63,488 nt of DNA, taken from Helicobacteraceae bacterium. Lineage in GTDB: Bacteria > Campylobacterota > Campylobacteria > Campylobacterales > Sulfurimonadaceae. Shown piece after piece: positions 1-63,488 of the stretch. The notes beneath the pieces were generated by a model. That model saw nothing but the letters and a program-made list of their open reading frames with translations, was not told the origin of the DNA and made no database searches. Numbering within the stretch: the first letter of the stretch is position 1; every line of letters begins with the position of its first letter. The DNA is taken from the NCBI GenBank assembly GCA_026988515.1, contig JALSLA010000016.1, forward strand, positions 1 to 63,488. The letters are read 5' to 3'. The position numbers were made by a program, and so were the translations under genes.

Positions 1-117
1 GCTGCGTTAAAAGAGGCGGCGTTAGAAAAAATTGAACACTTCAGCAATAAATACAAAGTCAAACTTCAAAAAGTAGAAGGGAAAGACACCTATTACATTA
101 TCGGATTTAACAAGTAA
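1..117 (+). CDS. 3' end of an unidentified protein (partial)
   Basis: Frame 1 is open from the left edge and reads 38 residues to a TAA at 115-117. The tail is lysine- and glutamate-rich and probably helical, ending in YYIIGFNK. No family can be named from this fragment. The next gene starts only five bases after the stop, so the two are probably co-transcribed and may be translationally coupled. Confidence 0.6.
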   Translation, partial: AALKEAALEKIEHFSNKYKVKLQKVEGKDTYYIIGFNK

Positions 118-122
118 CCGTT

Positions 123-653
123 GTGTCTCATACCGAACCCATCACTCCTCAGGGGTACGATCTGCTCCTGCAGGAGTTTAAATTTTTAAAAAATATTGAA
201 AAACCTCGCATTAATCGTGAGAAACAGGTCGCGGCCGAGCAGGGCGATCGAAGTGAAAATGCCGAGTACCATGCTGCCAAAGAGACGTTACGGCATATTG
301 ACAAACGTCTGTTTTATCTCAACAGTATGATTGAAAAATCCCAAATTATCGACCCGTCGGAATATGACCACAGCCGTGTCAGTTTCGGTTCTACCGTAAT
401 GTTGTGTGATCTTGAGAGCGATGTTGAAGTGTGCTACACAATTTGCGGCGTACTCGAGAGCGAGAGCGACAACGGCTTAATTTCGGTGCATGCACCGCTC
501 TCACGTGCCATGTTGGGGAAACGGGTATCCGATACTTTTCGGATTCATCTGCCCATGGGAGTAAAAGAGTACGCGGTGGTACGTATTGAATATCTGCCGA
601 TTTTCTCCTTGAAAAAAGAGATTCGTACCGAAGCAGACTTTGGGTTTCGATAG
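123..653 (+). CDS. GreA/GreB-family transcription elongation factor
   Basis: This 176-residue protein should rescue backtracked RNA polymerase by stimulating cleavage of the transcript 3' end in the polymerase secondary channel. The N-terminal half has the Gre coiled-coil pattern, with the tip segment GDRSENAEYHAAKE (about residues 41-54) carrying the acidic residues that hold the catalytic metal. The second half fits the FKBP-like C-terminal domain. It is slightly longer than typical GreA (about 158 residues) because of a C-terminal tail, and the coiled coil resembles GreB. The start is GTG at 123, five bases after the preceding stop, with no clear Shine-Dalgarno sequence, which suggests coupling. 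It converges with the P-type ATPase gene, ending 18 bases from it. The GreA versus GreB assignment is open. Confidence 0.85.
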   Translation: MSHTEPITPQGYDLLLQEFKFLKNIEKPRINREKQVAAEQGDRSENAEYHAAKETLRHIDKRLFYLNSMIEKSQIIDPSEYDHSRVSFGSTVMLCDLESDVEVCYTICGVLESESDNGLISVHAPLSRAMLGKRVSDTFRIHLPMGVKEYAVVRIEYLPIFSLKKEIRTEADFGFR

Positions 654-671
654 ATGCTGTTTTCTTAGTTG

Positions 672-2609
672 TTATGAATCTTTTGTCGAAAAATTCATTG
701 TTCCGATACGAGCAGAGTTCATAATTGCCGCTACGGCGACACCGACGTCGGCGATGACCGCTTCCCACATGGTAGCCATACCGAAAGCACCGGCAATCAA
801 TACGGCAATTTTAACACCAAAAGCCAGAGCAATATTTTGCCAAATGACTGTTTTTGTCGCATCACCGATGGCAACGGCTGTGGCAATTTTTGAGGGTTGA
901 TCGGTCTGAATAACGACATCAGCGGTCTCAATGGCGGCATCACTGCCCAGACCTCCCATGGCAATGCCTACGTCACTGAATGTAATTACGGGTGCATCGT
1001 TAATACCGTCACCGACAAAAGCGACAATATGTCCTTTGGCTTGAAGCCGTTCGACTTCGGCAAACTTTGCTTCGGGAAGCAGCTCTCCTATTGCCGTGTC
1101 AATGCCCAGTGTTGTTGCAACAGAGTCGACAACGCTCTGTTTATCGCCTGAGAGCATCATAATAGTGTTAATATGCGGCAGTTGTCGTAGTGCGTCAATA
1201 GCGGCGTGTGCATCATCTTTAAGAGTGTCGGCTATTGTAATATAACCGACAAAGCGCTTGTCTAAAGCGATAAGTATCACCGTCGTGTCTGTGTCAAGAT
1301 GTGCAGTATCGTAAGTGACATGAAAGGTATCGAGCAGTTTTTTATTGCCTGCAAGCACTTCCGTGCTTTCGACAATACCGCGCATGCCGCATCCTGAGAT
1401 TTCTTCAATATCAACGGCATTAAGGGCAGAAGGAGCGTATCGGGTAATGGCCTTGGCAATCGGATGGCTTGAGTGCGATTCTAAAGCACTCAGCAGTGCG
1501 AGCATGGTATCTTGCTCGATCCCTTCGGCAAGAACTACAACCTTTTGAACGTCAAAGACTCCTTTGCTGAGGGTACCGGTTTTATCCATGACAACGGTAT
1601 CAACTCGGGTGATGCGATCGAGATAGTTGGAGCCTTTAAACAAAATACCGTGATGTGATGCGGCTCCGATACCGCCAAAATAGCCCAATGGTATGGAGAT
1701 AACCAGTGCGCAGGGGCAAGAGATGACCAAAAAGATCAAGGCTCTTTCAAACCAGTCTGAAAAGTGATAGTCCACACCCAAAAAGAAAAAGGGCAGAACG
1801 ACCAGTGCCACGGCAAGCCAGAAGACAATCGGCGTATATATTTTTGCCAAACGGCTGATCAGCAGTTCGGTTTTGGCCTTTTTCGCAACAGCTTCTTGTA
1901 CCAGTTGTAAAATTTTTGAGAGTTTGGTGTTGCTGTAAACGGACGTGACGGTAATATCGATAGGGCGTTCAAGGTTGATGGATCCGGCATAAACCGGTTC
2001 ACCCGTATATTTGGTATCGGGTTTGGATTCACCCGTTAGTGCCGCCGTGTTGAGCGTGGCAACAGGTGAGATGAGTATGCCGTCAAGTGCGACGTTCTCG
2101 CCCGCTCTTATGGAAACGGTCTCTCCGAGGGCAACCTCTTTGGGATGAACAACGGTTATGACGCCATGGCGAAGAACGCGTACCTCTTCGACCTGAATAC
2201 TCAACAGTGCCTGAATCGACTGTTTGGCCTGTGATACGGCACGTTCTTGAAACAGCTCGCCAATAATGTAAAAGAGCATGACCGCGACACCTTCGGCATA
2301 AGAGTCAATGGCAAAGGCTCCCAAGGTTGCAACGCTCATTAGAGTGAACTCATTGTAAATATTACCGCTAAAAAGCAGTTGCACCGCTTTTGTAAGTACC
2401 TCTTTGCCGACAATAATATAGAGTATGGCAAAATAGAAGAAGGCAACCGGTGCGGTAAAAAATGCTACATTAAAAAAATCCAGACCGATGCCAAGCAGTA
2501 GAAAGAAGATACCGGCAACAGGCTTGATGTAGGCTTTGGCATCAATGGTTTTGATTGGCTTGTCGGTACGTATTGCACCGCAGGCACCGTTGTTGCAACA
2601 GTCACTCAT
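672..2609 (-). CDS. Heavy-metal P1B-type ATPase (Zn/Cd/Pb type)
   Basis: A 645-residue inner-membrane metal-exporting ATPase. Visible motifs in order are TGES at 192-195 (actuator), CPC at 298-300 (membrane metal site), DKTGT at 342-346 (phosphorylated Asp), the HP dipeptide at 382-383 and GDGINDAP near 545. The last two helices carry a Lys (FGVKI) and an Asp (IADVG), the pattern of the P1B-2 group that exports Zn(II), Cd(II) and Pb(II). There is no full ferredoxin-like metal-binding domain. Instead the N-terminus has a short Cys cluster (CCNNGAC, residues 4-10). The ATG at 2609 is preceded by AAGAAG. Three CATACGG boxes upstream suggest metal-responsive control. The exact metal cannot be read from the sequence. 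Confidence 0.92.
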   Translation of the reverse strand: MSDCCNNGACGAIRTDKPIKTIDAKAYIKPVAGIFFLLLGIGLDFFNVAFFTAPVAFFYFAILYIIVGKEVLTKAVQLLFSGNIYNEFTLMSVATLGAFAIDSYAEGVAVMLFYIIGELFQERAVSQAKQSIQALLSIQVEEVRVLRHGVITVVHPKEVALGETVSIRAGENVALDGILISPVATLNTAALTGESKPDTKYTGEPVYAGSINLERPIDITVTSVYSNTKLSKILQLVQEAVAKKAKTELLISRLAKIYTPIVFWLAVALVVLPFFFLGVDYHFSDWFERALIFLVISCPCALVISIPLGYFGGIGAASHHGILFKGSNYLDRITRVDTVVMDKTGTLSKGVFDVQKVVVLAEGIEQDTMLALLSALESHSSHPIAKAITRYAPSALNAVDIEEISGCGMRGIVESTEVLAGNKKLLDTFHVTYDTAHLDTDTTVILIALDKRFVGYITIADTLKDDAHAAIDALRQLPHINTIMMLSGDKQSVVDSVATTLGIDTAIGELLPEAKFAEVERLQAKGHIVAFVGDGINDAPVITFSDVGIAMGGLGSDAAIETADVVIQTDQPSKIATAVAIGDATKTVIWQNIALAFGVKIAVLIAGAFGMATMWEAVIADVGVAVAAIMNSARIGTMNFSTKDS

Positions 2610-2624
2610 GAACTTCTTTTATAT

Positions 2625-2735
2625 CATACGGCTTGGTCATTGCAGTTTGTAATCCGTTCAAATTTTTTCGTATCATACGGTAATTTTTTGAAAAGAACAA
2701 CCGTACCGACACATACGGTCAAAAAAGAGTATAAT
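2625..2735. promoter_or_regulatory. Divergent control region with three CATACGG boxes
   Basis: The 155-base gap between the P-type ATPase (leftward) and the CopD-like gene (rightward) holds CATACGG three times in the same orientation, at 2625-2631, 2674-2680 and 2712-2718. The first two are part of a longer repeat TATCATACGG. The third lies in a 6-base inverted repeat, ACCGTA at 2700-2705 against TACGGT at 2714-2719. A TATAAT at 2730-2735 is a plausible -10 box for the rightward gene. Inference: an operator for a metal-sensing regulator encoded elsewhere. Confidence 0.45.
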
Positions 2736-2764
2736 ACAAAACATTATTTGCAAAAGGCTGATTT

Positions 2765-3208
2765 ATGGAAGCAGTGTACCCCTATGCACATACGGTGCAT
2801 CTGATATTGGCCATCATTTTTTTAGGCTATGTTTTTAGTGATTTGGCTGTTATTTCGGCACTGAAAAAGAAGTTTCGCGTGGAGACGGCTAAAGAGATAC
2901 AGCAGACGCTTGGAGAAAGAAGTGTTAAAATTTTTCCCCTTGTGCTGCTGTTTATTGTGTTGAGTGGCGGGATGATGATGTCACGATACATTAATAGCGA
3001 AGCGGGATTGCTGGAGACGAATCTGCAACAGGTGCTGGTGTTGAAAATTGTAGCGGCACTGCTTATTGTTGCAGGCGTGCTATACAATCTTTTTACCAAA
3101 CTGACCCGACGACCCAAAAATATCTTTATGCAAGAGCATTTTCATAAGCTCGTCATTGTTTTGGGTCTGTTGATTGTCGTATGTGCGAAAGTGATGTTTT
3201 TAGTATAG
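2765..3208 (+). CDS. Four-helix membrane protein, CopD-like
   Basis: This 147-residue protein has four hydrophobic segments and no recognisable soluble domain. Histidines lie in or near the first and last helices (AHTVHL near residues 7-12 and HFHKL near 125-129). This layout recalls the CopD and HemJ-type families of small haem or copper membrane proteins, but the match is by pattern only. It is divergent from the P-type ATPase and has a TATAAT box about 30 bases upstream, so a role in metal handling is a fair guess. It converges with the flavoprotein gene, leaving 19 bases between stops. Confidence 0.6.
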   Translation: MEAVYPYAHTVHLILAIIFLGYVFSDLAVISALKKKFRVETAKEIQQTLGERSVKIFPLVLLFIVLSGGMMMSRYINSEAGLLETNLQQVLVLKIVAALLIVAGVLYNLFTKLTRRPKNIFMQEHFHKLVIVLGLLIVVCAKVMFLV

Positions 3209-3227
3209 TTTACAGCACTTACGGGCG

Positions 3228-4406
3228 CTAACAGGAGCGAAGCATACCGTACCCTTTGGCTGCTTTGCGTTTGAGCGCTATTTTGTATGTTTTTTCAATT
3301 GCCTGTTTAATGAGCCATCCCGCATATCCGTGAATCACCACACCAAACGGGGTGATTACTACGGCGTTTTTCCCCCCAAGAGCAATAGCCAGTCCCCGAA
3401 GTTTGATATTTGCCCGGCGAAGCGGCCGGCGTTCTATGGAAGCCAAAATGTTTGTTGCCGCAAGGGTTCCGGAGGCTTCGGCACTTTGTGCCGTCGGCGG
3501 AAGGGGATTGCCGTCAATGTCGTACAGTACGGCAGCATCACCGACGGCAAAGATATTCTCCTGAACTCTCAAATAGGAGTCCACTTCCAGAAATCCTTTA
3601 GCATTTTTGGCAACGGAGAGATTCTCAAGAAATGCAGAAGGGGCAATACCTCCGGTCACCATGGCAAAATCAAAAGCAAGGGTCTGTGCGTTATCTAAAA
3701 CAACCTGTCGCTCTTCAACACGATCGACACGATGCTCAATAATATCGACGCCGATGGTTTTAAGTCGTGAAGTAACGCGTGCAATAACAGCCTCTTTTTG
3801 TCCTTTTAGAATATGCCGCGTAATGAGTTTTATGTGAATCGTGCCGCAACTCAGGGCATTTTCTTTGGAGTAACGATTGCAATATTCACGCATCTCTGCC
3901 GCAAGTTCCACACCGCTTAAGCCACCGCCGATTACGACAATGGTAAATGTTTTTTGTTTGATACACCCCTCAAGCCGATCAAAAAGTTCTTCTTCAAAGT
4001 ACTGTTTTGCGTGCAGTGCCGCTCTAAGGCTTTTAACTCCGAGAACATAAGAACTTTTGGCGTAGAAATTTTGCAGAAATTTTGTAACGCTTCCCGTAGC
4101 AATAATAAGGTAGTCAAAATGAAGACGCGCTTGGCTGCACACCAGCGTTTCTCCTTCAATACGCAGCGCCTCTTCACAGAGAAACGAAAAATTATTTCCA
4201 AAACTTGCAACGAGGGTAGGTAGATAGATAAACGCTTTTTCCAATGATATATTTGAAACCAGCAGATTGTAGCTTTCAGTCTGCAGGTAATGGTAGGTGT
4301 GTTGGTCAATGAGAATGATCTTGAGTGCTGCTTCGTTATAGCGGCTAAAAACCTCAAGGGCTCGAATCCCGCCGTAGCCCCCTCCAATAATCAGAACGGT
4401 TTTCAT
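3228..4406 (-). CDS. NAD(P)H dehydrogenase-like FAD flavoprotein (NDH-2 family)
   Basis: A 392-residue pyridine nucleotide-disulphide oxidoreductase of the type II NADH dehydrogenase family. The N-terminal FAD motif is IIGGGYGGIRALE, a second Rossmann motif VIGGGLSGVELAAEM binds NAD(P)H, and a late FAD motif appears as IFAVGDAA. Such enzymes pass electrons from NADH to quinone without pumping protons. The ATG at 4406 is chosen because AAGGAG lies just upstream and the FAD motif begins four residues in; an upstream in-frame start at 4511 would add a tail inside the preceding gene. It follows the efflux operon after 58 bases, a gap that contains a TTACATGTAA palindrome. Sulfide:quinone reductases are related, but I do not see their conserved cysteine pair clearly. 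Confidence 0.8.
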   Translation of the reverse strand: MKTVLIIGGGYGGIRALEVFSRYNEAALKIILIDQHTYHYLQTESYNLLVSNISLEKAFIYLPTLVASFGNNFSFLCEEALRIEGETLVCSQARLHFDYLIIATGSVTKFLQNFYAKSSYVLGVKSLRAALHAKQYFEEELFDRLEGCIKQKTFTIVVIGGGLSGVELAAEMREYCNRYSKENALSCGTIHIKLITRHILKGQKEAVIARVTSRLKTIGVDIIEHRVDRVEERQVVLDNAQTLAFDFAMVTGGIAPSAFLENLSVAKNAKGFLEVDSYLRVQENIFAVGDAAVLYDIDGNPLPPTAQSAEASGTLAATNILASIERRPLRRANIKLRGLAIALGGKNAVVITPFGVVIHGYAGWLIKQAIEKTYKIALKRKAAKGYGMLRSC

Positions 4407-4464
4407 TGCTATCTCCTTGGTATTGAGATACAACCATTGTACACCTTTTAGGATTACATGTAAA

Positions 4465-7400
4465 TTACGATTGCCGTATCTTCTCTTCGCGAACCGTCCA
4501 GATAAAAACAATGGGAATAAAGATAAGTGTCATTAAGGTACCAACAATGAGTCCGCCGATGGCAACAGCACCTAAAGGAGCGAGCCGTTCGAGTCCAATA
4601 GCAGCTCCTTGCGCTACCGGTAACATACCGACTGAAACGGCAGCGGCGGTCATTAGTACCGGACGGGTTCGAATTTTAATGGACTCGAGCATGGCGTCAC
4701 GTCTGTTTAGCCCTTTTTTGATCTGATCAATAGCAAAGTGAATGAGTAAAATGGCATTGTTGACAATAATTCCCGAGAGTAGCATAAAGCCCATCATTGC
4801 AGGCATTGAGACGTGATAGCCGATAGCGAGCATGGTCCACGATGCACCGATGACAGTCAGCGGAATGGAGAAGAGAATCATCAGTGAAATTTTTACGTTG
4901 GCAAACATGACGATTAAAGTAAAAAAGATCAATACGACGGCAATACCGATGGCGCCGATCATGCGTTCTGCCGATGCTTTGAACTGCTTGATATCGCCAA
5001 TTTGTTCCAGTGTCACTCCGTGAGGAAGTATCACCGATTCGAGATGCTTGTCAAAGTCCGCCATAATATGAGAAATGGCGGCTTTTTCACGATTACCATA
5101 CACTTCAAGGGTATATTGCAGACCTTCTCGGGTAATAAGCGTCGGCTCATGGCGTGATGAAATCGATGCTATGGTATTGAGTGGAATATTGCCTTTTGGC
5201 GTATGGATCAGCATGTTTAAGAGTGCCGTGTCGTTTTCAATTTGACGCTGCGGCAACCAGACCCGTACGGCATAGTCCATGGCATTGGTTTTGGGAAAGG
5301 TGGCAACATTGATGCCGCGTAGTGCCAACTGGAGCTGTGTGGCAATATCGAAGCGACTCAGACCGTATTTCAAGGCAAGATCTTCATCGATATTGAGCGT
5401 ATAGACCACTTTGTCATTCTCCCATGTTGTTGAGGTTGAGACAATACCTTTGGTTCGAGAGAGTGCCGCTTCAACATCGTTTCGGGCATCTTGAAGCAAG
5501 TGAATGTCCGAACTGCTGAGTTTGGCATTGACATTGGCGCGAATACTCGCAAGTGCGGTGGCACCGTAAGGGGTAACGTCAAGATGTTTGACGTGGGGAA
5601 TGTCGGCAATTTTTTCTCGTAATGCGCGAGAAATCTGCCAAATGTCTTTGTCACGATGATAGCGATCGACATAGGTGGCGACAATGGCAATATGGTCAAT
5701 TCCGCTACCGCTGCCAATACTGAGTACTCCGGCCTCAGAACCGATACTGCCCGACATGCGTAACAGTTCGCCTTGTTGTTGGATAATTGCATTGACCTGC
5801 CGCATGACGGCTTCGCTCTTCTCAATGGGAAGATTGGAGTCGGTAGTGATATGAATATTGACCCCTCCCGTATCCATTGGCGGCATAAGCTCCTGCCCAA
5901 CGGCGGGCATTACCAGTTTGACGGAGGTGACAAAGAGTGCCAAAAGTACTGTAACCGAGAGGAAACCCAGCCACTTTGATGCGGTAACGGCACGTACAAT
6001 GGCAGCAAAAAATTCTTGAATCGCATCATTGGTTTTTCCAATGACGGCATGAAACAGCGCCTCTGTTTTTAGTAGGAAAGGGTGTTCAAGTGCTAAAATA
6101 TAGAGGGAGAGCAGCGGTACGGCGACAATAGAGATAATGTATGATGCCGCCAGTGCCAACAAGAGTGTACCGACCAGCGGTGCAAAGACCGTTTCGGGGT
6201 AACCCCCGACAAAAAGCATGGGCGCAAGAGCAATCATCGTAGTAATAGTACCGCTGAGGTCGGCAAACATAATCTCTTTGGTTCCGTCAAAGACGGCATC
6301 ATGAATTTTTTTACCTAGCTCTTTGTAGTGGCGTTCAATATTTTCCATGACGACGACGGTATCGTCTAACAGCAGTCCCAGAGCCAAAATGATGGCGGTG
6401 AGTGTGACAACGTTAAAATCAATACCCACAAGCCACATTAGCGCAATGGTAGAAGCATATACAAGCGGAATGGTGACTAAAACAACCAGGATTTGACGAA
6501 AACTTGCCAAAAAGAGAAACACGACAATGGTGGACATGACAATAGCGTCGCGCAGTGATTCGAACATATTGGTCGTGCTCTGTTCAATGGTCTCTTTTTG
6601 GGTATCGCTAATGTCGAAATTGATATGGGGATAGTCGGTTTTGAACTCCTGAAGAAGGTGTTCGACCTTCTCAATGGTAGTAATAACGTCAGCAGTAACG
6701 GAGCGCTGAATAGAGAGCGCTATCGCCTCTTTGGCATTACCGAAATAGGCTGCCGAATTCTCATAGTGTCCAAAATAGATTTCGGCGACATCAGCGAGTC
6801 GTACACTATCGGTTACGGGTATGTTTTTGAGTTGATGTATCTGCGTCCGTTTGCCTTGAGACTTGAGAAGGTGACGGTGCGATGCGTTGCTGATAAATCC
6901 GATGGCGTAGTCATTATTGTTATGTTGCAGTGTCGCTACTACTTCTGCGAGAGAGAGACCGTAGCGGTCAAGTTTTTCTTTGTCAATAAGAACGTGAAGT
7001 TCTTTTTTGTAACCGCCGAAAATATCGACATTGGCAACTCCTGCAGTCTTTAAGAGTTTATGCTTGATAGTGCCGTCGGCAATATCGCGGATATCTTCGA
7101 GACTCAGCGTGCTGTTTGGTTTCGGGGACATGGCAATAACGACAACGGGAGCAGTCGCTTCGGTAATTTTAATAATCTGCGGTTCTTTAATATCGCGGGG
7201 CAGTTTGGAACGGATTTTTGAGAGTGCATTGGTAACGTCGTTAACGGCGGTATCAATATTTTTAGAGTATTCAAATTCGGCACGGATAACGGTGACTTCG
7301 TCAATGGTATTGGAGTAAGCACGTCGGATTTCATCGAGAGCGTAGAGCTCTTCTTCGACGGGTACGGCAATGTTGTTGGCCACGGTTTGTGCCGAGGCTC

Positions 7401-7572
7401 CCGGCTGAACAATAACCAGAGCAACCTCGGGATAGTTGGAGTTAGGAAAAAGGTTGCGGTGTATGTTACCGTACCCGAATATGCCCGCCATTAAAAACAG
7501 CGCCAAAAACGAAATAATAATATGGGGCTTTTTGAGGATTCTTTCCACCCAACTCGGCGAGGGATTACTCAT
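4465..7572 (-). CDS. RND efflux pump, inner-membrane permease (AcrB-like)
   Basis: This 1035-residue protein is the proton-driven pump of a tripartite exporter. It has the RND layout: one N-terminal helix, a large periplasmic loop, six helices, a second large loop and five helices. The fourth helix contains LGLLLDDTVVVMEN, with the paired aspartates used for proton relay, and the loop after it starts ERHYKE. The end shows the family segment RTRPVLMTAAA. The start overlaps the adaptor gene by 8 bases. The substrate is not predictable; the twin-Asp motif fits hydrophobic or amphiphilic drug (HAE) pumps better than metal pumps, in contrast to the second RND system in this window. Confidence 0.9.
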   Translation of the reverse strand: MSNPSPSWVERILKKPHIIISFLALFLMAGIFGYGNIHRNLFPNSNYPEVALVIVQPGASAQTVANNIAVPVEEELYALDEIRRAYSNTIDEVTVIRAEFEYSKNIDTAVNDVTNALSKIRSKLPRDIKEPQIIKITEATAPVVVIAMSPKPNSTLSLEDIRDIADGTIKHKLLKTAGVANVDIFGGYKKELHVLIDKEKLDRYGLSLAEVVATLQHNNNDYAIGFISNASHRHLLKSQGKRTQIHQLKNIPVTDSVRLADVAEIYFGHYENSAAYFGNAKEAIALSIQRSVTADVITTIEKVEHLLQEFKTDYPHINFDISDTQKETIEQSTTNMFESLRDAIVMSTIVVFLFLASFRQILVVLVTIPLVYASTIALMWLVGIDFNVVTLTAIILALGLLLDDTVVVMENIERHYKELGKKIHDAVFDGTKEIMFADLSGTITTMIALAPMLFVGGYPETVFAPLVGTLLLALAASYIISIVAVPLLSLYILALEHPFLLKTEALFHAVIGKTNDAIQEFFAAIVRAVTASKWLGFLSVTVLLALFVTSVKLVMPAVGQELMPPMDTGGVNIHITTDSNLPIEKSEAVMRQVNAIIQQQGELLRMSGSIGSEAGVLSIGSGSGIDHIAIVATYVDRYHRDKDIWQISRALREKIADIPHVKHLDVTPYGATALASIRANVNAKLSSSDIHLLQDARNDVEAALSRTKGIVSTSTTWENDKVVYTLNIDEDLALKYGLSRFDIATQLQLALRGINVATFPKTNAMDYAVRVWLPQRQIENDTALLNMLIHTPKGNIPLNTIASISSRHEPTLITREGLQYTLEVYGNREKAAISHIMADFDKHLESVILPHGVTLEQIGDIKQFKASAERMIGAIGIAVVLIFFTLIVMFANVKISLMILFSIPLTVIGASWTMLAIGYHVSMPAMMGFMLLSGIIVNNAILLIHFAIDQIKKGLNRRDAMLESIKIRTRPVLMTAAAVSVGMLPVAQGAAIGLERLAPLGAVAIGGLIVGTLMTLIFIPIVFIWTVREEKIRQS

Positions 7573-8647
7573 GCGTACTGCCTGTTACACGAATTCGATC
7601 GTATGCGGGAAGTCGGGCAAGTTTGACTTCACTGGCAGTAGCAACCGGTGTTTGCGGGCAGGGTTTGACAATGACCCGATCGCCCTGTTGTAAATTTACA
7701 TGTATTTTAAAGGGAGTAAAAACATTCTCTTTGTAGCGCATGACAAAGATGCCCTCCTTTTTATGCAAGAGTGCTGTAACGGGAAGAATGCAGCCTTTCG
7801 CTTCGTCCGTAACAACCGTAATGGTAACACTGCTTCCGACACGAAACGGTATGGGCCTGTTCAAAGAGACTTCTGCGGTAGTCAGTCCATTGGTAGCGGT
7901 GGTGTAAACGGTAGTAACCGTGCCGATCGACTCGCGGTTTAGCAGCACCCGATCTCCTTTGGCAATGACTGTTTGCGGTGTGGCGGCATAAGAGAAACGT
8001 AGTTTTTTGATACCGTTGCTCATTCGAAGAATCGGCTTAAGCGCCGCGGCAAGGTCACCTTTGTGCAACAGCAGCGTATCGACAATGCCGTCAAACGGTG
8101 CACGTATGTCGGCATAGGAGCGTTGGTGTTCAAGTTGGGCAATGCGTTGGGTCGTATTTTCAACAGCAGCACGCTTGAGTGCTACGGCGAGTTTGGATGC
8201 ATCGAGTTTCTCTTTGGCCAGACCGCCGATATTGTAGAGTTTTGTATTGCGTTCCAAGATGCTTTGTGCCTGTGCCAGATCGCTGCGTTGGGCATTTTGT
8301 GTCGCTTGCAGTGCAGTGATGCTTGAGAGCAGTTCGGCAGCGTCTATACGCACCAGAAGTTCGCCTTGTTTCACCGGTTGGGACTCGTGAACCAAGATGC
8401 TCTCAACATAACCGGTCAATTTGGTGGAAAGGGCAATGCTTTGGTCTGAAATAACATGCGCTAAAAACGGACTCTCTTGTTGTAAGCTGCCTGTAACGGG
8501 AGTAACAACGGGAACGCTCACTGTTGTACTGTGGGGTGTCGGCGTGTTGGCAATTTCATGGTTACGCTCTTCTAAAAGTCCTTTGCCTTGGATACCCAGT
8601 ACAATAATGCCTATGAGTATTATTACGGTAATAATGATTTTTTTCAC
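7565..8647 (-). CDS. RND efflux periplasmic adaptor (membrane fusion protein)
   Basis: A 360-residue membrane-fusion protein linking pump and outer-membrane channel. It has an N-terminal membrane anchor (residues 4-20), a lipoyl half (GYVESILVHESQPVKQGELL), a coiled-coil hairpin rich in Ala, Gln and Glu (about 105-170), the returning lipoyl half (IRAPFDGIVD) and C-terminal beta-barrel domains. Overlaps of 4 bases with the channel gene and 8 bases with the pump gene make one translationally coupled operon. A TTACATGTA copy lies in the coding sequence at 7696-7704, reading I-H-V-N. Confidence 0.9.
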   Translation of the reverse strand: MKKIIITVIILIGIIVLGIQGKGLLEERNHEIANTPTPHSTTVSVPVVTPVTGSLQQESPFLAHVISDQSIALSTKLTGYVESILVHESQPVKQGELLVRIDAAELLSSITALQATQNAQRSDLAQAQSILERNTKLYNIGGLAKEKLDASKLAVALKRAAVENTTQRIAQLEHQRSYADIRAPFDGIVDTLLLHKGDLAAALKPILRMSNGIKKLRFSYAATPQTVIAKGDRVLLNRESIGTVTTVYTTATNGLTTAEVSLNRPIPFRVGSSVTITVVTDEAKGCILPVTALLHKKEGIFVMRYKENVFTPFKIHVNLQQGDRVIVKPCPQTPVATASEVKLARLPAYDRIRVTGSTHE

Positions 8648-9930
8648 TGTGGGGCTCCTTGCTCCATAACATAGTCAATATAGTAGATGTCTCTTTGGTA
8701 ACTGTATTTGCTCTCAATTACTTTGGCTTTGGCAATATGATATTTTCCTTTGGCAAGCAAGAGATCATTGAGTGTGGCGACACCGTTTTCATAACGTACC
8801 CGTTCAATACGTTCACTCTCTTGTGTCAGTTGCATTTGTGCCTGCATACCGAGGTAGACAGTGTAGCTTCGGTTTACTTTGGCGACAGCGTGTGCAACAA
8901 GTTTTTTGAGATCAAGAAGGGTCTGTTCTTTGTGAAGTGATGCTTTGAGCGTGGCAACGGCCGCCGCTTGTGTTTGCATGCTCTTTAAGCCAAAATCCCA
9001 CAATGTGTATTGGGCATGAATGCCGGCTTGCCAGAGTGTTTCATGGTCCCATTGGCTGCGCTGTATGTCTTCTCCGTAATTTTTGCCGTAATAGGCATTG
9101 AAACTCAGTTGAGGAAATTGTGACGACCGGGTTTGCGCCTCTTTTTTTTCAGCCTGACGCACTTTGATCTGTTCTAACGCAACTTTAGACAACCGTGCCG
9201 ATGTCGCATAGAGCCTGTCTATGTCATAGTCGGGTGGAGAAACATCGATCTCAAGGGCTTCGAGCCCGTTTACCTCTTTGCCGACCATGGCGCTTAGTGT
9301 GGCTTTGGCAATGTCCATATCGGCCTGAAACCGTGCTTCTTGGGTTTGAGAGGCGTACAGGTCGGCACGAACTTTGAGCAGATCAAGCGATGCTTTTTTT
9401 CCCAATTCCACTTCGTAGGCAATCTGTTTTTTGAGTTGTTCAAGTGCCTGGCTGTAATGTTGTTGGGCGAAGTAAAGCTCCTGAAGCGACAGTATGGAGA
9501 GGTAGAGTGCGCGTATATTGTAAACAATCTGTTCACGGCTTAAATGACCTTTGGCATGCTCAAGTTCGTTACCGAGAGCGGCAATTTCAATGCGACGTGT
9601 TTGCGAAAATCCGGTAAAAAGAGGTACCCCGTAGCGAACTCCTGCCGAAACCAGATCTTTCGTAGTGGTAATGGGAGTGCCGCTTCCAATAGCACTGGGA
9701 GAGAGTGGGGCAAGGGTACGTTCGGTATTGTAGTGGGTATAGTCGGCAACAAGTTCAAGTGTGCCGTATTGCGCCGCTTTGCTCTGTTGATGCTGAAGGG
9801 CAGCCCGTGTTATTTCTGCTTGAGTCTGTTTTACAACGGGTGCATTCGCCATGGCATAATCAACCAGTTCGTTCAAAGTATCGCCGACGAGAGAGATGCT
9901 TACGAGTAGAAGATAGAGTATTGGTTTCAT
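8644..9930 (-). CDS. TolC-family outer-membrane efflux channel
   Basis: This 428-residue protein is the outer-membrane exit duct for the adaptor and pump that follow. It begins with a signal peptide (MKPILYLLLVSISLVGD) and has the two long Ala/Gln/Leu-rich helical hairpin repeats of the OEP family. GGGAG lies 15 bases before the ATG. It is the first gene of the leftward operon and shares an ATGA overlap with the adaptor gene. A TATAAC about 25 bases upstream on the minus strand is a possible -10 box. Confidence 0.88.
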   Translation of the reverse strand: MKPILYLLLVSISLVGDTLNELVDYAMANAPVVKQTQAEITRAALQHQQSKAAQYGTLELVADYTHYNTERTLAPLSPSAIGSGTPITTTKDLVSAGVRYGVPLFTGFSQTRRIEIAALGNELEHAKGHLSREQIVYNIRALYLSILSLQELYFAQQHYSQALEQLKKQIAYEVELGKKASLDLLKVRADLYASQTQEARFQADMDIAKATLSAMVGKEVNGLEALEIDVSPPDYDIDRLYATSARLSKVALEQIKVRQAEKKEAQTRSSQFPQLSFNAYYGKNYGEDIQRSQWDHETLWQAGIHAQYTLWDFGLKSMQTQAAAVATLKASLHKEQTLLDLKKLVAHAVAKVNRSYTVYLGMQAQMQLTQESERIERVRYENGVATLNDLLLAKGKYHIAKAKVIESKYSYQRDIYYIDYVMEQGAPQ

Positions 9931-10091
9931 GATTAGAGTCGTGCTCCCGTTTAGTTATAGGTGTAAGCGTACCATGTCTGTATGAATTTAAGGTGAATTG
10001 AACGTCATGAAACAGTGGGTATGCCAATAGCCAAAAATCTGACACTAAGAAAGTTCTAACCAAAAACGCTCTACACTTACAAATATAAAAC

Positions 10092-10152
10092 TTAAGGAGT
10101 ATCCCATGAAATTTACATGTAAACGGGTTCAGTCTGCAACAGTACTCCTTAA
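10092..10152 (+). promoter_or_regulatory. 10-base inverted repeat enclosing a ribosome site
   Basis: TTAAGGAGTA at 10092-10101 is the exact reverse complement of TACTCCTTAA at 10143-10152. The left arm contains the Shine-Dalgarno sequence AAGGAG of the mini-ORF at 10106, so in RNA the right arm could hide it. The loop is 41 bases and holds a TTTACATGTAAA palindrome. This may be a translational switch, or chance. The rest of the 9931-10247 gap shows only a small hairpin, GTTTGC/GCAAAC at 10209-10223. Confidence 0.4.
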
Positions 10153-10165
10153 ACTCTGGCGTTAG
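10106..10165 (+). CDS. Possible 19-residue leader peptide
   Basis: ATG at 10106 is preceded by AAGGAG at good spacing and reads 19 codons beginning MKFTCKR to a TAG at 10163. The first 18 bases, including the palindrome TTTACATGTAAA, recur exactly at the start of another mini-ORF at 58178. The peptide resembles nothing I know. Either it is a short leader in front of the TauE/SafE gene, or the palindrome sits here for DNA-level reasons and the reading frame is incidental. Confidence 0.3.
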   Translation: MKFTCKRVQSATVLLKLWR

Positions 10166-10247
10166 CCGCTACTTTTACCTACAGATCACAATATATTTTT
10201 CTTTAATTGTTTGCATAGCAAACGTATTTTATAAGCAGGACAGAACC

Positions 10248-10976
10248 ATGCAATGGACTATGGAAACATTTTTACTGGCGAATGTTATAGTAATTGTCAG
10301 CTCCATTTTACAGATGGCAACCGGAGTGAGCGTGGGCATGATCATTGTGCCTTTTTTGGCAATGATAAGCTATGCGCTCGTGCCGGTACCTATTGTATTT
10401 GCCTCTTTGGCATTAACCATGATGATGGCGTATCAAGGGCGACGCCATATTGACACACAGAATATGCCGCAAGTCGGTTTAGGTATGCTTACGGGTATTG
10501 TAGCGGCACTTGTTCTTTTGAAAACGGTTACTTTTGAATATCTGGGCATCATTTTTGGAGTATTTATTTTATTTTCAGTGGGCATCAGCATGAAAGTAAA
10601 GGCATTTCAACTTAGAAGACATATCAACTATTCGGGTGGTTTTGCAGCGGGTCTCATGGGTGCAATGGCAGCAGTAGGCGGTCAGGTGTTGGCGTTGCTG
10701 TTTCAGCACCACCCCTTGGCATCTATGAAAGCGACACTGGCATTTTTGTATACAGTTTTTTCACTGGTGATGCTTTTGGTGTTTTACATAGCGGACGAAC
10801 TGAATTACAATCAGATAATCTCAGGACTTTATATGATGCCGGGATTCTTCATAGGATTTGCGCTAGCTCCGCTGTTTTCACAATATTTTAACCCCAAATA
10901 CTCCAAAGCAGTGGTGCTGTCAATGGCTACGCTTGGAGCTTTGGTGTTAATAGGAAAAAGTTTGGCGGTATTATAA
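10248..10976 (+). CDS. TauE/SafE-family membrane permease
   Basis: This 242-residue integral membrane protein has about eight hydrophobic helices and the internal two-fold repeat of the TauE/SafE family. The first half is marked by TGVSVGMIIVPFLAM and the second by GFAAGLMGAMAAVGGQ, matching the GxGGG-like loops of the family. Members export or import sulfite, sulfoacetate or other organosulfur anions across the inner membrane. The substrate here is not determinable. It stands between the first efflux operon and a triheme cytochrome gene, with wide gaps on both sides, so it is probably its own transcript. Confidence 0.8.
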   Translation: MQWTMETFLLANVIVIVSSILQMATGVSVGMIIVPFLAMISYALVPVPIVFASLALTMMMAYQGRRHIDTQNMPQVGLGMLTGIVAALVLLKTVTFEYLGIIFGVFILFSVGISMKVKAFQLRRHINYSGGFAAGLMGAMAAVGGQVLALLFQHHPLASMKATLAFLYTVFSLVMLLVFYIADELNYNQIISGLYMMPGFFIGFALAPLFSQYFNPKYSKAVVLSMATLGALVLIGKSLAVL

Positions 10977-11145
10977 GGATTAATTTAGTGGACACCGTAT
11001 GGGCAACGCATCTCTCCCGAGAGTACTCTCACAACTATTTTTAATGGAGAACTAATATTTTTCTTTGTAAAATATATTAAAGTTTTGGGTTTAGATCAGA
11101 TATATCATTGAATGTAAGTAACACTAAAGCAGCAGGGTAGAGGTA

Positions 11146-11667
11146 ATGACAAAAGTAGGATTGGCAGCAGTTATGGCGGTAACGGTTTTAAGTGCTTCTG
11201 ACTACAGCTTTGTAAGACCGTTATGGAGTACCAATACCGTAATAAACAGTACGTCATTTCAGACAACACGCCACGGTGTTGTGGTAGAAGCAGATCATGG
11301 GAGTGCCGAATATTCGGTTAAATGCTTGGAATGTCATGACGGTATTAATGCCAAAAATGCGTTTATTACACGCCCGATGGACGCAAGTACGCAGAGTGTA
11401 GCACTTCGTGCAATGGCCGGAGATTCCAAACGCCATCACCCTGTCAATGTGGTCTATCTTGAAGGAAAAGCCGGTTTAAAACCGCTTCATAGCACGCTCA
11501 AAGGAGTGTGGAAGGGGAATGTTACTACGATTGCAGACATTTTAGTAAACGGGCGTGTGGAGTGTAGTACCTGCCATCTTGACCCGCATGTGATTGACCC
11601 CGATACGCAGACGTTGCGCAACGCTAATGCCAAAAGTGTTCTTTGTATGTCATGCCATAACCAATAA
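11146..11667 (+). CDS. Periplasmic triheme cytochrome c
   Basis: A 173-residue protein with a short hydrophobic N-terminus (residues 4-16) likely to be a signal peptide. It has three CXXCH haem c sites: CLECH at 60-64, CSTCH at 140-144 and CMSCH at 167-171. The wide gap between sites 1 and 2 contains several histidines (HH at 97-98 and H115) that could be distal ligands. It probably carries electrons in the periplasm; no partner enzyme is adjacent. The 169 bases upstream are AT-rich and show no clear structure. Confidence 0.8.
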   Translation: MTKVGLAAVMAVTVLSASDYSFVRPLWSTNTVINSTSFQTTRHGVVVEADHGSAEYSVKCLECHDGINAKNAFITRPMDASTQSVALRAMAGDSKRHHPVNVVYLEGKAGLKPLHSTLKGVWKGNVTTIADILVNGRVECSTCHLDPHVIDPDTQTLRNANAKSVLCMSCHNQ

Positions 11668-11735
11668 CTTCCAAAAAACAATTACATCTTATTTTTAATC
11701 TATTATTGTCTAAACTTCTATATAATCACGGAATT

Positions 11736-12065
11736 ATGAAACGGTATAAAAATACGATTCTTTCTACATTGCTACTGGCTTTTATGCTTTCGGTTGTTCA
11801 TGACTATGCCTTCTTAAATGCTTCGGCACAGTTTGCAAAGAACGAGCATGCCATTGCTACAGAAGCGATGCTGAATGTCACAGACGATGCTTCCGATGAG
11901 AGGCTTAAGCTTCAGTTACATCACGGCTTTCACGTGTTGCTGGAGACCCCTATGAAACTACATCATACTGCGGATGTTGTCAAGCAGTATGAAGTACCTT
12001 TTTATAATCAAAAAACACTGCTTTCCAGAGAGCATCCTGTACTGTTGCGTCCCCCTGTAGTCTAA
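11736..12065 (+). CDS. Small exported protein of unknown function before the metal-efflux operon
   Basis: This 109-residue protein starts with a basic stretch and a hydrophobic segment (MKRYKNTILSTLLLAFMLSVV), a signal peptide or anchor. The rest is soluble and contains histidine pairs (LHHGFHV, LHHTAD) and no cysteine, a composition seen in small periplasmic metal-binding proteins. The ATG at 11736 is preferred to an upstream in-frame start at 11706 because a TATAAT at 11721-11726 would place transcription start close to it. It lies just before the CusCBA-like genes, so a role in metal sensing or buffering is an inference from position. Confidence 0.55.
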   Translation: MKRYKNTILSTLLLAFMLSVVHDYAFLNASAQFAKNEHAIATEAMLNVTDDASDERLKLQLHHGFHVLLETPMKLHHTADVVKQYEVPFYNQKTLLSREHPVLLRPPVV

Positions 12066-12127
12066 ACTTTCAACCAACCACTCAACAAAACTTATTGATA
12101 AAAAGTATTCATTGTAAAGGAAAAGAT

Positions 12128-13297
12128 ATGCCTTATATCTTAATGATTCTTTTGCCGTTATGGGTAATGGCAGAAGATATTAATGTGCTCTATGAGCGCG
12201 TGACACAAAGTGATCTGTATAAGAGTTCGAGTCAGTCGCTCAATGCGACCGTAGAAGCGAAAAAAGCTTCGCTCTACAGTGACGGCTGGAATATAGGTGC
12301 CGATATCGGTCAATCTGAAGGTAGAGAAGGTGCCGATTCGGGTATGGAGTTTGGCCTCTCTCTTAGTAAAGATTTTAATCTTAACGCTACGGCAATTGAG
12401 CATTTAATCAATACAACGCAAGCCTATGCGGAGCATAAGAAAAAAATTGAAGAAAACCGACTGAAAGTAAAGCTATGGCAGCGTTACGGTAACTACTGTA
12501 TTACCCTGCAAGCTATTGAAGCCAAAGGCGAGTTGGGTGTTGTCTATGATACTATTAGAGACTATGTTGACAAAGGTGTTGAGTACGGAGAGTTTGATGT
12601 CAGCAAGTCGATTATGGCGCTATTGGCATTGGAAAATCTGAATTTACAGATCTCAAAACTTGAAAACAGTGCGCAGCATTACGAAGCGGGAATCCGAGCC
12701 ATTGTTCCGTTTGACGGACAGTTTGTCTGCCGGAAGTTGCGTCCGGATATTACACGACTGTTTGACTCGCAATATTCGGCATTCACTCCTGTATTGCAGA
12801 AGCAGATAGAAATTAACAAAGAGACGCTGGCACTGGCGAGCAAGAAGCTCTCAACAATCAATATAGGAACGTCGTACGCCAATGAACTCGATGCCGACAA
12901 GTACATGTTTAATGTCTCCATTCCGCTTGCTCTGGGCAATAAACAACAGGCGTCACGAGCATCGGCATTGCATGCTTTGCAGGCTTCAAATTATGAACTA
13001 GAGGGGTTTAAAAACCGTTATGCTCATGAGAGTGCCGCCATTGAGAGCCGTTTACGAATTTATAATAAGTATCTTAATACCAGCGACAGATTGATCAGAG
13101 AGTCGTCAAATAAACTGATTGAACAGAGCAATATGAGGTTTCGTGCCGGAGAAGAGAGTCTCATTGCTATGTTAAAAGCAACCGAAACAAAACTGCAGAT
13201 GATCGAGACAATTTTAGAACTTAAAATTGATCGACATAATGCCGTAGCACAATATATGTATGATTATGCAATAGATCCAAAAGGGGTATCGAAATGA
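12128..13297 (+). CDS. Outer-membrane channel of a CusC/CzcC-like efflux system
   Basis: This 389-residue protein has a signal peptide (MPYILMILLPLWVMAE) and long helical segments of the outer-membrane efflux protein family. AAAGGA precedes the ATG at 12128; the in-frame start at 12095 would add 11 residues with no ribosome site. An ATGA overlap joins it to the adaptor gene, so it opens a three-gene operon of channel, adaptor and pump. Sequence similarity to the TolC-like gene at 8644 is not obvious, so the two systems look independently derived. Confidence 0.82.
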   Translation: MPYILMILLPLWVMAEDINVLYERVTQSDLYKSSSQSLNATVEAKKASLYSDGWNIGADIGQSEGREGADSGMEFGLSLSKDFNLNATAIEHLINTTQAYAEHKKKIEENRLKVKLWQRYGNYCITLQAIEAKGELGVVYDTIRDYVDKGVEYGEFDVSKSIMALLALENLNLQISKLENSAQHYEAGIRAIVPFDGQFVCRKLRPDITRLFDSQYSAFTPVLQKQIEINKETLALASKKLSTINIGTSYANELDADKYMFNVSIPLALGNKQQASRASALHALQASNYELEGFKNRYAHESAAIESRLRIYNKYLNTSDRLIRESSNKLIEQSNMRFRAGEESLIAMLKATETKLQMIETILELKIDRHNAVAQYMYDYAIDPKGVSK

Positions 13298-14355
13298 TTT
13301 ATAAAACAGTAATGGCAGTAGTGCTGATGTTGGCGCCGCTTGCGGCAAAAGAGCTTATAGTTTCGGGTCAGAACAATATGGTAAAAACCGCTCTGCCGAA
13401 AGTAACGCAGCGTGTCTATTTAGGAAGTTATCTGGCACGGGGGTATGTGGCATCTCACGATATATTTCGTATTGATGCTCCAGTAGAAGGGGTTGTCGAA
13501 AAGCTCAATGTCAGTATCTACGAACCGATTCGTAAAGGCAGGCTGTTAGCGATTATTAAATCGCCAAAGATGCTGGAGCTTGAATCGACCTATATTAATC
13601 TTTTAATTGAAGAGGAGTTTTACTCTAACGAGGTGGCGCGGCTTAAGCCGCTTTATGAAGCCAAGGTCGTACCCAAAAAGCAGTATCTCAAAGTACTCAA
13701 CACTCTGAAAAAGTTTCAGACACAGACCAAGTTTTACTACCACTTGCTCCAGCAGTGGGGGTTGAGTAAACAGCAGATCAATACGATTAAAAGAAGTAAA
13801 AAGCCCATACCGGACATTGAAATATATGCTCCGATAGACGGTACGATTAACGATATGAATATTTTCCCGAAAATGTACTTGCAGCGTGGCGAACATATGA
13901 TGACCATACTCGATGACAACAATGCGCATTTGGTTGTGTCACTTCCGCTCAATGTGGCAAAAACGATGACGCTTAATCAAAAACTTTTTATTGACGACAA
14001 AGAGGTTGTTGTCAAATCCATTGCCGCAGAGATCGATGCCAGAACCCAAACTATAGCAGTGCATCTGTTGCCGCAGAAAAACATGCATGTGCTGTTAAAC
14101 GAGAAGAAAAACATTAAGCTGTATTGGCCTCAAGATGCACTAAGAGTGCCTTCGTCGGCTATTATTGATTATCATGATAGCGAAGCGGTTTTTGTCAAAG
14201 TTGAGAATGGCTACAAGCTTGTGAATGTGACAATTCTCGGACGGGACAATAACAGTGTCTATGTGACTGCCGGTAAACTGCATGCGAAAGATCGTGTTGC
14301 CGTGAGCGGTGTTATCTCCTTAAAAGGGGCTCTTGAAGGGCAAGATAATGATTGA
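13294..14355 (+). CDS. Periplasmic adaptor of a CusB/CzcB-like efflux system
   Basis: A 353-residue membrane-fusion protein. It has an N-terminal signal peptide (residues 1-18), a lipoyl half (VEGVVEKLNVSIYEPIRKG), a helical hairpin (about 90-165), the second lipoyl half (IYAPIDGTINDMNIFPKMYLQ) and beta-barrel domains. The methionine-containing segment around 190-200 recalls the Met-rich metal-binding features of CusB, but I cannot show they are equivalent. It overlaps both neighbours (4 and 8 bases). Confidence 0.85.
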   Translation: MIYKTVMAVVLMLAPLAAKELIVSGQNNMVKTALPKVTQRVYLGSYLARGYVASHDIFRIDAPVEGVVEKLNVSIYEPIRKGRLLAIIKSPKMLELESTYINLLIEEEFYSNEVARLKPLYEAKVVPKKQYLKVLNTLKKFQTQTKFYYHLLQQWGLSKQQINTIKRSKKPIPDIEIYAPIDGTINDMNIFPKMYLQRGEHMMTILDDNNAHLVVSLPLNVAKTMTLNQKLFIDDKEVVVKSIAAEIDARTQTIAVHLLPQKNMHVLLNEKKNIKLYWPQDALRVPSSAIIDYHDSEAVFVKVENGYKLVNVTILGRDNNSVYVTAGKLHAKDRVAVSGVISLKGALEGQDND

Positions 14356-17300
14356 CAAACTCATTAATATTGCGATTTCACAACGCATTTTTGCCGTGAT
14401 CATCGCCATTGCTTTAGCCGTTGGCGGAGTGATGTCGTACTCAAAGCTCACCATCGATGCTTTTCCCGATGTCTCAACGACTCAGGTTAAAATTATTATT
14501 AAAGCGCCGGGTATGACACCCAAAGAAGTTGAGCAGCAGATCACCATACCTATAGAGTTGGAGATGCAGGGCATTCCACATCAAGATATTGTCCGTTCCA
14601 TTTCAAAATATGCGCTGGCGGACATTACCATAGACTTTGAAGAGGGTACAGACCTTTATTGGGCACGAGATCGAGTGTATCAACGTTTTAATAACATTAA
14701 AGATGATCTTCCGGATTCAATGTTAGGCGGAATTGCTCCGGTAACGACACCGTTGGGCGAAGTGTTGATGTTTACCATTGATTCGAAGAGTATGAGTCTG
14801 GTTGAAAAACGTACGCTTTTGGATTGGGTAATCCGTCCGTCGCTTCGAAGCATAGACGGTGTTGCCGATGTAAACTCCCTTGGCGGTGAGGTACAGATCT
14901 ACAGAGTCAAACCTGATTTTGCACGGATGGCCGCACTGGGGATTACGCTCGATGATCTTCAGGAAAAAGTTGAGAAGAACAATGCCAATTTCGGTGCAGG
15001 CAGAATTGAACGCGGTGACGAGGCCCTTTTAGTACGTCTTCCCGGTCGCATGAAAGGTGTGGACGATATTGCCGATCTTGTTGTCAAAGTCGAAAAAAAC
15101 GGTGCGATTATTCGTCTTAGAGATTTGGCTACAGTCTCTGTAGATGCGCTGACCCGATACGGATATGTCACTAAAGACGGTATGGGTGAAGCGGTACAGG
15201 GGCTGGTTTTAGGTCTTAAAGGTGCCGATGCCTCGAAGGTGACGACTCAGGTACGGGAACGATTGGCAGAATTGGAAAAAAGCTTGGGAGATGATGTCAG
15301 CATAAGTATTTTTTACGATCGTAAAGATCTGGTCTCCAAAGCGGTCAATATGGTACAGACAGCCCTTGGCGAAGCCATTGTTTTGGTGCTTATAGTATTG
15401 TTGGTCTTTTTAGGAAGCATTGCGTCGGCGATCACGGTAGCGATGATCTTGCCACTGGCAATTTTCAGCGCGTTTATTCTCATGGACTATTTTAATCTCA
15501 GTCTCAATCTGATGAGTCTGGGCGGTATTGCCATTGCAATCGGTATGATTATAGATTCCGGCGTGGTGATGGTTGAAAATATCATTGCACGTTTAGCCCA
15601 TCCTGTCTCTAAGGAGATGAGCAAACTGCAGATTATCTATAAGGCGGCAACAGAAGTCAGTACACCGGTAATATCGGGCGTTTTAATTATTATTATTGTA
15701 TTTACGCCGTTACTGATGCTTGACGGTTTGGGCGGTAAGCTCTTCGCTCCGGTCGCACTGAGTATTGTATTTACACTGGCGGCTTCAATTCTGTTGGCGC
15801 TTTTTGTTATTCCGACGATGGCATCTTTTCTCATCCGAAAACCCCGACATGACGATACGTTGTTAATGAAATGGTTACTTAAAGGGTATGTGCCTCTGTT
15901 ACGAAAAGCATTTAAAGTGGAGTTTGGTATCTATGCGCTGTTACTGCTTCTGTTGGGAGGCACATTTTATGCGTTTAATAATATCGGGAAAACATTTATG
16001 CCGACCATGGATGAGGGAAACATTGTTATTGGCATTGAAGCGCCGCCGTCTATTAATATACCGGCGGGAATTGCGCTCAATACCGAGGTGCAAAAAAAAC
16101 TGATGCACGATGTTCCGGAGATAGCATCCATTATAGCCAGAACCGGTTCCGATGAGATTGGGCTTGATCCGATGGGACTTAATGACACCGATACCTTTTT
16201 GGTATTTAAACCCAAAGAGGAGTGGCGCGTTCACGATACCGAGTGGCTTAAAGATCAGATGCGAAAGTCGTTAGACGGTATTCAGGGGATCGAGTACGGT
16301 TTTACGCAGCCTATTGAGATGCGAACCTCGGAGATGTTGACAGGATCGCGAGGAGATGTCGTCATTAAACTCTTTGGCGAAGAGATTGAGACACTGAATG
16401 CGCTTGGCACACGCATTAAAGAGATTACGGAAAATATTGAAGGTTCTCAAGATGTCTATATGCGACAAAACGAAGGTGCCGCCTACCAAGAGTTACGATT
16501 TAATGATGAGAAGCTCGGCAATTACGGTTTAAATAAAAGTGACGTAGCGCACCTGCTCAAAGCATCTGTCAGCGGTGTTGAGATTGGAACCATCTATCAG
16601 GGGATGAAACAGTTTCCTATTGTCGTTAAAGGAGATTATTTACGAAAGAATCTCGATGAGATCTATCTTGTCAGCGCAACCGGTGAAGCGGTCGCATTGT
16701 CGGAAGTGGTGGAGATTGTCAGAAGCAGCGGACCCGTAGAGATTAAACATGAAAAAGCAAAACGTTTTGTCTCGGTTCAGACCAATGTCAGAGGCATCGA
16801 TTTGGTAACGTTTGTGGATCATCTCAAAGAGAAGATTGAAAACGACATCAAACTTCCTGCGGGCTACATGGTGACCTACGGCGGAGAGTTTAAAAATCAG
16901 CAGGCGACTATGGCAAGACTCTCTGTGGTGGTACCTATAGCATTGGTGCTTATTTTTATGATTTTATATATGACGTTTAAGTCGGTCACCCAAAGCATTA
17001 TTATTTTTACGACCATTCCGCTTGCCATGATGGGCGGTATTTTTGGATTGTACGTTACCGAGAACTATCTTTCGGTTCCGGCATCGGTCGGCTTTATTGC
17101 ACTGCTGGGGATTGCTGTTCTTAACGGGGTGGTAATGATCAGCTATTTTAATGAGCTGGCGCAGAACATGCGCATCAGCGAGGTGGTGATTGAAGGAGCG
17201 AAACGACGACTGCGTCCGGTTCTGATGACAGCTACTATTGCATCGTTGGCTCTGGTGCCCATGCTCTTTGCAACGGGACCGGGTTCTGAAATTCAAAAAC

Positions 17301-17410
17301 CGCTGGCTATTGTTGTTATTTTCGGTCTGGTCTCTTCAACGGCGCTGACACTGTTACTGCTTCCGATGCTGTATCAACGATTTGTCAACGATAACGTCGA
17401 AATGAAGTAA
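14348..17410 (+). CDS. Heavy-metal RND efflux pump (CusA/CzcA family)
   Basis: This 1020-residue proton-driven pump belongs to the heavy-metal branch of the RND family. Diagnostic segments are the N-terminal AFPDVSTTQVKI, the fourth-helix motif GMIIDSGVVMVEN with a single Asp, the loop FMPTMDEGN, and DPMGLNDTDTFLVFKP, which is typical of CzcA/CusA proteins. The ATG at 14348 is used; it overlaps the adaptor stop by 8 bases. An in-frame TTG at 14333 is possible but less likely. Monovalent (Cu/Ag) versus divalent (Zn/Co/Cd/Ni) export cannot be settled by eye. No two-component or MerR-type regulator is adjacent. Confidence 0.92.
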   Translation: MIDKLINIAISQRIFAVIIAIALAVGGVMSYSKLTIDAFPDVSTTQVKIIIKAPGMTPKEVEQQITIPIELEMQGIPHQDIVRSISKYALADITIDFEEGTDLYWARDRVYQRFNNIKDDLPDSMLGGIAPVTTPLGEVLMFTIDSKSMSLVEKRTLLDWVIRPSLRSIDGVADVNSLGGEVQIYRVKPDFARMAALGITLDDLQEKVEKNNANFGAGRIERGDEALLVRLPGRMKGVDDIADLVVKVEKNGAIIRLRDLATVSVDALTRYGYVTKDGMGEAVQGLVLGLKGADASKVTTQVRERLAELEKSLGDDVSISIFYDRKDLVSKAVNMVQTALGEAIVLVLIVLLVFLGSIASAITVAMILPLAIFSAFILMDYFNLSLNLMSLGGIAIAIGMIIDSGVVMVENIIARLAHPVSKEMSKLQIIYKAATEVSTPVISGVLIIIIVFTPLLMLDGLGGKLFAPVALSIVFTLAASILLALFVIPTMASFLIRKPRHDDTLLMKWLLKGYVPLLRKAFKVEFGIYALLLLLLGGTFYAFNNIGKTFMPTMDEGNIVIGIEAPPSINIPAGIALNTEVQKKLMHDVPEIASIIARTGSDEIGLDPMGLNDTDTFLVFKPKEEWRVHDTEWLKDQMRKSLDGIQGIEYGFTQPIEMRTSEMLTGSRGDVVIKLFGEEIETLNALGTRIKEITENIEGSQDVYMRQNEGAAYQELRFNDEKLGNYGLNKSDVAHLLKASVSGVEIGTIYQGMKQFPIVVKGDYLRKNLDEIYLVSATGEAVALSEVVEIVRSSGPVEIKHEKAKRFVSVQTNVRGIDLVTFVDHLKEKIENDIKLPAGYMVTYGGEFKNQQATMARLSVVVPIALVLIFMILYMTFKSVTQSIIIFTTIPLAMMGGIFGLYVTENYLSVPASVGFIALLGIAVLNGVVMISYFNELAQNMRISEVVIEGAKRRLRPVLMTATIASLALVPMLFATGPGSEIQKPLAIVVIFGLVSSTALTLLLLPMLYQRFVNDNVEMK

Positions 17411-17446
17411 GCCTGTCGATTACAGGGAGTGGCGTTTGAGAAGGTT

Positions 17447-18181
17447 TTAGAGTAAAACAATCTCCTTGGCGGCGGAGCGTGTCCCTTCTAACGGTACGTT
17501 CTGTGCACCGCGCACCGTGTAAACAAACGATATTTTAGTCTCTTGCGTCGTATTGGCATGGGCGCTGTGGAGTGTTTGGCAGTGAAACAGTACGATATCC
17601 CCGGCATTTAAGTTGGAGTGAACCCTGTGTTCAATAAGAGATCTGTTTGCTTCCAAATCGGTTCTAAAGCACTGCGTCGGTGTGAATTGCTCGGGATCGA
17701 ATGGCATGGTATGACTCCCCGGAATAAATTCCAAAAGGCCATTGTCTAAATACTCTTCGCCTAAACTCAGCCAAACACTGAGTAAATTGTCATTAACAAA
17801 ATGCCAATAGCGTCGGTCCTGATGCCAGCAGGTTGATGAGATCTCTGATGGAAATTTGGTCATTATTGAATTGTGGTGTGCCAATGTTAAAACGGGCGTA
17901 TCGTTAAGAAGTTCTTTGAGGATAGGACGTATTTTGTGATGGGTCATCCACCTTTGGAAAAGGGGATCTCTGTCATATACTTGACGCAAACGGCGTAATG
18001 TGGAGGTTGTACCGTCAATATTGTGATACTCCTCTTCTGTCTCAACAGGATCAGTTGCCAGCGCTATATGGCGTTTTGCCGCATTCAATAAGGCACTGCT
18101 CTCTGATGTAGAGAGAAACTCACGCAATATAATAAAACCGTCACGATGAAACTGTGTCACCTGTCTCTCTGTTAAGCGCAT
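17447..18181 (-). CDS. Phytanoyl-CoA dioxygenase (PhyH) family protein
   Basis: A 244-residue Fe(II)/2-oxoglutarate-dependent dioxygenase candidate. The iron-binding triad appears as the HxD in CWHQD and a distal His in LFHCQTLHSAHAN; an Arg near the end (YTVRGAQ) could hold 2-oxoglutarate. Between them lies the family loop LEFIPGSH. The ATG at 18181 has AGGAAGG at good spacing and replaces an upstream in-frame start at 18232 that would run through a palindromic intergenic repeat. Members hydroxylate diverse small molecules; the substrate here is unknown. It converges with the metal pump gene and is divergent from the deacetylase gene. Confidence 0.8.
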   Translation of the reverse strand: MRLTERQVTQFHRDGFIILREFLSTSESSALLNAAKRHIALATDPVETEEEYHNIDGTTSTLRRLRQVYDRDPLFQRWMTHHKIRPILKELLNDTPVLTLAHHNSIMTKFPSEISSTCWHQDRRYWHFVNDNLLSVWLSLGEEYLDNGLLEFIPGSHTMPFDPEQFTPTQCFRTDLEANRSLIEHRVHSNLNAGDIVLFHCQTLHSAHANTTQETKISFVYTVRGAQNVPLEGTRSAAKEIVLL

Positions 18182-18200
18182 CAAAACCTTCCTGTAGGAA

Positions 18201-18225
18201 TTATTTGGTATTTTACACCAAATAA
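18201..18225. promoter_or_regulatory. Perfect 9-base inverted repeat between divergent genes
   Basis: TTATTTGGT at 18201-18209 and ACCAAATAA at 18217-18225 are exact reverse complements with a 7-base spacer. The repeat lies 20 bases upstream of the PhyH-family start and about 100 bases upstream of the deacetylase start. This position suits a regulator binding site, though an RNA hairpin is equally drawable. A TTACATGTAAA palindrome follows at 18234. Confidence 0.4.
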
Positions 18226-18325
18226 CCGACAAATTACATGTAAATTTATGCCGTGCGAGAAGACTAATGAAATATTAACTTCTATTTTACTAGAATGCGT
18301 CAACAAATTGTTCAGGAACTCTTCG

Positions 18326-19354
18326 TTGGCAAAACGTAAACGCAAAAAAAACAGAAAAACTTTCCAGCTTTCGTCATTTCTTTTCATTGTTTCGTGGACG
18401 GTGATTGTTTTAATCGGCATAGCACTGCTTGTTGGAGTCGGGTACTATTACGGCTACAATAGCGGAATTGCCGAACAGAAACAAGCGACATCCCAAGAGA
18501 TACAAAAACTTAAAAAGAAGATACAACGCTTAGAAGCCAATGCCAAAAAAGCGCAGAGTGTACCGGTTTTGCAGAAAAAACTTCAAAGTATTTTAAAAGA
18601 GAATGGCAGCATCTACAAACCTAAAACCGCAGCACATGAATATGCCGATACAAAAGCGCATGCTGCCAAACCACCTAAAGCACCGGATCGTCAAGTAGTA
18701 CACTCCGTGGTGCGTCCTAAACTTGCCATCATTATTGACGATGTCTCGTTTGAGCGTGATGTTCGTGCTATTAAATCACTTCATATGCCGTTAACCATGT
18801 CCTTTCTTCCACCAAGCAACCGTCATCCGAACTCGGCAAAATTGGCACAAAAAGAGTCGTTTTATATGGTACATCTTCCGCTGGAAGCGATGCACTTTAA
18901 CTCTGAAGAAAGCTACACGTTACGGGTGAGTGACACGCAACAAGAGATTGCAAAACGTATTGCCCGAATTAAAAAACTTTTTCCGCGAGTGGCCTACATG
19001 AATAATCATACCGGGAGTAAATTTACTGCAGATGAAGGTGCGGTCAATCGGCTGATTTTTACGTTAAGGCAGAGTAACATACGTTTTATAGACAGTCGTA
19101 CTACAGCCGAGACCAAAATTCCCAAAGTAATGCAAAGTTATGGGTCACCCTACATTGCCCGTGATGTTTTTTTGGATCATGAAAGCAATGTCAGCTATAT
19201 TAAAAAACAGATTGCACTGGCCGTAAGAAAGGCTCAAAAACATGGTAGCGCAATTGCCATTGGCCATCCGCGAAAAGAGACGCTTCAGGCACTCAAAGAG
19301 TCTAAAGAACTGTTAAAAGCTGTAGATCTGGTACGTATTGACCAACTGATATAA
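18326..19354 (+). CDS. Divergent polysaccharide deacetylase (DUF610/YibQ family)
   Basis: The product is about 342 residues: a very basic N-terminus (KRKRKKNRK), one transmembrane helix, a coiled-coil stretch, a Pro/Lys-rich linker, and a C-terminal deacetylase-like barrel. The barrel starts LAIIIDDVSFE with paired aspartates and includes HLPLEAM, MNNHTGSKFT and IGHPRKET, the segments of the divergent deacetylase family. It is probably anchored in the inner membrane with the enzyme domain in the periplasm, acting on cell-wall or envelope glycan. The TTG at 18326 has AGGAA seven bases upstream and is preferred; an ATG at 18248 would add 26 residues. Confidence 0.8.
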   Translation: MAKRKRKKNRKTFQLSSFLFIVSWTVIVLIGIALLVGVGYYYGYNSGIAEQKQATSQEIQKLKKKIQRLEANAKKAQSVPVLQKKLQSILKENGSIYKPKTAAHEYADTKAHAAKPPKAPDRQVVHSVVRPKLAIIIDDVSFERDVRAIKSLHMPLTMSFLPPSNRHPNSAKLAQKESFYMVHLPLEAMHFNSEESYTLRVSDTQQEIAKRIARIKKLFPRVAYMNNHTGSKFTADEGAVNRLIFTLRQSNIRFIDSRTTAETKIPKVMQSYGSPYIARDVFLDHESNVSYIKKQIALAVRKAQKHGSAIAIGHPRKETLQALKESKELLKAVDLVRIDQLI

Positions 19355-19418
19355 CAAAATGCCATACAATGCGTAAACGGCATATGGGTATGTTAGGGTT
19401 TCAAAAAGGATGCGCGCC

Positions 19419-20189
19419 ATGAATGTATTACGCCAGATTCCTCCGGAATTACATGTAATGAAAAAGATGCCTTCAACCGTCTACTATGAAGGCAATACAG
19501 AGCTGTTGCAACGACCAAAAGTCTCAATTGTCGGAAGTCGAAAACCGAGTCAATATACCAAAGAAACAACCTATGCGTTGGCTTCAAAACTTGCTGCACG
19601 AGGAGTCTGCATTGTCAGTGGCGCAGCGATGGGGGTTGATGCTTTGGCACACAAAGGGGCCGGCAGCGCTAATACAATTGCGGTGATGGCAAACGGCTTG
19701 GACATTATCTACCCTAAAGTCAATCGCACACTGATTGAGTCTATTGCTGCGGAAGGTTTGACGCTGAGTCAGTTTGAAAAGCGTTTTAAAGCGACAAAAT
19801 GGAGTTTTGTTGTTCGCAATGAGCTGGTTGTAGCACTGGGAGAAGTGTTGGTCGTCACGCAATCAGATCTTAACAGCGGTACCATGCGCAGTGTTGCTTA
19901 TGCTCATGCTATGGGAAAACCGGTCTATGTGCTGCCGCATCGTTTGACAGAGAGCCTTGGAACGCAACAGCTTTTAATGGAAGGCGGTGCGGAAGCCATA
20001 TATGACTTGGAAGCGTTTGTAGCAGGTTTTGGCAGCAGGGAACGTTCCTGTAAAGAGGATGAACTTCTGGAGTATTGCAGCCGTGGAGTGAGCTATGAGA
20101 AGGCAGTAGAGCGATACGGTGAGCGTATTGTCGAGTATGAACTCGAAGGGCGTATTAAAATTGAACACGGGAATATCTATGTTGTATGA
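19419..20189 (+). CDS. dprA: DNA-processing protein DprA
   Basis: A 256-residue DprA/Smf protein, the loader of RecA onto single-stranded DNA taken up during natural transformation. The Rossmann-like core shows SIVGSRKPS, SGAAMGVDALAH and the NSGTM loop. The protein is shorter than the roughly 360-residue enterobacterial form because it lacks the N-terminal SAM domain, as is usual in this phylum; the C-terminal tail is a short winged-helix-like region. The ATG at 19419 is chosen over that at 19410 because AAGGA then has workable spacing. The coding sequence itself contains a TTACATGTAA palindrome at 19449, which is notable given the competence role. Confidence 0.88.
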   Translation: MNVLRQIPPELHVMKKMPSTVYYEGNTELLQRPKVSIVGSRKPSQYTKETTYALASKLAARGVCIVSGAAMGVDALAHKGAGSANTIAVMANGLDIIYPKVNRTLIESIAAEGLTLSQFEKRFKATKWSFVVRNELVVALGEVLVVTQSDLNSGTMRSVAYAHAMGKPVYVLPHRLTESLGTQQLLMEGGAEAIYDLEAFVAGFGSRERSCKEDELLEYCSRGVSYEKAVERYGERIVEYELEGRIKIEHGNIYVV

Positions 20190-20234
20190 AATTAAGGTAT
20201 AATTTGTAGACACTGAGAAAATGAGGAAAGAAAG

Positions 20235-20327
20235 ATGCCAAAGTGGATTCGTGTGAGTGTCGGCTTTTTACTGCTCTACAGTGCACTGCTTATTACTGCA
20301 TGTGAAGGGGTAACCAATGTCTTCTAA
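20235..20327 (+). CDS. 30-residue micro-lipoprotein
   Basis: ATG at 20235 follows GAGGAAAG and reads 30 codons to a TAA at 20325. The sequence is a complete lipoprotein signal: basic MPKWIR, a hydrophobic core, and the lipobox ITAC with Cys at residue 23, leaving only EGVTNVF after the cysteine. It overlaps the start of the XpaC-like gene by 11 bases, so it is the first gene of that operon. Its small size suggests a regulatory or membrane-tethering peptide. It could also be only a translational leader. Confidence 0.6.
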   Translation: MPKWIRVSVGFLLLYSALLITACEGVTNVF

Positions 20328-21183
20328 TCAAAAGTACCGCAGTGCGACACGCTATGAACCGCACCAAAACCGAAGTAAAGTTCAACAGTACACTCCGGTG
20401 GTGAGTGGGGTGCTTTTTTTACTTATTGGGGTGAACTATCTCTCTTTTGCCATTAAAGCTTTAAGCAGAGGCGAGAGTTTTTATTTTATGGTTTCATTGG
20501 CAATATTTGCTCTGTTTGTGGCTGCTTTTGTGATGCTTCGCAAAGGTATTGCTCTGGAAAAAATCTATAGAAACGCCACGCATGCCAAAGCACCGAAGTA
20601 CCCTCTGAAAAATATTGCAGGTTCACTGCTTGCCGGTGCTTCAACGCTCTCCGCACTTTTGGGCGGGTATCCGCTGTTGTCATCATTGATGTTAGGCGGT
20701 GCCGTTATGCTGGGATGGTACCTCTATTTCGGTCCCGACCCGCGTAAAGACAAAATAGCGGGCTATGACAACTCCCGATCTGCCGAACGCATCATGAAAC
20801 TTTTAGTACAGGCCGATGCAGACATTAGCGCCATCAAACAGAGTGCATCACGCTCACAGTCCACACTGATTCAAACCGCAATGCTACAGATGGCAGAAGC
20901 CTTTGAAAAAATAGTCAAACATATTGAGAATGAACCGGATGATTATGAACGTGCACGAAAATATCTTGTCAGTTATTTAGGGGAGTTACGTAGTATGTGC
21001 GAGACGTTTATACATCTGGAACAGCGGGGACGTTCTGACGAAATGCGGGACTCTTTTTTAGATACGATTGACAGCAGTATTGACAAACTGGACAGACAGT
21101 ATGAAAAGCTTCTCGATGAAGATATGCTGGGTCTGGATGTTAAACTTTCGGTAATGAAAAAACGATTAGAAAGCGAGGAATAA
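20317..21183 (+). CDS. XpaC-like 5-bromo-4-chloroindolyl phosphate hydrolysis family protein
   Basis: This 288-residue protein has four hydrophobic segments in its first half (about 30-60, 65-75, 105-120, 122-140) followed by a helical, charged C-terminal domain with coiled-coil character. This is the layout of the XpaC family, which usually sits beside TelA-type genes as it does here. The enzymatic name comes from an indirect phenotype in Bacillus and should not be taken as a known reaction. It is separated from telA by 2 bases and overlaps the micro-lipoprotein gene. Confidence 0.75.
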   Translation: MSSNQKYRSATRYEPHQNRSKVQQYTPVVSGVLFLLIGVNYLSFAIKALSRGESFYFMVSLAIFALFVAAFVMLRKGIALEKIYRNATHAKAPKYPLKNIAGSLLAGASTLSALLGGYPLLSSLMLGGAVMLGWYLYFGPDPRKDKIAGYDNSRSAERIMKLLVQADADISAIKQSASRSQSTLIQTAMLQMAEAFEKIVKHIENEPDDYERARKYLVSYLGELRSMCETFIHLEQRGRSDEMRDSFLDTIDSSIDKLDRQYEKLLDEDMLGLDVKLSVMKKRLESEE

Positions 21184-21185
21184 CA

Positions 21186-22271
21186 ATGCAAATGCAAGAG
21201 AGCAATATTGTGGTAAAAGATGAACAGGCCGTTAAAACATTGATGGAGTCCATTGACTTAAACAGTACAACATCGATTATGCACTTTGGTGCTACGGCTC
21301 AAGAGGAGGTCACTACGGTCTCTTCCGCAATGCTTGAAGGGGTCAAGGGCAAAGATTTGGGAGCGGCGGGAGAACCGCTTTCTAATATGATAGCTGCTAT
21401 TAAAGGATTCGATGTGAGCGCACTTGATCCTAATAAAGAGCTGGGTTTTTTTGACAAACTCTTTGGTAAAGCCAAACCGTTGGTTGTTTTTTTAAATAAA
21501 TATGAAGACACCAAAGAGCAGATTGAGAGTATTACGGATGAGCTTGAGCGTCAAAAAGGGACCCTTTTAAACGACATCGAGTCACTCGATCGACTGTATG
21601 ATGCCAACTTAAATTATGTGCATGAGCTTGAACATTACATTGTTGCCGGACAGAAGAAATTGCAACTGTTAGATGAGACGGAGTTGCCGTTGCTTGAACA
21701 AAAAGCCGGTGAGAGCGACAATATGCTTGAAGCGCAACAACTCAAAGACTTGCGCGCCGCTCGTGATGATTTTGAACGTCGTATTCATGACCTGATGCTA
21801 ACCCGTCAAGTAGCACTGCAGTCGCTGCCGTCTATTCGCATGGTACAAGATAACGACAAAACACTGATCAATAAAATAAACTCCACGTTGATTAACACAG
21901 TGCCGTTGTGGAAAAACCAGTTAGCACAGACAATTACCATTTACCGTAATCAAAAAGCGGGTGCCGTCTTGAAAGATGCTATGGATTTGACCAATGAACT
22001 CCTGGAAGCCAATGCAAAGAATCTCAAAGAAGCCAATCGCCAGACGCGGGAGTTGGCAGAACGAGGAATTTTCGATATTGAGAGTGTCAAATTGGCCAAT
22101 AAGCTTTTAATTGAAACCATAGAAGACGGACTGGCAATTGCCAATGAAGGTAAAGAAGCTCGTAAAAAAGCCGAAGCGGAACTTGAAGAGTTAGAACATG
22201 AACTCAAAACATCGTTGTTGGCAACACAAGCCCACTTGAAAGCGAATGCAACGGCAAACAAGGACGTATAA
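21186..22271 (+). CDS. TelA-family toxic-anion resistance protein
   Basis: A 361-residue, mostly helical cytoplasmic protein of the TelA family. Characteristic segments include FFDKLFGKAKPLVVFLNKY (about 87-105), several coiled-coil stretches and the helical LWKNQLAQTITIYRNQKA near 250. TelA proteins are linked to resistance to tellurite and some antibiotics and to envelope stress; the mechanism is not known. It lies between the XpaC-like gene (2 bases) and the SPFH gene (1-base overlap), forming the core of a membrane-associated module. Confidence 0.88.
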   Translation: MQMQESNIVVKDEQAVKTLMESIDLNSTTSIMHFGATAQEEVTTVSSAMLEGVKGKDLGAAGEPLSNMIAAIKGFDVSALDPNKELGFFDKLFGKAKPLVVFLNKYEDTKEQIESITDELERQKGTLLNDIESLDRLYDANLNYVHELEHYIVAGQKKLQLLDETELPLLEQKAGESDNMLEAQQLKDLRAARDDFERRIHDLMLTRQVALQSLPSIRMVQDNDKTLINKINSTLINTVPLWKNQLAQTITIYRNQKAGAVLKDAMDLTNELLEANAKNLKEANRQTRELAERGIFDIESVKLANKLLIETIEDGLAIANEGKEARKKAEAELEELEHELKTSLLATQAHLKANATANKDV

Positions 22272-23374
22272 TGATGAGTTTTTTCGACAAACTCATGGGA
22301 GAGTTTATTGATGTAATTGAATGGACCGACAGCAGTAACGATACGATGGTGTATCGTTTTGAGCGCTATGACAATGCGATTAAATACGGGGCAAAACTAA
22401 CGGTTCGCGAGACACAGGTTGCCGTTTTTGTCAATGAAGGTGAAATTGCCGATGTTTTTATGCCCGGAATTTATGCATTAGAGACACAAAACCTACCGAT
22501 TTTGACAACATTGCAGCATTGGGATCATGCTTTTAAAAGTCCGTTCAAAGCAGAAGTCTATTTTTTTAATTTACGTCATTTTATTGATTTAAAGTGGGGT
22601 ACGAAAAATCCTTTGATGCTACGCGACAGTGAGTTTGGTCCCGTAAGAATTCGTTCCTTTGGAACGTATGCCATTCGTATTGGCGATCCGGTGGTGTTTC
22701 TTAAAGAGATTGTCGGAACAGACGGCTATTTTACGGTAGATGAAGTGAGTGATCAGCTTCGAAATCTTATTGTGTCGCGTTTTGCTACCATTATAGGACA
22801 AGCAGGCATTCCTGTGTTGGATTTGGCGGCAAATTATGAGCAGATGAGTCAATTTATAGAGGAGAAAATTGCTCCGGAATTTGAAGCGTACGGTTTGGAG
22901 TTGACAAAATTACTCATCGAAAATATTTCACTGCCTCCAAATGTTGAAGCAGCACTCGATAAACGGACAAGTATGGGCTTAGCCGGTAACTTAAATGACT
23001 ATTTGCGCTACAATGCCGCCGAAGCATTGAGTACGACGGGATCAAGCGACGGTGGCGTATCGGCTGCCGGTGAAGCGATGAGTATGGGAATGGGGTTGGT
23101 TATGGCGCAACAGATGGCAGCCGACTTGAATGCCCACAACACGGCGACATTGACGCCGCCTCCCATTCCCAAAGCACAAACGTACCATTTTGTAATAAAC
23201 AACGGTGTCAAAGGACCGTTGACGCTCGAGCAGATCAAAGCTGCCATTACGGAAGGAACCATTAACAAAGAGACGTTGGCATGGCGTGAGCGCATGAACG
23301 GCTGGGAGCATGCAGGTTCACTTGATGATTTAAAAGTACTTTTCAATACGACGCCGCCTCCTGTTCCAAGATAA
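22271..23374 (+). CDS. SPFH-domain protein with C-terminal GYF_2 domain
   Basis: This 367-residue protein has an SPFH/Band-7-like core (about residues 20-240), of the 'virion core protein' subtype, without a transmembrane anchor at the start. A Gly/Ala/Met-rich linker (about 255-285) and a proline-rich segment lead to a GYF_2-type domain (YHFVINNGVKGPLTLEQIKA, about 301-350). It ends TPPPVPR. SPFH proteins form large membrane-associated rings or scaffolds. The 1-base overlap with telA and 8-base gap to the next gene support joint expression. Confidence 0.85.
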   Translation: MMSFFDKLMGEFIDVIEWTDSSNDTMVYRFERYDNAIKYGAKLTVRETQVAVFVNEGEIADVFMPGIYALETQNLPILTTLQHWDHAFKSPFKAEVYFFNLRHFIDLKWGTKNPLMLRDSEFGPVRIRSFGTYAIRIGDPVVFLKEIVGTDGYFTVDEVSDQLRNLIVSRFATIIGQAGIPVLDLAANYEQMSQFIEEKIAPEFEAYGLELTKLLIENISLPPNVEAALDKRTSMGLAGNLNDYLRYNAAEALSTTGSSDGGVSAAGEAMSMGMGLVMAQQMAADLNAHNTATLTPPPIPKAQTYHFVINNGVKGPLTLEQIKAAITEGTINKETLAWRERMNGWEHAGSLDDLKVLFNTTPPPVPR

Positions 23375-23382
23375 CCGACGTG

Positions 23383-24465
23383 ATGCACAAAGAGTATGTC
23401 TTTCCCTGTGAGCAGTGCGGTGCCAAACTCATGTTTTCGGTGGCAACGGGTGAGCTGACATGTCCCTACTGTACTCACATAAACCGTGTTGAACGTGCTT
23501 TTACCAAAGTAGTAGAAAAAGATTACGAAAAGGCACTCCGCACATTAAAGAATCTTCCGCAGCAGCCAAGTGCATTGAGCAGTACGAAATGTCCTGCCTG
23601 TGCGGCAACGTTTGAACTACAAGAGAATGTACATGCTGCGGTTTGTCCGTTTTGCGGCACTGCCGTGATTAACGAGGTTGCACGGTATCGTCCCATTCAA
23701 CCGCAAGCACTGTTGCCGTTTAAAATCAGCAATGAAGAGGCGCGAGCCATCTTTAAACGATGGCTTAAAAGCCATTGGTTTGCTCCGAATAAACTGCAAC
23801 GTTACGGTGCGAAAAACAGTACGTTACAAGGTGTTTACATCCCGTATTGGACTTACGATGCGAGTACAGCGAGTCGTTACAGCGGTCGACGCGGAACGGT
23901 TTATTATGAAACGCAGCACTACAGGGTGAACGTTAACGGACAATCGCAGATGCGTTCACGCCAAGTACAACGTATTCGTTGGACTCCGGTGAGCGGTCGC
24001 TTGGAACATCCCTTTGACGATGTCTTGGTCATGGCAAGTGAATCACTGCATTATGCGCTGCTAGAGTGGGATTTAGAGCATCTGGTGAATTATGATGAAT
24101 CCTTTTTAAGCGGTTATGAGAGTGAAGTCTACGCTATTGATCTTGAGCGGGGTTTAGAGCGTGCTAAAGCGACCATGCAGTATCGTATTCGTGCGGCCAT
24201 AAAACGTCAAATCGGCGGAGATCGTCAAGAGATTACACAGATGCAGACAGACTATTCTAATATTACGTTTAAATATATTTTATTACCCGTGTATGCTTCG
24301 GCATTTACATTCAATAACAAGTTATACAGTTATGTCATTAACGGTCGAAACGGTGCCATAAGCGGTGAACACCCGTACAGCATGGTAAAAATTGCCGCGG
24401 CAGTGTTGGGCATACTGGCAATAGCCGCAGTGCTCTATTATGTAAATCAACAAGGATTATTATGA
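23383..24465 (+). CDS. Double zinc-ribbon protein with C-terminal membrane anchor
   Basis: A 360-residue protein opening with CEQCG...CPYC (about residues 8-31), then CPAC...CPFCG (about 63-88), i.e. two zinc ribbons of TFIIB-like type. A beta-rich middle follows, then one transmembrane helix near the end (about 330-355). No catalytic motif is evident. Similar proteins are found beside SPFH/TelA genes and may link the scaffold to a client. The ATG at 23383 is preferred over the adjacent GTG at 23380. It overlaps the rhodanese gene by 4 bases. Confidence 0.7.
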   Translation: MHKEYVFPCEQCGAKLMFSVATGELTCPYCTHINRVERAFTKVVEKDYEKALRTLKNLPQQPSALSSTKCPACAATFELQENVHAAVCPFCGTAVINEVARYRPIQPQALLPFKISNEEARAIFKRWLKSHWFAPNKLQRYGAKNSTLQGVYIPYWTYDASTASRYSGRRGTVYYETQHYRVNVNGQSQMRSRQVQRIRWTPVSGRLEHPFDDVLVMASESLHYALLEWDLEHLVNYDESFLSGYESEVYAIDLERGLERAKATMQYRIRAAIKRQIGGDRQEITQMQTDYSNITFKYILLPVYASAFTFNNKLYSYVINGRNGAISGEHPYSMVKIAAAVLGILAIAAVLYYVNQQGLL

Positions 24466-24866
24466 AAAAACGTCTGTTAGATTATGTGTCATTGCTACTG
24501 CTTGGAGTGGTAGTACTGTTTTTTCTCTACCAGAAAGGTTATATTTTTGCCGATTTTGAAACGTTGCATGTCAAAGAGGCCTATACGTTACTGCACCAAC
24601 ATCCGCAAGAGGTGTTATTGCTTGATGTACGCTCAGAAGACGAGTACGACCATGACGGTAGAATCGAAGGGGCGCGACTTGTTCCACTGGGCGTTTTAGA
24701 GAAAAATCTTAAAATGTTGCCCAAAGAAAAAAAGATTCTCGTCTACTGTCGTAGCGGAAGCCGCAGCATCAGTGCATCGCGACTGTTACAACAGCACGGT
24801 TTTCAGGTTTATAATATTAACGGCGGTATTAATGCATGGAGAGCTGAGGGGCTGCCTGTATTATGA
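24462..24866 (+). CDS. Membrane-anchored rhodanese-domain protein
   Basis: A 134-residue protein with an N-terminal transmembrane helix (about 8-26) and one rhodanese domain facing the periplasm. The domain shows LLLDVRSEDEYDHDGRIEGA and the active-site loop CRSGSRS with its catalytic cysteine near residue 96. Single-domain rhodaneses carry persulfide sulfur or act in cyanide and thiol chemistry. ATGA overlaps with both neighbours put it inside the TelA/SPFH transcription unit. Confidence 0.87.
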   Translation: MKKRLLDYVSLLLLGVVVLFFLYQKGYIFADFETLHVKEAYTLLHQHPQEVLLLDVRSEDEYDHDGRIEGARLVPLGVLEKNLKMLPKEKKILVYCRSGSRSISASRLLQQHGFQVYNINGGINAWRAEGLPVL

Positions 24867-25465
24867 GTGAGTCTTTTACTACAAAAGCATCACTGTGGGA
24901 TAGCTCCTCGCGTCGCCAAAGATTAGCGCAACGTATCTATGAGAGTATTGCCAAACGTATTGCATTGCAGCCGGATATGGAGATTATTGATCTGGGTGCG
25001 GGAACAGGCTTGTTAACCTATAAAATACTGCCTCATGTAGGCACGATAACCGCATACGATACATCAGAGGCTATGTTACGAGAGCTTGAACGCAAGATGG
25101 ACTCTGAGGGGCGTATCATACCACGGCTTCAGGACATATCACAAGAGAAGCTCCCAGATGCTGCCTACGACGGTGTCGTTAGTTCGATGACACTGCATCA
25201 TATTGAACATCTTAAACCACTGTTTGAACACCTCTATGCGGCATTGAGAAAGGGTGGTTTTGTGGCAATAGCAGATCTGGTTCGCGAGGACGGCTCCTTT
25301 CACGGTGGAGACCGTGACGGGGTACACCATTTTGGATTTGAAGCGTCAGCATTAAGGGAACGGGTTCGTTCTGCCGGCTTTACCGATGTGGCATTTGAGA
25401 TTATTGATGTGATCCATAAAGCTAAACAGGAGTATCCGATTTTTCTACTTACGGCATTTAAATAG
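24863..25465 (+). CDS. Class I SAM-dependent methyltransferase
   Basis: A 200-residue Rossmann-fold methyltransferase. Motif I is IIDLGAGTGLLTYKI (about 41-55), an acidic residue at the end of strand 2 is AYDTSEAML, and motif IV is SSMTLHHIEH. The substrate is not evident; the 'LHHIE' motif is common in small-molecule methyltransferases. It is the last gene of the cluster and overlaps the rhodanese gene by 4 bases. Confidence 0.82.
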   Translation: MSESFTTKASLWDSSSRRQRLAQRIYESIAKRIALQPDMEIIDLGAGTGLLTYKILPHVGTITAYDTSEAMLRELERKMDSEGRIIPRLQDISQEKLPDAAYDGVVSSMTLHHIEHLKPLFEHLYAALRKGGFVAIADLVREDGSFHGGDRDGVHHFGFEASALRERVRSAGFTDVAFEIIDVIHKAKQEYPIFLLTAFK

Positions 25466-25517
25466 ATTTGTTAGATTTCTTTGCTATACTTCAAAAAAAT
25501 TTCCATAAGGAACGACA

Positions 25518-26147
25518 ATGTTAAAAATAATGTTCTCTCTCATGCTTTTGTTAGCAGGAGTTAATGCAGTAGCGTTAAACACACCAAAACACGGGTGTGT
25601 TTTAAAACAAGAGGGGCCGCTTACGGTAACATGGGGTGCTTATAAAACGGCAGCCAAAGCAAAAGTCTCCGGTTCGTTTAACAGTGTGAAATTTACGCCT
25701 TCGGCAAAGAGCGGTGCTAATTTTCGCGAGATTTTTGTCGGGTCCAGCGTGGTGATTGATACGGCAAGTGTCAATACCAATCATGCTGAGCGTGATGCTA
25801 CGTTGGTAACGCACTTCTTTACACAGATGAGCGGTAAAACCATTACGGCAAAAATTGTCGATATGAGTTCCGATAAACATGAAAAAGGTAAAGCAAAAAC
25901 CGGAATATTTCGTGTAGAAGTAACTATGAACGGTGTCAGCAGAGTAGTACCAATGGCATTTCGCTATGAAAACGGTCAATTACATGTAAACGGTGTGATT
26001 GATCTCTTTGATTTTAGTGCCAATAAAGCATTGCGTGCCATCAATAAAGCCTGCTATGACCTGCATGAAGGTAAAACGTGGAACGACGTAGCTATTGGCT
26101 TTTCTACAAAAATTTCAGCAACACTCTGTACTTCGGACACTAAATAA
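25518..26147 (+). CDS. YceI-family periplasmic lipid-binding protein
   Basis: This 209-residue protein begins with a signal peptide (MLKIMFSLMLLLAGVNAVA) and continues as a YceI-like lipocalin fold with alternating beta-strands (VSGSFNSVKF, AKIVDMSS, GIFRVEVTMNGVSRVVPMAF). The family binds isoprenoids, including quinones. It carries AAGGA 10 bases before the ATG and a TTACATGTAA copy at 25980. It converges with queA and overlaps its end by 8 bases. Confidence 0.82.
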   Translation: MLKIMFSLMLLLAGVNAVALNTPKHGCVLKQEGPLTVTWGAYKTAAKAKVSGSFNSVKFTPSAKSGANFREIFVGSSVVIDTASVNTNHAERDATLVTHFFTQMSGKTITAKIVDMSSDKHEKGKAKTGIFRVEVTMNGVSRVVPMAFRYENGQLHVNGVIDLFDFSANKALRAINKACYDLHEGKTWNDVAIGFSTKISATLCTSDTK

Positions 26148-27183
26148 CAAGCATTGCATCACCATAGCTAAAGAAGCGGTACTTTTGGCGTATCGCTTCA
26201 TCGTAAACACGTAACGTCTCTTCAAGCCCGATAAACGAGGCTACCAGCATCAACAGTGTCGATTTGGGGAGATGAAAGTTGGTAAGCAGCGCATCGGTAC
26301 GTATCGGTGGGTTTTGAGGATGTAAAAAAAGATTGGCTTCGCCGTGTGTCTTCTTGGTACGGGCGTAGTACTCTATGGTACGTGTTGAAGTGGTACCAAT
26401 ACCAAGAATGTTAATATTGCTGCGTAACAGACGTTCTGCTTCAGCAGAGATATGGAAGTACTCTGAGTGCATCGGGTGATCGGTAATAATGTCATGTGTT
26501 ACCGGTTTAAAGGTTCCTGCGCCTACATGCAAGGTGACAAAAGCATGCGGATGGTTACGACATACGGTTTTAAAGAGAGCGTCACTAAAGTGCAAGGATG
26601 CTGTCGGTGCGGCAACGGCACCTTCTTGGGAGGCAAAAACACTTTGGTAGTCTTCTTCATCGGCAAGGTCATCATCACGATTAAGATAGGGCGGCAGTGG
26701 AATATGTCCAATACGCTCAAGTATGGGGAGTAACGCTTCAAAACGCACTGCTTTGTTTTTACATGTAAAGGTTACATGCCGGCTTCCGTCACTGCAACAA
26801 GCCTGCACCGTCGCTGTCAGATCGTTGTCAAAAAAAAGCTCGCTTCCTTCACGGACGCGCCCTTTAATATAGACATTGAGCGTGTGTGCATCGAGAGGAC
26901 GGTTAATAAGCAGTTCAATACGCCCGCCACTGCTTTTGACTCCAAACAGTCGTGCTTTGATGACCTTGGTATCATTAAAAATAAGCGCCGTATCAGACGG
27001 CAGGAACTGCTCAATGTCGTAAAAATAGGCATGAGAGATGCGGCATTCTGTTTTGTTGTAAACCAAAAGCCGTGCATTTTCTCGCGGCACGACGGGATGT
27101 GTTGCAATCAGCTCGTGAGGAAGGTGGTAGTCATAACTTGCGGTATAGAGTGAATTATGCACTCGGTTGCGGCTCGCTTTCAT
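26140..27183 (-). CDS. queA: tRNA preQ1(34) S-adenosylmethionine ribosyltransferase-isomerase
   Basis: A 347-residue QueA, which makes epoxyqueuosine from preQ1 in the anticodon wobble position of queuosine tRNAs. Visible family segments are SYDYHLPHELIATHPV, LIFNDTKVIKARLFG, the GAGTF motif near the middle, and TNFHLPKSTLLMLVA. The start is uncertain: the ATG at 27183 has AGAAG eight bases upstream but overlaps tatC by 29 bases. A GTG at 27162 would overlap it by only 8 bases. An ATG at 27240 would add residues unlike the family. Confidence 0.92.
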   Translation of the reverse strand: MKASRNRVHNSLYTASYDYHLPHELIATHPVVPRENARLLVYNKTECRISHAYFYDIEQFLPSDTALIFNDTKVIKARLFGVKSSGGRIELLINRPLDAHTLNVYIKGRVREGSELFFDNDLTATVQACCSDGSRHVTFTCKNKAVRFEALLPILERIGHIPLPPYLNRDDDLADEEDYQSVFASQEGAVAAPTASLHFSDALFKTVCRNHPHAFVTLHVGAGTFKPVTHDIITDHPMHSEYFHISAEAERLLRSNINILGIGTTSTRTIEYYARTKKTHGEANLFLHPQNPPIRTDALLTNFHLPKSTLLMLVASFIGLEETLRVYDEAIRQKYRFFSYGDAMLVI

Positions 27184-27931
27184 CGTCATCTTCTTTTGGT
27201 GCGGGATTGACCGCTTTGACAATGAGAATGGAGAGGCCATAAAGAATAATTAACGGTCCTGCCATGAGCAGTTGCGTTAAGATATCCGGCGGCGTCAAGA
27301 GGGCAGCGACAATAAAAATAATAACAATGGCATATTTGAAAAAGCTGCTCATCTGGCGGTCGTCAACCAGTCCTAAAAGAGCCAGAAAGTAGGCAAAAAC
27401 CGGGAGTTCAAATGCCAGGCCGAATCCAAACATGATTTTGGTAAAAAAGCCGACATAGTCTTCAATATTGATGAGCGGCGTGAATTTAAAACTACCGAAG
27501 GTAATGAGAAAATCAAATCCAAACGGAGTGACGACATAGTAGGCAAAGGCAACACCCACTCCAAACATAATGCTGCCGCCGACAATGAAAGGAATAAGCA
27601 TTTTTTTCTCGTTAGCATAAAGCCCCGGAGCAATAAAGAGCCAAAATTGTGCCAGTATAATGGGCAGTGCCGCTAAGATTCCTGTAAAGAATGCTACCTT
27701 AAGCGCGACAAAAAAGGCACCGCCGACCTGATTGGTGGTTACCATACCATCAGCGGCATGAACAGATTTTTTTCCGACCTCTTCAAGCGCAATATTGAGC
27801 GGTTCAATAATCCACTCTAGCAACGGCTCGTGAAAGAAAAATGCGACAAAAAACATGACTACAACAGCACCGACGGAAATGGCAAGGCGTTTGCGAAGCT
27901 CAATGAGATGCGGGCGTAAATCTTCAAACAT
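27155..27931 (-). CDS. tatC: Twin-arginine translocase subunit TatC
   Basis: A 258-residue TatC, the receptor for twin-arginine signal peptides in the inner membrane. It shows the opening LIELRKRL, six transmembrane helices, and the family segments LAQFWLFIAPGLYANEKK and FGFGLAFELPVF. The acidic C-terminal tail is longer than usual. Its start codon overlaps the tatB stop by 1 base. The neighbouring cytochromes are more likely Sec clients, but the phylum has many Tat-exported redox enzymes. Confidence 0.95.
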   Translation of the reverse strand: MFEDLRPHLIELRKRLAISVGAVVVMFFVAFFFHEPLLEWIIEPLNIALEEVGKKSVHAADGMVTTNQVGGAFFVALKVAFFTGILAALPIILAQFWLFIAPGLYANEKKMLIPFIVGGSIMFGVGVAFAYYVVTPFGFDFLITFGSFKFTPLINIEDYVGFFTKIMFGFGLAFELPVFAYFLALLGLVDDRQMSSFFKYAIVIIFIVAALLTPPDILTQLLMAGPLIILYGLSILIVKAVNPAPKEDDDESEPQPSA

Positions 27932-28359
27932 CAGTGATCCTCTTTCGGTACAGGGGTCTCTTTTTTAGGGAAGGTGACGACTTCGGGCTTTGGCGGCGTC
28001 AGCGGTACTTTTTTGTCACCGTCGTTTACGGGGTTTTTGTCATTGTCGTTACGGGTAGCGGTACTGTTGATCTCATCGGCGATCTCATGAATCTCTTCAT
28101 GTATATTACCCAAGTCTGCCATTTTGCTAAGCTCTTCACTTGCTTGGGTCAACTCTTTTTTGTAGTTGAGCGCCTCTTCTTTAATATCGGCAACATTGAG
28201 TTCATGTTCCAAAGACTCTTTAGCCGAGCCGACGGTTTTTTTAACATTTCTAAAAAATTTTGCAATCTCGACCATCGCCTCAGGGAGTTTGTCCGGCCCT
28301 AAAAACAAGATGGCAATAATTGCAATAATAATAATTTCGGTAAATCCCATTCCAAACAT
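27931..28359 (-). CDS. tatB: Twin-arginine translocase subunit TatB
   Basis: A 142-residue protein with a single N-terminal helix (FTEIIIIAIIAILFLGPDKLPE), the FGP-type hinge, an amphipathic helix, and a long charged, proline-rich tail, as in TatB. TatB and TatC together form the receptor; a tatA gene is not in view. A TTACATGTAA palindrome lies 12 bases upstream of the start, at 28371, the position where promoter or operator elements would be expected. Confidence 0.88.
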   Translation of the reverse strand: MFGMGFTEIIIIAIIAILFLGPDKLPEAMVEIAKFFRNVKKTVGSAKESLEHELNVADIKEEALNYKKELTQASEELSKMADLGNIHEEIHEIADEINSTATRNDNDKNPVNDGDKKVPLTPPKPEVVTFPKKETPVPKEDH

Positions 28360-28416
28360 CAGTCAATCTTTTACATGTAAATTAATTAAGTGAAGCGATT
28401 TTAGCCAAAGTAATAT

Positions 28417-29472
28417 TTAATCTTCTATAAACAGAGCAATTTCATCGCTAAGAAGGTAGTCGGTGTTGTAAAAAACATTGTCGTGAAAGGTCAGCTTTTT
28501 TGCATCGACCAGCAGTTGTGCGCGTTGAAACTCTGCAGCACCCAACAGATGTCGTGAGACCCCTACAATACTGCGAAGACCTAAAAAAATACGCTCGCTT
28601 TTAATCTCGCTGTCGTGCAGTGTTTCACGGGTGTTGAAGCAGGGCGACTGGATGTAGGCTTCAATATTGCGGTGCGGGTAGTAGCGTATATTGTTCACGC
28701 AGCCCACCGCACCCGCTCCAATGCCGAGATAGGGGAGATGGCGCCAGTAACTGAGATTGTGTTGTGAGGGGGAGATACCGAAATTGGAAATTTCATACTG
28801 TTTAAAGCCATGCTGTTCAATAGCGCTAAAGAGTTGCCGTGTCTGTGTTAAATGCTCTTTGGCGACTTCGGGTCGATTGGCAAAGACGGTACCTGCTTCA
28901 ATGCTTAAAGCATAGGCGCTGACATGGTCAATGGGAAGTGCAAACGTCTGCTTTAAATCGGCTTGTAGCAGTGACGGCGTATCAAAAGCGGTGGCGTAGA
29001 TGAGATCGAGTGAGATGTGTGCAATGCCCAGTGCAGCGGCATTGGTAACGGCACGTATGGCATCATCGCGGCTGTGAGAGCGTCCTAAACGTTTGAGTTT
29101 CGCATTGTTAAAACTCTGTACGCCAAAGCTGACACGGTTAATGCCAAGTTGTTGCATGCCTGCCAACCATGAAGATGTTGCGCTGTTGGGATTCGCTTCG
29201 GCAGTGCATTCGGCCGTAGTACTTAAGTAGGGACGAAGCGTTTTAAAAAACGGCTCATAGAGTTTTGGTGGTACGGTCGATGGTGTTCCTCCACCGATAA
29301 AGAGACTCTCAATAGCGCCGTGTGTTACATGAAAGCGCTCCAGATCTTTAAGAAGCTGCTGATGTACCGACTGCATATAGTGTTCTTTGAGATGGAACTT
29401 TTCAACATAGGAGTTAAAACTACAGTAGTGGCATTTTGAGTCGCAAAAAGGGATATGCAGATAGAGTAACAT
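28417..29472 (-). CDS. hemW: HemW-like radical SAM haem chaperone
   Basis: A 351-residue radical SAM protein. The cluster motif CDSKCHYCSF (CxxxCxxC followed by another Cys-free turn) lies at about residues 10-18, and GGGTPS follows near 70. Length and motif fit HemW, the haem-trafficking relative of oxygen-independent coproporphyrinogen oxidase HemN, which is about 450 residues. HemW lacks coproporphyrinogen oxidase activity in studied bacteria. Two nearby ATGs (29481 and 29472) are possible; the second gives the family's usual N-terminus. It neighbours an octahaem cytochrome gene, divergently arranged. Confidence 0.87.
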   Translation of the reverse strand: MLLYLHIPFCDSKCHYCSFNSYVEKFHLKEHYMQSVHQQLLKDLERFHVTHGAIESLFIGGGTPSTVPPKLYEPFFKTLRPYLSTTAECTAEANPNSATSSWLAGMQQLGINRVSFGVQSFNNAKLKRLGRSHSRDDAIRAVTNAAALGIAHISLDLIYATAFDTPSLLQADLKQTFALPIDHVSAYALSIEAGTVFANRPEVAKEHLTQTRQLFSAIEQHGFKQYEISNFGISPSQHNLSYWRHLPYLGIGAGAVGCVNNIRYYPHRNIEAYIQSPCFNTRETLHDSEIKSERIFLGLRSIVGVSRHLLGAAEFQRAQLLVDAKKLTFHDNVFYNTDYLLSDEIALFIED

Positions 29473-29568
29473 GCAATGCATTGTAGGGTAATGAAGCTTC
29501 AGAAATACTTGCGTTACATGTCACTTTCTTAAATACTGTTTTTATGTTATTATTTTAATATTTAGCAC

Positions 29569-30900
29569 GTGTATGAGGGGTGTCGTATTAAAAAGTTTGG
29601 AATCTATCTGTTGCTGGTACTGGGTGGTGTTCTTGCCTATTTTGCCTATCAGAATCTCGCTAAAATTTACCCGTTCTATTTTCAGTTAACACAGCAGCAT
29701 GTCGGAATGAGTGTCGATCTGCAAAACAGAGAACAGAAAAGTGCAGACTTTGTGGGAGCAGGCACGTGTCGAAAATGCCATGAAGAGAACTATGAAGCGT
29801 GGTCGCATTCGCGCCATCCCAAGATGATTCAAGATCCGCGACAAGATGCCAACGTCATTGTGGCTGATTTTTCGCAGCTCCCTCACGATGCCGATTTTAC
29901 GTTAGAGGAGATCGTCTATACCGTCGGCGGAAAATTCAAACAGCGTTATATGCTTGCCCATGACACTAACGGCACGGAAGACTATATTTTGGGCAATTAT
30001 CAGTGGAATGTGCAGACACAGCAGTGGCAGCCGTTTAAACCGTGGAAATACTGGTACCAAGACGCGTACCCTCATAACAATGCCGGGTTGCCGACTTCCC
30101 GTGCGTGCGACGGGTGCCACTTTACCGGATTTATGTCACGAGAAAAGCGTGTGGATATTGGAATAGGGTGTGAGTCGTGTCACGGCCCGGCATCGGAGCA
30201 TATCAAAGATCCCGATTCCAGCGTCTACAAAGCTTCAACGAGTGATCCGATACGCCAAAACGAAGTCTGTTTGCAGTGTCACATGCGTAATCGAGACAAA
30301 CGTTTAGAAGATCATAACATCAGCACTATTTATGCCGATGCGCGCGACTACCCGTTCGGGTATGAAGCGGGTAAGGCGTTGAATCAATACAAGATGATTG
30401 CCCCTTTTGTATTGGGATATGAGACCAAAGAGTTTTATGCCAACGGAGCGGCGAAGAAAAACCGTACGCAGGGCAATGAGTTTGTGCACTCCATTAAGGG
30501 ACGCCACGGTATTACATGTATTAATTGCCATAACCCGCATACACTAGAGCCTACGGCAGAAAACAACAGCGGCAATGCCTTGTGCATGCGTTGTCACAGT
30601 TTCGGTTCGATCATTGGACCGCATCAACAATCGTTAACACAACATACGCACCACAAGGCGGACTCCAAAGGTTCGCTTTGCGTAGAGTGTCACATGCCAA
30701 AGACCGGTCGTCATACCGGAAAGTCACCGCTGACGGTACGCAGCCATCTTTTTGGATTTACGACACCTGCGGAGACACTCAAATATAATATGCCTTTGGA
30801 GACCAATGCCTGTTATGCATGCCACCGTCATGACCGTGATATGAAAACATTACAAGAAGATCTGCAACAGTGGGGCATGATAGGGTGGGATAAACAGTAA
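29569..30900 (+). CDS. Octahaem cytochrome c
   Basis: A 443-residue protein with an N-terminal membrane anchor (about 9-27) and eight CXXCH haem sites, with first cysteines at residues 67, 180, 201, 234, 317, 339, 371 and 415. The first site (GTCRKCHEENYEAW) resembles the cytochrome c554 family. Additional histidines (SHSRHPK, HHK) may be distal ligands. It probably takes electrons from the quinone pool or passes them to a periplasmic reductase. It is shorter than known octahaem hydroxylamine oxidoreductase or nitrite reductase types, so no substrate is assigned. The GTG at 29569 is the given start, but ribosome-site spacing also allows an unusual ATT at 29587. Confidence 0.85.
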   Translation: MYEGCRIKKFGIYLLLVLGGVLAYFAYQNLAKIYPFYFQLTQQHVGMSVDLQNREQKSADFVGAGTCRKCHEENYEAWSHSRHPKMIQDPRQDANVIVADFSQLPHDADFTLEEIVYTVGGKFKQRYMLAHDTNGTEDYILGNYQWNVQTQQWQPFKPWKYWYQDAYPHNNAGLPTSRACDGCHFTGFMSREKRVDIGIGCESCHGPASEHIKDPDSSVYKASTSDPIRQNEVCLQCHMRNRDKRLEDHNISTIYADARDYPFGYEAGKALNQYKMIAPFVLGYETKEFYANGAAKKNRTQGNEFVHSIKGRHGITCINCHNPHTLEPTAENNSGNALCMRCHSFGSIIGPHQQSLTQHTHHKADSKGSLCVECHMPKTGRHTGKSPLTVRSHLFGFTTPAETLKYNMPLETNACYACHRHDRDMKTLQEDLQQWGMIGWDKQ

Positions 30901-30941
30901 TAAAGTTTTGCTATAATGACGCTAAAATCAAGGAGACAGGC

Positions 30942-31292
30942 GTGCGTTCACCTCGTGGTTTTGGGAAAAACTACTTTACATTCTCAGCGGTACAGGCTCA
31001 CAGTGTTCAACCGCATCTGCAGGGTCGACGCTCTCGTGTTACGATGCTATTGCGTCATCGGTGCACGCTTCAAGACGAAGAGGCGAGCCTGCTTAACGAA
31101 GATCCGCCGCTTGAACTTCTTACTTTACCGTGTACGCTCAATATCAAGGCATGCCATTGTAACTGCTTTGATACATTAAAGACCCGCCTGGCACTGTTAA
31201 TTAATCTTTTTATTCCCCGTTGTCCTTATTATACGACCTGTTTTGCATTTCGCCGTACCGGTGTGCATCCTCCCCAAAACTCCTCTTTTTAA
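30942..31292 (+). CDS. Possible 116-residue protein ahead of metE
   Basis: GTG at 30942 has AAGGAG at ideal spacing and a TATAAT-like box (CTATAATG) about 30 bases upstream. The reading frame is open for 116 codons. The product is arginine- and leucine-rich and has a cysteine cluster (ACHCNCF near residue 70, then RCPYYTTC), which could bind metal, but resembles nothing I know. It ends 53 bases before metE. Either it is a small metal- or redox-related protein or a regulatory leader for metE. Lack of recognisable homologues keeps confidence low. Confidence 0.4.
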   Translation: MRSPRGFGKNYFTFSAVQAHSVQPHLQGRRSRVTMLLRHRCTLQDEEASLLNEDPPLELLTLPCTLNIKACHCNCFDTLKTRLALLINLFIPRCPYYTTCFAFRRTGVHPPQNSSF

Positions 31293-31344
31293 ACCTGATT
31301 TTTACAAAAAATTACAAATATTACAGATAACAAAAGGATGTACA

Positions 31345-33624
31345 ATGTCTAAAAACAGTTATGTCGTGGGATTTCCACGTATTGGAGAGCAGCGAGAGTT
31401 AAAAAAAGTCTTAGAGCAATTCTGGGCACAGCAGTGTTCTTTTGACGAGGTCGAACGTGTAGCCAGCGAGCTTAAACAGCGCCACTGGAAGTATCAAAAA
31501 GAGGCGGGTATTGCCTATATAAGTTCCAATGACTTTTCACTTTACGATAATATGCTCGATACGGCAGTTATGCTCGGAGCCGTTCCAAAACGTTTTGCGC
31601 ATCTCAGTGGTGAGACACGTTACTTTGCTATGGCGCGAGGCAATCAGGAGTGTGTTGCCATGGAGATGACAAAGTGGTTTAATACCAACTATCACTATAT
31701 TGTTCCGGAACTCTCGGTAGAAGATACCTATTGTCTGGATGCTTCCAAGGTGATTAACGAATATAACGAGGCGAAAGCACTGGGTATTACGACAAAGATC
31801 AACCTGATTGGCCCCATTACTTTTTTAGGTCTCAGCAAACGCGTTGATCGCGGGGATACCTACGAACTATTGGGTAAGATTGTGCCACTTTATGAAGAGC
31901 TTCTTGCCAACATTGCAGCGTTAGACGATGCGGTTACGGTACAGATTGACGAGCCGATTTTTGTTACCGGTGTCGATACGAAAGTTTTAAGTCTTATTAA
32001 ACCTACGTACGATGCACTTTGCAGTGTGAGTGAGCATCTTCAGGTGATTGTTACAACGTACTTTGAGCACTCCAATGAAGCAACGAAAGTACTGCTTAAT
32101 ACGCCGGTATGGGGTCTTGGTCTGGATTTTGTTTATGGAAAAGAAAACCTTGAAATCCTCTCGCTGGTCGGTGCGAGCAATAAACATCTTATTGCCGGCG
32201 TAGTGGACGGTCGCAATATCTGGAAAAACGACATTGAGGCAAGCAATGCACTTTTAGAACGGGTAGCAACCCATGTTGATAGCGCGAAGATTATTGTCAG
32301 CTCGTCATGCTCACTGTTGCATACGCCTTTTACATTGAAGTATGAAGCACGTATGGATGCCGAGTTGAAAAACTGGTTAAGTTATGCTGTTGAAAAGCTT
32401 GATGAGATCGTACTGTTAAGCGCACTTTGCAGTAGAGGTCTTCACGGACTTAACGAAGAAGAGATCAGCGTATTTCAGAACAATGTTGATGCCAATAAAA
32501 AACGCAAAAGTTCCTCACGTATCCATGACAAAGCGGTACAAAACAGAGTTTCAAGCATTACGAAATTTGAGCGTGAGGGTAGTTATGAAGAGCGCATTGT
32601 TTTGCAAAAAAAACGTTTGGGCTATAAAGAGCTAACGACAACGACCATTGGATCATTTCCGCAGACACCCGAAGTACGGCAGGCGCGACGCGATTTTAAA
32701 AATGCTGTGATAACACAAGAGGCGTATGAGGCGCAGATGAAAGCGTATATTGACGACTGTGTCGCATTTCAAGAGGAGTGTGGTCTTGATGTGTTGGTAC
32801 ACGGTGAGCCGGAGCGTAATGATATGGTTGAGTATTTTGGCGAACAGCTTAACGGGTACGGATTTTCGCAAAACGGCTGGGTGCAGAGTTATGGCAGTCG
32901 TTGTGTCAAACCGCCGTTTATCTACGGAGACATTAGCCGTCCCAAGCCCATGACGCTCATGTGGACTACCTATGCGCAGAGCAGAACACAACAGGTTATG
33001 AAAGGGATGCTTACCGGTCCGGTGACCATTTTAAACTGGTCATTTGTGCGTGATGACTTAAGTCGTGATGCGGTCTCAAAACAGATTGCCGTTGCCATTA
33101 GTGATGAGATTGACGATCTTCAAAAAGCAGGTATTAAAATTATTCAGGTCGATGAGGCGGCATTTAAAGAGGGCTATCCGTTACGTAGTGACAAAATAGC
33201 CGAATATGAGCGTTGGGCGGTTCGCGACTTTAAAATTGCCGTCAGCAGCGCCATGAAACAGACGCAGATTCATACCCATATGTGCTACAGTGAGTTTAAT
33301 GACATTATTCGTACTATTGAGGCAATGGATGCCGATGTCATCTCTATTGAGACGGCACGAAGCGGCAATGAACTGCTGAAAATCTTTAAAGAAGTCGGAT
33401 ACAAACAAGAGGTAGGTCCCGGGGTTTACGACATTCATTCGCCACGTATTCCAAGCGTCGAAGAGATTGTAGAGCAGATTGAAAAGCTGCTGGAGGTATT
33501 GCCTAAAGAGCAGCTGTGGATCAACCCCGACTGTGGCCTGAAAACCCGTAAATGGGATGAGGTACGCAAGAGTCTGAGAAATATGGTACGCGGTGTGCAG
33601 ATAGTGCGTGAAAAACTGGCATAA
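31345..33624 (+). CDS. metE: Cobalamin-independent methionine synthase
   Basis: A 759-residue MetE, which transfers a methyl group from 5-methyltetrahydropteroyl-glutamate to homocysteine in the cytoplasm. Both barrels are visible: the N-terminal one (SYVVGFPRIGEQRELKK) and the catalytic C-terminal one with GSFPQTPEVRQ, HGEPERNDMVE, IQVDEAAFKEG and THMCYSEF, where the His and Cys bind zinc. The ATG at 31345 follows AAAGGA; an upstream in-frame ATG at 31243 would add 34 residues. Its presence implies methionine synthesis without cobalamin. A possible hairpin lies after the stop at 33647-33671 (ACAGCCAC/GTGG-CTGT) without a U run. Confidence 0.96.
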   Translation: MSKNSYVVGFPRIGEQRELKKVLEQFWAQQCSFDEVERVASELKQRHWKYQKEAGIAYISSNDFSLYDNMLDTAVMLGAVPKRFAHLSGETRYFAMARGNQECVAMEMTKWFNTNYHYIVPELSVEDTYCLDASKVINEYNEAKALGITTKINLIGPITFLGLSKRVDRGDTYELLGKIVPLYEELLANIAALDDAVTVQIDEPIFVTGVDTKVLSLIKPTYDALCSVSEHLQVIVTTYFEHSNEATKVLLNTPVWGLGLDFVYGKENLEILSLVGASNKHLIAGVVDGRNIWKNDIEASNALLERVATHVDSAKIIVSSSCSLLHTPFTLKYEARMDAELKNWLSYAVEKLDEIVLLSALCSRGLHGLNEEEISVFQNNVDANKKRKSSSRIHDKAVQNRVSSITKFEREGSYEERIVLQKKRLGYKELTTTTIGSFPQTPEVRQARRDFKNAVITQEAYEAQMKAYIDDCVAFQEECGLDVLVHGEPERNDMVEYFGEQLNGYGFSQNGWVQSYGSRCVKPPFIYGDISRPKPMTLMWTTYAQSRTQQVMKGMLTGPVTILNWSFVRDDLSRDAVSKQIAVAISDEIDDLQKAGIKIIQVDEAAFKEGYPLRSDKIAEYERWAVRDFKIAVSSAMKQTQIHTHMCYSEFNDIIRTIEAMDADVISIETARSGNELLKIFKEVGYKQEVGPGVYDIHSPRIPSVEEIVEQIEKLLEVLPKEQLWINPDCGLKTRKWDEVRKSLRNMVRGVQIVREKLA

Positions 33625-33814
33625 TACTCTCGCATGACCTGTAAATACAGCCACTTTTTCAGGTGGTCTGTATGCAACAACCTGATGCACCAAGAAGAAA
33701 ATCGAGTGCCGACAAGAGCAATAAAATTCCTAAAGATACATAATTTAACAATGTACTTGAAGTAACCTTTTTACATGTATTTTCCAATTATACTTATTTT
33801 AATACCAAATTGAC

Positions 33815-33820
33815 TATAAT
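33815..33820 (+). promoter_or_regulatory. Putative -10 box for rppH-lysC-hobA-holB-folP
   Basis: TATAAT at 33815 lies 28 bases upstream of the rppH start, preceded by an AT-rich track, as in Campylobacterota sigma-70 promoters that lack a clear -35. A TTTTTACATGTATTTT copy stands 36 bases further upstream. The 223-base gap after metE is otherwise featureless except for the hairpin at 33647-33671. Confidence 0.5.
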
Positions 33821-33847
33821 CCGCATAATAAACTGAAGAGAAAACTG

Positions 33848-34318
33848 ATGGCAAAAAAGAAGAGATATCGACCCAATGTCGCAATTATAGTATTAGCTCC
33901 CGACTATAAAAAAAGTAAAAAAATTTTTATTGCGGAGCGCAACGATATAGAGGGTATTTGGCAGTTTCCCCAAGGCGGTATCGATCAGGGAGAGAAGCCA
34001 AAAGAGGCAATGTATCGCGAGCTTAAAGAAGAGATCGGAACCAAAAAAGTTACCGTGATTGCCAAGTATCCGAGATGGGTACGATACGACTTTCCTAAAA
34101 AAATCGCCAAGAGAATGACACCGTATGCCGGGCAAAAACAGCGTTATTATCTGGTACGTTTGAAACAGAGCGCATCAATTGACATTGCGACCAAGCATCC
34201 GGAATTTCGTCGTTACAAATTTGTAAAACTCAAAAAACTTTTTAAGCATGTCACACATTTTAAAGCGCCTATATATAAAGAGGTTTTGGGCTATTTTAAA
34301 GCGGAGGGATATTTATAG
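33848..34318 (+). CDS. rppH: RNA pyrophosphohydrolase (Nudix)
   Basis: A 156-residue Nudix hydrolase that removes pyrophosphate from mRNA 5' ends to start decay. The Nudix box is complete: GGIDQGEKPKEAMYRELKEE followed by IG (about residues 44-65), and the family opening YRPNVAIIVL precedes it. It differs from dinucleoside polyphosphate hydrolases mainly in assignment; RppH/NudH is the family for this length and context. One base separates it from lysC. Confidence 0.92.
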   Translation: MAKKKRYRPNVAIIVLAPDYKKSKKIFIAERNDIEGIWQFPQGGIDQGEKPKEAMYRELKEEIGTKKVTVIAKYPRWVRYDFPKKIAKRMTPYAGQKQRYYLVRLKQSASIDIATKHPEFRRYKFVKLKKLFKHVTHFKAPIYKEVLGYFKAEGYL

Positions 34319-34319
34319 A

Positions 34320-35531
34320 ATGTTAATTGTACAGAAGTACGGGGGGACGAGTGTCGGTGATATCGAGCGCATTAAAAATGTTGCCGATCGGGTTGTTAAA
34401 ACTCTCAACGAGGGACATCAGGTAGTTGTGGTAGTCTCTGCAATGAGCGGTGAGACAAACAAGCTTGTTGGCTATGCCGAAGCATTTACCGCCACTCCGG
34501 TTAAAGAAGAGATGGATATGCTGTTGAGCTCGGGTGAGCGGGTAACGGCATCACTGCTTTCCATTGCGCTCAATGCCATGGGGTATCAAGCGACATCAAT
34601 GAGCGGACGACGTGCCGGTATTATGACCGATGCCGTGCATACCAAGGCGCGAATTGAGAGTATTGATGCAACCAGTATGGTCAATGCGCTTAGTGACGGT
34701 AATGTTGTTATTATTGCCGGCTTTCAAGGGGTAAACAGCGACGGGCGTGTTACGACATTGGGACGTGGCGGCAGTGATCTCTCCGCTGTTGCCATTGCCG
34801 GAGCGCTCCATGCCGATTTATGTGAAATCTATACGGATGTCGAAGGTATCTATACGACCGACCCCCGTATTGAACCCAAAGCTAAAAAAATGGAGAAAAT
34901 CTCTTATGAAGAGATGCTGGAGCTTGCTTCATTAGGAGCAAAAGTACTGCAAAATCGTTCGGTTGAACTGGCAAAAAAATTAAATGTTAATTTGGTGACG
35001 CGATCGAGTTTCAGTGATGCTGAAGGAACACTTATTACAAAGGAAGAGAATATTATGGAACAGGCATTAGTCAGCGGTATTGCTTTAGATAAAAAGCAGT
35101 CGCGTATTTCACTTGAAGGCGTGGTGGATCGCCCCGGAATTGCTTCAGATATTTTTATTGCACTGGCAGACAACAATGTCAATATTGACATGATTATCCA
35201 AACTTCCGGACATGATGGAACGACCAGTATGGACTTTACCGTTTCCGGTGATGAACTTAACGATGCCAAAAGCGTTATAGATACGTTTGTTGCCAACAAC
35301 GAAGTGGCAAAAGCTTCGTATGACGAAGGTATCTGTAAAGTGTCTATTGTCGGTGTAGGCATGAAATCACATACCGGTGTAGCTGCCAAAGCATTTTCAA
35401 CCATGGCAAAAGAGAATATTAATATTTTAATGATCTCGACATCTGAAATTAAAGTCTCTATGGTAATAGAAGAGAAGTACGCTGAATTGGCAGTCAGAGC
35501 GCTTCATGATGTTTATGAGCTAGACAAGTAA
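34320..35531 (+). CDS. lysC: Aspartate kinase
   Basis: A 403-residue monofunctional aspartokinase, first step of the lysine, threonine and methionine pathway. It has the opening VQKYGGTSVGD, the central GRGGSDLSA and YTDVEGIYTTDPR motifs, and two C-terminal ACT domains that should give feedback inhibition. The ATG at 34320 directly follows the rppH stop; an in-frame ATG at 34248 lies inside rppH and is rejected. Ten bases separate it from hobA. The order lysC-hobA-holB-folP is shared with H. pylori. Confidence 0.95.
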   Translation: MLIVQKYGGTSVGDIERIKNVADRVVKTLNEGHQVVVVVSAMSGETNKLVGYAEAFTATPVKEEMDMLLSSGERVTASLLSIALNAMGYQATSMSGRRAGIMTDAVHTKARIESIDATSMVNALSDGNVVIIAGFQGVNSDGRVTTLGRGGSDLSAVAIAGALHADLCEIYTDVEGIYTTDPRIEPKAKKMEKISYEEMLELASLGAKVLQNRSVELAKKLNVNLVTRSSFSDAEGTLITKEENIMEQALVSGIALDKKQSRISLEGVVDRPGIASDIFIALADNNVNIDMIIQTSGHDGTTSMDFTVSGDELNDAKSVIDTFVANNEVAKASYDEGICKVSIVGVGMKSHTGVAAKAFSTMAKENINILMISTSEIKVSMVIEEKYAELAVRALHDVYELDK

Positions 35532-35540
35532 AGGAGCATC

Positions 35541-36080
35541 GTGCAAAATTGGACGCTCGATACCATACGTAAAGACGGCGCTTCCATGAGCTGGATGGAG
35601 GAGACCCGTTTTACATGGATTCCGGCTACCTCTCTTGCTATTGAGCAGATTATTAGCGGTAAAACCATTGTGCTTATTACTGACCATGAACGTACATGGT
35701 TTAGCAGTTATATTATCTCATCGCTCAACAAGGTTAAACTGAACCGTCCTATGATACCGGTCGTTTCCATCGATACGATCTATCCGCATTACGATCAGAT
35801 GAGCGGTGCCGAATCGATTGATATGCTCGACTCGATGTTGGAGATGTCTTACAATGCACAGTATTTTTTTTGGTATATTGGAAAAGGTGATGATAAACGC
35901 GCGGACATCTCGAAGCGTTCGGACAATAGCTATTTGTGGCTTTTGGACGAAGATGCACCCAATGCGTTTACCCTGCGTTCGTACGACCCGCTTTTAGACA
36001 TTCAGCTGCTACAGCTGTATCGCCTTTTTGATTTGACGCTCAGTGCGGTGCTTTTCGGTGAAATTGATGAGATCTCCTGA
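35541..36080 (+). CDS. hobA: DnaA initiator-associating factor HobA
   Basis: A 179-residue SIS-like-fold protein that assembles DnaA at oriC in Campylobacterota, the functional counterpart of E. coli DiaA. Recognition rests on length, the opening SMSWMEETRFTWIPA, the DHERTWF loop and the conserved context between lysC and holB. GTG at 35541 follows AAAGGAG. Its stop overlaps holB by 14 bases. Confidence 0.92.
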   Translation: MQNWTLDTIRKDGASMSWMEETRFTWIPATSLAIEQIISGKTIVLITDHERTWFSSYIISSLNKVKLNRPMIPVVSIDTIYPHYDQMSGAESIDMLDSMLEMSYNAQYFFWYIGKGDDKRADISKRSDNSYLWLLDEDAPNAFTLRSYDPLLDIQLLQLYRLFDLTLSAVLFGEIDEIS

Positions 36081-36699
36081 CGTACGAAGCCATATTGCTA
36101 TTGGAAACGATATTGAAGAGCTGCTTAAAACGTATGAGGAGCAGTTGCGACCTCTGCGTGTGGTGAGTTTTTTACGCGAGGATTTTAAAGTTGAAGATGC
36201 GCGTGCCGCCATTGCCGAAGCTTATATTAGCGAGGAGCAGACCAAGTACATTGTTTTAGCGGCACGCAACTTTAATACTGTCTCGCAAAACGCATTGCTA
36301 AAAGCACTTGAGGAGCCGCCCAAACATATTGAGTTCATTCTTATTGCCCCGTCAAAATCTCTTTTTTTACCGACTATTCGGTCACGATTGCCACTGATCA
36401 ACAAAGCGTCCAAACCGTTGGTACAGGCAGTTGATATTTCATTGAAGCAGTTTGATCTGACACAGCTTTTTGATTTTATCAAAACGCATGAACGCTTGAA
36501 AAAACATGAGGCAAAAGCTTTAATTGAAGCCCTCTATTTTCAGGGAAGCGTCAAGGAGTCTATGATCTATTCGCATGCGCAATTAGAGGCGTTTGAGCGG
36601 GCATTTCGCTTGATTGAACTTAATGCGCGAGTCGGTACGGTACTGACCATGCTGATGATGACTTTTTTACCCAAGAGAGACCGGAATGTTGGTTACTAA
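36067..36699 (+). CDS. holB: DNA polymerase III delta' subunit
   Basis: A 210-residue delta' clamp-loader subunit, shorter than the E. coli protein (334 residues), as is usual in this phylum. The central segment SQNALLKALEEPPKHIEFILIA matches the conserved AAA+ clamp-loader region, followed by the sensor-1-like TIRSRLP. A Walker A motif is absent, as expected for delta'. The ATG at 36067 overlaps hobA, and the end overlaps folP by 14 bases. Confidence 0.9.
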   Translation: MRSPDVRSHIAIGNDIEELLKTYEEQLRPLRVVSFLREDFKVEDARAAIAEAYISEEQTKYIVLAARNFNTVSQNALLKALEEPPKHIEFILIAPSKSLFLPTIRSRLPLINKASKPLVQAVDISLKQFDLTQLFDFIKTHERLKKHEAKALIEALYFQGSVKESMIYSHAQLEAFERAFRLIELNARVGTVLTMLMMTFLPKRDRNVGY

Positions 36700-37828
36700 G
36701 CTACCGTCAACGGGTGATATCACACCCTATTTAAAAGAGTTGGGTGTCGATGGCGGGGGTATTGCAATTTTGGCATCGAAGGCAACGGTGCATCGGTTTG
36801 AGATTAAAAATTTACATGTAGGAGCAGCAAATATTCTAAAACAAGATGCACTGTCTGTCGGTGCAGATCTCGCCGTGCCTAAAGGGACGGTAACGGCGCA
36901 ACACTCTCATGTCAACGCACTGCTTATTGCGACGACCAAACAGCTTGGAATCTTGGCAAAAAAAGAGTTGGCACAGCCATTTGGTTTGAAGCAGCTTGCA
37001 GAGGCATTGCGGTGTCATCTGCATACACAGCGGCAACACAAGCGTTCAATTATGGGCATTATTAATGCCAATGACGACAGTTTTTATGCACAGAGTCGTT
37101 TTAACGGCAGGGATGCTGTTGCTAAAATAGTTGAAATGATTGAAGCGGGTGCCGCAATGATTGATATTGGGGCAGTCTCTTCCCGTCCCGGCAGTGTTGC
37201 GGTTGATGCTGCAGAAGAGTTGAGACGACTGCAACCCGTTTTAGATATTATTGCTGCTGAAAAACTGTATGATAATGTAAAATTCAGTATTGACAGCTAT
37301 CGACCGAATGTGGTGGAATATGCGCTTGACAGAGGTGTTAGTATCGTCAATGATATTACCGGATTTTCTAATGCAACGCTCTGTCGCCTCTGTGCGTCGT
37401 ACCAGGCAACGGCAATTATTATGCATATGCAAGGTACACCGCAACAGATGCAGAAGAACCCGACATATGACAATGTCGTGGCTGAGATTAGTACGTTTTT
37501 TGCCGAACGCATCGAAAGAGTCGAACAGTTTGGCGTGAAGCATATAATGCTAGATGTCGGTATCGGTTTTGGAAAAACCCTGCAACACAATCTTGAACTC
37601 ATACGCTCTTTAGAGCATTTTTTATGCTTTCATAAAACATTGTTGATCGGAGCAAGCAGAAAGTCGATGATTGACCAGATTACTCCAACCCCGGTCAATG
37701 AACGCTTGAGCGGAACCTTGGCGCTACACCTTAAAGCACTCGACAACGGTGCCTCAGTGTTGCGTGTGCATGATGTCAAAGAACATGTTCAGGCGCTGAA
37801 AGTGTACGAGGCTTTGCGGCTATTGTAA
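36686..37828 (+). CDS. folP: Dihydropteroate synthase with N-terminal extension
   Basis: A 380-residue dihydropteroate synthase, joining pterin pyrophosphate and p-aminobenzoate in folate synthesis. The first 110 residues form an extension found in Campylobacterota FolP. The TIM barrel then starts with MGIINANDDSFY, where most bacteria have N-V-T-P-D-S-F. Later motifs are IDIGAVSSRPG, IVNDITG, IIMHMQGTP and LDVGIGFGKT; R and S in GASRKS close the site. It contains a TTTACATGTA copy at 36812 reading L-H-V. It is the last gene of the conserved operon. Confidence 0.93.
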   Translation: MLVTKLPSTGDITPYLKELGVDGGGIAILASKATVHRFEIKNLHVGAANILKQDALSVGADLAVPKGTVTAQHSHVNALLIATTKQLGILAKKELAQPFGLKQLAEALRCHLHTQRQHKRSIMGIINANDDSFYAQSRFNGRDAVAKIVEMIEAGAAMIDIGAVSSRPGSVAVDAAEELRRLQPVLDIIAAEKLYDNVKFSIDSYRPNVVEYALDRGVSIVNDITGFSNATLCRLCASYQATAIIMHMQGTPQQMQKNPTYDNVVAEISTFFAERIERVEQFGVKHIMLDVGIGFGKTLQHNLELIRSLEHFLCFHKTLLIGASRKSMIDQITPTPVNERLSGTLALHLKALDNGASVLRVHDVKEHVQALKVYEALRLL

Positions 37829-37966
37829 AAGTAACTTTTTTTTAGTAATAATATATTGCCATTTACTATATCTCACAAAAAACTCCGTTCTTTTTTTAAG
37901 ATAAAATGAGTTATTATCTTACATCATTCTTATGAAAAAATTGTAATGTAAAGTGAGGCGTTTCCC

Positions 37967-39592
37967 GTGGAAATCCAGACAATGAAAAAAATGGAGAAAG
38001 AGGCACTTAAACGTAGTGGTGTTGATTTTAGACGATTGGGTTTTGCGCTCTTTTTTTTAGTGAGTGTACTGGTGTACAGTTCGGTAAGTAACGGCAGTAT
38101 TCCTAACAGTATGTTTTTGGCCATAGCGGCACTGTTTGGTGCCTATATGGCTATGAATATCGGTGCTAACGATGTTGCCAATAATGTGGGTCCGGCCGTA
38201 GGGTCGAAAGCCTTAACAATGGGCGGCGCTATTGTGATTGCGGCTGTTTTTGAAGCTGCCGGAGCATTGATTGCCGGCGGTGACGTGGTTAAGACAATTA
38301 AAAAAGGGATTATTGACATTTCGGCATTCGGCGGTAATGTTGATCCGTTTATTTGGGCGATGATGGCAGCACTCTTGGCGGCGGCGCTGTGGCTGAATTT
38401 TGCAACTATGATGAAAGCACCGGTATCAACGACGCACTCTATTGTCGGAGGCGTCATGGGAGCGGGTATAGCTGCGGCAGGATTTAGTATTGTCGCATGG
38501 GGCACTATGGGAAAAATTGCGGCATCGTGGATTATATCACCGGTTTTAGGAGGTGTTATTGCGGCACTGTTTCTTTATGCTATTAAAAAGAGTATTGTAT
38601 TTCAAGACGATAAAATTGCCGCAGCAAAAAAGTGGGTTCCGGTATTTGTGGCAATTATGTCATGGGCATTTGTTACCTATTTAACGCTCAAAGGATTAAA
38701 AAAAGTATGGCCGCATATTGTCGATGTTTTGGTCTTTCTGCCCGATACCGATAAACCGACGTTTCTTGTTGCGGCTACATTTGGATTGATCGTAGGTGGT
38801 GTGGTCTATTTGCTTGTCACATCGCACATGCGTAAAAAAAATACCATTGAAAATTCACGAGCGGGTGTGAATGCGCTGTTTACGATTCCCCTTATTTTTG
38901 CTGCGGCACTGCTCAGTTTTGCGCACGGTGCCAATGATGTGGCAAATGCCATTGGTCCCCTTGCCGCCATTAGTGATGCGGTGACAAGCGGAGGTATTTC
39001 GGCTAAAGCCGAGATTCCGTTGTGGGTCATGGCTGTCGGTGCTCTTGGTATCAGTATCGGTTTGGCTCTGTATGGCCCGAAACTCATTAAAACGGTAGGC
39101 AGTGAAATTACCGAGCTTGATCAAATGCGAGCTTTTTCCGTAGCCATGGCAGCAGCGATTACGGTCATTATTGCTTCACAGTTGGGTTTACCCGTCAGTT
39201 CCACGCATATTGCCGTGGGCGGAGTGTTTGGTGTCGGTTTTTTGCGTGAGTGGATGGACTCAGGCATCAGCCATGAAATTCAAGAAGAAAAAGAGATAAT
39301 TGCCGATGAAAAAAAGGTCCTTAAAGCTCTCAAAGCAGAACTCAAATCTTTAGAAGAGAAACAGGGTAAAAAACAAGAAGATTATGAGCGTATTGTTGAG
39401 CTTTACAAGTTAATTCTCATGGAAGAAGAGACCTTGAAAGCGGCAAAAAAACATTTGAAAAATGCAGAAAAAGTGAAATATGTGAAGCGGGATGCGGTGA
39501 AGAAAATTATTGCGGCATGGGTCATTACCGTACCGGCTGCGGCACTGCTTTCGGCATTGATCTTCTTTGTCATTAAAGGGATGTTGACATAA
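37967..39592 (+). CDS. PiT-family inorganic phosphate transporter
   Basis: A 541-residue low-affinity phosphate/cation symporter. Both PiT signature repeats are present: GANDVANNVGPAVGSKA (about 65) and GANDVANAIGPLAA (about 322), with about eleven helices. Between the last two helices is a coiled-coil insertion of about 75 residues rich in Lys and Glu (about 430-505). GTG at 37967 follows TGAGG; an ATG at 37982 is the alternative. The 138 bases upstream include a 7-base inverted repeat, AAGATAA/TTATCTT, at 37898-37920. Confidence 0.93.
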   Translation: MEIQTMKKMEKEALKRSGVDFRRLGFALFFLVSVLVYSSVSNGSIPNSMFLAIAALFGAYMAMNIGANDVANNVGPAVGSKALTMGGAIVIAAVFEAAGALIAGGDVVKTIKKGIIDISAFGGNVDPFIWAMMAALLAAALWLNFATMMKAPVSTTHSIVGGVMGAGIAAAGFSIVAWGTMGKIAASWIISPVLGGVIAALFLYAIKKSIVFQDDKIAAAKKWVPVFVAIMSWAFVTYLTLKGLKKVWPHIVDVLVFLPDTDKPTFLVAATFGLIVGGVVYLLVTSHMRKKNTIENSRAGVNALFTIPLIFAAALLSFAHGANDVANAIGPLAAISDAVTSGGISAKAEIPLWVMAVGALGISIGLALYGPKLIKTVGSEITELDQMRAFSVAMAAAITVIIASQLGLPVSSTHIAVGGVFGVGFLREWMDSGISHEIQEEKEIIADEKKVLKALKAELKSLEEKQGKKQEDYERIVELYKLILMEEETLKAAKKHLKNAEKVKYVKRDAVKKIIAAWVITVPAAALLSALIFFVIKGMLT

Positions 39593-39616
39593 GAAGAGCT
39601 CTTATGTCGTAAGGTG

Positions 39617-40174
39617 CTATTTTAAATAGGCTTTAATAATGCGCTGTTCTTGTAGCGGACGGTCTCCACGGCGTTTGTCGGTAGCAACGGTATTGAGTTT
39701 TTGGAGCGTATCCATGCCTTGAACCACTTCACCGAAAATAGTGTGACGGCCGTTAAGCCACGGTGTGGGTGCGGTGGTAATGAAAAACTGACTGCCGTTG
39801 GTATGCGGTCCGCGGTTTGCCATGGCTAAAATACCGGGTTTATCAAAGGTGATACCGGGTTTAAACTCGTCGGCAAAATCTTGTTTCCAGATTGACTCAC
39901 CACCGCGTCCTGTACCGGTAGGGTCACCGCCTTGAATCATGAAATCTTTAATAATACGGTGAAAAATAAGACCGTTATAGTAGCCGTTTTTAACATGGGT
40001 TGTAAAGTTTTCTACGGCTTTAGGTGCAATATCGTCAAAAAGTTTAAACTCAATGTTGCCTTGAGTTGTTTCAAAGACAACATGAGGCGTTGTTGCTTTA
40101 GACGGTGCTGTTTGAACGGATGGTGCTGCATGTAACCATGACAGTGCCAAGAAGAGAGCCAGAAAGATTTTCAT
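39617..40174 (-). CDS. Periplasmic cyclophilin peptidyl-prolyl isomerase
   Basis: A 185-residue cyclophilin with an N-terminal signal peptide (MKIFLALFLALSWLHA). The domain is complete: FHRIIKDFMIQGGDPTGTG with the catalytic Arg, LAMANRGPHTNGSQFFIT, and GRHTIFGEVVQGMD. It acts as a folding helper in the periplasm. It is in line with msrB, 9 bases downstream, so both may share a message with the helicase-like gene. Confidence 0.93.
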   Translation of the reverse strand: MKIFLALFLALSWLHAAPSVQTAPSKATTPHVVFETTQGNIEFKLFDDIAPKAVENFTTHVKNGYYNGLIFHRIIKDFMIQGGDPTGTGRGGESIWKQDFADEFKPGITFDKPGILAMANRGPHTNGSQFFITTAPTPWLNGRHTIFGEVVQGMDTLQKLNTVATDKRRGDRPLQEQRIIKAYLK

Positions 40175-40183
40175 CTGTTTCCT

Positions 40184-40594
40184 TTATGTGGTGGGATTAA
40201 AATGAAGAGATACCGAGTTAATGCAATAGCGCATTCCTGTCGGTGCCGGACCGTCAGGAAAGAGATGTCCCAAATGGGCATCGCAACGATTGCAAAGTAC
40301 CTCAATACGTATCATACCATGACTTGTATCACGTTTTTCAAAAATAGCATCATCATCGATACTTTCATAAAAACTCGGCCATCCGGTACCCGAGTCAAAT
40401 TTTGTTTCAGAGCTGAAGAGTGGCAGGTCACAACATTTACATGTATATATTCCTTCCTCTTTGCAGTCGTAATACTGACCGCTAAAAGGAGCTTCCGTTC
40501 CATGCTCTCGTGTTACGCTGAATGCTTCAGGAGAGAGCATCTGTTTCCATTCCTGGGTACTTTTAGTTATTTTTTTCAAAATATTTCCTCGCAT
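40184..40594 (-). CDS. msrB: Peptide-methionine (R)-S-oxide reductase
   Basis: A 136-residue MsrB that repairs methionine-R-sulfoxide. It has the structural zinc cysteines (CKCC and CNRC), the segment GTGWPSF, and the catalytic cysteine in RYCINS near the end. No signal peptide is apparent, so it is cytoplasmic. Its start overlaps the end of the upstream helicase-like gene by 19 bases. A TTTACATGTA copy at 40437 lies over the zinc-binding TCKCC codons. Confidence 0.95.
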
Positions 40595-42135
40595 GTTAAA
40601 TTGACGGTATTGTTGCTATCATCAGGAAGAACAATATGAATACTCTTATAGCCGCGGTTCAGCGCATGGCAAAAGAGCGGTCTGTTTTCAGGGTGTATTC
40701 CTACAATGATGACGTGTTCTTTACAGAGTGATCCCATGATGTTTTGTTCTACGATAATGTGCTGTTCAAAAAGTGTATCAATCATACTTTCTTGCGCATT
40801 GAAAGGGATACTCTCTTCTTCTGTATAATCACACATCTGTTCATAAAGTGCTTGGGAAAAAGCTCTGTTTGGTGTTACAATTAAAGCAGTTTCTCCACCC
40901 CGTTTTATTTTAAGCATGTTGTTAAAGGCTAAAATAGTCTGCATGTAAATATTACCGGTATAAACCTTGATATTTGTGATATTTTCATAGCTATTTGGAT
41001 TGCTTAAGTCTCGATGGCATAATACTGCAAGTTCCGGATGAGAACGGTAGCTTTTTGTCAATACATGGCACTCGCCTATAGCATTACCTTGGTGCGTACA
41101 TAGAAGGTGAAGGGTCTGTTTTTCTTGAAGATGCTGTAAGTAGGTAATAAATCGTGAAGGGAGCAAGTCGGCATCGTCACATATAATAATATCGGCAGCA
41201 TGTAAAGGTTTGCGTAACATTTTTTCGGTGATAGTAACAGGATAAAGCGGCTTATGGTAGAGCCGTTTGGCATGGTGTGTTAAGAGTTGTTGCGGGGTCA
41301 TTACATCAATGGTGCTTAAATCAATATCGACCATAGCATGTTCAATAATAGTCAGCATCTTTTGTTTGAGGATATCGCAGGCCGTTAATGAAACAGCAAT
41401 AATCATAATATGCTGTTTTGGATGTCTTAAAACAGAGCTGAGTACTTTCAGAAGCATTAAAGTACTTTTTCCTGAACCACACGGTCCAACAAGGGTGCTA
41501 CGAGGTAAAAAATCATCATCAACATACTGCTGTTGCATGCTGTCAGCAAGAGTAACCGTTGTATTGAAACGGTCCGGAGGCAACGTATATTGCATAAAAA
41601 GTGTTGTGAGGAGGGTCGTTGTATCGAGTGAAAGCGTGTGCAGTGCAAGAGCCGTTGTAATTTTTTCAATGACCGAATTTGAGGTTTCATCATGAAACAG
41701 CGCGCGTGATTCCGGTATGAGGCATTGAAACGAGCGGTCAAGCCTCTTAAATTCAAAAGCACGTAGCTGTTCAAAAAGAACCATAGCAACAGTAGATGTA
41801 AGGTCTTGATGTAAAATATAGTGGCACTTTTGCTCTATTAATGCTACAGCATCGTCAACATTAAGGGCTTTAGGCTGTTTCAATGATGCGTGCCATGAGC
41901 AGACGCTGGCATCTTTTAATGTATCGGCATGCCATGACAGTATGTCAAATACAAGCAAACCTTTCTGGGGAACGAGTAAGAGCAGCGGTAAGCGAATGAA
42001 TTTTTTGCGATGGTAGAGATAGGTTTGCTCAAAAAGCAGCATGTCGTTTGCTGCAGCAACGTTTCGCAGTAAGGAAAGAAGAGAAGATGGAGGCGGGTGT
42101 TGTGGTAAAGGCGTTTTAAAAAGAGAGAAGGCCAT
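40576..42135 (-). CDS. Helicase-like P-loop NTPase of superfamily I type
   Basis: A 519-residue protein. The first 110 residues ([26 protein letters not shown]) resemble a nuclease-related (NERD-like) domain, with no complete catalytic set visible. The NTPase follows: Walker [10 protein letters not shown] (about 230), Walker [12 protein letters not shown] with DD in place of DE, and a motif resembling III/IV ([11 protein letters not shown]) typical of UvrD-like helicases. C-terminal motifs are weak. It may be a degenerate DNA helicase. The ATG at 42135 follows AAAGGG; 42156 is an in-frame alternative. Confidence 0.65.
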
Positions 42136-42244
42136 TACAATCCCTTTACAAACCAATTTCTGATAAATTATAACAAAATTATTTTAAAAACTATTGAGAG
42201 CGGAAATATTTAAGTTGATTTGGATGTAATGAGAAACAAAGGGT

Positions 42245-42266
42245 AAGCACCGCTTCAGCGGTACTT
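42245..42266 (-). terminator. Likely rho-independent terminator after the HU gene
   Basis: Reading the minus strand, AAGTACCGC-TGAA-GCGGTGCTT forms a hairpin with a 5-base GC core (42249-42253 with 42258-42262), one mismatch and three more pairs. A T-containing run follows on that strand (CCCTTTGTTT). It lies 14 bases after the HU stop and before the start of the helicase-like gene. Confidence 0.6.
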
Positions 42267-42279
42267 ATGGATTACGAAA

Positions 42280-42564
42280 CTATTTACCGGCAGCAACGCG
42301 ATCTTTAAGACCTTTACCTGCCTTAAATTTAGGAACCATTTTATCTTTTGTAGTGTAGGTTTTGTTGGTACCGGGTACTTTACCGCTTTTGCCTTTTTGC
42401 AATGCCGAGGCAAAGCTACCGAAGCCTACCAGTGATACGTCTTCTTTGGCGACTAATGCTTCTGTTACTGCGTCTGTGAATGCTTTAATTGCCGTTTCAG
42501 CTTCAACTTTCGTTTTGTAATCCCCATTTTTTTGTACTAGTTCTACAAATTGTGCTTTGTTCAT
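42280..42564 (-). CDS. hup: HU-family nucleoid DNA-binding protein
   Basis: A 94-residue HU protein that bends and compacts DNA as a dimer. The family pattern is clear: opening MNKAQFVELVQ, the core VSLVGFGSFA, and the DNA-binding arm region GRNP-like PGTNKTYTTKDKMVPKFKAGK with basic residues. It is a single-gene unit, with a terminator-like hairpin downstream and a 90-base gap upstream. Confidence 0.95.
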   Translation of the reverse strand: MNKAQFVELVQKNGDYKTKVEAETAIKAFTDAVTEALVAKEDVSLVGFGSFASALQKGKSGKVPGTNKTYTTKDKMVPKFKAGKGLKDRVAAGK

Positions 42565-42652
42565 GCCTGCCCTTTTGAAATTTATGCTCTGTTATCTGCA
42601 ATCCGTGGAAAAACGTTAAAGCAGATAATTGCTATGCATACTTTATACTTTC

Positions 42653-42886
42653 TTAGCTTAAATTTTTCTTCTTTTTATGTTTTTTGTGCGCTATATGGGC
42701 AATTTGAAGCAATTTCATGCCTTTTTTCAACTTTTTAAGTCCAAAACGTATCTTAAGTTCTTGGAACGACATTATTTTTTTAACATGCTTGTAAACAGAT
42801 TTTCGTTTTGCACCACTCCCTTTTTTGGAAATTGTTAAAAAAACTTCTTCCAGCCCCAATCGTTCTTGTTCTGTTAAACTGCTCAA
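42653..42886 (-). CDS. Small lysine-rich protein paired with an HTH gene
   Basis: A 77-residue protein starting with TTG at 42886 and overlapping the HTH gene stop by 4 bases. The first third is acidic and leucine-rich (LTEQERLGLEEVF); the rest is highly basic (KKLKKGMKLLQ, HKKHKKKKNLS). A strong positive charge suggests nucleic-acid or membrane contact. I recognise no family. The tight overlap indicates coupled translation with the HTH gene, so they likely work together. Confidence 0.55.
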   Translation of the reverse strand: MSSLTEQERLGLEEVFLTISKKGSGAKRKSVYKHVKKIMSFQELKIRFGLKKLKKGMKLLQIAHIAHKKHKKKKNLS

Positions 42887-43128
42887 TGTGTGATCCCCAT
42901 TTTATTGATTTTCCGTACAACCCTAATAATATCTTCATCGTCAAGAGCACCGAGCATCTGTATGACGGCACGAGCTGCTTGCGGTTTTGCATTACCAAGT
43001 TTCCAGTCCTGGTATGTCCGCATCGAAATATCTAACGAGGCGGCCATCTCTTTTTGAGAGATTTTTTTGCCGTTTCGTTGCGCTTCTACGGCGTTATGAA
43101 GAATGTTAAAAAGGTCGCTTAGTTCCAT
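42883..43128 (-). CDS. Small helix-turn-helix DNA-binding protein
   Basis: An 81-residue protein whose middle (about 24-48) is an XRE-type helix-turn-helix: SQKEMAASLDISMRTYQDWKLGNAKP. The remaining C-terminal part is helical and may dimerise. It has no clear Shine-Dalgarno site, but a TATACT box 8 bases upstream on its strand suggests a leaderless message. The AT-rich region upstream holds inverted and direct repeats likely to be its operators, so autoregulation is plausible. Confidence 0.65.
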   Translation of the reverse strand: MELSDLFNILHNAVEAQRNGKKISQKEMAASLDISMRTYQDWKLGNAKPQAARAVIQMLGALDDEDIIRVVRKINKMGITH

Positions 43129-43424
43129 TGATGTAGTATAGGAAAAGCTTCCTTAATATAAACATAAAACCGTATATATTATCTTGTTTATTTCTATAAA
43201 AAAGAAATAAACTAAGTATTTTAGATGTTATTCAGAATGTATTATCTATTTATTAGTTGATTTTACGATAATTAATATATATTATATACGAAAAACCGTA
43301 TATATAAGAGATGTGAATAGGTATATGTTGAAATGAAACGTGCCTGAAAATAGAAGGAAACCGCCCGAAGGCCGGAAGCATAAGCGTGTAGTTTGAAAAA
43401 AAAGTTTAAGGATTACAAAGAGGG
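43129..43424. promoter_or_regulatory. AT-rich repeat region upstream of the HTH gene
   Basis: This 296-base gap contains AAAACCGTATATAT twice in the same orientation (43166-43179 and 43292-43305). The second copy is half of an inverted repeat, TATATACG at 43283-43290 with CGTATATA at 43297-43304. Another perfect 9-base repeat, GTTTATTTC/GAAATAAAC, lies at 43186-43212. These are candidate operators of the HTH protein. Nearer the coiled-coil gene, GCC-CGAA-GGC at 43363-43372 followed by T-rich sequence on the minus strand may be a weak terminator. Confidence 0.45.
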
Positions 43425-44096
43425 TTATACGCCGGGGTCAAGAAGATCCGAGTAGTCAAAGCGGTCAAAGTCAAGGTAAAAGGCACCGTTTTGCTGCAAG
43501 ACACGGCTATCATTGCCGTAGGCAGATGCGAAACGTTTTTTTATGCGCTTTCGTTGGCGGGAGTCAAGTTCCAGAGTTTTAAGATATTTTTTAAGTTCTA
43601 TAAAGCCTTGATGTTCAATAATCTCTTCTTTGGCTTCTTCAGAGATGTCAACGTCATGAACGGTGTGGTCTTGAGAGAGCATAAGTTTGGTGTTAACAAG
43701 ATTTAAAATAGTTTTGAGCTGTTCATCTTTAGTGCTGTAGATCTGTTCAATCCGATTGCGCTCACCAATGAGCATCTGCTCTTTGTCATCAATGAGTTTG
43801 TCAATTTTTGTTTCAAGTTCTCGAATACGTTGTTTTAAATGTTGGTTTTCACGTTGATACAGCGCAATAATGGTGCCTACCGTTGTCTTTGGTTTTACAG
43901 GGGGTGCCGAAGGCGGTTTCTCTTGTTCTGCAACAACGCGCTCTTGAGTCGTTTTCTCTTCTGCATGTTGCGGTACTATAATATAGGTAACGCCTTCTTC
44001 CATAATATAGTTGAGTTGCTTTTGACGCAGTTTGGCATATACCATCTCTTTGGATATTTTAAAATGTTCTGAGTACTCATTAACGGTAAAACGCAT
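43425..44096 (-). CDS. Coiled-coil protein with N-terminal excisionase-like HTH
   Basis: A 223-residue protein. The first 35 residues (YSEHFKISKEMVYAKLRQ) look like a winged-helix/MerR-type DNA-binding segment. A Pro-rich linker follows, then a long coiled coil (about 80-135) and a charged helical C-terminus. The function is unknown. The ATG at 44096 follows AAGGAGG, which rules out an in-frame start at 44162. It lies 10 bases after the membrane-anchored gene, so the two are probably one operon. Confidence 0.65.
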   Translation of the reverse strand: MRFTVNEYSEHFKISKEMVYAKLRQKQLNYIMEEGVTYIIVPQHAEEKTTQERVVAEQEKPPSAPPVKPKTTVGTIIALYQRENQHLKQRIRELETKIDKLIDDKEQMLIGERNRIEQIYSTKDEQLKTILNLVNTKLMLSQDHTVHDVDISEEAKEEIIEHQGFIELKKYLKTLELDSRQRKRIKKRFASAYGNDSRVLQQNGAFYLDFDRFDYSDLLDPGV

Positions 44097-44106
44097 GATG
44101 GCCTCC

Positions 44107-44472
44107 TTATTCTGATTCTTGTGGCATTTTAGCATATTTATGATACGCATAGATGGCGGCAATATTCTGCTGTTCCGGATAGCGAAGCCGATGTTGCGTC
44201 AAAAGCTGGTTGAGTCGATTAACATTAAAACGCCAGAGTCTCTCGTGGTCAAAATCATCATGCTCTTTCATTTTTTCATACAGTTCATTGACACTAAGAT
44301 CACTGCCGTGTTTCACAATTGTCGTAATCATAATAGTATGCAAGAGGGCATCAACCTCATCGGTACGATCATCGTCTTGCAACGGCTTGTTGGGTAAAAA
44401 CGCATAGACCTTCCATAGAGAAAAGATTACAGCAATGGCAAATGCTACCATCATTCCGGTTTCGAGTGTCAT
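44107..44472 (-). CDS. Small membrane-anchored protein of unknown function
   Basis: A 121-residue protein with one N-terminal transmembrane helix (about 5-26) and a soluble, helical, His- and Asp-rich remainder. No motif is recognised. AAGGTG precedes the ATG. It is first in a two-gene leftward unit with the coiled-coil protein and divergent from cmoA; a TTTACATGTAAA palindrome lies in the 70-base gap at 44497. Confidence 0.55.
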   Translation of the reverse strand: MTLETGMMVAFAIAVIFSLWKVYAFLPNKPLQDDDRTDEVDALLHTIMITTIVKHGSDLSVNELYEKMKEHDDFDHERLWRFNVNRLNQLLTQHRLRYPEQQNIAAIYAYHKYAKMPQESE

Positions 44473-44529
44473 GACTACACCTTATTAAAAAAGATATTTA
44501 CATGTAAAAATTATAGCCAAACCTTGGTG

Positions 44530-44535
44530 TATAAT
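44530..44535 (+). promoter_or_regulatory. Candidate -10 box overlapping the cmoA start region
   Basis: TATAAT at 44530-44535 stands only 7 bases before the ATG at 44543. If used, transcription would begin at or next to that ATG, giving a leaderless message. The box also overlaps the alternative ATG at 44534, making that start unlikely. Confidence 0.4.
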
Positions 44536-44542
44536 GGTACGC

Positions 44543-45250
44543 ATGAAAGATAGAATATTTACAAAAACCATAGAAAAACAGTTTGAATTTGATGAAGAGG
44601 TTGCCGCAGTTTTTGATGATATGCTTGAACGTTCCGTACCTTTTTATGCCGAAGCAATGCGTTTGACACAACAGATTGCAGTAGAGCGATTACAAGAGGG
44701 TGCAGTGTTATATGATTTGGGGTGTTCTACAGCAACGTTGTTGCTTAATATTGAACGCATGCTCTCGGTTAATGCGACGCTCATTGGTATTGACAACTCC
44801 AAAGCCATGCTTGAACATGCGGCAAAAAAACTGGCCATTTACAACTCCGACATTAGACTCGAAGAGGGCGATGTGTTGCATTATCCCTATCAAAGAGCCG
44901 ATGTTGTCATTAGTAACTATACCCTACAGTTTATTCGACCGTTGCAACGTGAAAAGCTTGTAAAGACCATTGCCGATACGCTGCACGATGCAGGTCGGTT
45001 TATTTTTAGTGAAAAGGTGGTGAGTTCAGACAGCAAACTTAACAAAGAGCTTATCGATATTTACCACGATTTTAAAAAAGAGCAGGGGTACAGCAGCTAT
45101 GAAATCATGCAAAAACGCGAGGCCTTGGAGAATGTTCTCATTCCCTATACGGCACAAGAGAATTGTGAAATGGTCCGAAACAGCGGTTTTCGCAGTTGTG
45201 AGGTGGTCTTTCGGTGGGCTAATTTTGCGACATTTGTAGCACTTAAGTAG
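44543..45250 (+). CDS. cmoA: Carboxy-S-adenosyl-L-methionine synthase
   Basis: A 235-residue CmoA, which converts SAM and prephenate to carboxy-SAM for wobble-uridine modification (cmo5U) of tRNA. Characteristic segments are the N-terminal F-DEEVAAVFDDMLERSVPFY, motif I LYDLGCSTATLL, and NYTLQFI. The partner gene cmoB is not in the window. The ATG at 44543 is chosen because a -10 box overlaps the ATG at 44534. Confidence 0.93.
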   Translation: MKDRIFTKTIEKQFEFDEEVAAVFDDMLERSVPFYAEAMRLTQQIAVERLQEGAVLYDLGCSTATLLLNIERMLSVNATLIGIDNSKAMLEHAAKKLAIYNSDIRLEEGDVLHYPYQRADVVISNYTLQFIRPLQREKLVKTIADTLHDAGRFIFSEKVVSSDSKLNKELIDIYHDFKKEQGYSSYEIMQKREALENVLIPYTAQENCEMVRNSGFRSCEVVFRWANFATFVALK

Positions 45251-45252
45251 TG

Positions 45253-45483
45253 TTACCAGACATTGTCATGTACGGTTGTATCTGAAGGCGTTGATGTCAA
45301 GGGTGTACCATACTCGATGAGGTTTTCATCGCAGACGGTGCGGTAGGTTCCCTGCAGGTCATAATATTCACGACAATCATTATAGTAATTCATGGAAATA
45401 CCACGCTTGTTGGCACAACCGTAGCAGAGTAACAATAAAAGCGTCAGAAGCAGTAATTTTACCATAATACCATTGTAACTCAT
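45253..45483 (-). CDS. Small putative lipoprotein
   Basis: A 76-residue protein with a very hydrophobic N-terminus (LLLLTLLLLLCYGC) that ends in a cysteine preceded by Gly, close to but not a perfect lipobox. The mature part (NYYNDCREYYDLQGTYRTVC) has two cysteines and no family resemblance. Its ATG shares an ATGA with the nth stop, so it is coupled to nth; an internal ATG at 45465 is an alternative start. Confidence 0.55.
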   Translation of the reverse strand: MSYNGIMVKLLLLTLLLLLCYGCANKRGISMNYYNDCREYYDLQGTYRTVCDENLIEYGTPLTSTPSDTTVHDNVW

Positions 45484-46127
45484 CTTGCTTTAAAACTCTC
45501 CTTGCTTTTACAAAACGTTGCTACAAAACAGTCGTGCTCACATTTGGGGTTTTTTGCCGTACAGATATAGCGACCAAAGAGTACGAACCCCTGATGCAGT
45601 TGATGCAGGTCGGTTTTAAATTTTTTAACCAGTGTCGCTTCGGTTTTGAGTGCGGTATCATCACTGCTTAATCCCAGGCGGTGTGCGACGCGAAACACAT
45701 GGGTATCGACAGCCATTAAATTGGCTCCGGTGTACTCAATCATGACGACATTGGCCGTTTTTTGTCCGACGCCGGCCAAGGTTATCAGCTCTTTTTCATT
45801 CATGGGAATCTCTCCTCCATAGACCTCAACAACCCGCTGCGCCATTGCAATAATGTTTTTGGCTTTGTTGTTAAAAAACGAGCAGGTGTTAATGAGTGCT
45901 TTGACATCGTCTACATTGGCAGCAGCAAGGGCAGAGACATCAGGATATGCCCGAAACAGTGCCGGTGTGATAATATTGACACGTTTGTCGGTACATTGGG
46001 CAGAGAGGACTACGGCAATAACGAGTTCGTAGGCATTGTTATAGTGCAGTTCGGTGACGGCATTACGGTAGTGTTGTAAAAACAGCTCTTTAATGGCAGA
46101 AATTTCTTTTTTGGTTGCTTGTTTCAT
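45480..46127 (-). CDS. nth: Endonuclease III
   Basis: A 215-residue DNA glycosylase/AP lyase for oxidised pyrimidines. The helix-hairpin-helix and catalytic Lys are in LITLAGVGQKTANVV, and the catalytic Asp in AVDTHVFRVA. The C-terminal iron-sulfur cysteines read C-x6-C-x3-C-x5-C, with CEHDC, whereas the usual spacing is x6-x2-x5. All four cysteines are present, so a cluster is still likely. It is followed by a small lipoprotein gene with 4-base overlap. Confidence 0.93.
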   Translation of the reverse strand: MKQATKKEISAIKELFLQHYRNAVTELHYNNAYELVIAVVLSAQCTDKRVNIITPALFRAYPDVSALAAANVDDVKALINTCSFFNNKAKNIIAMAQRVVEVYGGEIPMNEKELITLAGVGQKTANVVMIEYTGANLMAVDTHVFRVAHRLGLSSDDTALKTEATLVKKFKTDLHQLHQGFVLFGRYICTAKNPKCEHDCFVATFCKSKESFKAR

Positions 46128-46234
46128 TGTTTAAGAATAATCCTTTTTTGACGATAGTATGATACAATAACTAAAATAGACTTGACGTTATTGTTCTTAT
46201 GACGGAAGTTTAATATATTTTGGGAGTATTATTG

Positions 46235-48154
46235 ATGGACCCTCTTTTACATGTAAAACAGACATTTCCAAAACATGCCTCACTGATTGAAGCGTTCGCC
46301 TCACTGCATAAAGGTATTATGATTTTGCTGGATAAAGAGGAGCGAGTCATCGGGGGTAATCAGGCACTTTTGGAATTTTTAGGAGTCAACAGTGCCGATG
46401 CTCTCAACAATGATATTTTTTGTGGTGACCTTGATGTTATTGATACATCAAAAAAACATTGGGCGCACGACCATCTGAAACAAGACGGCCTGAATATCGG
46501 TTTGCAAAACAGCGCTAAAGAAAAGTCCAGTTTCGGAGTGATGATTGATGTTGCCGAGATTGAAGGAGAACGTCTCTATATTTTACTGCTTGAGGATAAC
46601 TCCAATATTCAAAAGGCTATTCGGGCACACCACTATTTTGAGATCTTTAAACGCAAGTTTTTAACCAGCATTTCTCATGAGTTCCGTACTCCGATGAATG
46701 GGATTTTAGGGTTTATCAAACTGCTTGAGAACAGTGTTTTAACGAAAAAGCAACGCCATCAGGTGCTTATGATTGACGAGAGCGCAACCGAGATGATGCG
46801 TAAGATCGAAAATCTGCTGGAGATGATGCAACTTGACAGCGGCGCCATTACGCTGAAAGAGACGGTCTATAAGCCGATGACAGGCATGGATGAGTTTTTT
46901 TTAAAATTCTATGAAAGTGCACAGAAAAAGAACATTACGCTGTTTTGCCGGGTAGATTCGAACATGCCTCGCTCTATGGTGGGCGATCCGGGCAAGGTTA
47001 AACGGGTATTGGAGAGTCTGATTTCCAATGCGATTAAGTTTACCCATGAGGGCGGTCAGATTTTAGTAGAACTCAAGGTCTTGGAGGAAAAAGACGGTTT
47101 CATTGAAGTAGAATACAGTGTACTGGACTCAGGTGAGGGCATACCGCACAAGAGATTGGCTCATATTCTGCGACCGTTTGCTTCGGCTCAGGAGAATCAG
47201 AAATTGGGTAAAAACGGATTGGGAATCGGATTGAGTGTGAGCCACAAATATTTGGCAATGATGCACTCAAAACTCTCTGTTGCCTCAGAAGTCGGTCAAG
47301 GGAGTAAATTCTTTTTCCGATTGACGCATAGAGTCAATGAACCGTCACAGCCGTTGACTTTTGACAATGCACGCATTGCCGTAGCCAGTTTTTCGGCATT
47401 AGATCATCAGTATGCCAAGTGTGTGGCGAGTTACCTTGAAGATTTCGGCGTTACCGTAATACAGACTACTTTAATTGACAAAGAAGAGCTCGAAGCCGTC
47501 GATGCGCTTTTTATTATTTCTGAAGATCTGAAAGATGAACGTATTGCGTCGGTGCGAAATATATTGGGAGACGATATCAAAATTGTCTCCATCTTAACCA
47601 AGCAGCGTAAATCGGTTTCGATTTCGAGTGTTCATAATGTTATTGAAACATTGGAATTTCCGATGCTGCCGAATAAGATCGAAAATGTGCTCAGTCATAT
47701 CTACCTGAACCAAGCACTTACGCAGAAAAAAGAGCTTGATGACACTCAGCAAAACAGACAGTTTAAAATACTTCTAGCAGAAGACAACCGCATTAACTTA
47801 GAGTTGCTTCAGACAATTTTAAGTCTGCAAAACTATGATGTGACGGCAGTTGAACACGGTGAGGCGGCGCTTGAGGCATACATGAAAGAGCCATACGATC
47901 TGGTCTTGACCGACATTGACATGCCGGTGATGGACGGGATTGTTGCCACACGTTTGATGCGTGAGGTAGATAAAAAAGAAAACCGTGGCAAAACACCGAT
48001 GATAGCCCTGACTGCCTATGCGTTAGAAGGTGATCGCGAGCGTATTATGAATGCCGGATTGGATGCCCATATTCCGAAGCCAGTGGACAAACCGTACTTG
48101 CTTGAAGTCATTAAACACTTCTTAAACAAACAACAAAAATCGAACATTAAGTAA
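46235..48154 (+). CDS. Hybrid sensor histidine kinase/response regulator
   Basis: A 639-residue, apparently cytoplasmic hybrid kinase. Domains in order: a PAS-like sensor (about 25-125), HisKA with FLTSISHEFRTP (phospho-His 148), HATPase with NAIKFTHEGG and GLGIGLSVS, a degenerate receiver-like segment (about 380-490), and a true receiver (LLAEDNRINLELL, DLVLTDIDMPVMDG, PMIALTAYA, IPKPVDKP). The ATG at 46235 follows GGGAG and replaces a TTG start at 46220. A TTTTACATGTAAAA palindrome covers codons 5-8. Five bases separate it from the c-di-GMP gene, suggesting one signalling unit. Confidence 0.9.
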   Translation: MDPLLHVKQTFPKHASLIEAFASLHKGIMILLDKEERVIGGNQALLEFLGVNSADALNNDIFCGDLDVIDTSKKHWAHDHLKQDGLNIGLQNSAKEKSSFGVMIDVAEIEGERLYILLLEDNSNIQKAIRAHHYFEIFKRKFLTSISHEFRTPMNGILGFIKLLENSVLTKKQRHQVLMIDESATEMMRKIENLLEMMQLDSGAITLKETVYKPMTGMDEFFLKFYESAQKKNITLFCRVDSNMPRSMVGDPGKVKRVLESLISNAIKFTHEGGQILVELKVLEEKDGFIEVEYSVLDSGEGIPHKRLAHILRPFASAQENQKLGKNGLGIGLSVSHKYLAMMHSKLSVASEVGQGSKFFFRLTHRVNEPSQPLTFDNARIAVASFSALDHQYAKCVASYLEDFGVTVIQTTLIDKEELEAVDALFIISEDLKDERIASVRNILGDDIKIVSILTKQRKSVSISSVHNVIETLEFPMLPNKIENVLSHIYLNQALTQKKELDDTQQNRQFKILLAEDNRINLELLQTILSLQNYDVTAVEHGEAALEAYMKEPYDLVLTDIDMPVMDGIVATRLMREVDKKENRGKTPMIALTAYALEGDRERIMNAGLDAHIPKPVDKPYLLEVIKHFLNKQQKSNIK

Positions 48155-48158
48155 TCTT

Positions 48159-50531
48159 TTGACTCAAAAAAACAGATTCCTCATTAAGACACCTGTCGTT
48201 ACAAAGAGTGTTCTTTTTAGTGTTCCTGTGATATTTTCAATTGTTATTGTATTGAAGATGTTTTATGCGTCACACTTTATGAAAGAAGATGCTAAAGCAA
48301 TTATTTTAGATGAAGCAAAAGCATTGAGTAACTTTATGATGAGCTATCATGGTTACTATATGGATCTTTTTGCCAATGGCAATATTGAGTTGACTCAAGA
48401 GACGTTGCCTCTGTTTCCGGCATTTAGTACGTCAAAAATATCGCAACAATTTTCTCAAAACAATCTCCAAAATATTCATGTGTCTGTGGTGACTGATAAG
48501 GCTAGAAACAGTAGCAATGCAGCCGATAGTGAAGAGCTGTCGGCAATCAAAGCGTTTAAACGTGACAAAACGCTTAAAGAGTATTATAAATTTATTGACG
48601 GCATACCGACGAATTATTACCAACTTGCTATTCCGTTGAAGATTGAGCCGAAATGTTTGATGTGTCACGGTAACCGACAAGATGCTCCCGACTTTGTGCG
48701 CAACAATTATGAGAATGCCTATAATTATGAGGTTGGTGATATTCGCGGTATTTTAAGCATTAAAGTACCGGAAGGAAAACTGACCGATAAACTCAATACA
48801 ACGTTCTGGCTGTTAGTGCTTTATGATACGGCACTGTTAATCGGTCTGTTTGTTTTTATTCAGCTATTGCTGTATAAGTTCAAACAGTATACGTCACGCT
48901 TACAAGATCAGGTGAATCAGCAAAATGAGGAGCTGCACAAGAACCTAAGCGAACTCAATAGCTATAAAATAGCAATTGACAACAGTGCTATGGTCTCTAA
49001 AAGCGATCCGAAAGGAACCATTACCTACGTTAACGATAAGTTTTGCGACAATATTGGCTACTCACGAGACTATTTAATTGGAAAAAATCACAATATTTTG
49101 CGTGATCCCATGTTAGACAGCTCCTATTTTAAACAGATGTGGGACACCATACAGTCTAAAAAAGTATGGAGCAATATTATTTCAGGAAAACGCAAAGACA
49201 ATTCGGCGTTTTATTATGAAGTGACGATTACACCGATTTTGGATGAATCGGGTGATATTAAAGAGTATATTGCCATACGTTATGATGCCACCGAGGTGAC
49301 CCTGCAGCGTCAGAAAATTAAAAATATGTACGCCATCGACAGCTTAACGCGTATTCCCAACAGAAACAAGCTTATTATTGACATGCAACTCATAGATGAG
49401 CCGCAAATTGCACTGTTTAATATTGACGGGTTTAAAAATGTCAACGATTTTTACGGTATTAAAGCGGGTGATCGACTTCTTATTCAGTTTGCCAATTTTA
49501 TTAAAACGGAGATTGCCTACAATAAACTGTTTCAGTTTTACCGGCTTCACTCGGATGAATTTGCTATTTTGGGCAATGCGACCTTGCATCTTGATGAGTT
49601 TGTTGCCGTGATGCACTCGTACCAGAAGAAAATAGAAAAGCATTATTTTAGCATTTCAATCGAACAGGAGGTCAATATTTCGGTAACCTTGGGCTTTGGC
49701 ATGCATGAGAACGCCTTGGTAAAAGCCGATATGGCGCTGAAGTTAGCACAAAACAGCAAAAGTGAATATATTGTTTACGATGACTCACTGGAACTTGAGA
49801 AACATTATGAAGAGAATATTAAAAAAGCCAATATTATTAAACAGGCAATCGACAACAGGGGTATTGTCTCTTACTATCAACCGATTTTAGATCTTAAAAA
49901 CGGTGTTATTGAGAAATATGAGACGTTGGTGCGAATGCGTCATAACGGTGAGCTGATCTCTCCGGGAGCGTTTTTACATATTGCCAAGCAGTCACGAAAC
50001 TATTTTAGGGTTACGGAGATTATGGTCGAAGAGGCATTAAAGCAGCTGTGCCATCATCATGTAACGCTTTCGATTAATATCTCTATTGAAGATATTGCCA
50101 ACGGAGATATGTGCCACTTTATCATTCAAAAGCTTAGAGAGTCGGACTATGCCGATCGAATTATTTTTGAGATACTGGAGAGTGAAAACATTCAGTCGTA
50201 TGATCAAATTACATATTTTATCGGTGAAGTGAAAAAGTATGGTGCCAAAATTGCCATTGATGACTTTGGAAGCGGCTACTCCAATTTTTTACATGTACTG
50301 GAACTTGAAGCCGATTTCTTAAAGATAGACGGCTCGCTTATCAAGCGTATTCATGAAGACAGACAATCACGTATTTTAGTCGAAGGTATTGTGGATTTTT
50401 CAAACCGTTTGGGTATGAAAACGATTGCTGAATTTGTTGAAGATGAAATTATTTTAGAGACGCTCAAAGAGATTGGTGTGGACTTTGCACAGGGCTATTT
50501 TGTTGGAAAACCTATGCCAACCATTGTTTAG
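48159..50531 (+). CDS. DUF3365-PAS-GGDEF-EAL c-di-GMP protein with haem motif
   Basis: A 790-residue membrane sensor. After a transmembrane helix (about 17-35) comes a periplasmic DUF3365/Tll0287-like domain with one haem c site, CLMCH at 166-170, then a second helix (about 207-229). A PAS domain follows, then a GGDEF domain whose signature is degenerate (HSDEF in place of GGDEF), and an EAL domain with ETLVR and intact DDFGSGYS. It probably hydrolyses c-di-GMP in response to redox or gas at the haem; synthesis is unlikely. The start is TTG at 48159. Confidence 0.88.
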   Translation: MTQKNRFLIKTPVVTKSVLFSVPVIFSIVIVLKMFYASHFMKEDAKAIILDEAKALSNFMMSYHGYYMDLFANGNIELTQETLPLFPAFSTSKISQQFSQNNLQNIHVSVVTDKARNSSNAADSEELSAIKAFKRDKTLKEYYKFIDGIPTNYYQLAIPLKIEPKCLMCHGNRQDAPDFVRNNYENAYNYEVGDIRGILSIKVPEGKLTDKLNTTFWLLVLYDTALLIGLFVFIQLLLYKFKQYTSRLQDQVNQQNEELHKNLSELNSYKIAIDNSAMVSKSDPKGTITYVNDKFCDNIGYSRDYLIGKNHNILRDPMLDSSYFKQMWDTIQSKKVWSNIISGKRKDNSAFYYEVTITPILDESGDIKEYIAIRYDATEVTLQRQKIKNMYAIDSLTRIPNRNKLIIDMQLIDEPQIALFNIDGFKNVNDFYGIKAGDRLLIQFANFIKTEIAYNKLFQFYRLHSDEFAILGNATLHLDEFVAVMHSYQKKIEKHYFSISIEQEVNISVTLGFGMHENALVKADMALKLAQNSKSEYIVYDDSLELEKHYEENIKKANIIKQAIDNRGIVSYYQPILDLKNGVIEKYETLVRMRHNGELISPGAFLHIAKQSRNYFRVTEIMVEEALKQLCHHHVTLSINISIEDIANGDMCHFIIQKLRESDYADRIIFEILESENIQSYDQITYFIGEVKKYGAKIAIDDFGSGYSNFLHVLELEADFLKIDGSLIKRIHEDRQSRILVEGIVDFSNRLGMKTIAEFVEDEIILETLKEIGVDFAQGYFVGKPMPTIV

Positions 50532-50592
50532 TGTTGATTAGCTTTCTTAGCATAACATAGCGAGTGTATTTAAAGAAAAGATAGGAAAACAA

Positions 50593-51432
50593 ATGAATTT
50601 AACAATTAAGTTGGTGTCTGTTTCACTGTTATTGAGCGCTTTGGCTACGGCAACAACCCTGGCAACCGTCAATGGAAAAAAAATCACTTCCGATGAAGTC
50701 AACAAGATCCTTTTAGAGGGAACACAAGGACGTTTTATGTCCCTTCCCAAAGAGAAACAAGATGAGCTGCAAAAACGTGTAGTAGACGGTATTATTACAC
50801 AAGAACTGGTCTTTGCCGATGCAAAAAAGAACGGTGTTTTAGAGAGTACCGAATATAAAGAAGAGCTTGCAGACATTACCGAGCGTATTGAAAAGCAGCT
50901 TGCTGCCAAAGTATGGGAGCAGCAGGAGCTTGCCAAAGTTGAGGTGAGCGACAAAGAGAAACGCGACTACTACAATAAAAACAAGAGTGAATTTGTAGAG
51001 AAAGAGAAAGTACATGCGCGTCACATTCTTGTTAAAGAAGAGAGTGAAGCCAAAGCTATTATTAAAGAGCTCAAAGGGCTTAAAGGCGAGAAGCTCAAAG
51101 AGAAATTCATTGAGCTTGCACAACAAAAGTCGACAGGTCCGAGTGCGCCTAAGGGCGGTGACCTCGGGTACTTTCCGCAAGGACAGATGGTACCGTCATT
51201 TAATGATGCCGTATTTGCCATGAAAAAGGGCACCATCACCACCACGCCGGTCAAAAGTCAGTTTGGCTATCACGTGATCTATTTGGAAGACAAGCAACCG
51301 GGGAAAACGCTCTCATTCAGCGAAGTTGAAAACTTTATCGGTCAACGTCTACAGATGGAAAAATTTAAAGAAAAAATGGAAAAAAAGATGGCTGAGATGA
51401 AAAAAGCCGCCAAGATTACTTACGCCAAATAG
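50593..51432 (+). CDS. Periplasmic parvulin-type peptidyl-prolyl isomerase
   Basis: A 279-residue SurA/PrsA-like chaperone, comparable to Campylobacter PEB4. It has a signal peptide (residues 1-20), an N-terminal SurA-N-like helical region, and a rotamase domain with ARHILVKEES, GGDLGYFPQGQMVPSFNDAVF and QFGYHVIYLED. A helical lysine-rich tail follows. It should assist folding of outer-membrane proteins. Its stop shares one base with the start of the next gene. Confidence 0.9.
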   Translation: MNLTIKLVSVSLLLSALATATTLATVNGKKITSDEVNKILLEGTQGRFMSLPKEKQDELQKRVVDGIITQELVFADAKKNGVLESTEYKEELADITERIEKQLAAKVWEQQELAKVEVSDKEKRDYYNKNKSEFVEKEKVHARHILVKEESEAKAIIKELKGLKGEKLKEKFIELAQQKSTGPSAPKGGDLGYFPQGQMVPSFNDAVFAMKKGTITTTPVKSQFGYHVIYLEDKQPGKTLSFSEVENFIGQRLQMEKFKEKMEKKMAEMKKAAKITYAK

Positions 51433-52313
51433 TGTTTCCTCTCCCCTCTGCCGTCGAAACCATTATGTTTCGTGGCAGAACGATCTACGTCAAACGCGAC
51501 GACCTCATTCATCCCTATCTAAGCGGTAATAAATTTCGAAAACTTTACACGCTTTTGCATACGCCTGCATCACGTTACAAAAAAGTTGTTTCGTACGGGG
51601 GAAGTCAGTCCAATGCCATGCTTTCCATTGCCTATGTATGCCAGATGAAAGGATGGGCATTTGAGTACTACACCAAAACACTCACTTCACATGTGACCAA
51701 TAGTACCGAGGGCAATTTTGCCAAAGCATTGGCACTTGGAATGGATGTGATTGAGTTGCCTCATCAAGTGTATCAACAACAAGTCCGTGAACTCTTTTTT
51801 CATGCCGATTCGAGTGTGATAGTGATTCCGCAAGGAGGAGCGTGTACGTTAGCTCGCGAGGGGGTGGTACATTTGGCACATGAAATTATGCAATGGCAAG
51901 AAGACGCGTCAATCAATAATTTACATGTAGTGATACCTTCAGGAACAGGGACAACCGCTTTCTATTTGGCTGAAACATTGCCGTACACATGCTATACGAC
52001 AGCTGTTGCGGGCAGCAGGGAGTATTTGCTCGAGCAGATCGGTTCACTGGGTGCAGTGCCATCAAATTTACATGTAATTTCTACAGAGAACACCTACCAT
52101 TTTGCCAAGCCTTATCGAGAATTTTTAGCACTGTATGAAGAGCTTAAAAGCGGCGGCATTGAGTTTGATTTGCTCTATGCACCGAAAATGTGGCTGGCAT
52201 TAAGCGATATGATGGAACAGATAGAAGGAACGATTCTCTATGTCCATAGCGGGGGTGTTCAGGGAAATGGTACAATGCGTCAGCGATATCGTTACAAAGG
52301 ATGGACAGAATGA
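51432..52313 (+). CDS. PLP-dependent ACC deaminase/D-cysteine desulfhydrase family enzyme
   Basis: A 293-residue fold-type II PLP enzyme. The PLP lysine lies in the segment LSGNKFRKLY, with RDDL before it and the phosphate-binding loop PSGTGTTAFY. Family members deaminate 1-aminocyclopropane-1-carboxylate or cleave D-cysteine; the second is likelier in this setting. GTG at 51432 overlaps the preceding stop by a base. Two TTTACATGTA copies fall inside the gene (51921 and 52068), both reading N-L-H-V. Confidence 0.8.
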   Translation: MFPLPSAVETIMFRGRTIYVKRDDLIHPYLSGNKFRKLYTLLHTPASRYKKVVSYGGSQSNAMLSIAYVCQMKGWAFEYYTKTLTSHVTNSTEGNFAKALALGMDVIELPHQVYQQQVRELFFHADSSVIVIPQGGACTLAREGVVHLAHEIMQWQEDASINNLHVVIPSGTGTTAFYLAETLPYTCYTTAVAGSREYLLEQIGSLGAVPSNLHVISTENTYHFAKPYREFLALYEELKSGGIEFDLLYAPKMWLALSDMMEQIEGTILYVHSGGVQGNGTMRQRYRYKGWTE

Positions 52314-52513
52314 CTCCTTCGCATGAAAAAAAGATCAAACGGGTACTGCTGTTGCTGCTAATCTCTCCGTTTATTTCCGGATTCTTAACGGCAATGATTG
52401 TCTTGATGGAACCCGATCTCATGATGACCATGGGATTGGCGGGAATGGTGGGATTGTGGATGATCAGCTCTATAGCAAGCTATAAAGCAATCAAAGGGTA
52501 TATTTTTGGTTAA
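52310..52513 (+). CDS. Small two-helix membrane protein
   Basis: A 67-residue protein whose ATG shares an ATGA with the previous stop. A basic start (HEKKIKR) is followed by two hydrophobic helices (about 11-32 and 37-57). Function unknown. It converges with the aldolase gene, with a 4-base overlap of ends. Confidence 0.6.
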   Translation: MTPSHEKKIKRVLLLLLISPFISGFLTAMIVLMEPDLMMTMGLAGMVGLWMISSIASYKAIKGYIFG

Positions 52514-53583
52514 TTCTTATTGAGGGCATTAAGATCTTCATAAGCAACCAACACACGTTGCACCAATCCCTCTTGACCGGCACGTAACCATTTCCGCGGA
52601 TCATAATATTTTTTATTGGGTTGATCGTCCCCTTCAGGATTTCCAATTTGTCCTTGCAGGTATGCTTCATATTTCTCATAATAGCTTTTAACGCCGTTCC
52701 ATGTTGCCCATTGGGTATCGGTATCAATATTCATTTTGATCACCCCGTAACTGATCGCTTCACGAATCTCTTGAAGCGAGGAGCCTGAACCGCCGTGAAA
52801 TACAAAATCCACCGGTTTGGCATCGGTATGAAACTTTTGAACAATATACTCTTGAGAGTTGTGTAAAATAGAAGGTGTCAGGGTAACATTTCCGGGTTTA
52901 TAGACACCGTGAACATTACCAAAGGATGCGGCAATTGTAAAGCGACGGCTCACTTTCGAGAGTTCTTCGTAAGCATAGGCGACCTCTTCAGGCTGCGTAT
53001 AGAGCAGGGCATTGTCAATATCGGTGTTATCGACACCGTCCTCTTCGCCACCGGTGACGCCCAGCTCTATTTCAAGAGTCATGCCGAGTTTTTCCATACG
53101 TTCAAGATACTGTTTACATGTAGCGATATTCTCTTCAATCGGCTCTTCGGAAAGATCGATCATGTGGGAACTGAACAGCGGCGTTCCGTAACTCTGGTAG
53201 TGTGCCTCTGATGCTTCCAGCAAGGCATCAATCCACGGAAGCAGTTTCCGTGCCGCATGGTCAGTATGTAAAATTACGGCTACGCCGTACGCTTCTGCCA
53301 TCATGTGAACATGTTGGGCTCCGGAGATGGCACCGCCGATTGAGGCGAAATCATCTGCATTGCTAAGACCTTTGCCGGCAAAAAAACTTGCCCCTCCGTG
53401 TGAAAACTGAATAATCACAGGAGAATTGGCCTCACGCGCCGCTTCAAGAACCCCGTTAATGGAGTCGGAGTTGACTACATTGATGGCAGGCAGGGCAAAA
53501 CCACCCTCTTTTGCTGCTTTATACACTTTCTGAATATCGTCACCGCTGAGAACACCCGGTTTCACTAAATCTAATATGCCCAT
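52510..53583 (-). CDS. fba: Class II fructose-bisphosphate aldolase
   Basis: A 357-residue zinc-dependent aldolase for glycolysis/gluconeogenesis. Visible are the opening LDLVKPGVLSGDD, the zinc-site HTDHAARK segment, ELGVTGGEEDG, HGVYKPGN and the phosphate-binding FHGGSGSS. The size fits the A-type class II aldolases. The ATG at 53583 follows GGAGGA; 53598 would add five residues. A TTTACATGTA copy at 53114 reads T-C-K on the coding strand. It is transcribed divergently from the M23 peptidase gene. Confidence 0.95.
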   Translation of the reverse strand: MGILDLVKPGVLSGDDIQKVYKAAKEGGFALPAINVVNSDSINGVLEAAREANSPVIIQFSHGGASFFAGKGLSNADDFASIGGAISGAQHVHMMAEAYGVAVILHTDHAARKLLPWIDALLEASEAHYQSYGTPLFSSHMIDLSEEPIEENIATCKQYLERMEKLGMTLEIELGVTGGEEDGVDNTDIDNALLYTQPEEVAYAYEELSKVSRRFTIAASFGNVHGVYKPGNVTLTPSILHNSQEYIVQKFHTDAKPVDFVFHGGSGSSLQEIREAISYGVIKMNIDTDTQWATWNGVKSYYEKYEAYLQGQIGNPEGDDQPNKKYYDPRKWLRAGQEGLVQRVLVAYEDLNALNKN

Positions 53584-53656
53584 TAAAAAATCCTCCAAAG
53601 TAATGGCGGATTATAACAATTTTTTGGTATGATAAAGATCAAATGAGGATAAAATT

Positions 53657-55030
53657 TTGAACATTTTTTGGACAATTGTTTTTTGGTGCAGCGTAGCGCT
53701 GTATGCGGCACATCCCAAAACGTTCACGTCACTGGCGAAAAGTTATGAGCATGACCTTCAAACGATTGAAGTTTATAAGAAAAACAGATATTTTAAACCG
53801 TATTATTCATTTTTTGACGCATACCAAGAGCAGGTAGAGTCCTGCTTTGCTTTAGGCTTTTTGCTTGATCGTGCCATTGAAAATTCCAACGATACGGCTG
53901 CACAAAAATCTGCCTATTTAGGAGCGTTACGGGCATTAGAGAAAGAACAAAACGTATTGCAAACATTGTATGTCGATACCGTTCACGAGGCGATATCGCA
54001 GCGTAATATTCCCCTCTTTACGCTCTTGCTGAATCATCCGATGGCACCGTTACAGCAGGAACGTTTACGTCAGGAAGTGTTGCGTTTTTACGCCTTGATT
54101 CGTTCCAAGCACCGTATTGCTGCCGCCGAGGCACTGCTGCAGGAGCAACGCCTTGACGCATACAGTCGTCAGGTTGCTACAGAAGAGCAGCAGGCTTATG
54201 AGGAGCATCTGCGGGTTTTAACTGCATCTCAGGCCAAAAAAATTCGTCATTCGGGTGTTCGAAACCGACGAAACAGTGTTTTGGTTTCTACAAAAAATGT
54301 GGGGAGTGATATTGAGTTTTACGCCCACAACCGTAATGCTTTCGCCGTAACCATGACGCTAACGTTGAAGCAGTTGAAAAACTGTAAAACCAATCGCCGG
54401 CTGCCGCTCTACATAGAGCTTGGAGCCCATTCCAACAAGAAAGTACTGCGTCTTAAGCGTATTGATGCCGCAAAGCCGGCTCATTACGAATCCCGTTACG
54501 GTTGGGTTATGGGGTTGGCTTCGGCAGAGCATGATGCGAACTATCGCTACCTTTTACCGTTTCAAGCGGGCAAGAAAGTGCGGGTGTCACAGGGGTTTAA
54601 CGGCAGAACCAGTCATAACGGCTACTCGCGCTATGCTGTAGACTTTGCGGTTCCCGTAGGTACTCCGGTTTATGCTGCACGTGGCGGTGTGGTGGTGGCT
54701 GTGAGAGCATCAGGCAGTAAAGGCGCACTCAAACGCGGATACGGTAAGTATGCCAACTATATTGTTATTGAACACAGTGACGGCACATTGGGAAAATATT
54801 ATCATCTCAAGAAAAGGGGTGTGCGGGTGCGTGTTGGTTCTCAGGTACGTGCCGGTGAGCTTATTGGCTATAGCGGCAATACCGGTTATACCAGCGGACC
54901 GCATCTGCATTTTAGTGTGAGCAAGGTGGACCCCAAATACAAACAACGTCCCATCACGCTGCCGTTTCAACTGCAAACGGCGCAAGGCGTTGTGACAACA
55001 ATCAAACGGGGTGATCGTTTCATGCGCTGA
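53657..55030 (+). CDS. M23-family metallopeptidase (peptidoglycan hydrolase)
   Basis: A 457-residue exported protein: a signal-like N-terminus, a long helical region (about 40-215), a beta-rich linker, and a C-terminal M23 domain (about 315-440). The zinc-site and catalytic residues are visible in SRYAVDFAVPVGTPV, HSDGTLGKYYH and GPHLHFSV. It should cut cross-links in the cell wall. TTG at 53657 has GAGG at good spacing. In this phylum such enzymes shape the cell; whether this one does is unknown. Confidence 0.88.
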   Translation: MNIFWTIVFWCSVALYAAHPKTFTSLAKSYEHDLQTIEVYKKNRYFKPYYSFFDAYQEQVESCFALGFLLDRAIENSNDTAAQKSAYLGALRALEKEQNVLQTLYVDTVHEAISQRNIPLFTLLLNHPMAPLQQERLRQEVLRFYALIRSKHRIAAAEALLQEQRLDAYSRQVATEEQQAYEEHLRVLTASQAKKIRHSGVRNRRNSVLVSTKNVGSDIEFYAHNRNAFAVTMTLTLKQLKNCKTNRRLPLYIELGAHSNKKVLRLKRIDAAKPAHYESRYGWVMGLASAEHDANYRYLLPFQAGKKVRVSQGFNGRTSHNGYSRYAVDFAVPVGTPVYAARGGVVVAVRASGSKGALKRGYGKYANYIVIEHSDGTLGKYYHLKKRGVRVRVGSQVRAGELIGYSGNTGYTSGPHLHFSVSKVDPKYKQRPITLPFQLQTAQGVVTTIKRGDRFMR

Positions 55031-55174
55031 TGCGTACGGTAAGCCAGAATACGGTCTCTTTTTGGAGCAGAATGTGAAATTGGTAAAAAGATTCTGTATT
55101 GGTTGATATCTGTCAATTTTATTTCTTTGGAAGTGTCCTAATATTACAATGTCAAAAAAATAAGAAGGTTACCT

Positions 55175-55618
55175 ATGGCAGATATTAAATCATTTTTAAC
55201 GACCGACCATCGTACATGCGATGCATACTTTTCACAGATGGAGAACAGTGCCAATGCGGGATCGCTCGCCGATGCTCTTGCAATGTATACGAAATTTTCC
55301 GATGCAATTGAACACCATTTTCAGATGGAAGAGCGCGTCATGTTTCCGGCATTTGAGCAAAAAACGGGTATGACACAAGGACCGACCGAGGTCATGCGTA
55401 TGGAACATCAGCAGTTGCGTTCACTGCTTAAACAACTTGGTGATGCCATTGACAATGATGATCGCACCAAATTTTTCGGGCTTACCGAAACGCTGATGAT
55501 TATGATGCAGCAGCACAATATGAAAGAGGAGCAGATGCTCTACACCATGGCGCAACAGCATTTAAGTGCCGATGCCGATCATATTATTGATATGATGGAG
55601 TCAATGATTGTCGAGTAG
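55175..55618 (+). CDS. Hemerythrin-like HHE domain protein
   Basis: A 147-residue four-helix protein with the di-iron histidine pattern: DHRTCD, HHFQMEE, MEHQQLR and QQHNMKEEQM. Such proteins bind oxygen or nitric oxide. It begins a compact operon with a polytopic membrane protein and an SPL radical SAM gene, six bases from the first. The 144-base gap upstream shows no clear box beyond a TATTACAAT near 55139-55147. Confidence 0.87.
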   Translation: MADIKSFLTTDHRTCDAYFSQMENSANAGSLADALAMYTKFSDAIEHHFQMEERVMFPAFEQKTGMTQGPTEVMRMEHQQLRSLLKQLGDAIDNDDRTKFFGLTETLMIMMQQHNMKEEQMLYTMAQQHLSADADHIIDMMESMIVE

Positions 55619-55624
55619 CTCTTC

Positions 55625-56911
55625 ATGAATTTTACGGGTCTTTCACTGGAGCAGGCACCACCGCTTAGCGCTCCGGTACGTTTTTTTGTGACAGCGCTGT
55701 TTTTTTTAATGGCTGCCGCGGTGGTCATGATGAGCATGGAGAGTGCAAGCGTAAACACGCGCTACACAACAGAAGCCATTGCACTGACGCATCTTTTTAC
55801 GTTAGGGGTGTTTGCGTTTATAATGCTTGGCGCGCTTCAGCAGATGTTACCGGTACTTGCCGGCGTGGCACTTCCGCATGCACTGCGTATTGCATCGGTG
55901 TCACATATACTGCTGAGTATTGGCGTGACGGCTCTGTTTTTTGGACTCTTTTTTACAATAACATGGTTGTTGGTTGTAGCACTTAGTACCCTTGCTTTAG
56001 GATTTATTCTCATTTTTGGCGGGATTATTGGAGCGCTCATTGAGGTAAAACACCTGAATACAACGGTACGGGCCATGGGTATTGCTGTCATTATTGGTGG
56101 TGCGGTTGTACTGATGGGGATGCAGCTTCTAGGAACACACATTGCACACAATATGACCCAAGAAAGCTATCTGCTTGCAACCGTTCACAGTGTTTGGGGG
56201 ATTTTTGGATTTGCAGGTATTTTGGCAGTGGGGGTCTCTTTTCAAATTTTACCGATGTTTTATGTTACCGATGCCTTCTCAAAATATTTTAGTACGTATG
56301 CAATCATCGGTATTTGTGCGGCACTTTTGGCATGGCTGCTGCTCAATATGGAAGCTGCTGCATATGCTATGGCGGCACGGTGGAGCATTGCTCTCTTTTT
56401 TATGGTTTTTGGATGGAACGTATTGCGTAAATTAAAGGTACGAAAGCGTCAGATCAGCGATGTAACCGTCTGGTATTGGCAACTTAGCGCCTATGCTCTT
56501 ATGGCGGGGGTTCTTGTTTGGAGTATGGACGTAGTTATTGACTACGAGTTGAGTCTGCTCAGCGCATTGTTGATAGGCGGCGGATTCATACTCTCATTGA
56601 TGAGCGGCATGCTCTATAAGATTATTCCTTTTCTTGTCTGGTTCCATCTTAATGCCAAAGGCTATATGACGATCCCGACGATGCGCGAGATGATTGCAGA
56701 ACCTATGGCGGAGATACAGTTTGTGTTGCATGTGTTGACATTATTGCTGTGCATTCCTTTTGCTTTTGGGGTAGACACGTTGCAAGCAGCCGGCGCAATG
56801 TTGCTGGGCTCTTCTGCAGTACTGCTGGTAAATCTGTTACGCGCCCTGCACATTTACCGAACGACTCTGCAGAGAGCGCCCGATTTTGATACAAGTATGA
56901 TGACCTTATGA
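55625..56911 (+). CDS. Polytopic membrane protein, haem-copper-oxidase-like or NnrS-like
   Basis: A 428-residue protein of about twelve hydrophobic helices. Histidines sit at positions where respiratory haem proteins place ligands (ALTHLFTLGVF, ATVHSVWGIFG, LVWFHLN), and a Gln-Pro-bearing segment follows (VSFQILPMF). The pattern recalls NnrS or subunit I of the haem-copper family, but the match is not firm. Neighbouring hemerythrin suggests a link with nitric oxide or oxygen. Its stop overlaps the radical SAM gene by 4 bases. Confidence 0.6.
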   Translation: MNFTGLSLEQAPPLSAPVRFFVTALFFLMAAAVVMMSMESASVNTRYTTEAIALTHLFTLGVFAFIMLGALQQMLPVLAGVALPHALRIASVSHILLSIGVTALFFGLFFTITWLLVVALSTLALGFILIFGGIIGALIEVKHLNTTVRAMGIAVIIGGAVVLMGMQLLGTHIAHNMTQESYLLATVHSVWGIFGFAGILAVGVSFQILPMFYVTDAFSKYFSTYAIIGICAALLAWLLLNMEAAAYAMAARWSIALFFMVFGWNVLRKLKVRKRQISDVTVWYWQLSAYALMAGVLVWSMDVVIDYELSLLSALLIGGGFILSLMSGMLYKIIPFLVWFHLNAKGYMTIPTMREMIAEPMAEIQFVLHVLTLLLCIPFAFGVDTLQAAGAMLLGSSAVLLVNLLRALHIYRTTLQRAPDFDTSMMTL

Positions 56912-58161
56912 ACCGTTACCACGAAAAGTTTGATTTACATGTAAAAAATACGCCCTATCATGCGCTTGATGATGCCGATCGGGAATTTATCAAAACGCAG
57001 AGTTTTCACTACGGCTTTTCGTTTCAGGAAGTACGTGAATTGGTCACCATGAGTATTGATCTCAATATGTGGCAGGAGCAGCCTTTACGCAGTATATGGC
57101 AAGACTTTAGCCATAAAAAAAAGGTAATGCAACAGGTAAGAGAGCATTATGAACGCATTAAAACCAGACCGCACCGTTATGATAATGTAGACGGGAGTGT
57201 ACATCATGCGGAGCAGAAGCTTAATATTGTTTCGGTAGCAAAAGAGCAGTTGGGTTTGGGTATGTGTCCGGTGGCATCGCCCAAAACACGTTGCTGTAAT
57301 CTTTTGACACTCGATGCGGTGGAGAGCTGTGGGTTTGACTGCTCGTATTGTTCCATTCAATCATTTTACAACCAAAACACCATTGTATTTGACGCCAATT
57401 TTGCAGAAAAACTGGAGGCTCTGGAGCTGGATGCGAACCGAACGTACCATATTGGTACGGGACAGGCGTCAGATTCGCTGATGTGGGGCAACAAAGAAGG
57501 CGTGCTTGATGCACTGTTTGCCTTTGCCCGGAAACATCCCAATGTTATTTTGGAGTTTAAAACCAAATCGAGTACTATTGCATACCTTCTTGAACATGAG
57601 GTGCCTTCTAATATTGTGTGTACATGGTCGCTCAATACACCGACGATTATTACACACGAAGAGCATCGCAGTGCCTCTTTGGATAAGCGCATAGAAAGTG
57701 CCCGTGCTGTAGCCGACAAGGGGGTGAAAGTCGGTTTTCATTTTCACCCGATTGTTGTCTATGAAAACTATCTGCAAGAGTACGAAGCAGTGTATAAAAG
57801 ACTCTTGGAGACCTTTTCACCGCAAGAGGTGGTGTTGGTCTCTTTGGGTACGCTCACCTTTATTAAACCGGTCATGAAGCAGTTGCGTGAGCGCAATTTC
57901 AAGAGTAAGATTTTGCAGATGCCTTTTGAAGATGCCAACGGCAAATACTCCTATCCGTCAGCATTGAAACGTGAGATGTTTCGTCATGCGTATGAGAGTT
58001 TTTCACCGTGGCACGGATCGGTCTTTTTCTATCTTTGTATGGAAGAGCATTCGTTATGGCGCGAGATATTTGGCTATGAGTATGCTACCAATGTTGATTT
58101 TGAGCGCGATATGTTAAGTAAATATGCCGAAAAACTGGGGATGAAATATCTGTTTAATTAA
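56908..58161 (+). CDS. SPL-family radical SAM protein
   Basis: A 417-residue radical SAM enzyme of the spore photoproduct lyase-like family. The cluster cysteines are in SCGFDCSYCSIQ (CxxxCxxC, about residues 141-148). Many other cysteines lie just before it (MCPVASPKTRCC). Members outside spore formers have unknown substrates, possibly repairing DNA lesions or modifying other molecules. It is coupled by ATGA to the preceding membrane protein. A TTTACATGTAAA copy at 56935 reads D-L-H-V-K near its start. Confidence 0.82.
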   Translation: MNRYHEKFDLHVKNTPYHALDDADREFIKTQSFHYGFSFQEVRELVTMSIDLNMWQEQPLRSIWQDFSHKKKVMQQVREHYERIKTRPHRYDNVDGSVHHAEQKLNIVSVAKEQLGLGMCPVASPKTRCCNLLTLDAVESCGFDCSYCSIQSFYNQNTIVFDANFAEKLEALELDANRTYHIGTGQASDSLMWGNKEGVLDALFAFARKHPNVILEFKTKSSTIAYLLEHEVPSNIVCTWSLNTPTIITHEEHRSASLDKRIESARAVADKGVKVGFHFHPIVVYENYLQEYEAVYKRLLETFSPQEVVLVSLGTLTFIKPVMKQLRERNFKSKILQMPFEDANGKYSYPSALKREMFRHAYESFSPWHGSVFFYLCMEEHSLWREIFGYEYATNVDFERDMLSKYAEKLGMKYLFN

Positions 58162-58177
58162 ATGGAGTAGAATACCG

Positions 58178-58210
58178 ATGAAATTTACATGTAAAAGAGC
58201 CGGCACATGA
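58178..58210 (+). CDS. Possible 10-residue leader peptide before aroK
   Basis: ATG at 58178 follows GGAG and reads MKFTCKRAGT to a TGA that overlaps the aroK ATG (ATGA). The first 18 bases repeat exactly those of the mini-ORF at 10106. Such a leader could deliver ribosomes to aroK. Alternatively, the palindrome TTTACATGTAAA is here for a DNA-level reason and the reading frame is chance. Confidence 0.3.
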   Translation: MKFTCKRAGT

Positions 58211-58716
58211 CCAATATTCTCCTAATAGGCTTTATGGGTGTGGGAAAAGGAACGATTTCACGAGAAATAGTCAAACAAAGCGGTGTGATCGCACTAGATA
58301 CCGATGATATTATTGAGAGTATGGAACACTGTAAAATCAAAAAGATTTTTGAGGAGAAAGGCGAAGCCTATTTCAGAGATTTGGAGCGTCGTGTGGCCAT
58401 ATGGCTCTCTCACAGTGTCCGCGATACACTGATTGCGACAGGCGGAGGGTTTTACAAGGTTCCAAATTTAAATCTTATTGGAACGGTTGTGTATTTGTAC
58501 TCCGATTTTGATGCACTCTATGAGCGTATTTTGAACCATCCCAACGCCAAAAGTAAATTGAAAAAACGACCGCTCTTTAACGATGTGGACAAGGCGAAAG
58601 CACTTTTTGACATGCGTGCTCCTGAGTATGAGCGCGTAGCCGATATTGTCGTAGATGTACGGCATAAAGATGCTCAAAAAATTGCAAAAGAAATTATAAA
58701 AAAGGCGATGAAATGA
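58207..58716 (+). CDS. aroK: Shikimate kinase
   Basis: A 169-residue shikimate kinase of the aromatic amino acid pathway. Visible are the P-loop GFMGVGKGT (with GT in place of the common ST), the Mg-binding DTDDIIE, FRDLERR, the shikimate-binding ATGGGF, and the lid segment RPLFND. The ATG overlaps the mini-ORF stop; the end overlaps the next gene by 4 bases. Confidence 0.93.
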   Translation: MTNILLIGFMGVGKGTISREIVKQSGVIALDTDDIIESMEHCKIKKIFEEKGEAYFRDLERRVAIWLSHSVRDTLIATGGGFYKVPNLNLIGTVVYLYSDFDALYERILNHPNAKSKLKKRPLFNDVDKAKALFDMRAPEYERVADIVVDVRHKDAQKIAKEIIKKAMK

Positions 58717-59189
58717 TGATGAAACTAGCAGTGAGTGTAGTACTTTTAGGTACGTTCCTCATGGCACAAACACCGATAGAACAACATACGACAGTGACCA
58801 AGCAATCAACAGGTATTCATTGGAAAAAAAGCTATAAAGAGGCACTCCAAAGCGCACAGAACGAAGATAAGCCTTTTATGTTTATTATTTCACGACATTC
58901 GTGTCGCTACTGTGTGCAACTTGAAAAGACAGCACTCAGCGACGCTGAGGTGATTGCAACACTCAATGAGAAATTTATTGCCAATACGGCCTATACCGAC
59001 GATAACGACTACTTTCCTCAAGAGCTGTGGAATGGCGGTACACCAATGATCTGGTTCCTTCTTCCGAGCGGCAAGCCAATGTTTCAACCCATTCCCGGCG
59101 CTATTCCAACCAAAGATTTTAAAGAGGCACTGGCGATTGTATTGAAAGAGTACGAATCTCAAAAAAACCAAACAATGTCAAAAAAATAA
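58713..59189 (+). CDS. Periplasmic thioredoxin-like protein
   Basis: A 158-residue protein with a signal peptide (MMMKLAVSVVLLGTFLMA) and a thioredoxin-7/DUF255-like fold. The redox motif is CRYC in SRHSCRYC (about residue 66-71), and the cis-proline is in GGTPMIWF. It probably reduces or oxidises a periplasmic partner, possibly a cytochrome or envelope protein. Start choice is among three consecutive ATGs (58713, 58716, 58719). Confidence 0.85.
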   Translation: MMMKLAVSVVLLGTFLMAQTPIEQHTTVTKQSTGIHWKKSYKEALQSAQNEDKPFMFIISRHSCRYCVQLEKTALSDAEVIATLNEKFIANTAYTDDNDYFPQELWNGGTPMIWFLLPSGKPMFQPIPGAIPTKDFKEALAIVLKEYESQKNQTMSKK

Positions 59190-59496
59190 GTAAAAAAACA
59201 ATGCGCAATGGGTATTGTTCTTTTTAAGTTGTGCATTGTAGATTCTAAATGTTCGGTACAGTAGCGCCTCTATCTCATTGTTACCCATGTCTTTTGGATG
59301 TTTTTATCTCTTAAAATATCAAGTAACTTTTTCTCTTTTTACAATCTAACTCTTTGTATGTATATTTATCACAAAATTGTATGGCTGTATAGCTTAACTA
59401 TATACTTACATAAAAAAATCCATTAAGTATGATTTTTTAGTATAAAATATTATTTTTTAAAACTTTCTATGATATAATTCATGGGATGAATAAATA
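59190..59496. other. Non-coding AT-rich boundary before the cassette array
   Basis: This 307-base stretch has no gene. Just after the thioredoxin-like stop is a hairpin with AACAAT at 59197-59202 and ATTGTT at 59214-59219 followed by CTTTTT, a weak terminator. An alternative 11-base pairing exists, ACAATGCGCAA at 59198-59208 with TTGTGCATTGT at 59229-59239 (one G-U). The right part is very AT-rich with TATAAT at 59473-59478, which could drive the first cassette. No integrase gene or clear attI site is seen. Confidence 0.45.
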
Positions 59497-59503
59497 GTTA
59501 GCT
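59497..59503 (+). other. Core recombination site at the left edge of cassette 1
   Basis: GTTAGCT fits an integron core site (G^TT...), placing the left boundary of cassette 1 after 59497. It is the exact reverse complement of the R'' box AGCTAAC at 60335-60341 that ends the same cassette, as expected when both come from one circular molecule. The first gene starts 18 bases later. Confidence 0.65.
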
Positions 59504-59515
59504 GTAAGAAGAAAT

Positions 59516-60340
59516 ATGAAGCTCTCAGAACGTACAATTAGTGCTATAGGAAAAATCATTACCGGTGATGAGAAGATTTCGCCATATCGAAGTGGCTCTC
59601 AGTTGGTGCGTCTTTTCAATGATTACGGTGCAAACGATGTGCATGGCCAGGGTTTTCCCTCGCGTTGGCAATATGCGGAAGATAAAATACGCTCGTTAAA
59701 TGGAACAGGAAGTATTGGTGCTTTGCTGCGCCAAGTTCTCGATCCTAGAGAATTCATGGATACTGAGTTTAATATAAACGAGGCGGTAAAGTATGTTAAC
59801 GCGAGGCTAAAATACGACGGATATGAAATTGTTATTGATAACGATCTAGCTAAAGTCCGCGACCTTTCCGGAGTTGCAGTTGATTGTCAACATCCTTTCC
59901 AGGGCTCAAAACAGGAAGGTCACCTTTTTATAGAAGAGCAAATTAAAAAGGCCGAAACAAAGATTAAAGAGGGTGATTATGATGGTGCAATTACAAATGC
60001 ACGAACACTGCTTGAAGCCGTATTAAAAGAGCTTGAGGTTACACTGGATACTGACTCATCGGAGTACGATGGTGATCTCCCTAAGCTTTATAAACGAGTA
60101 CAAAAGCTCCTTAACTTGGAACCAGGACGTCCTGATATAGAAGGCCCGCTCAAGCAAGTACTGTCAGGGTTAATAAGTATTGTTGGCGGTATAGCAGGCC
60201 TGAGTAATCGTATGGGGGATAGGCATGTTAGGTCATATAACCCAGCTAAACATCATGCTGTGTTAGTAGTAAATGCAGCAAAAACAATGGTAAATTTTCT
60301 TTTTGAAACTCACCAGTATCAAAAAGACAAAATCAGCTAA
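59516..60340 (+). CDS. Abi_C/HEPN abortive-infection-like protein (cassette 1)
   Basis: A 274-residue protein. The C-terminal part (about 155-265) matches the abortive-infection C-terminal type, with ITNARTLLEAVLKEL and a final helix carrying NRMGDRH. That motif is an Rx4H (R232 to H237), the catalytic pattern of HEPN ribonucleases. The N-terminal 130 residues are probably a sensor or regulator. Such proteins stop phage growth by cutting RNA in infected cells. The gene fills an 880-base cassette, starts 18 bases from the core site and stops inside R'' of its attC. Confidence 0.72.
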   Translation: MKLSERTISAIGKIITGDEKISPYRSGSQLVRLFNDYGANDVHGQGFPSRWQYAEDKIRSLNGTGSIGALLRQVLDPREFMDTEFNINEAVKYVNARLKYDGYEIVIDNDLAKVRDLSGVAVDCQHPFQGSKQEGHLFIEEQIKKAETKIKEGDYDGAITNARTLLEAVLKELEVTLDTDSSEYDGDLPKLYKRVQKLLNLEPGRPDIEGPLKQVLSGLISIVGGIAGLSNRMGDRHVRSYNPAKHHAVLVVNAAKTMVNFLFETHQYQKDKIS

Positions 60341-60383
60341 CAAGGCGCTTGTTCGGACGCAAACCTCCCGCAGGCCGCTATGT
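60335..60383 (+). other. attC-like site 1, with an altered core
   Basis: R'' is AGCTAAC (60335-60341) and the right core reads GCTATGT (60377-60383). Other cores here are GTT, so the second base has changed T to C. The site is short (49 bases). Its right half, from AAACCTCCCGCAGGCCG on, is almost the same as that of attC 3, but its left half is different and pairs poorly with it, suggesting a hybrid or damaged site. Whether it still recombines is doubtful. Confidence 0.5.
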
Positions 60384-60400
60384 GTATAAAAGGAATATAA

Positions 60401-62374
60401 ATGAATAGGGCTTATTACTCCAACACGATAAAAGTTTTTCTAAATGATCCAGAATCAAGCATTTTGGGTGAATTAACAATGAACCACTCAAATAGGTCTC
60501 TTGAAGATTTACAAATAAATGCTTGGCGAAAACAAATTCAGATATTAAAAAAACAATTACAGAACATTGAAGGAAAAATATATTTTGAATTTGCTATCCC
60601 AAGAATGGGTAAAAGAGTTGATAATATTATTATAGTCAACGATGTAGCCTTTATTGTTGAATTTAAGGTTGGAGATGGTGGCTATGAAAAACACGCGATA
60701 GAACAAGTTATAGATTATACTATTGATTTACAAAACTTCCACGAAGGTAGTCATCAAATCAAACTTATTCCTGTTTTAGTTGCTACTAATGCAAAAGAAT
60801 TTAACGAGCCTATCGAAAATATTCTGGCCTATAATAGTTCAGCAAAAGCGAACCAAGCCAACTTAAAGAATATCATTAATCAATTCGTAAACTCTTCAGA
60901 ACAAGCAATTGATGTAGATTATTGGGAAACCTCTATATATAAGCCTACGCCAACAATTGTAGAAGCTGCTCAAGCTTTATATAAAGGTCATAATGTAAAA
61001 GAAATTACAAGGTCAGATGCAGGAACAATTAATCTATCAAAAACAGCAGATTGTATAAATTCTATCATAGAAAATTCAAAAAGAAATAATCGGAAATCAA
61101 TTTGTTTTGTTACGGGTGTGCCTGGTGCAGGAAAAACTCTTGCGGGATTGAATATTGCTGTTGAGCGGATGAAAACAGATGAAGATGAACACGCAGTATT
61201 TCTATCTGGAAATGGACCATTAGTTGATGTTTTAAGAGAAGCACTAACAAGAGATGAAGTTACTACTGCCAAAGAATCAGGTGAAAAATTAACTAAAAAA
61301 GAAGCGGCAATAAAAGCTAACGCATTCATTCAGAATATTCACCATTTTAGAGATGATAATTTATTATCTGAAAAAGCACCTATTGAAAAAGTTGCTGTTT
61401 TTGATGAAGCTCAAAGAGCTTGGACTAAACATCAAGTAAGTTCATTCATGAAGAGAAAAAAAGGTGTGGAAGATTTTGATATGTCAGAACCAGAATTTCT
61501 TATTGATGTAATGAATAGACATTCTGATTGGTGTACAATTGTCTGTTTGATAGGTGGTGGTCAGGAAATAAATACAGGAGAAGCTGGTCTAGAAGAATGG
61601 ATAAGTTCCTTGCGAAAACATTTTGAAAATTGGGAAATTCATTATTCAAATTTAATTTTAGAAAGTGATAACTATTTAAAATCAGACGATACGAAAAATT
61701 GGTTAACAATAAATGGAATAAGTGAAAATGAATTACACCTTGCTGTCTCAGTTAGGTCTTTTAGGTCAGAAAAATTATCAAAGTTTATTCATGAGTTATT
61801 AAATATAGAAAAAAATAATGCAAATGATATTTATCAGATTTTAAAAAAGGATTATCCAATAGTTTTAACAAGAAATCTTGAAATTGCTAAAAAATGGTTA
61901 CGAGAGCAAGCAAAAGGAAGTGAGAGAATAGGACTAATTAGTTCATCAGGTGCAAGACGTTTAAGACCTTTTGGTATAGATGTGAAAAATGAAATTTCGG
62001 CACCTAATTGGTTTTTAAATGACAAAATGGACATTCGTTCTTCATATTTTTTAGAAGAAGTAGCAACAGAATTTGATATTCAAGGACTTGAAATTGATTG
62101 GGCTTGTGTTGCCTGGGGTGCAAATTTTTATCTGAATGGTGGAGATTGGAAATATCAAAATTTCAAAGGAGCTAAATGGCAGAATATTAATCAAGAAATT
62201 GACAAAGAATATCTTAAAAACACATACAGAGTCCTTTTGACAAGAGCAAGGCAAGGAATGGTTATTTTCATACCCAAAGGCAGTAATATTGACCATACCA
62301 GACCAAGTAATTATTATGATGATACTTATAATTATTTAAAAGAAATAGGGATTAATGAGATATATGACACATAA
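60401..62374 (+). CDS. DUF2075-type nuclease-NTPase (cassette 2)
   Basis: A 657-residue protein. The N-terminal 110 residues hold a PD-(D/E)xK-like nuclease pattern: D74 and the EFK of FIVEFKVG (E87, K89). Then comes a P-loop ATPase of the DUF2075 type with GVPGAGKT (239-246), the Walker B VFDEAQ (334-338), SVRSFR, and an Arg-finger-like LLTRARQG near the end. This resembles helicase/nuclease proteins of phage-defence islands. The GC content is clearly below that of flanking chromosomal genes. The stop lies inside R'' of attC 2, a typical cassette layout. Confidence 0.75.
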   Translation: MNRAYYSNTIKVFLNDPESSILGELTMNHSNRSLEDLQINAWRKQIQILKKQLQNIEGKIYFEFAIPRMGKRVDNIIIVNDVAFIVEFKVGDGGYEKHAIEQVIDYTIDLQNFHEGSHQIKLIPVLVATNAKEFNEPIENILAYNSSAKANQANLKNIINQFVNSSEQAIDVDYWETSIYKPTPTIVEAAQALYKGHNVKEITRSDAGTINLSKTADCINSIIENSKRNNRKSICFVTGVPGAGKTLAGLNIAVERMKTDEDEHAVFLSGNGPLVDVLREALTRDEVTTAKESGEKLTKKEAAIKANAFIQNIHHFRDDNLLSEKAPIEKVAVFDEAQRAWTKHQVSSFMKRKKGVEDFDMSEPEFLIDVMNRHSDWCTIVCLIGGGQEINTGEAGLEEWISSLRKHFENWEIHYSNLILESDNYLKSDDTKNWLTINGISENELHLAVSVRSFRSEKLSKFIHELLNIEKNNANDIYQILKKDYPIVLTRNLEIAKKWLREQAKGSERIGLISSSGARRLRPFGIDVKNEISAPNWFLNDKMDIRSSYFLEEVATEFDIQGLEIDWACVAWGANFYLNGGDWKYQNFKGAKWQNINQEIDKEYLKNTYRVLLTRARQGMVIFIPKGSNIDHTRPSNYYDDTYNYLKEIGINEIYDT

Positions 62375-62438
62375 CAAATCGTTGCACCTGACATTTTTCC
62401 GCTGCGCTCCAAAATTCAGGTGAACTTAAGCGTTAGTC
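62369..62438 (+). other. attC site 2, canonical
   Basis: R'' is ACATAAC (62369-62375) and R' is GTTAGTC (62432-62438), 70 bases overall. The inner arms are GTTGCACCTGA (62381-62391) and TCAGGTGAAC (62416-62425), which pair fully apart from one extrahelical G. That unpaired G is the hallmark of attC sites folded as single strands for integrase recognition. The loop between the arms is 24 bases. This is the best attC in the window. Confidence 0.78.
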
Positions 62439-62461
62439 GACATCAAAAATAGGAAAAAAAT

Positions 62462-63253
62462 ATGATAGATATGTCTTGGCATGACGCCATTATAAAAGTA
62501 TTAAAAGAATCAGACAGTGCAATGCGCTATACAGACATTGCAGAAAAGGTTGTAGAAGATAAACTTAGAGAGTCGGTTGGTGCAACACCAGCCGCAACTG
62601 TAAATGCATATATTACATCTTCAATTAAAAAAGATGGTACTAATTCACCTTTTATAAAAGTTGCTAAAGGTGAATATTTTTTAAGAGAAAAAATCGATAT
62701 TCCAGAAGTTCTTGTTGATGACAAAACCTTAATCGATGAAGATACTGAAGAACAAACACACAATTCAATCATTCAGGCTTTTGGAATGTTTTGGCAAAGA
62801 GATATGATAAATTGGACGCGAAGTCCAAATTTATTAGGAAAACAACAAATTGGTGCCGACTCTGTAAATTTTTCAGATCAACTTGGCGTATATCTACTTT
62901 ATGATGGACGAGATGTGATTTATGTTGGACGCTCTGTCGAGCGTCCTCTTGGGCTTCGTTTATTTGAACACACTCAAGATAGACTAAAAGGAAGATGGGA
63001 TAGATTTTCTTGGTTTGGACTACATCAAGTAACAGAAGATGGTAATCTACAAAAAATAGACATAGCTCCAACAGCTGATATAATTATCAGTACTCTCGAA
63101 GCCTTATTAATTGAAGGACTTGAACCTCCACAAAATAGAAAAAGAGGTGATGACTTTAATGCAATAGAATATCTCCAATCTGAAGACCCTGAAATTGAAA
63201 AACAAAGAATGAGAATCTTACTAGCTGATATGCAAACAAAGTTAGCTAACTAA
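62462..63253 (+). CDS. Winged-helix (HARE-HTH) plus GIY-YIG protein (cassette 3)
   Basis: A 263-residue protein with an N-terminal HARE-HTH-like winged helix (about 1-75: SWHDAIIKVLKE, then KVAKGEYFL) and an acidic linker. A GIY-YIG nuclease domain follows, with GVY at 142-144 and YVGRS at 154-158, then FEH near 168-170 and a conserved Glu in STLEALLIEG near 203. Likely a DNA-targeting nuclease, possibly restriction or defence. AGGA precedes the ATG. It sits alone in an 862-base cassette. Confidence 0.75.
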   Translation: MIDMSWHDAIIKVLKESDSAMRYTDIAEKVVEDKLRESVGATPAATVNAYITSSIKKDGTNSPFIKVAKGEYFLREKIDIPEVLVDDKTLIDEDTEEQTHNSIIQAFGMFWQRDMINWTRSPNLLGKQQIGADSVNFSDQLGVYLLYDGRDVIYVGRSVERPLGLRLFEHTQDRLKGRWDRFSWFGLHQVTEDGNLQKIDIAPTADIIISTLEALLIEGLEPPQNRKRGDDFNAIEYLQSEDPEIEKQRMRILLADMQTKLAN

Positions 63254-63257
63254 AAAC

Positions 63258-63300
63258 GACTAACGGCCTGCTGGCGTAAACCTCCCGCAGGCCGTTATGT
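63258..63300 (+). other. attC-like site 3, short with strong stem
   Basis: R'' is GACTAAC (63258-63264), exactly complementary to its cassette's own leading core GTTAGTC at 62432. R' is GTTATGT (63294-63300). TAACGGCCTGC (63261-63271) and GCAGGCCGTTA (63287-63297) form a perfect 11-base stem with a 15-base loop, so the spacers normally left unpaired in attC are paired here. At 43 bases it is shorter than usual for attC. Confidence 0.6.
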
Positions 63301-63372
63301 GCAATCCAAACATATTGACATTGTGAATAAAATTGAATATAATAATAAATATAAATATTCTAAGGGGTTGTT

Positions 63373-63488
63373 ATGAAAACTGTAACAATTAGAGTAGATG
63401 ATTCAATTTACAATATGATTAAACTTGCTGCAGAAGGTCAAAAGAGAAACCTTTCAAACTTTATTGAGTTTGCGACAATGCAGTATTT
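63373..63488 (+). CDS. Ribbon-helix-helix protein, likely antitoxin (partial, cassette 4)
   Basis: ATG at 63373 follows AAGGGG and reads MKTVTIRVDDSIYNMIKLAA onward to the right edge, 38 residues. The opening beta-strand and two helices fit the CopG/RHH fold of type II antitoxins. A toxin gene would be expected next but is outside the window. A TATAAT-like box (AATATAATAAT) precedes it. It occupies the start of a fourth cassette, 73 bases after the attC 3 core. Confidence 0.6.
   Translation, partial: MKTVTIRVDDSIYNMIKLAAEGQKRNLSNFIEFATMQY

Follow-up and report, generated by a model that had tools for sequence, protein, structure and literature searches.

Organization of the locus

The window, meaning the whole 63,488-nucleotide stretch of DNA that was analysed, is the whole of contig C16 (JALSLA010000016.1) in the draft genome (97 contigs, 97.8% complete) of a bacterium related to Sulfurimonas; the protein of a flanking gene is 76–79% identical to its named relatives, from MAGs labelled "Campylobacterales bacterium" and "Sulfurimonas sp." Contigs of this assembly overlap by 127 bases, which suggests that it was built from short reads. 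Near the right end of the window, a thioredoxin-like gene is followed by an integrase (intI) remnant, an attI region, and gene cassettes in one orientation with attC sites between them (Table 1). The earlier note had counted four single-gene units here. Three are complete, all on the plus strand, and the fourth is cut short because the window's right edge is the contig end, which falls inside cassette 4.

Table 1. Features of the array, with positions in the window unless contig C73 is named
Feature	Position	Strand	Remarks
intI 5'-end remnant	59263..59342	-	two colinear pieces; ~25 intervening codons lost, frame shifted, remainder of gene absent
attI region	59378..59500	+	core TGAATAAATA^GTTA at 59487-59500; recombination point at GTT of 59497
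TATAAT, candidate -10 of cassette promoter Pc	59473..59478	+	consensus scan; position about as in many relatives
Cassette 1 gene, AbiJ-like abortive infection protein (Abi_C)	59516..60340	+	Pfam PF14355 E 1.2e-19; PADLOC AbiJ E 8e-27
attC1	60335..60383	+	R'' AGCTAAC; R' GCTATGT, with its GTT mutated; site looks degenerate or chimeric
Cassette 2 gene, Schlafen group 3 helicase	60401..62374	+	Pfam PF09848 E 1.9e-83; PADLOC PDC-S41 E 8.5e-293, full length
attC2	62369..62438	+	canonical; best match of family attC model
Cassette 3 gene, HARE-HTH protein	62462..63253	+	Pfam PF05066 E 1.5e-15
attC3	63258..63300	+	short strong hairpin; z -6.6, 0/200 shuffles fold as well
Cassette 4 start	63294..63488	+	promoter and first 38 codons of RHH-type antitoxin from 63373; toxin's end on C73
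attC4	C73:50-118		first C73 site
Cassette 5 gene, HNH nuclease	C73, between attC boxes 124 and 817
attC5	C73:817-880

The cassette genes are mostly of defence-related types, with functions predicted from sequence; the label follows from the AbiJ and PDC-S41 matches (the latter a PADLOC candidate defence family) and from the link that toxin-antitoxin and nuclease genes generally have with defence. The cassette 3 protein also carries a GIY-YIG-like motif, GVYLLY...YVG, recognized by eye, and a sequence comparison with solved structures found no relative of it. Cassette 4 opens with a candidate promoter, TTGACA-17-TATAAT (63315–63343; 12/12 in a consensus scan), and its antitoxin fragment had no match among plasmids. 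The cassette 2 Schlafen helicase has a 75% identical counterpart on two plasmids of Persicobacter, a member of another phylum (CP012854.1 and CP012865.1), with no obvious attC alongside by eye.

Probable continuation on a second contig

The left end of contig C73 holds, in order, the 3'-terminal 14 codons of a toxin gene, the ACATAAC box, an attC that folds strongly, the HNH nuclease cassette, a last attC, and dsbD. In one relative (G210, locus L197), a whole toxin-antitoxin cassette lies between two attC sites, and it matches the window's tail at 93% and the head of C73 at 97%, with 336 bp between the two matches. This single cassette matches both contig ends, which makes it most likely that C16 and C73 are pieces of the same five-cassette array, a join made by homology across ~336 missing bases. 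The search for further attC sites that the earlier note proposed thus yielded two more on C73, where the boxes of cassettes 4 and 5 both pair 7/7. A continuation of the array rightward to an intI was ruled out, as the C73 array ends at dsbD.

The toxin-antitoxin cassette is found between attC sites in other relatives too, in one of them (G052) within the array of an intI. Across loci L195, L196, L197, L199, L201, L203, L212, and C73:50-118 the same cassette bears different attC sites, and its homology between relatives and the source genome ends at the R'' box, as if attC had been exchanged there.

Box pairing and attC sites

Pairing between the leading core of each cassette and the R'' box at its own end was the basis on which a cassette array had been proposed, and all three pairs in the window proved real: GTTAGCT (59497) with AGCTAAC (60335), 7/7; GCTATGT (60377) with ACATAAC (62369), 6/7, the mismatch lying within the GTT triplet of R'; and GTTAGTC (62432) with GACTAAC (63258), 7/7. 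For cassette 4, GTTATGT (63294) matches ACATAAC (C73:50), although GTTATGT is a common core and this pair is only moderately informative; for cassette 5, GTTAACC (C73:124) matches GGTTAAC (C73:817). In each box pair, the four bases that are free to vary agree; given the base composition, a single pair would do so by chance with a probability of ~0.004.

To score the attC sites, we built a covariance model from 25 attC sites, all of them from relatives, using the known attC stem in place of the automatic RNAalifold structure. Searched directly against the genome, the model overlooked the window's own attC2; we set those negatives aside and searched the genome stretches read instead (~1.76 Mb, also used for the motif and intI-remnant searches). 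The top match was attC2, both in the window (29.2 bits, E 0.0012) and in the whole ~1.76 Mb. It folds moderately better than shuffles (z -1.5), attC4 does so strongly (z -6.2), and attC1 shows no attC-like fold (z +0.66). The second match in the genome stretches read was attC5, at 17.7 bits and E 6.8, which is not significant alone. Rfam gave no match on the array region.

The array does not carry the common family attC type throughout: attC2 scores 29 bits against 50–79 for most family sites, and within the array the left half of attC5 alone is of that type, joined to a right half as in attC3. The sites attC1 and attC5 both appear to be either degraded or chimeric. A motif common to attC1 and attC3, CTCCCGCAGGCCG, recurs with at most one mismatch only at the left end of C73 within the 1.76 Mb, and among 228 family genomes it is present in the source genome only. 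Against plasmids, attC4 had no match. The Synechocystis plasmid pSYSM carries a site 86% identical to attC2 right after an AAA ATPase gene (NC_005229.1 82151-82216). In relatives' arrays, a stable near-palindromic element of 136–138 bp, perhaps a gene-less cassette, lies beside attC sites (L044, L051, L052, and L055).

An intI remnant beside attI

We looked for the integrase gene to the left of the array, where the earlier note had seen none. That holds for a functional intI; the left flank does, however, contain 5' debris of the gene. Its first piece reads KLLDILRDKN (family: KLLDIVRDKI) and its second HPKDMGNNEIEALLYRT / HPKDMGNNEIEALL (family: HPxEMGKxEIEQYL), and a family IntI HMM matches the remnant on two minus-strand frames. 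By blastn, the remnant aligns with the intI start of L009 (E 4e-9), the alignment extending to 59377; its alignment score exceeds all 200 shuffles for L009 and L020, but not for L010. In an nhmmer search over 1.76 Mb, 59304–59263 scored E 8.9e-4 and the second colinear piece was weak. The remnant sits between attI and the thioredoxin-like gene, the usual divergent position of intI, and because it occupies this place, an intI most likely stood here and was then lost.

No IntI over the TIGR02249 cut-off was found in the source genome, a draft in which some large-contig interiors were covered by the family search only, and what the integrase search did match there were weak, Xer-like recombinases. 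Given the 97 contigs and 97.8% completeness, there is a small chance that an intact intI lies elsewhere. Further intI debris occurs at C60:13981-14061 and C20:280-322.

Judged by its sequence, the GTTAGCT core at 59497 belongs to an intact attI of the family type. The exact 13-mer GAATAAATAGTTA occurs once in the genome stretches read, and of 27 distinct intI loci in relatives, at least 22 carry the motif TGAATAAATAGTT, with no more than two mismatches, on the strand opposite to intI and upstream of it; several of the remainder have too little upstream sequence to judge. The distance from this motif to intI is mostly 160–280 bp in relatives.

A cluster of defence genes whose intergenic repeats resemble attC by chance would not be an integron at all. 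Defence-type genes do often cluster, and attC1 lacks an attC fold; against this stand box pairing in five of five cassettes, the identity of attI, the match to the attC model, and the attC-flanked toxin-antitoxin cassette in relatives. The homology of attI and of the cassette in effect refutes such a chance origin.

The locus therefore combines clustered attC sites (attC2 by covariance model, attC3 and attC4 by fold, with boxes in all cassettes, where a CALIN calls for at least two) with no integron integrase gene nearby beyond the 5' remnant, and the CALIN reading of the earlier note stands. Of the parts of a complete integron, attI is in place (the 59487–59500 motif common to relatives' intI loci), and intI is represented by the remnant alone. 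Draft genomes are known to inflate CALIN counts (PMC9024848), and the second contig and the remnant are important for that reason. The array could in principle be a product of assembly or binning, a complete integron whose intI sits on an unbinned contig, since this genome is a draft and the repeats of arrays break assemblies. Yet the sequence covers the array at its two ends, with attI and intI debris on the left and dsbD on the right, so that only the ~336-bp gap is left to hold an intI, and we consider this explanation very improbable.

Loss of the integrase gene or relocation of attI

Sister genomes have carbonic anhydrase and hisD after the thioredoxin-like gene, and in them dsbD adjoins a divergent LamG gene. 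The source genome has its carbonic anhydrase/hisD and LamG neighbours on contigs C95 and C40 instead, which places the array at a rearranged junction. At the end of C95, upstream of carbonic anhydrase (L036:3400-4227), fragments resembling IS3-type and other transposases were seen by eye, and other contig ends carry exact repeats of parts of this insertion-sequence-like DNA. None of the three other genomes of the genus has an integron at the array's locus or an IntI over the cut-off.

The attI core TGAATAAATAGTTA, a 14-mer, occurs in at least 149 copies in the 228 family genomes (L222 and L223 are examples), compared with about ten for a reversed-pattern control, and 127 of the 149 copies among the matches listed have no intI within 450 bp. 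At least four copies lie 1.4–2.7 kb upstream of the shared toxin-antitoxin cassette. One second copy precedes an alanine dehydrogenase gene (L223), and no attC was found there. It is conceivable, if doubtful, that attI has been duplicated or relocated family-wide as an integrase-free docking site, with several intI-less arrays per genome served in trans and the array in the window being one of them.

For the locus itself, relocation would mean that a fragment with attI and the first intI codons was copied here, and that a trans-acting IntI, since lost or unbinned, inserted the cassettes. The over-representation of the core, mostly without adjacent intI, is compatible with this, as are the second copy of its own attI region that genome G024 carries without intI (L223) and the sister genomes lacking an integron at this place. 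Nevertheless, the intI 5' sequence is still attached here in normal order and orientation and shows internal decay, and no intact intI was found that could act in trans, making such a relocation distinctly unlikely.

Because attI is intact and intI debris lies at the expected place, we favour a chromosomal integron that has decayed into a CALIN through loss of the integrase gene, with attI still in place, and assign this reading a probability of roughly 85%. Weighing against it are the shortness of the remnant, of which one piece is significant alone and the other weak, the three same-genus genomes without an integron at the locus, and a C16–C73 join made across ~336 missing bases. Under integrase loss, a Sulfurimonas-family IntI, encoded divergently immediately left of attI (59497), would have captured cassettes at that site, and intI would later have been deleted save for ~80 bp of its 5' end, leaving five same-orientation cassettes between attI and dsbD on C73. 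The array is probably read from the attI-side promoter and from that of the toxin-antitoxin cassette, and would be frozen in this cell unless an IntI arrived in trans.

Comparison with known integrons

The earlier note knew of no well-described array of this kind in free-living Campylobacterota, but the suggestion that such arrays are undescribed there is not supported: 62 of 200 sampled genomes of the Sulfurimonas family encode an IntI over the curated cut-off (TIGR02249), Campylobacterota are among the integron-bearing phyla (PMC8618304), and Sulfurimonas autotrophica (In0 and a CALIN) and Sulfurovum NBC37-1 (two CALINs) appear in Table 1 of PMC10295459. The array is thus a clear further case of something already known, integrons having been recorded in this phylum before. 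CALINs have been proposed to arise, among other ways, by loss of intI (PMC8618304), and the locus offers a concrete route to one: with attI, intI debris, and array all in place, the loss may be read directly. It also adds an array of cassettes mostly of predicted defence types, and shows integrons to be common in a sulfur-oxidising bacterial family, whose attI sequence is given here.

Integrons of the Sulfurimonas family share with this locus the attI motif, the divergent position of intI, and the toxin-antitoxin cassette, whereas here intI is reduced to a remnant and most attC sites are not of the usual family type. The inactivated chromosomal integrons and CALINs of Xanthomonas (PMC12444791) are similar in that intI has been deleted or truncated in many lineages while the array was kept and is stable; our array differs in phylum and genomic site, in its mostly defence-type cassettes, and in the attI motif of Sulfurimonas relatives. 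Vibrio chromosomal integrons, described as anti-phage libraries (Science 2025 eads0768; Nat Microbiol 2025; as presented in PMC12444791), likewise contain defence-gene cassettes. According to that account, the Vibrio studies tested phage phenotypes, whereas here function is predicted, in an array that is short and has no integrase.
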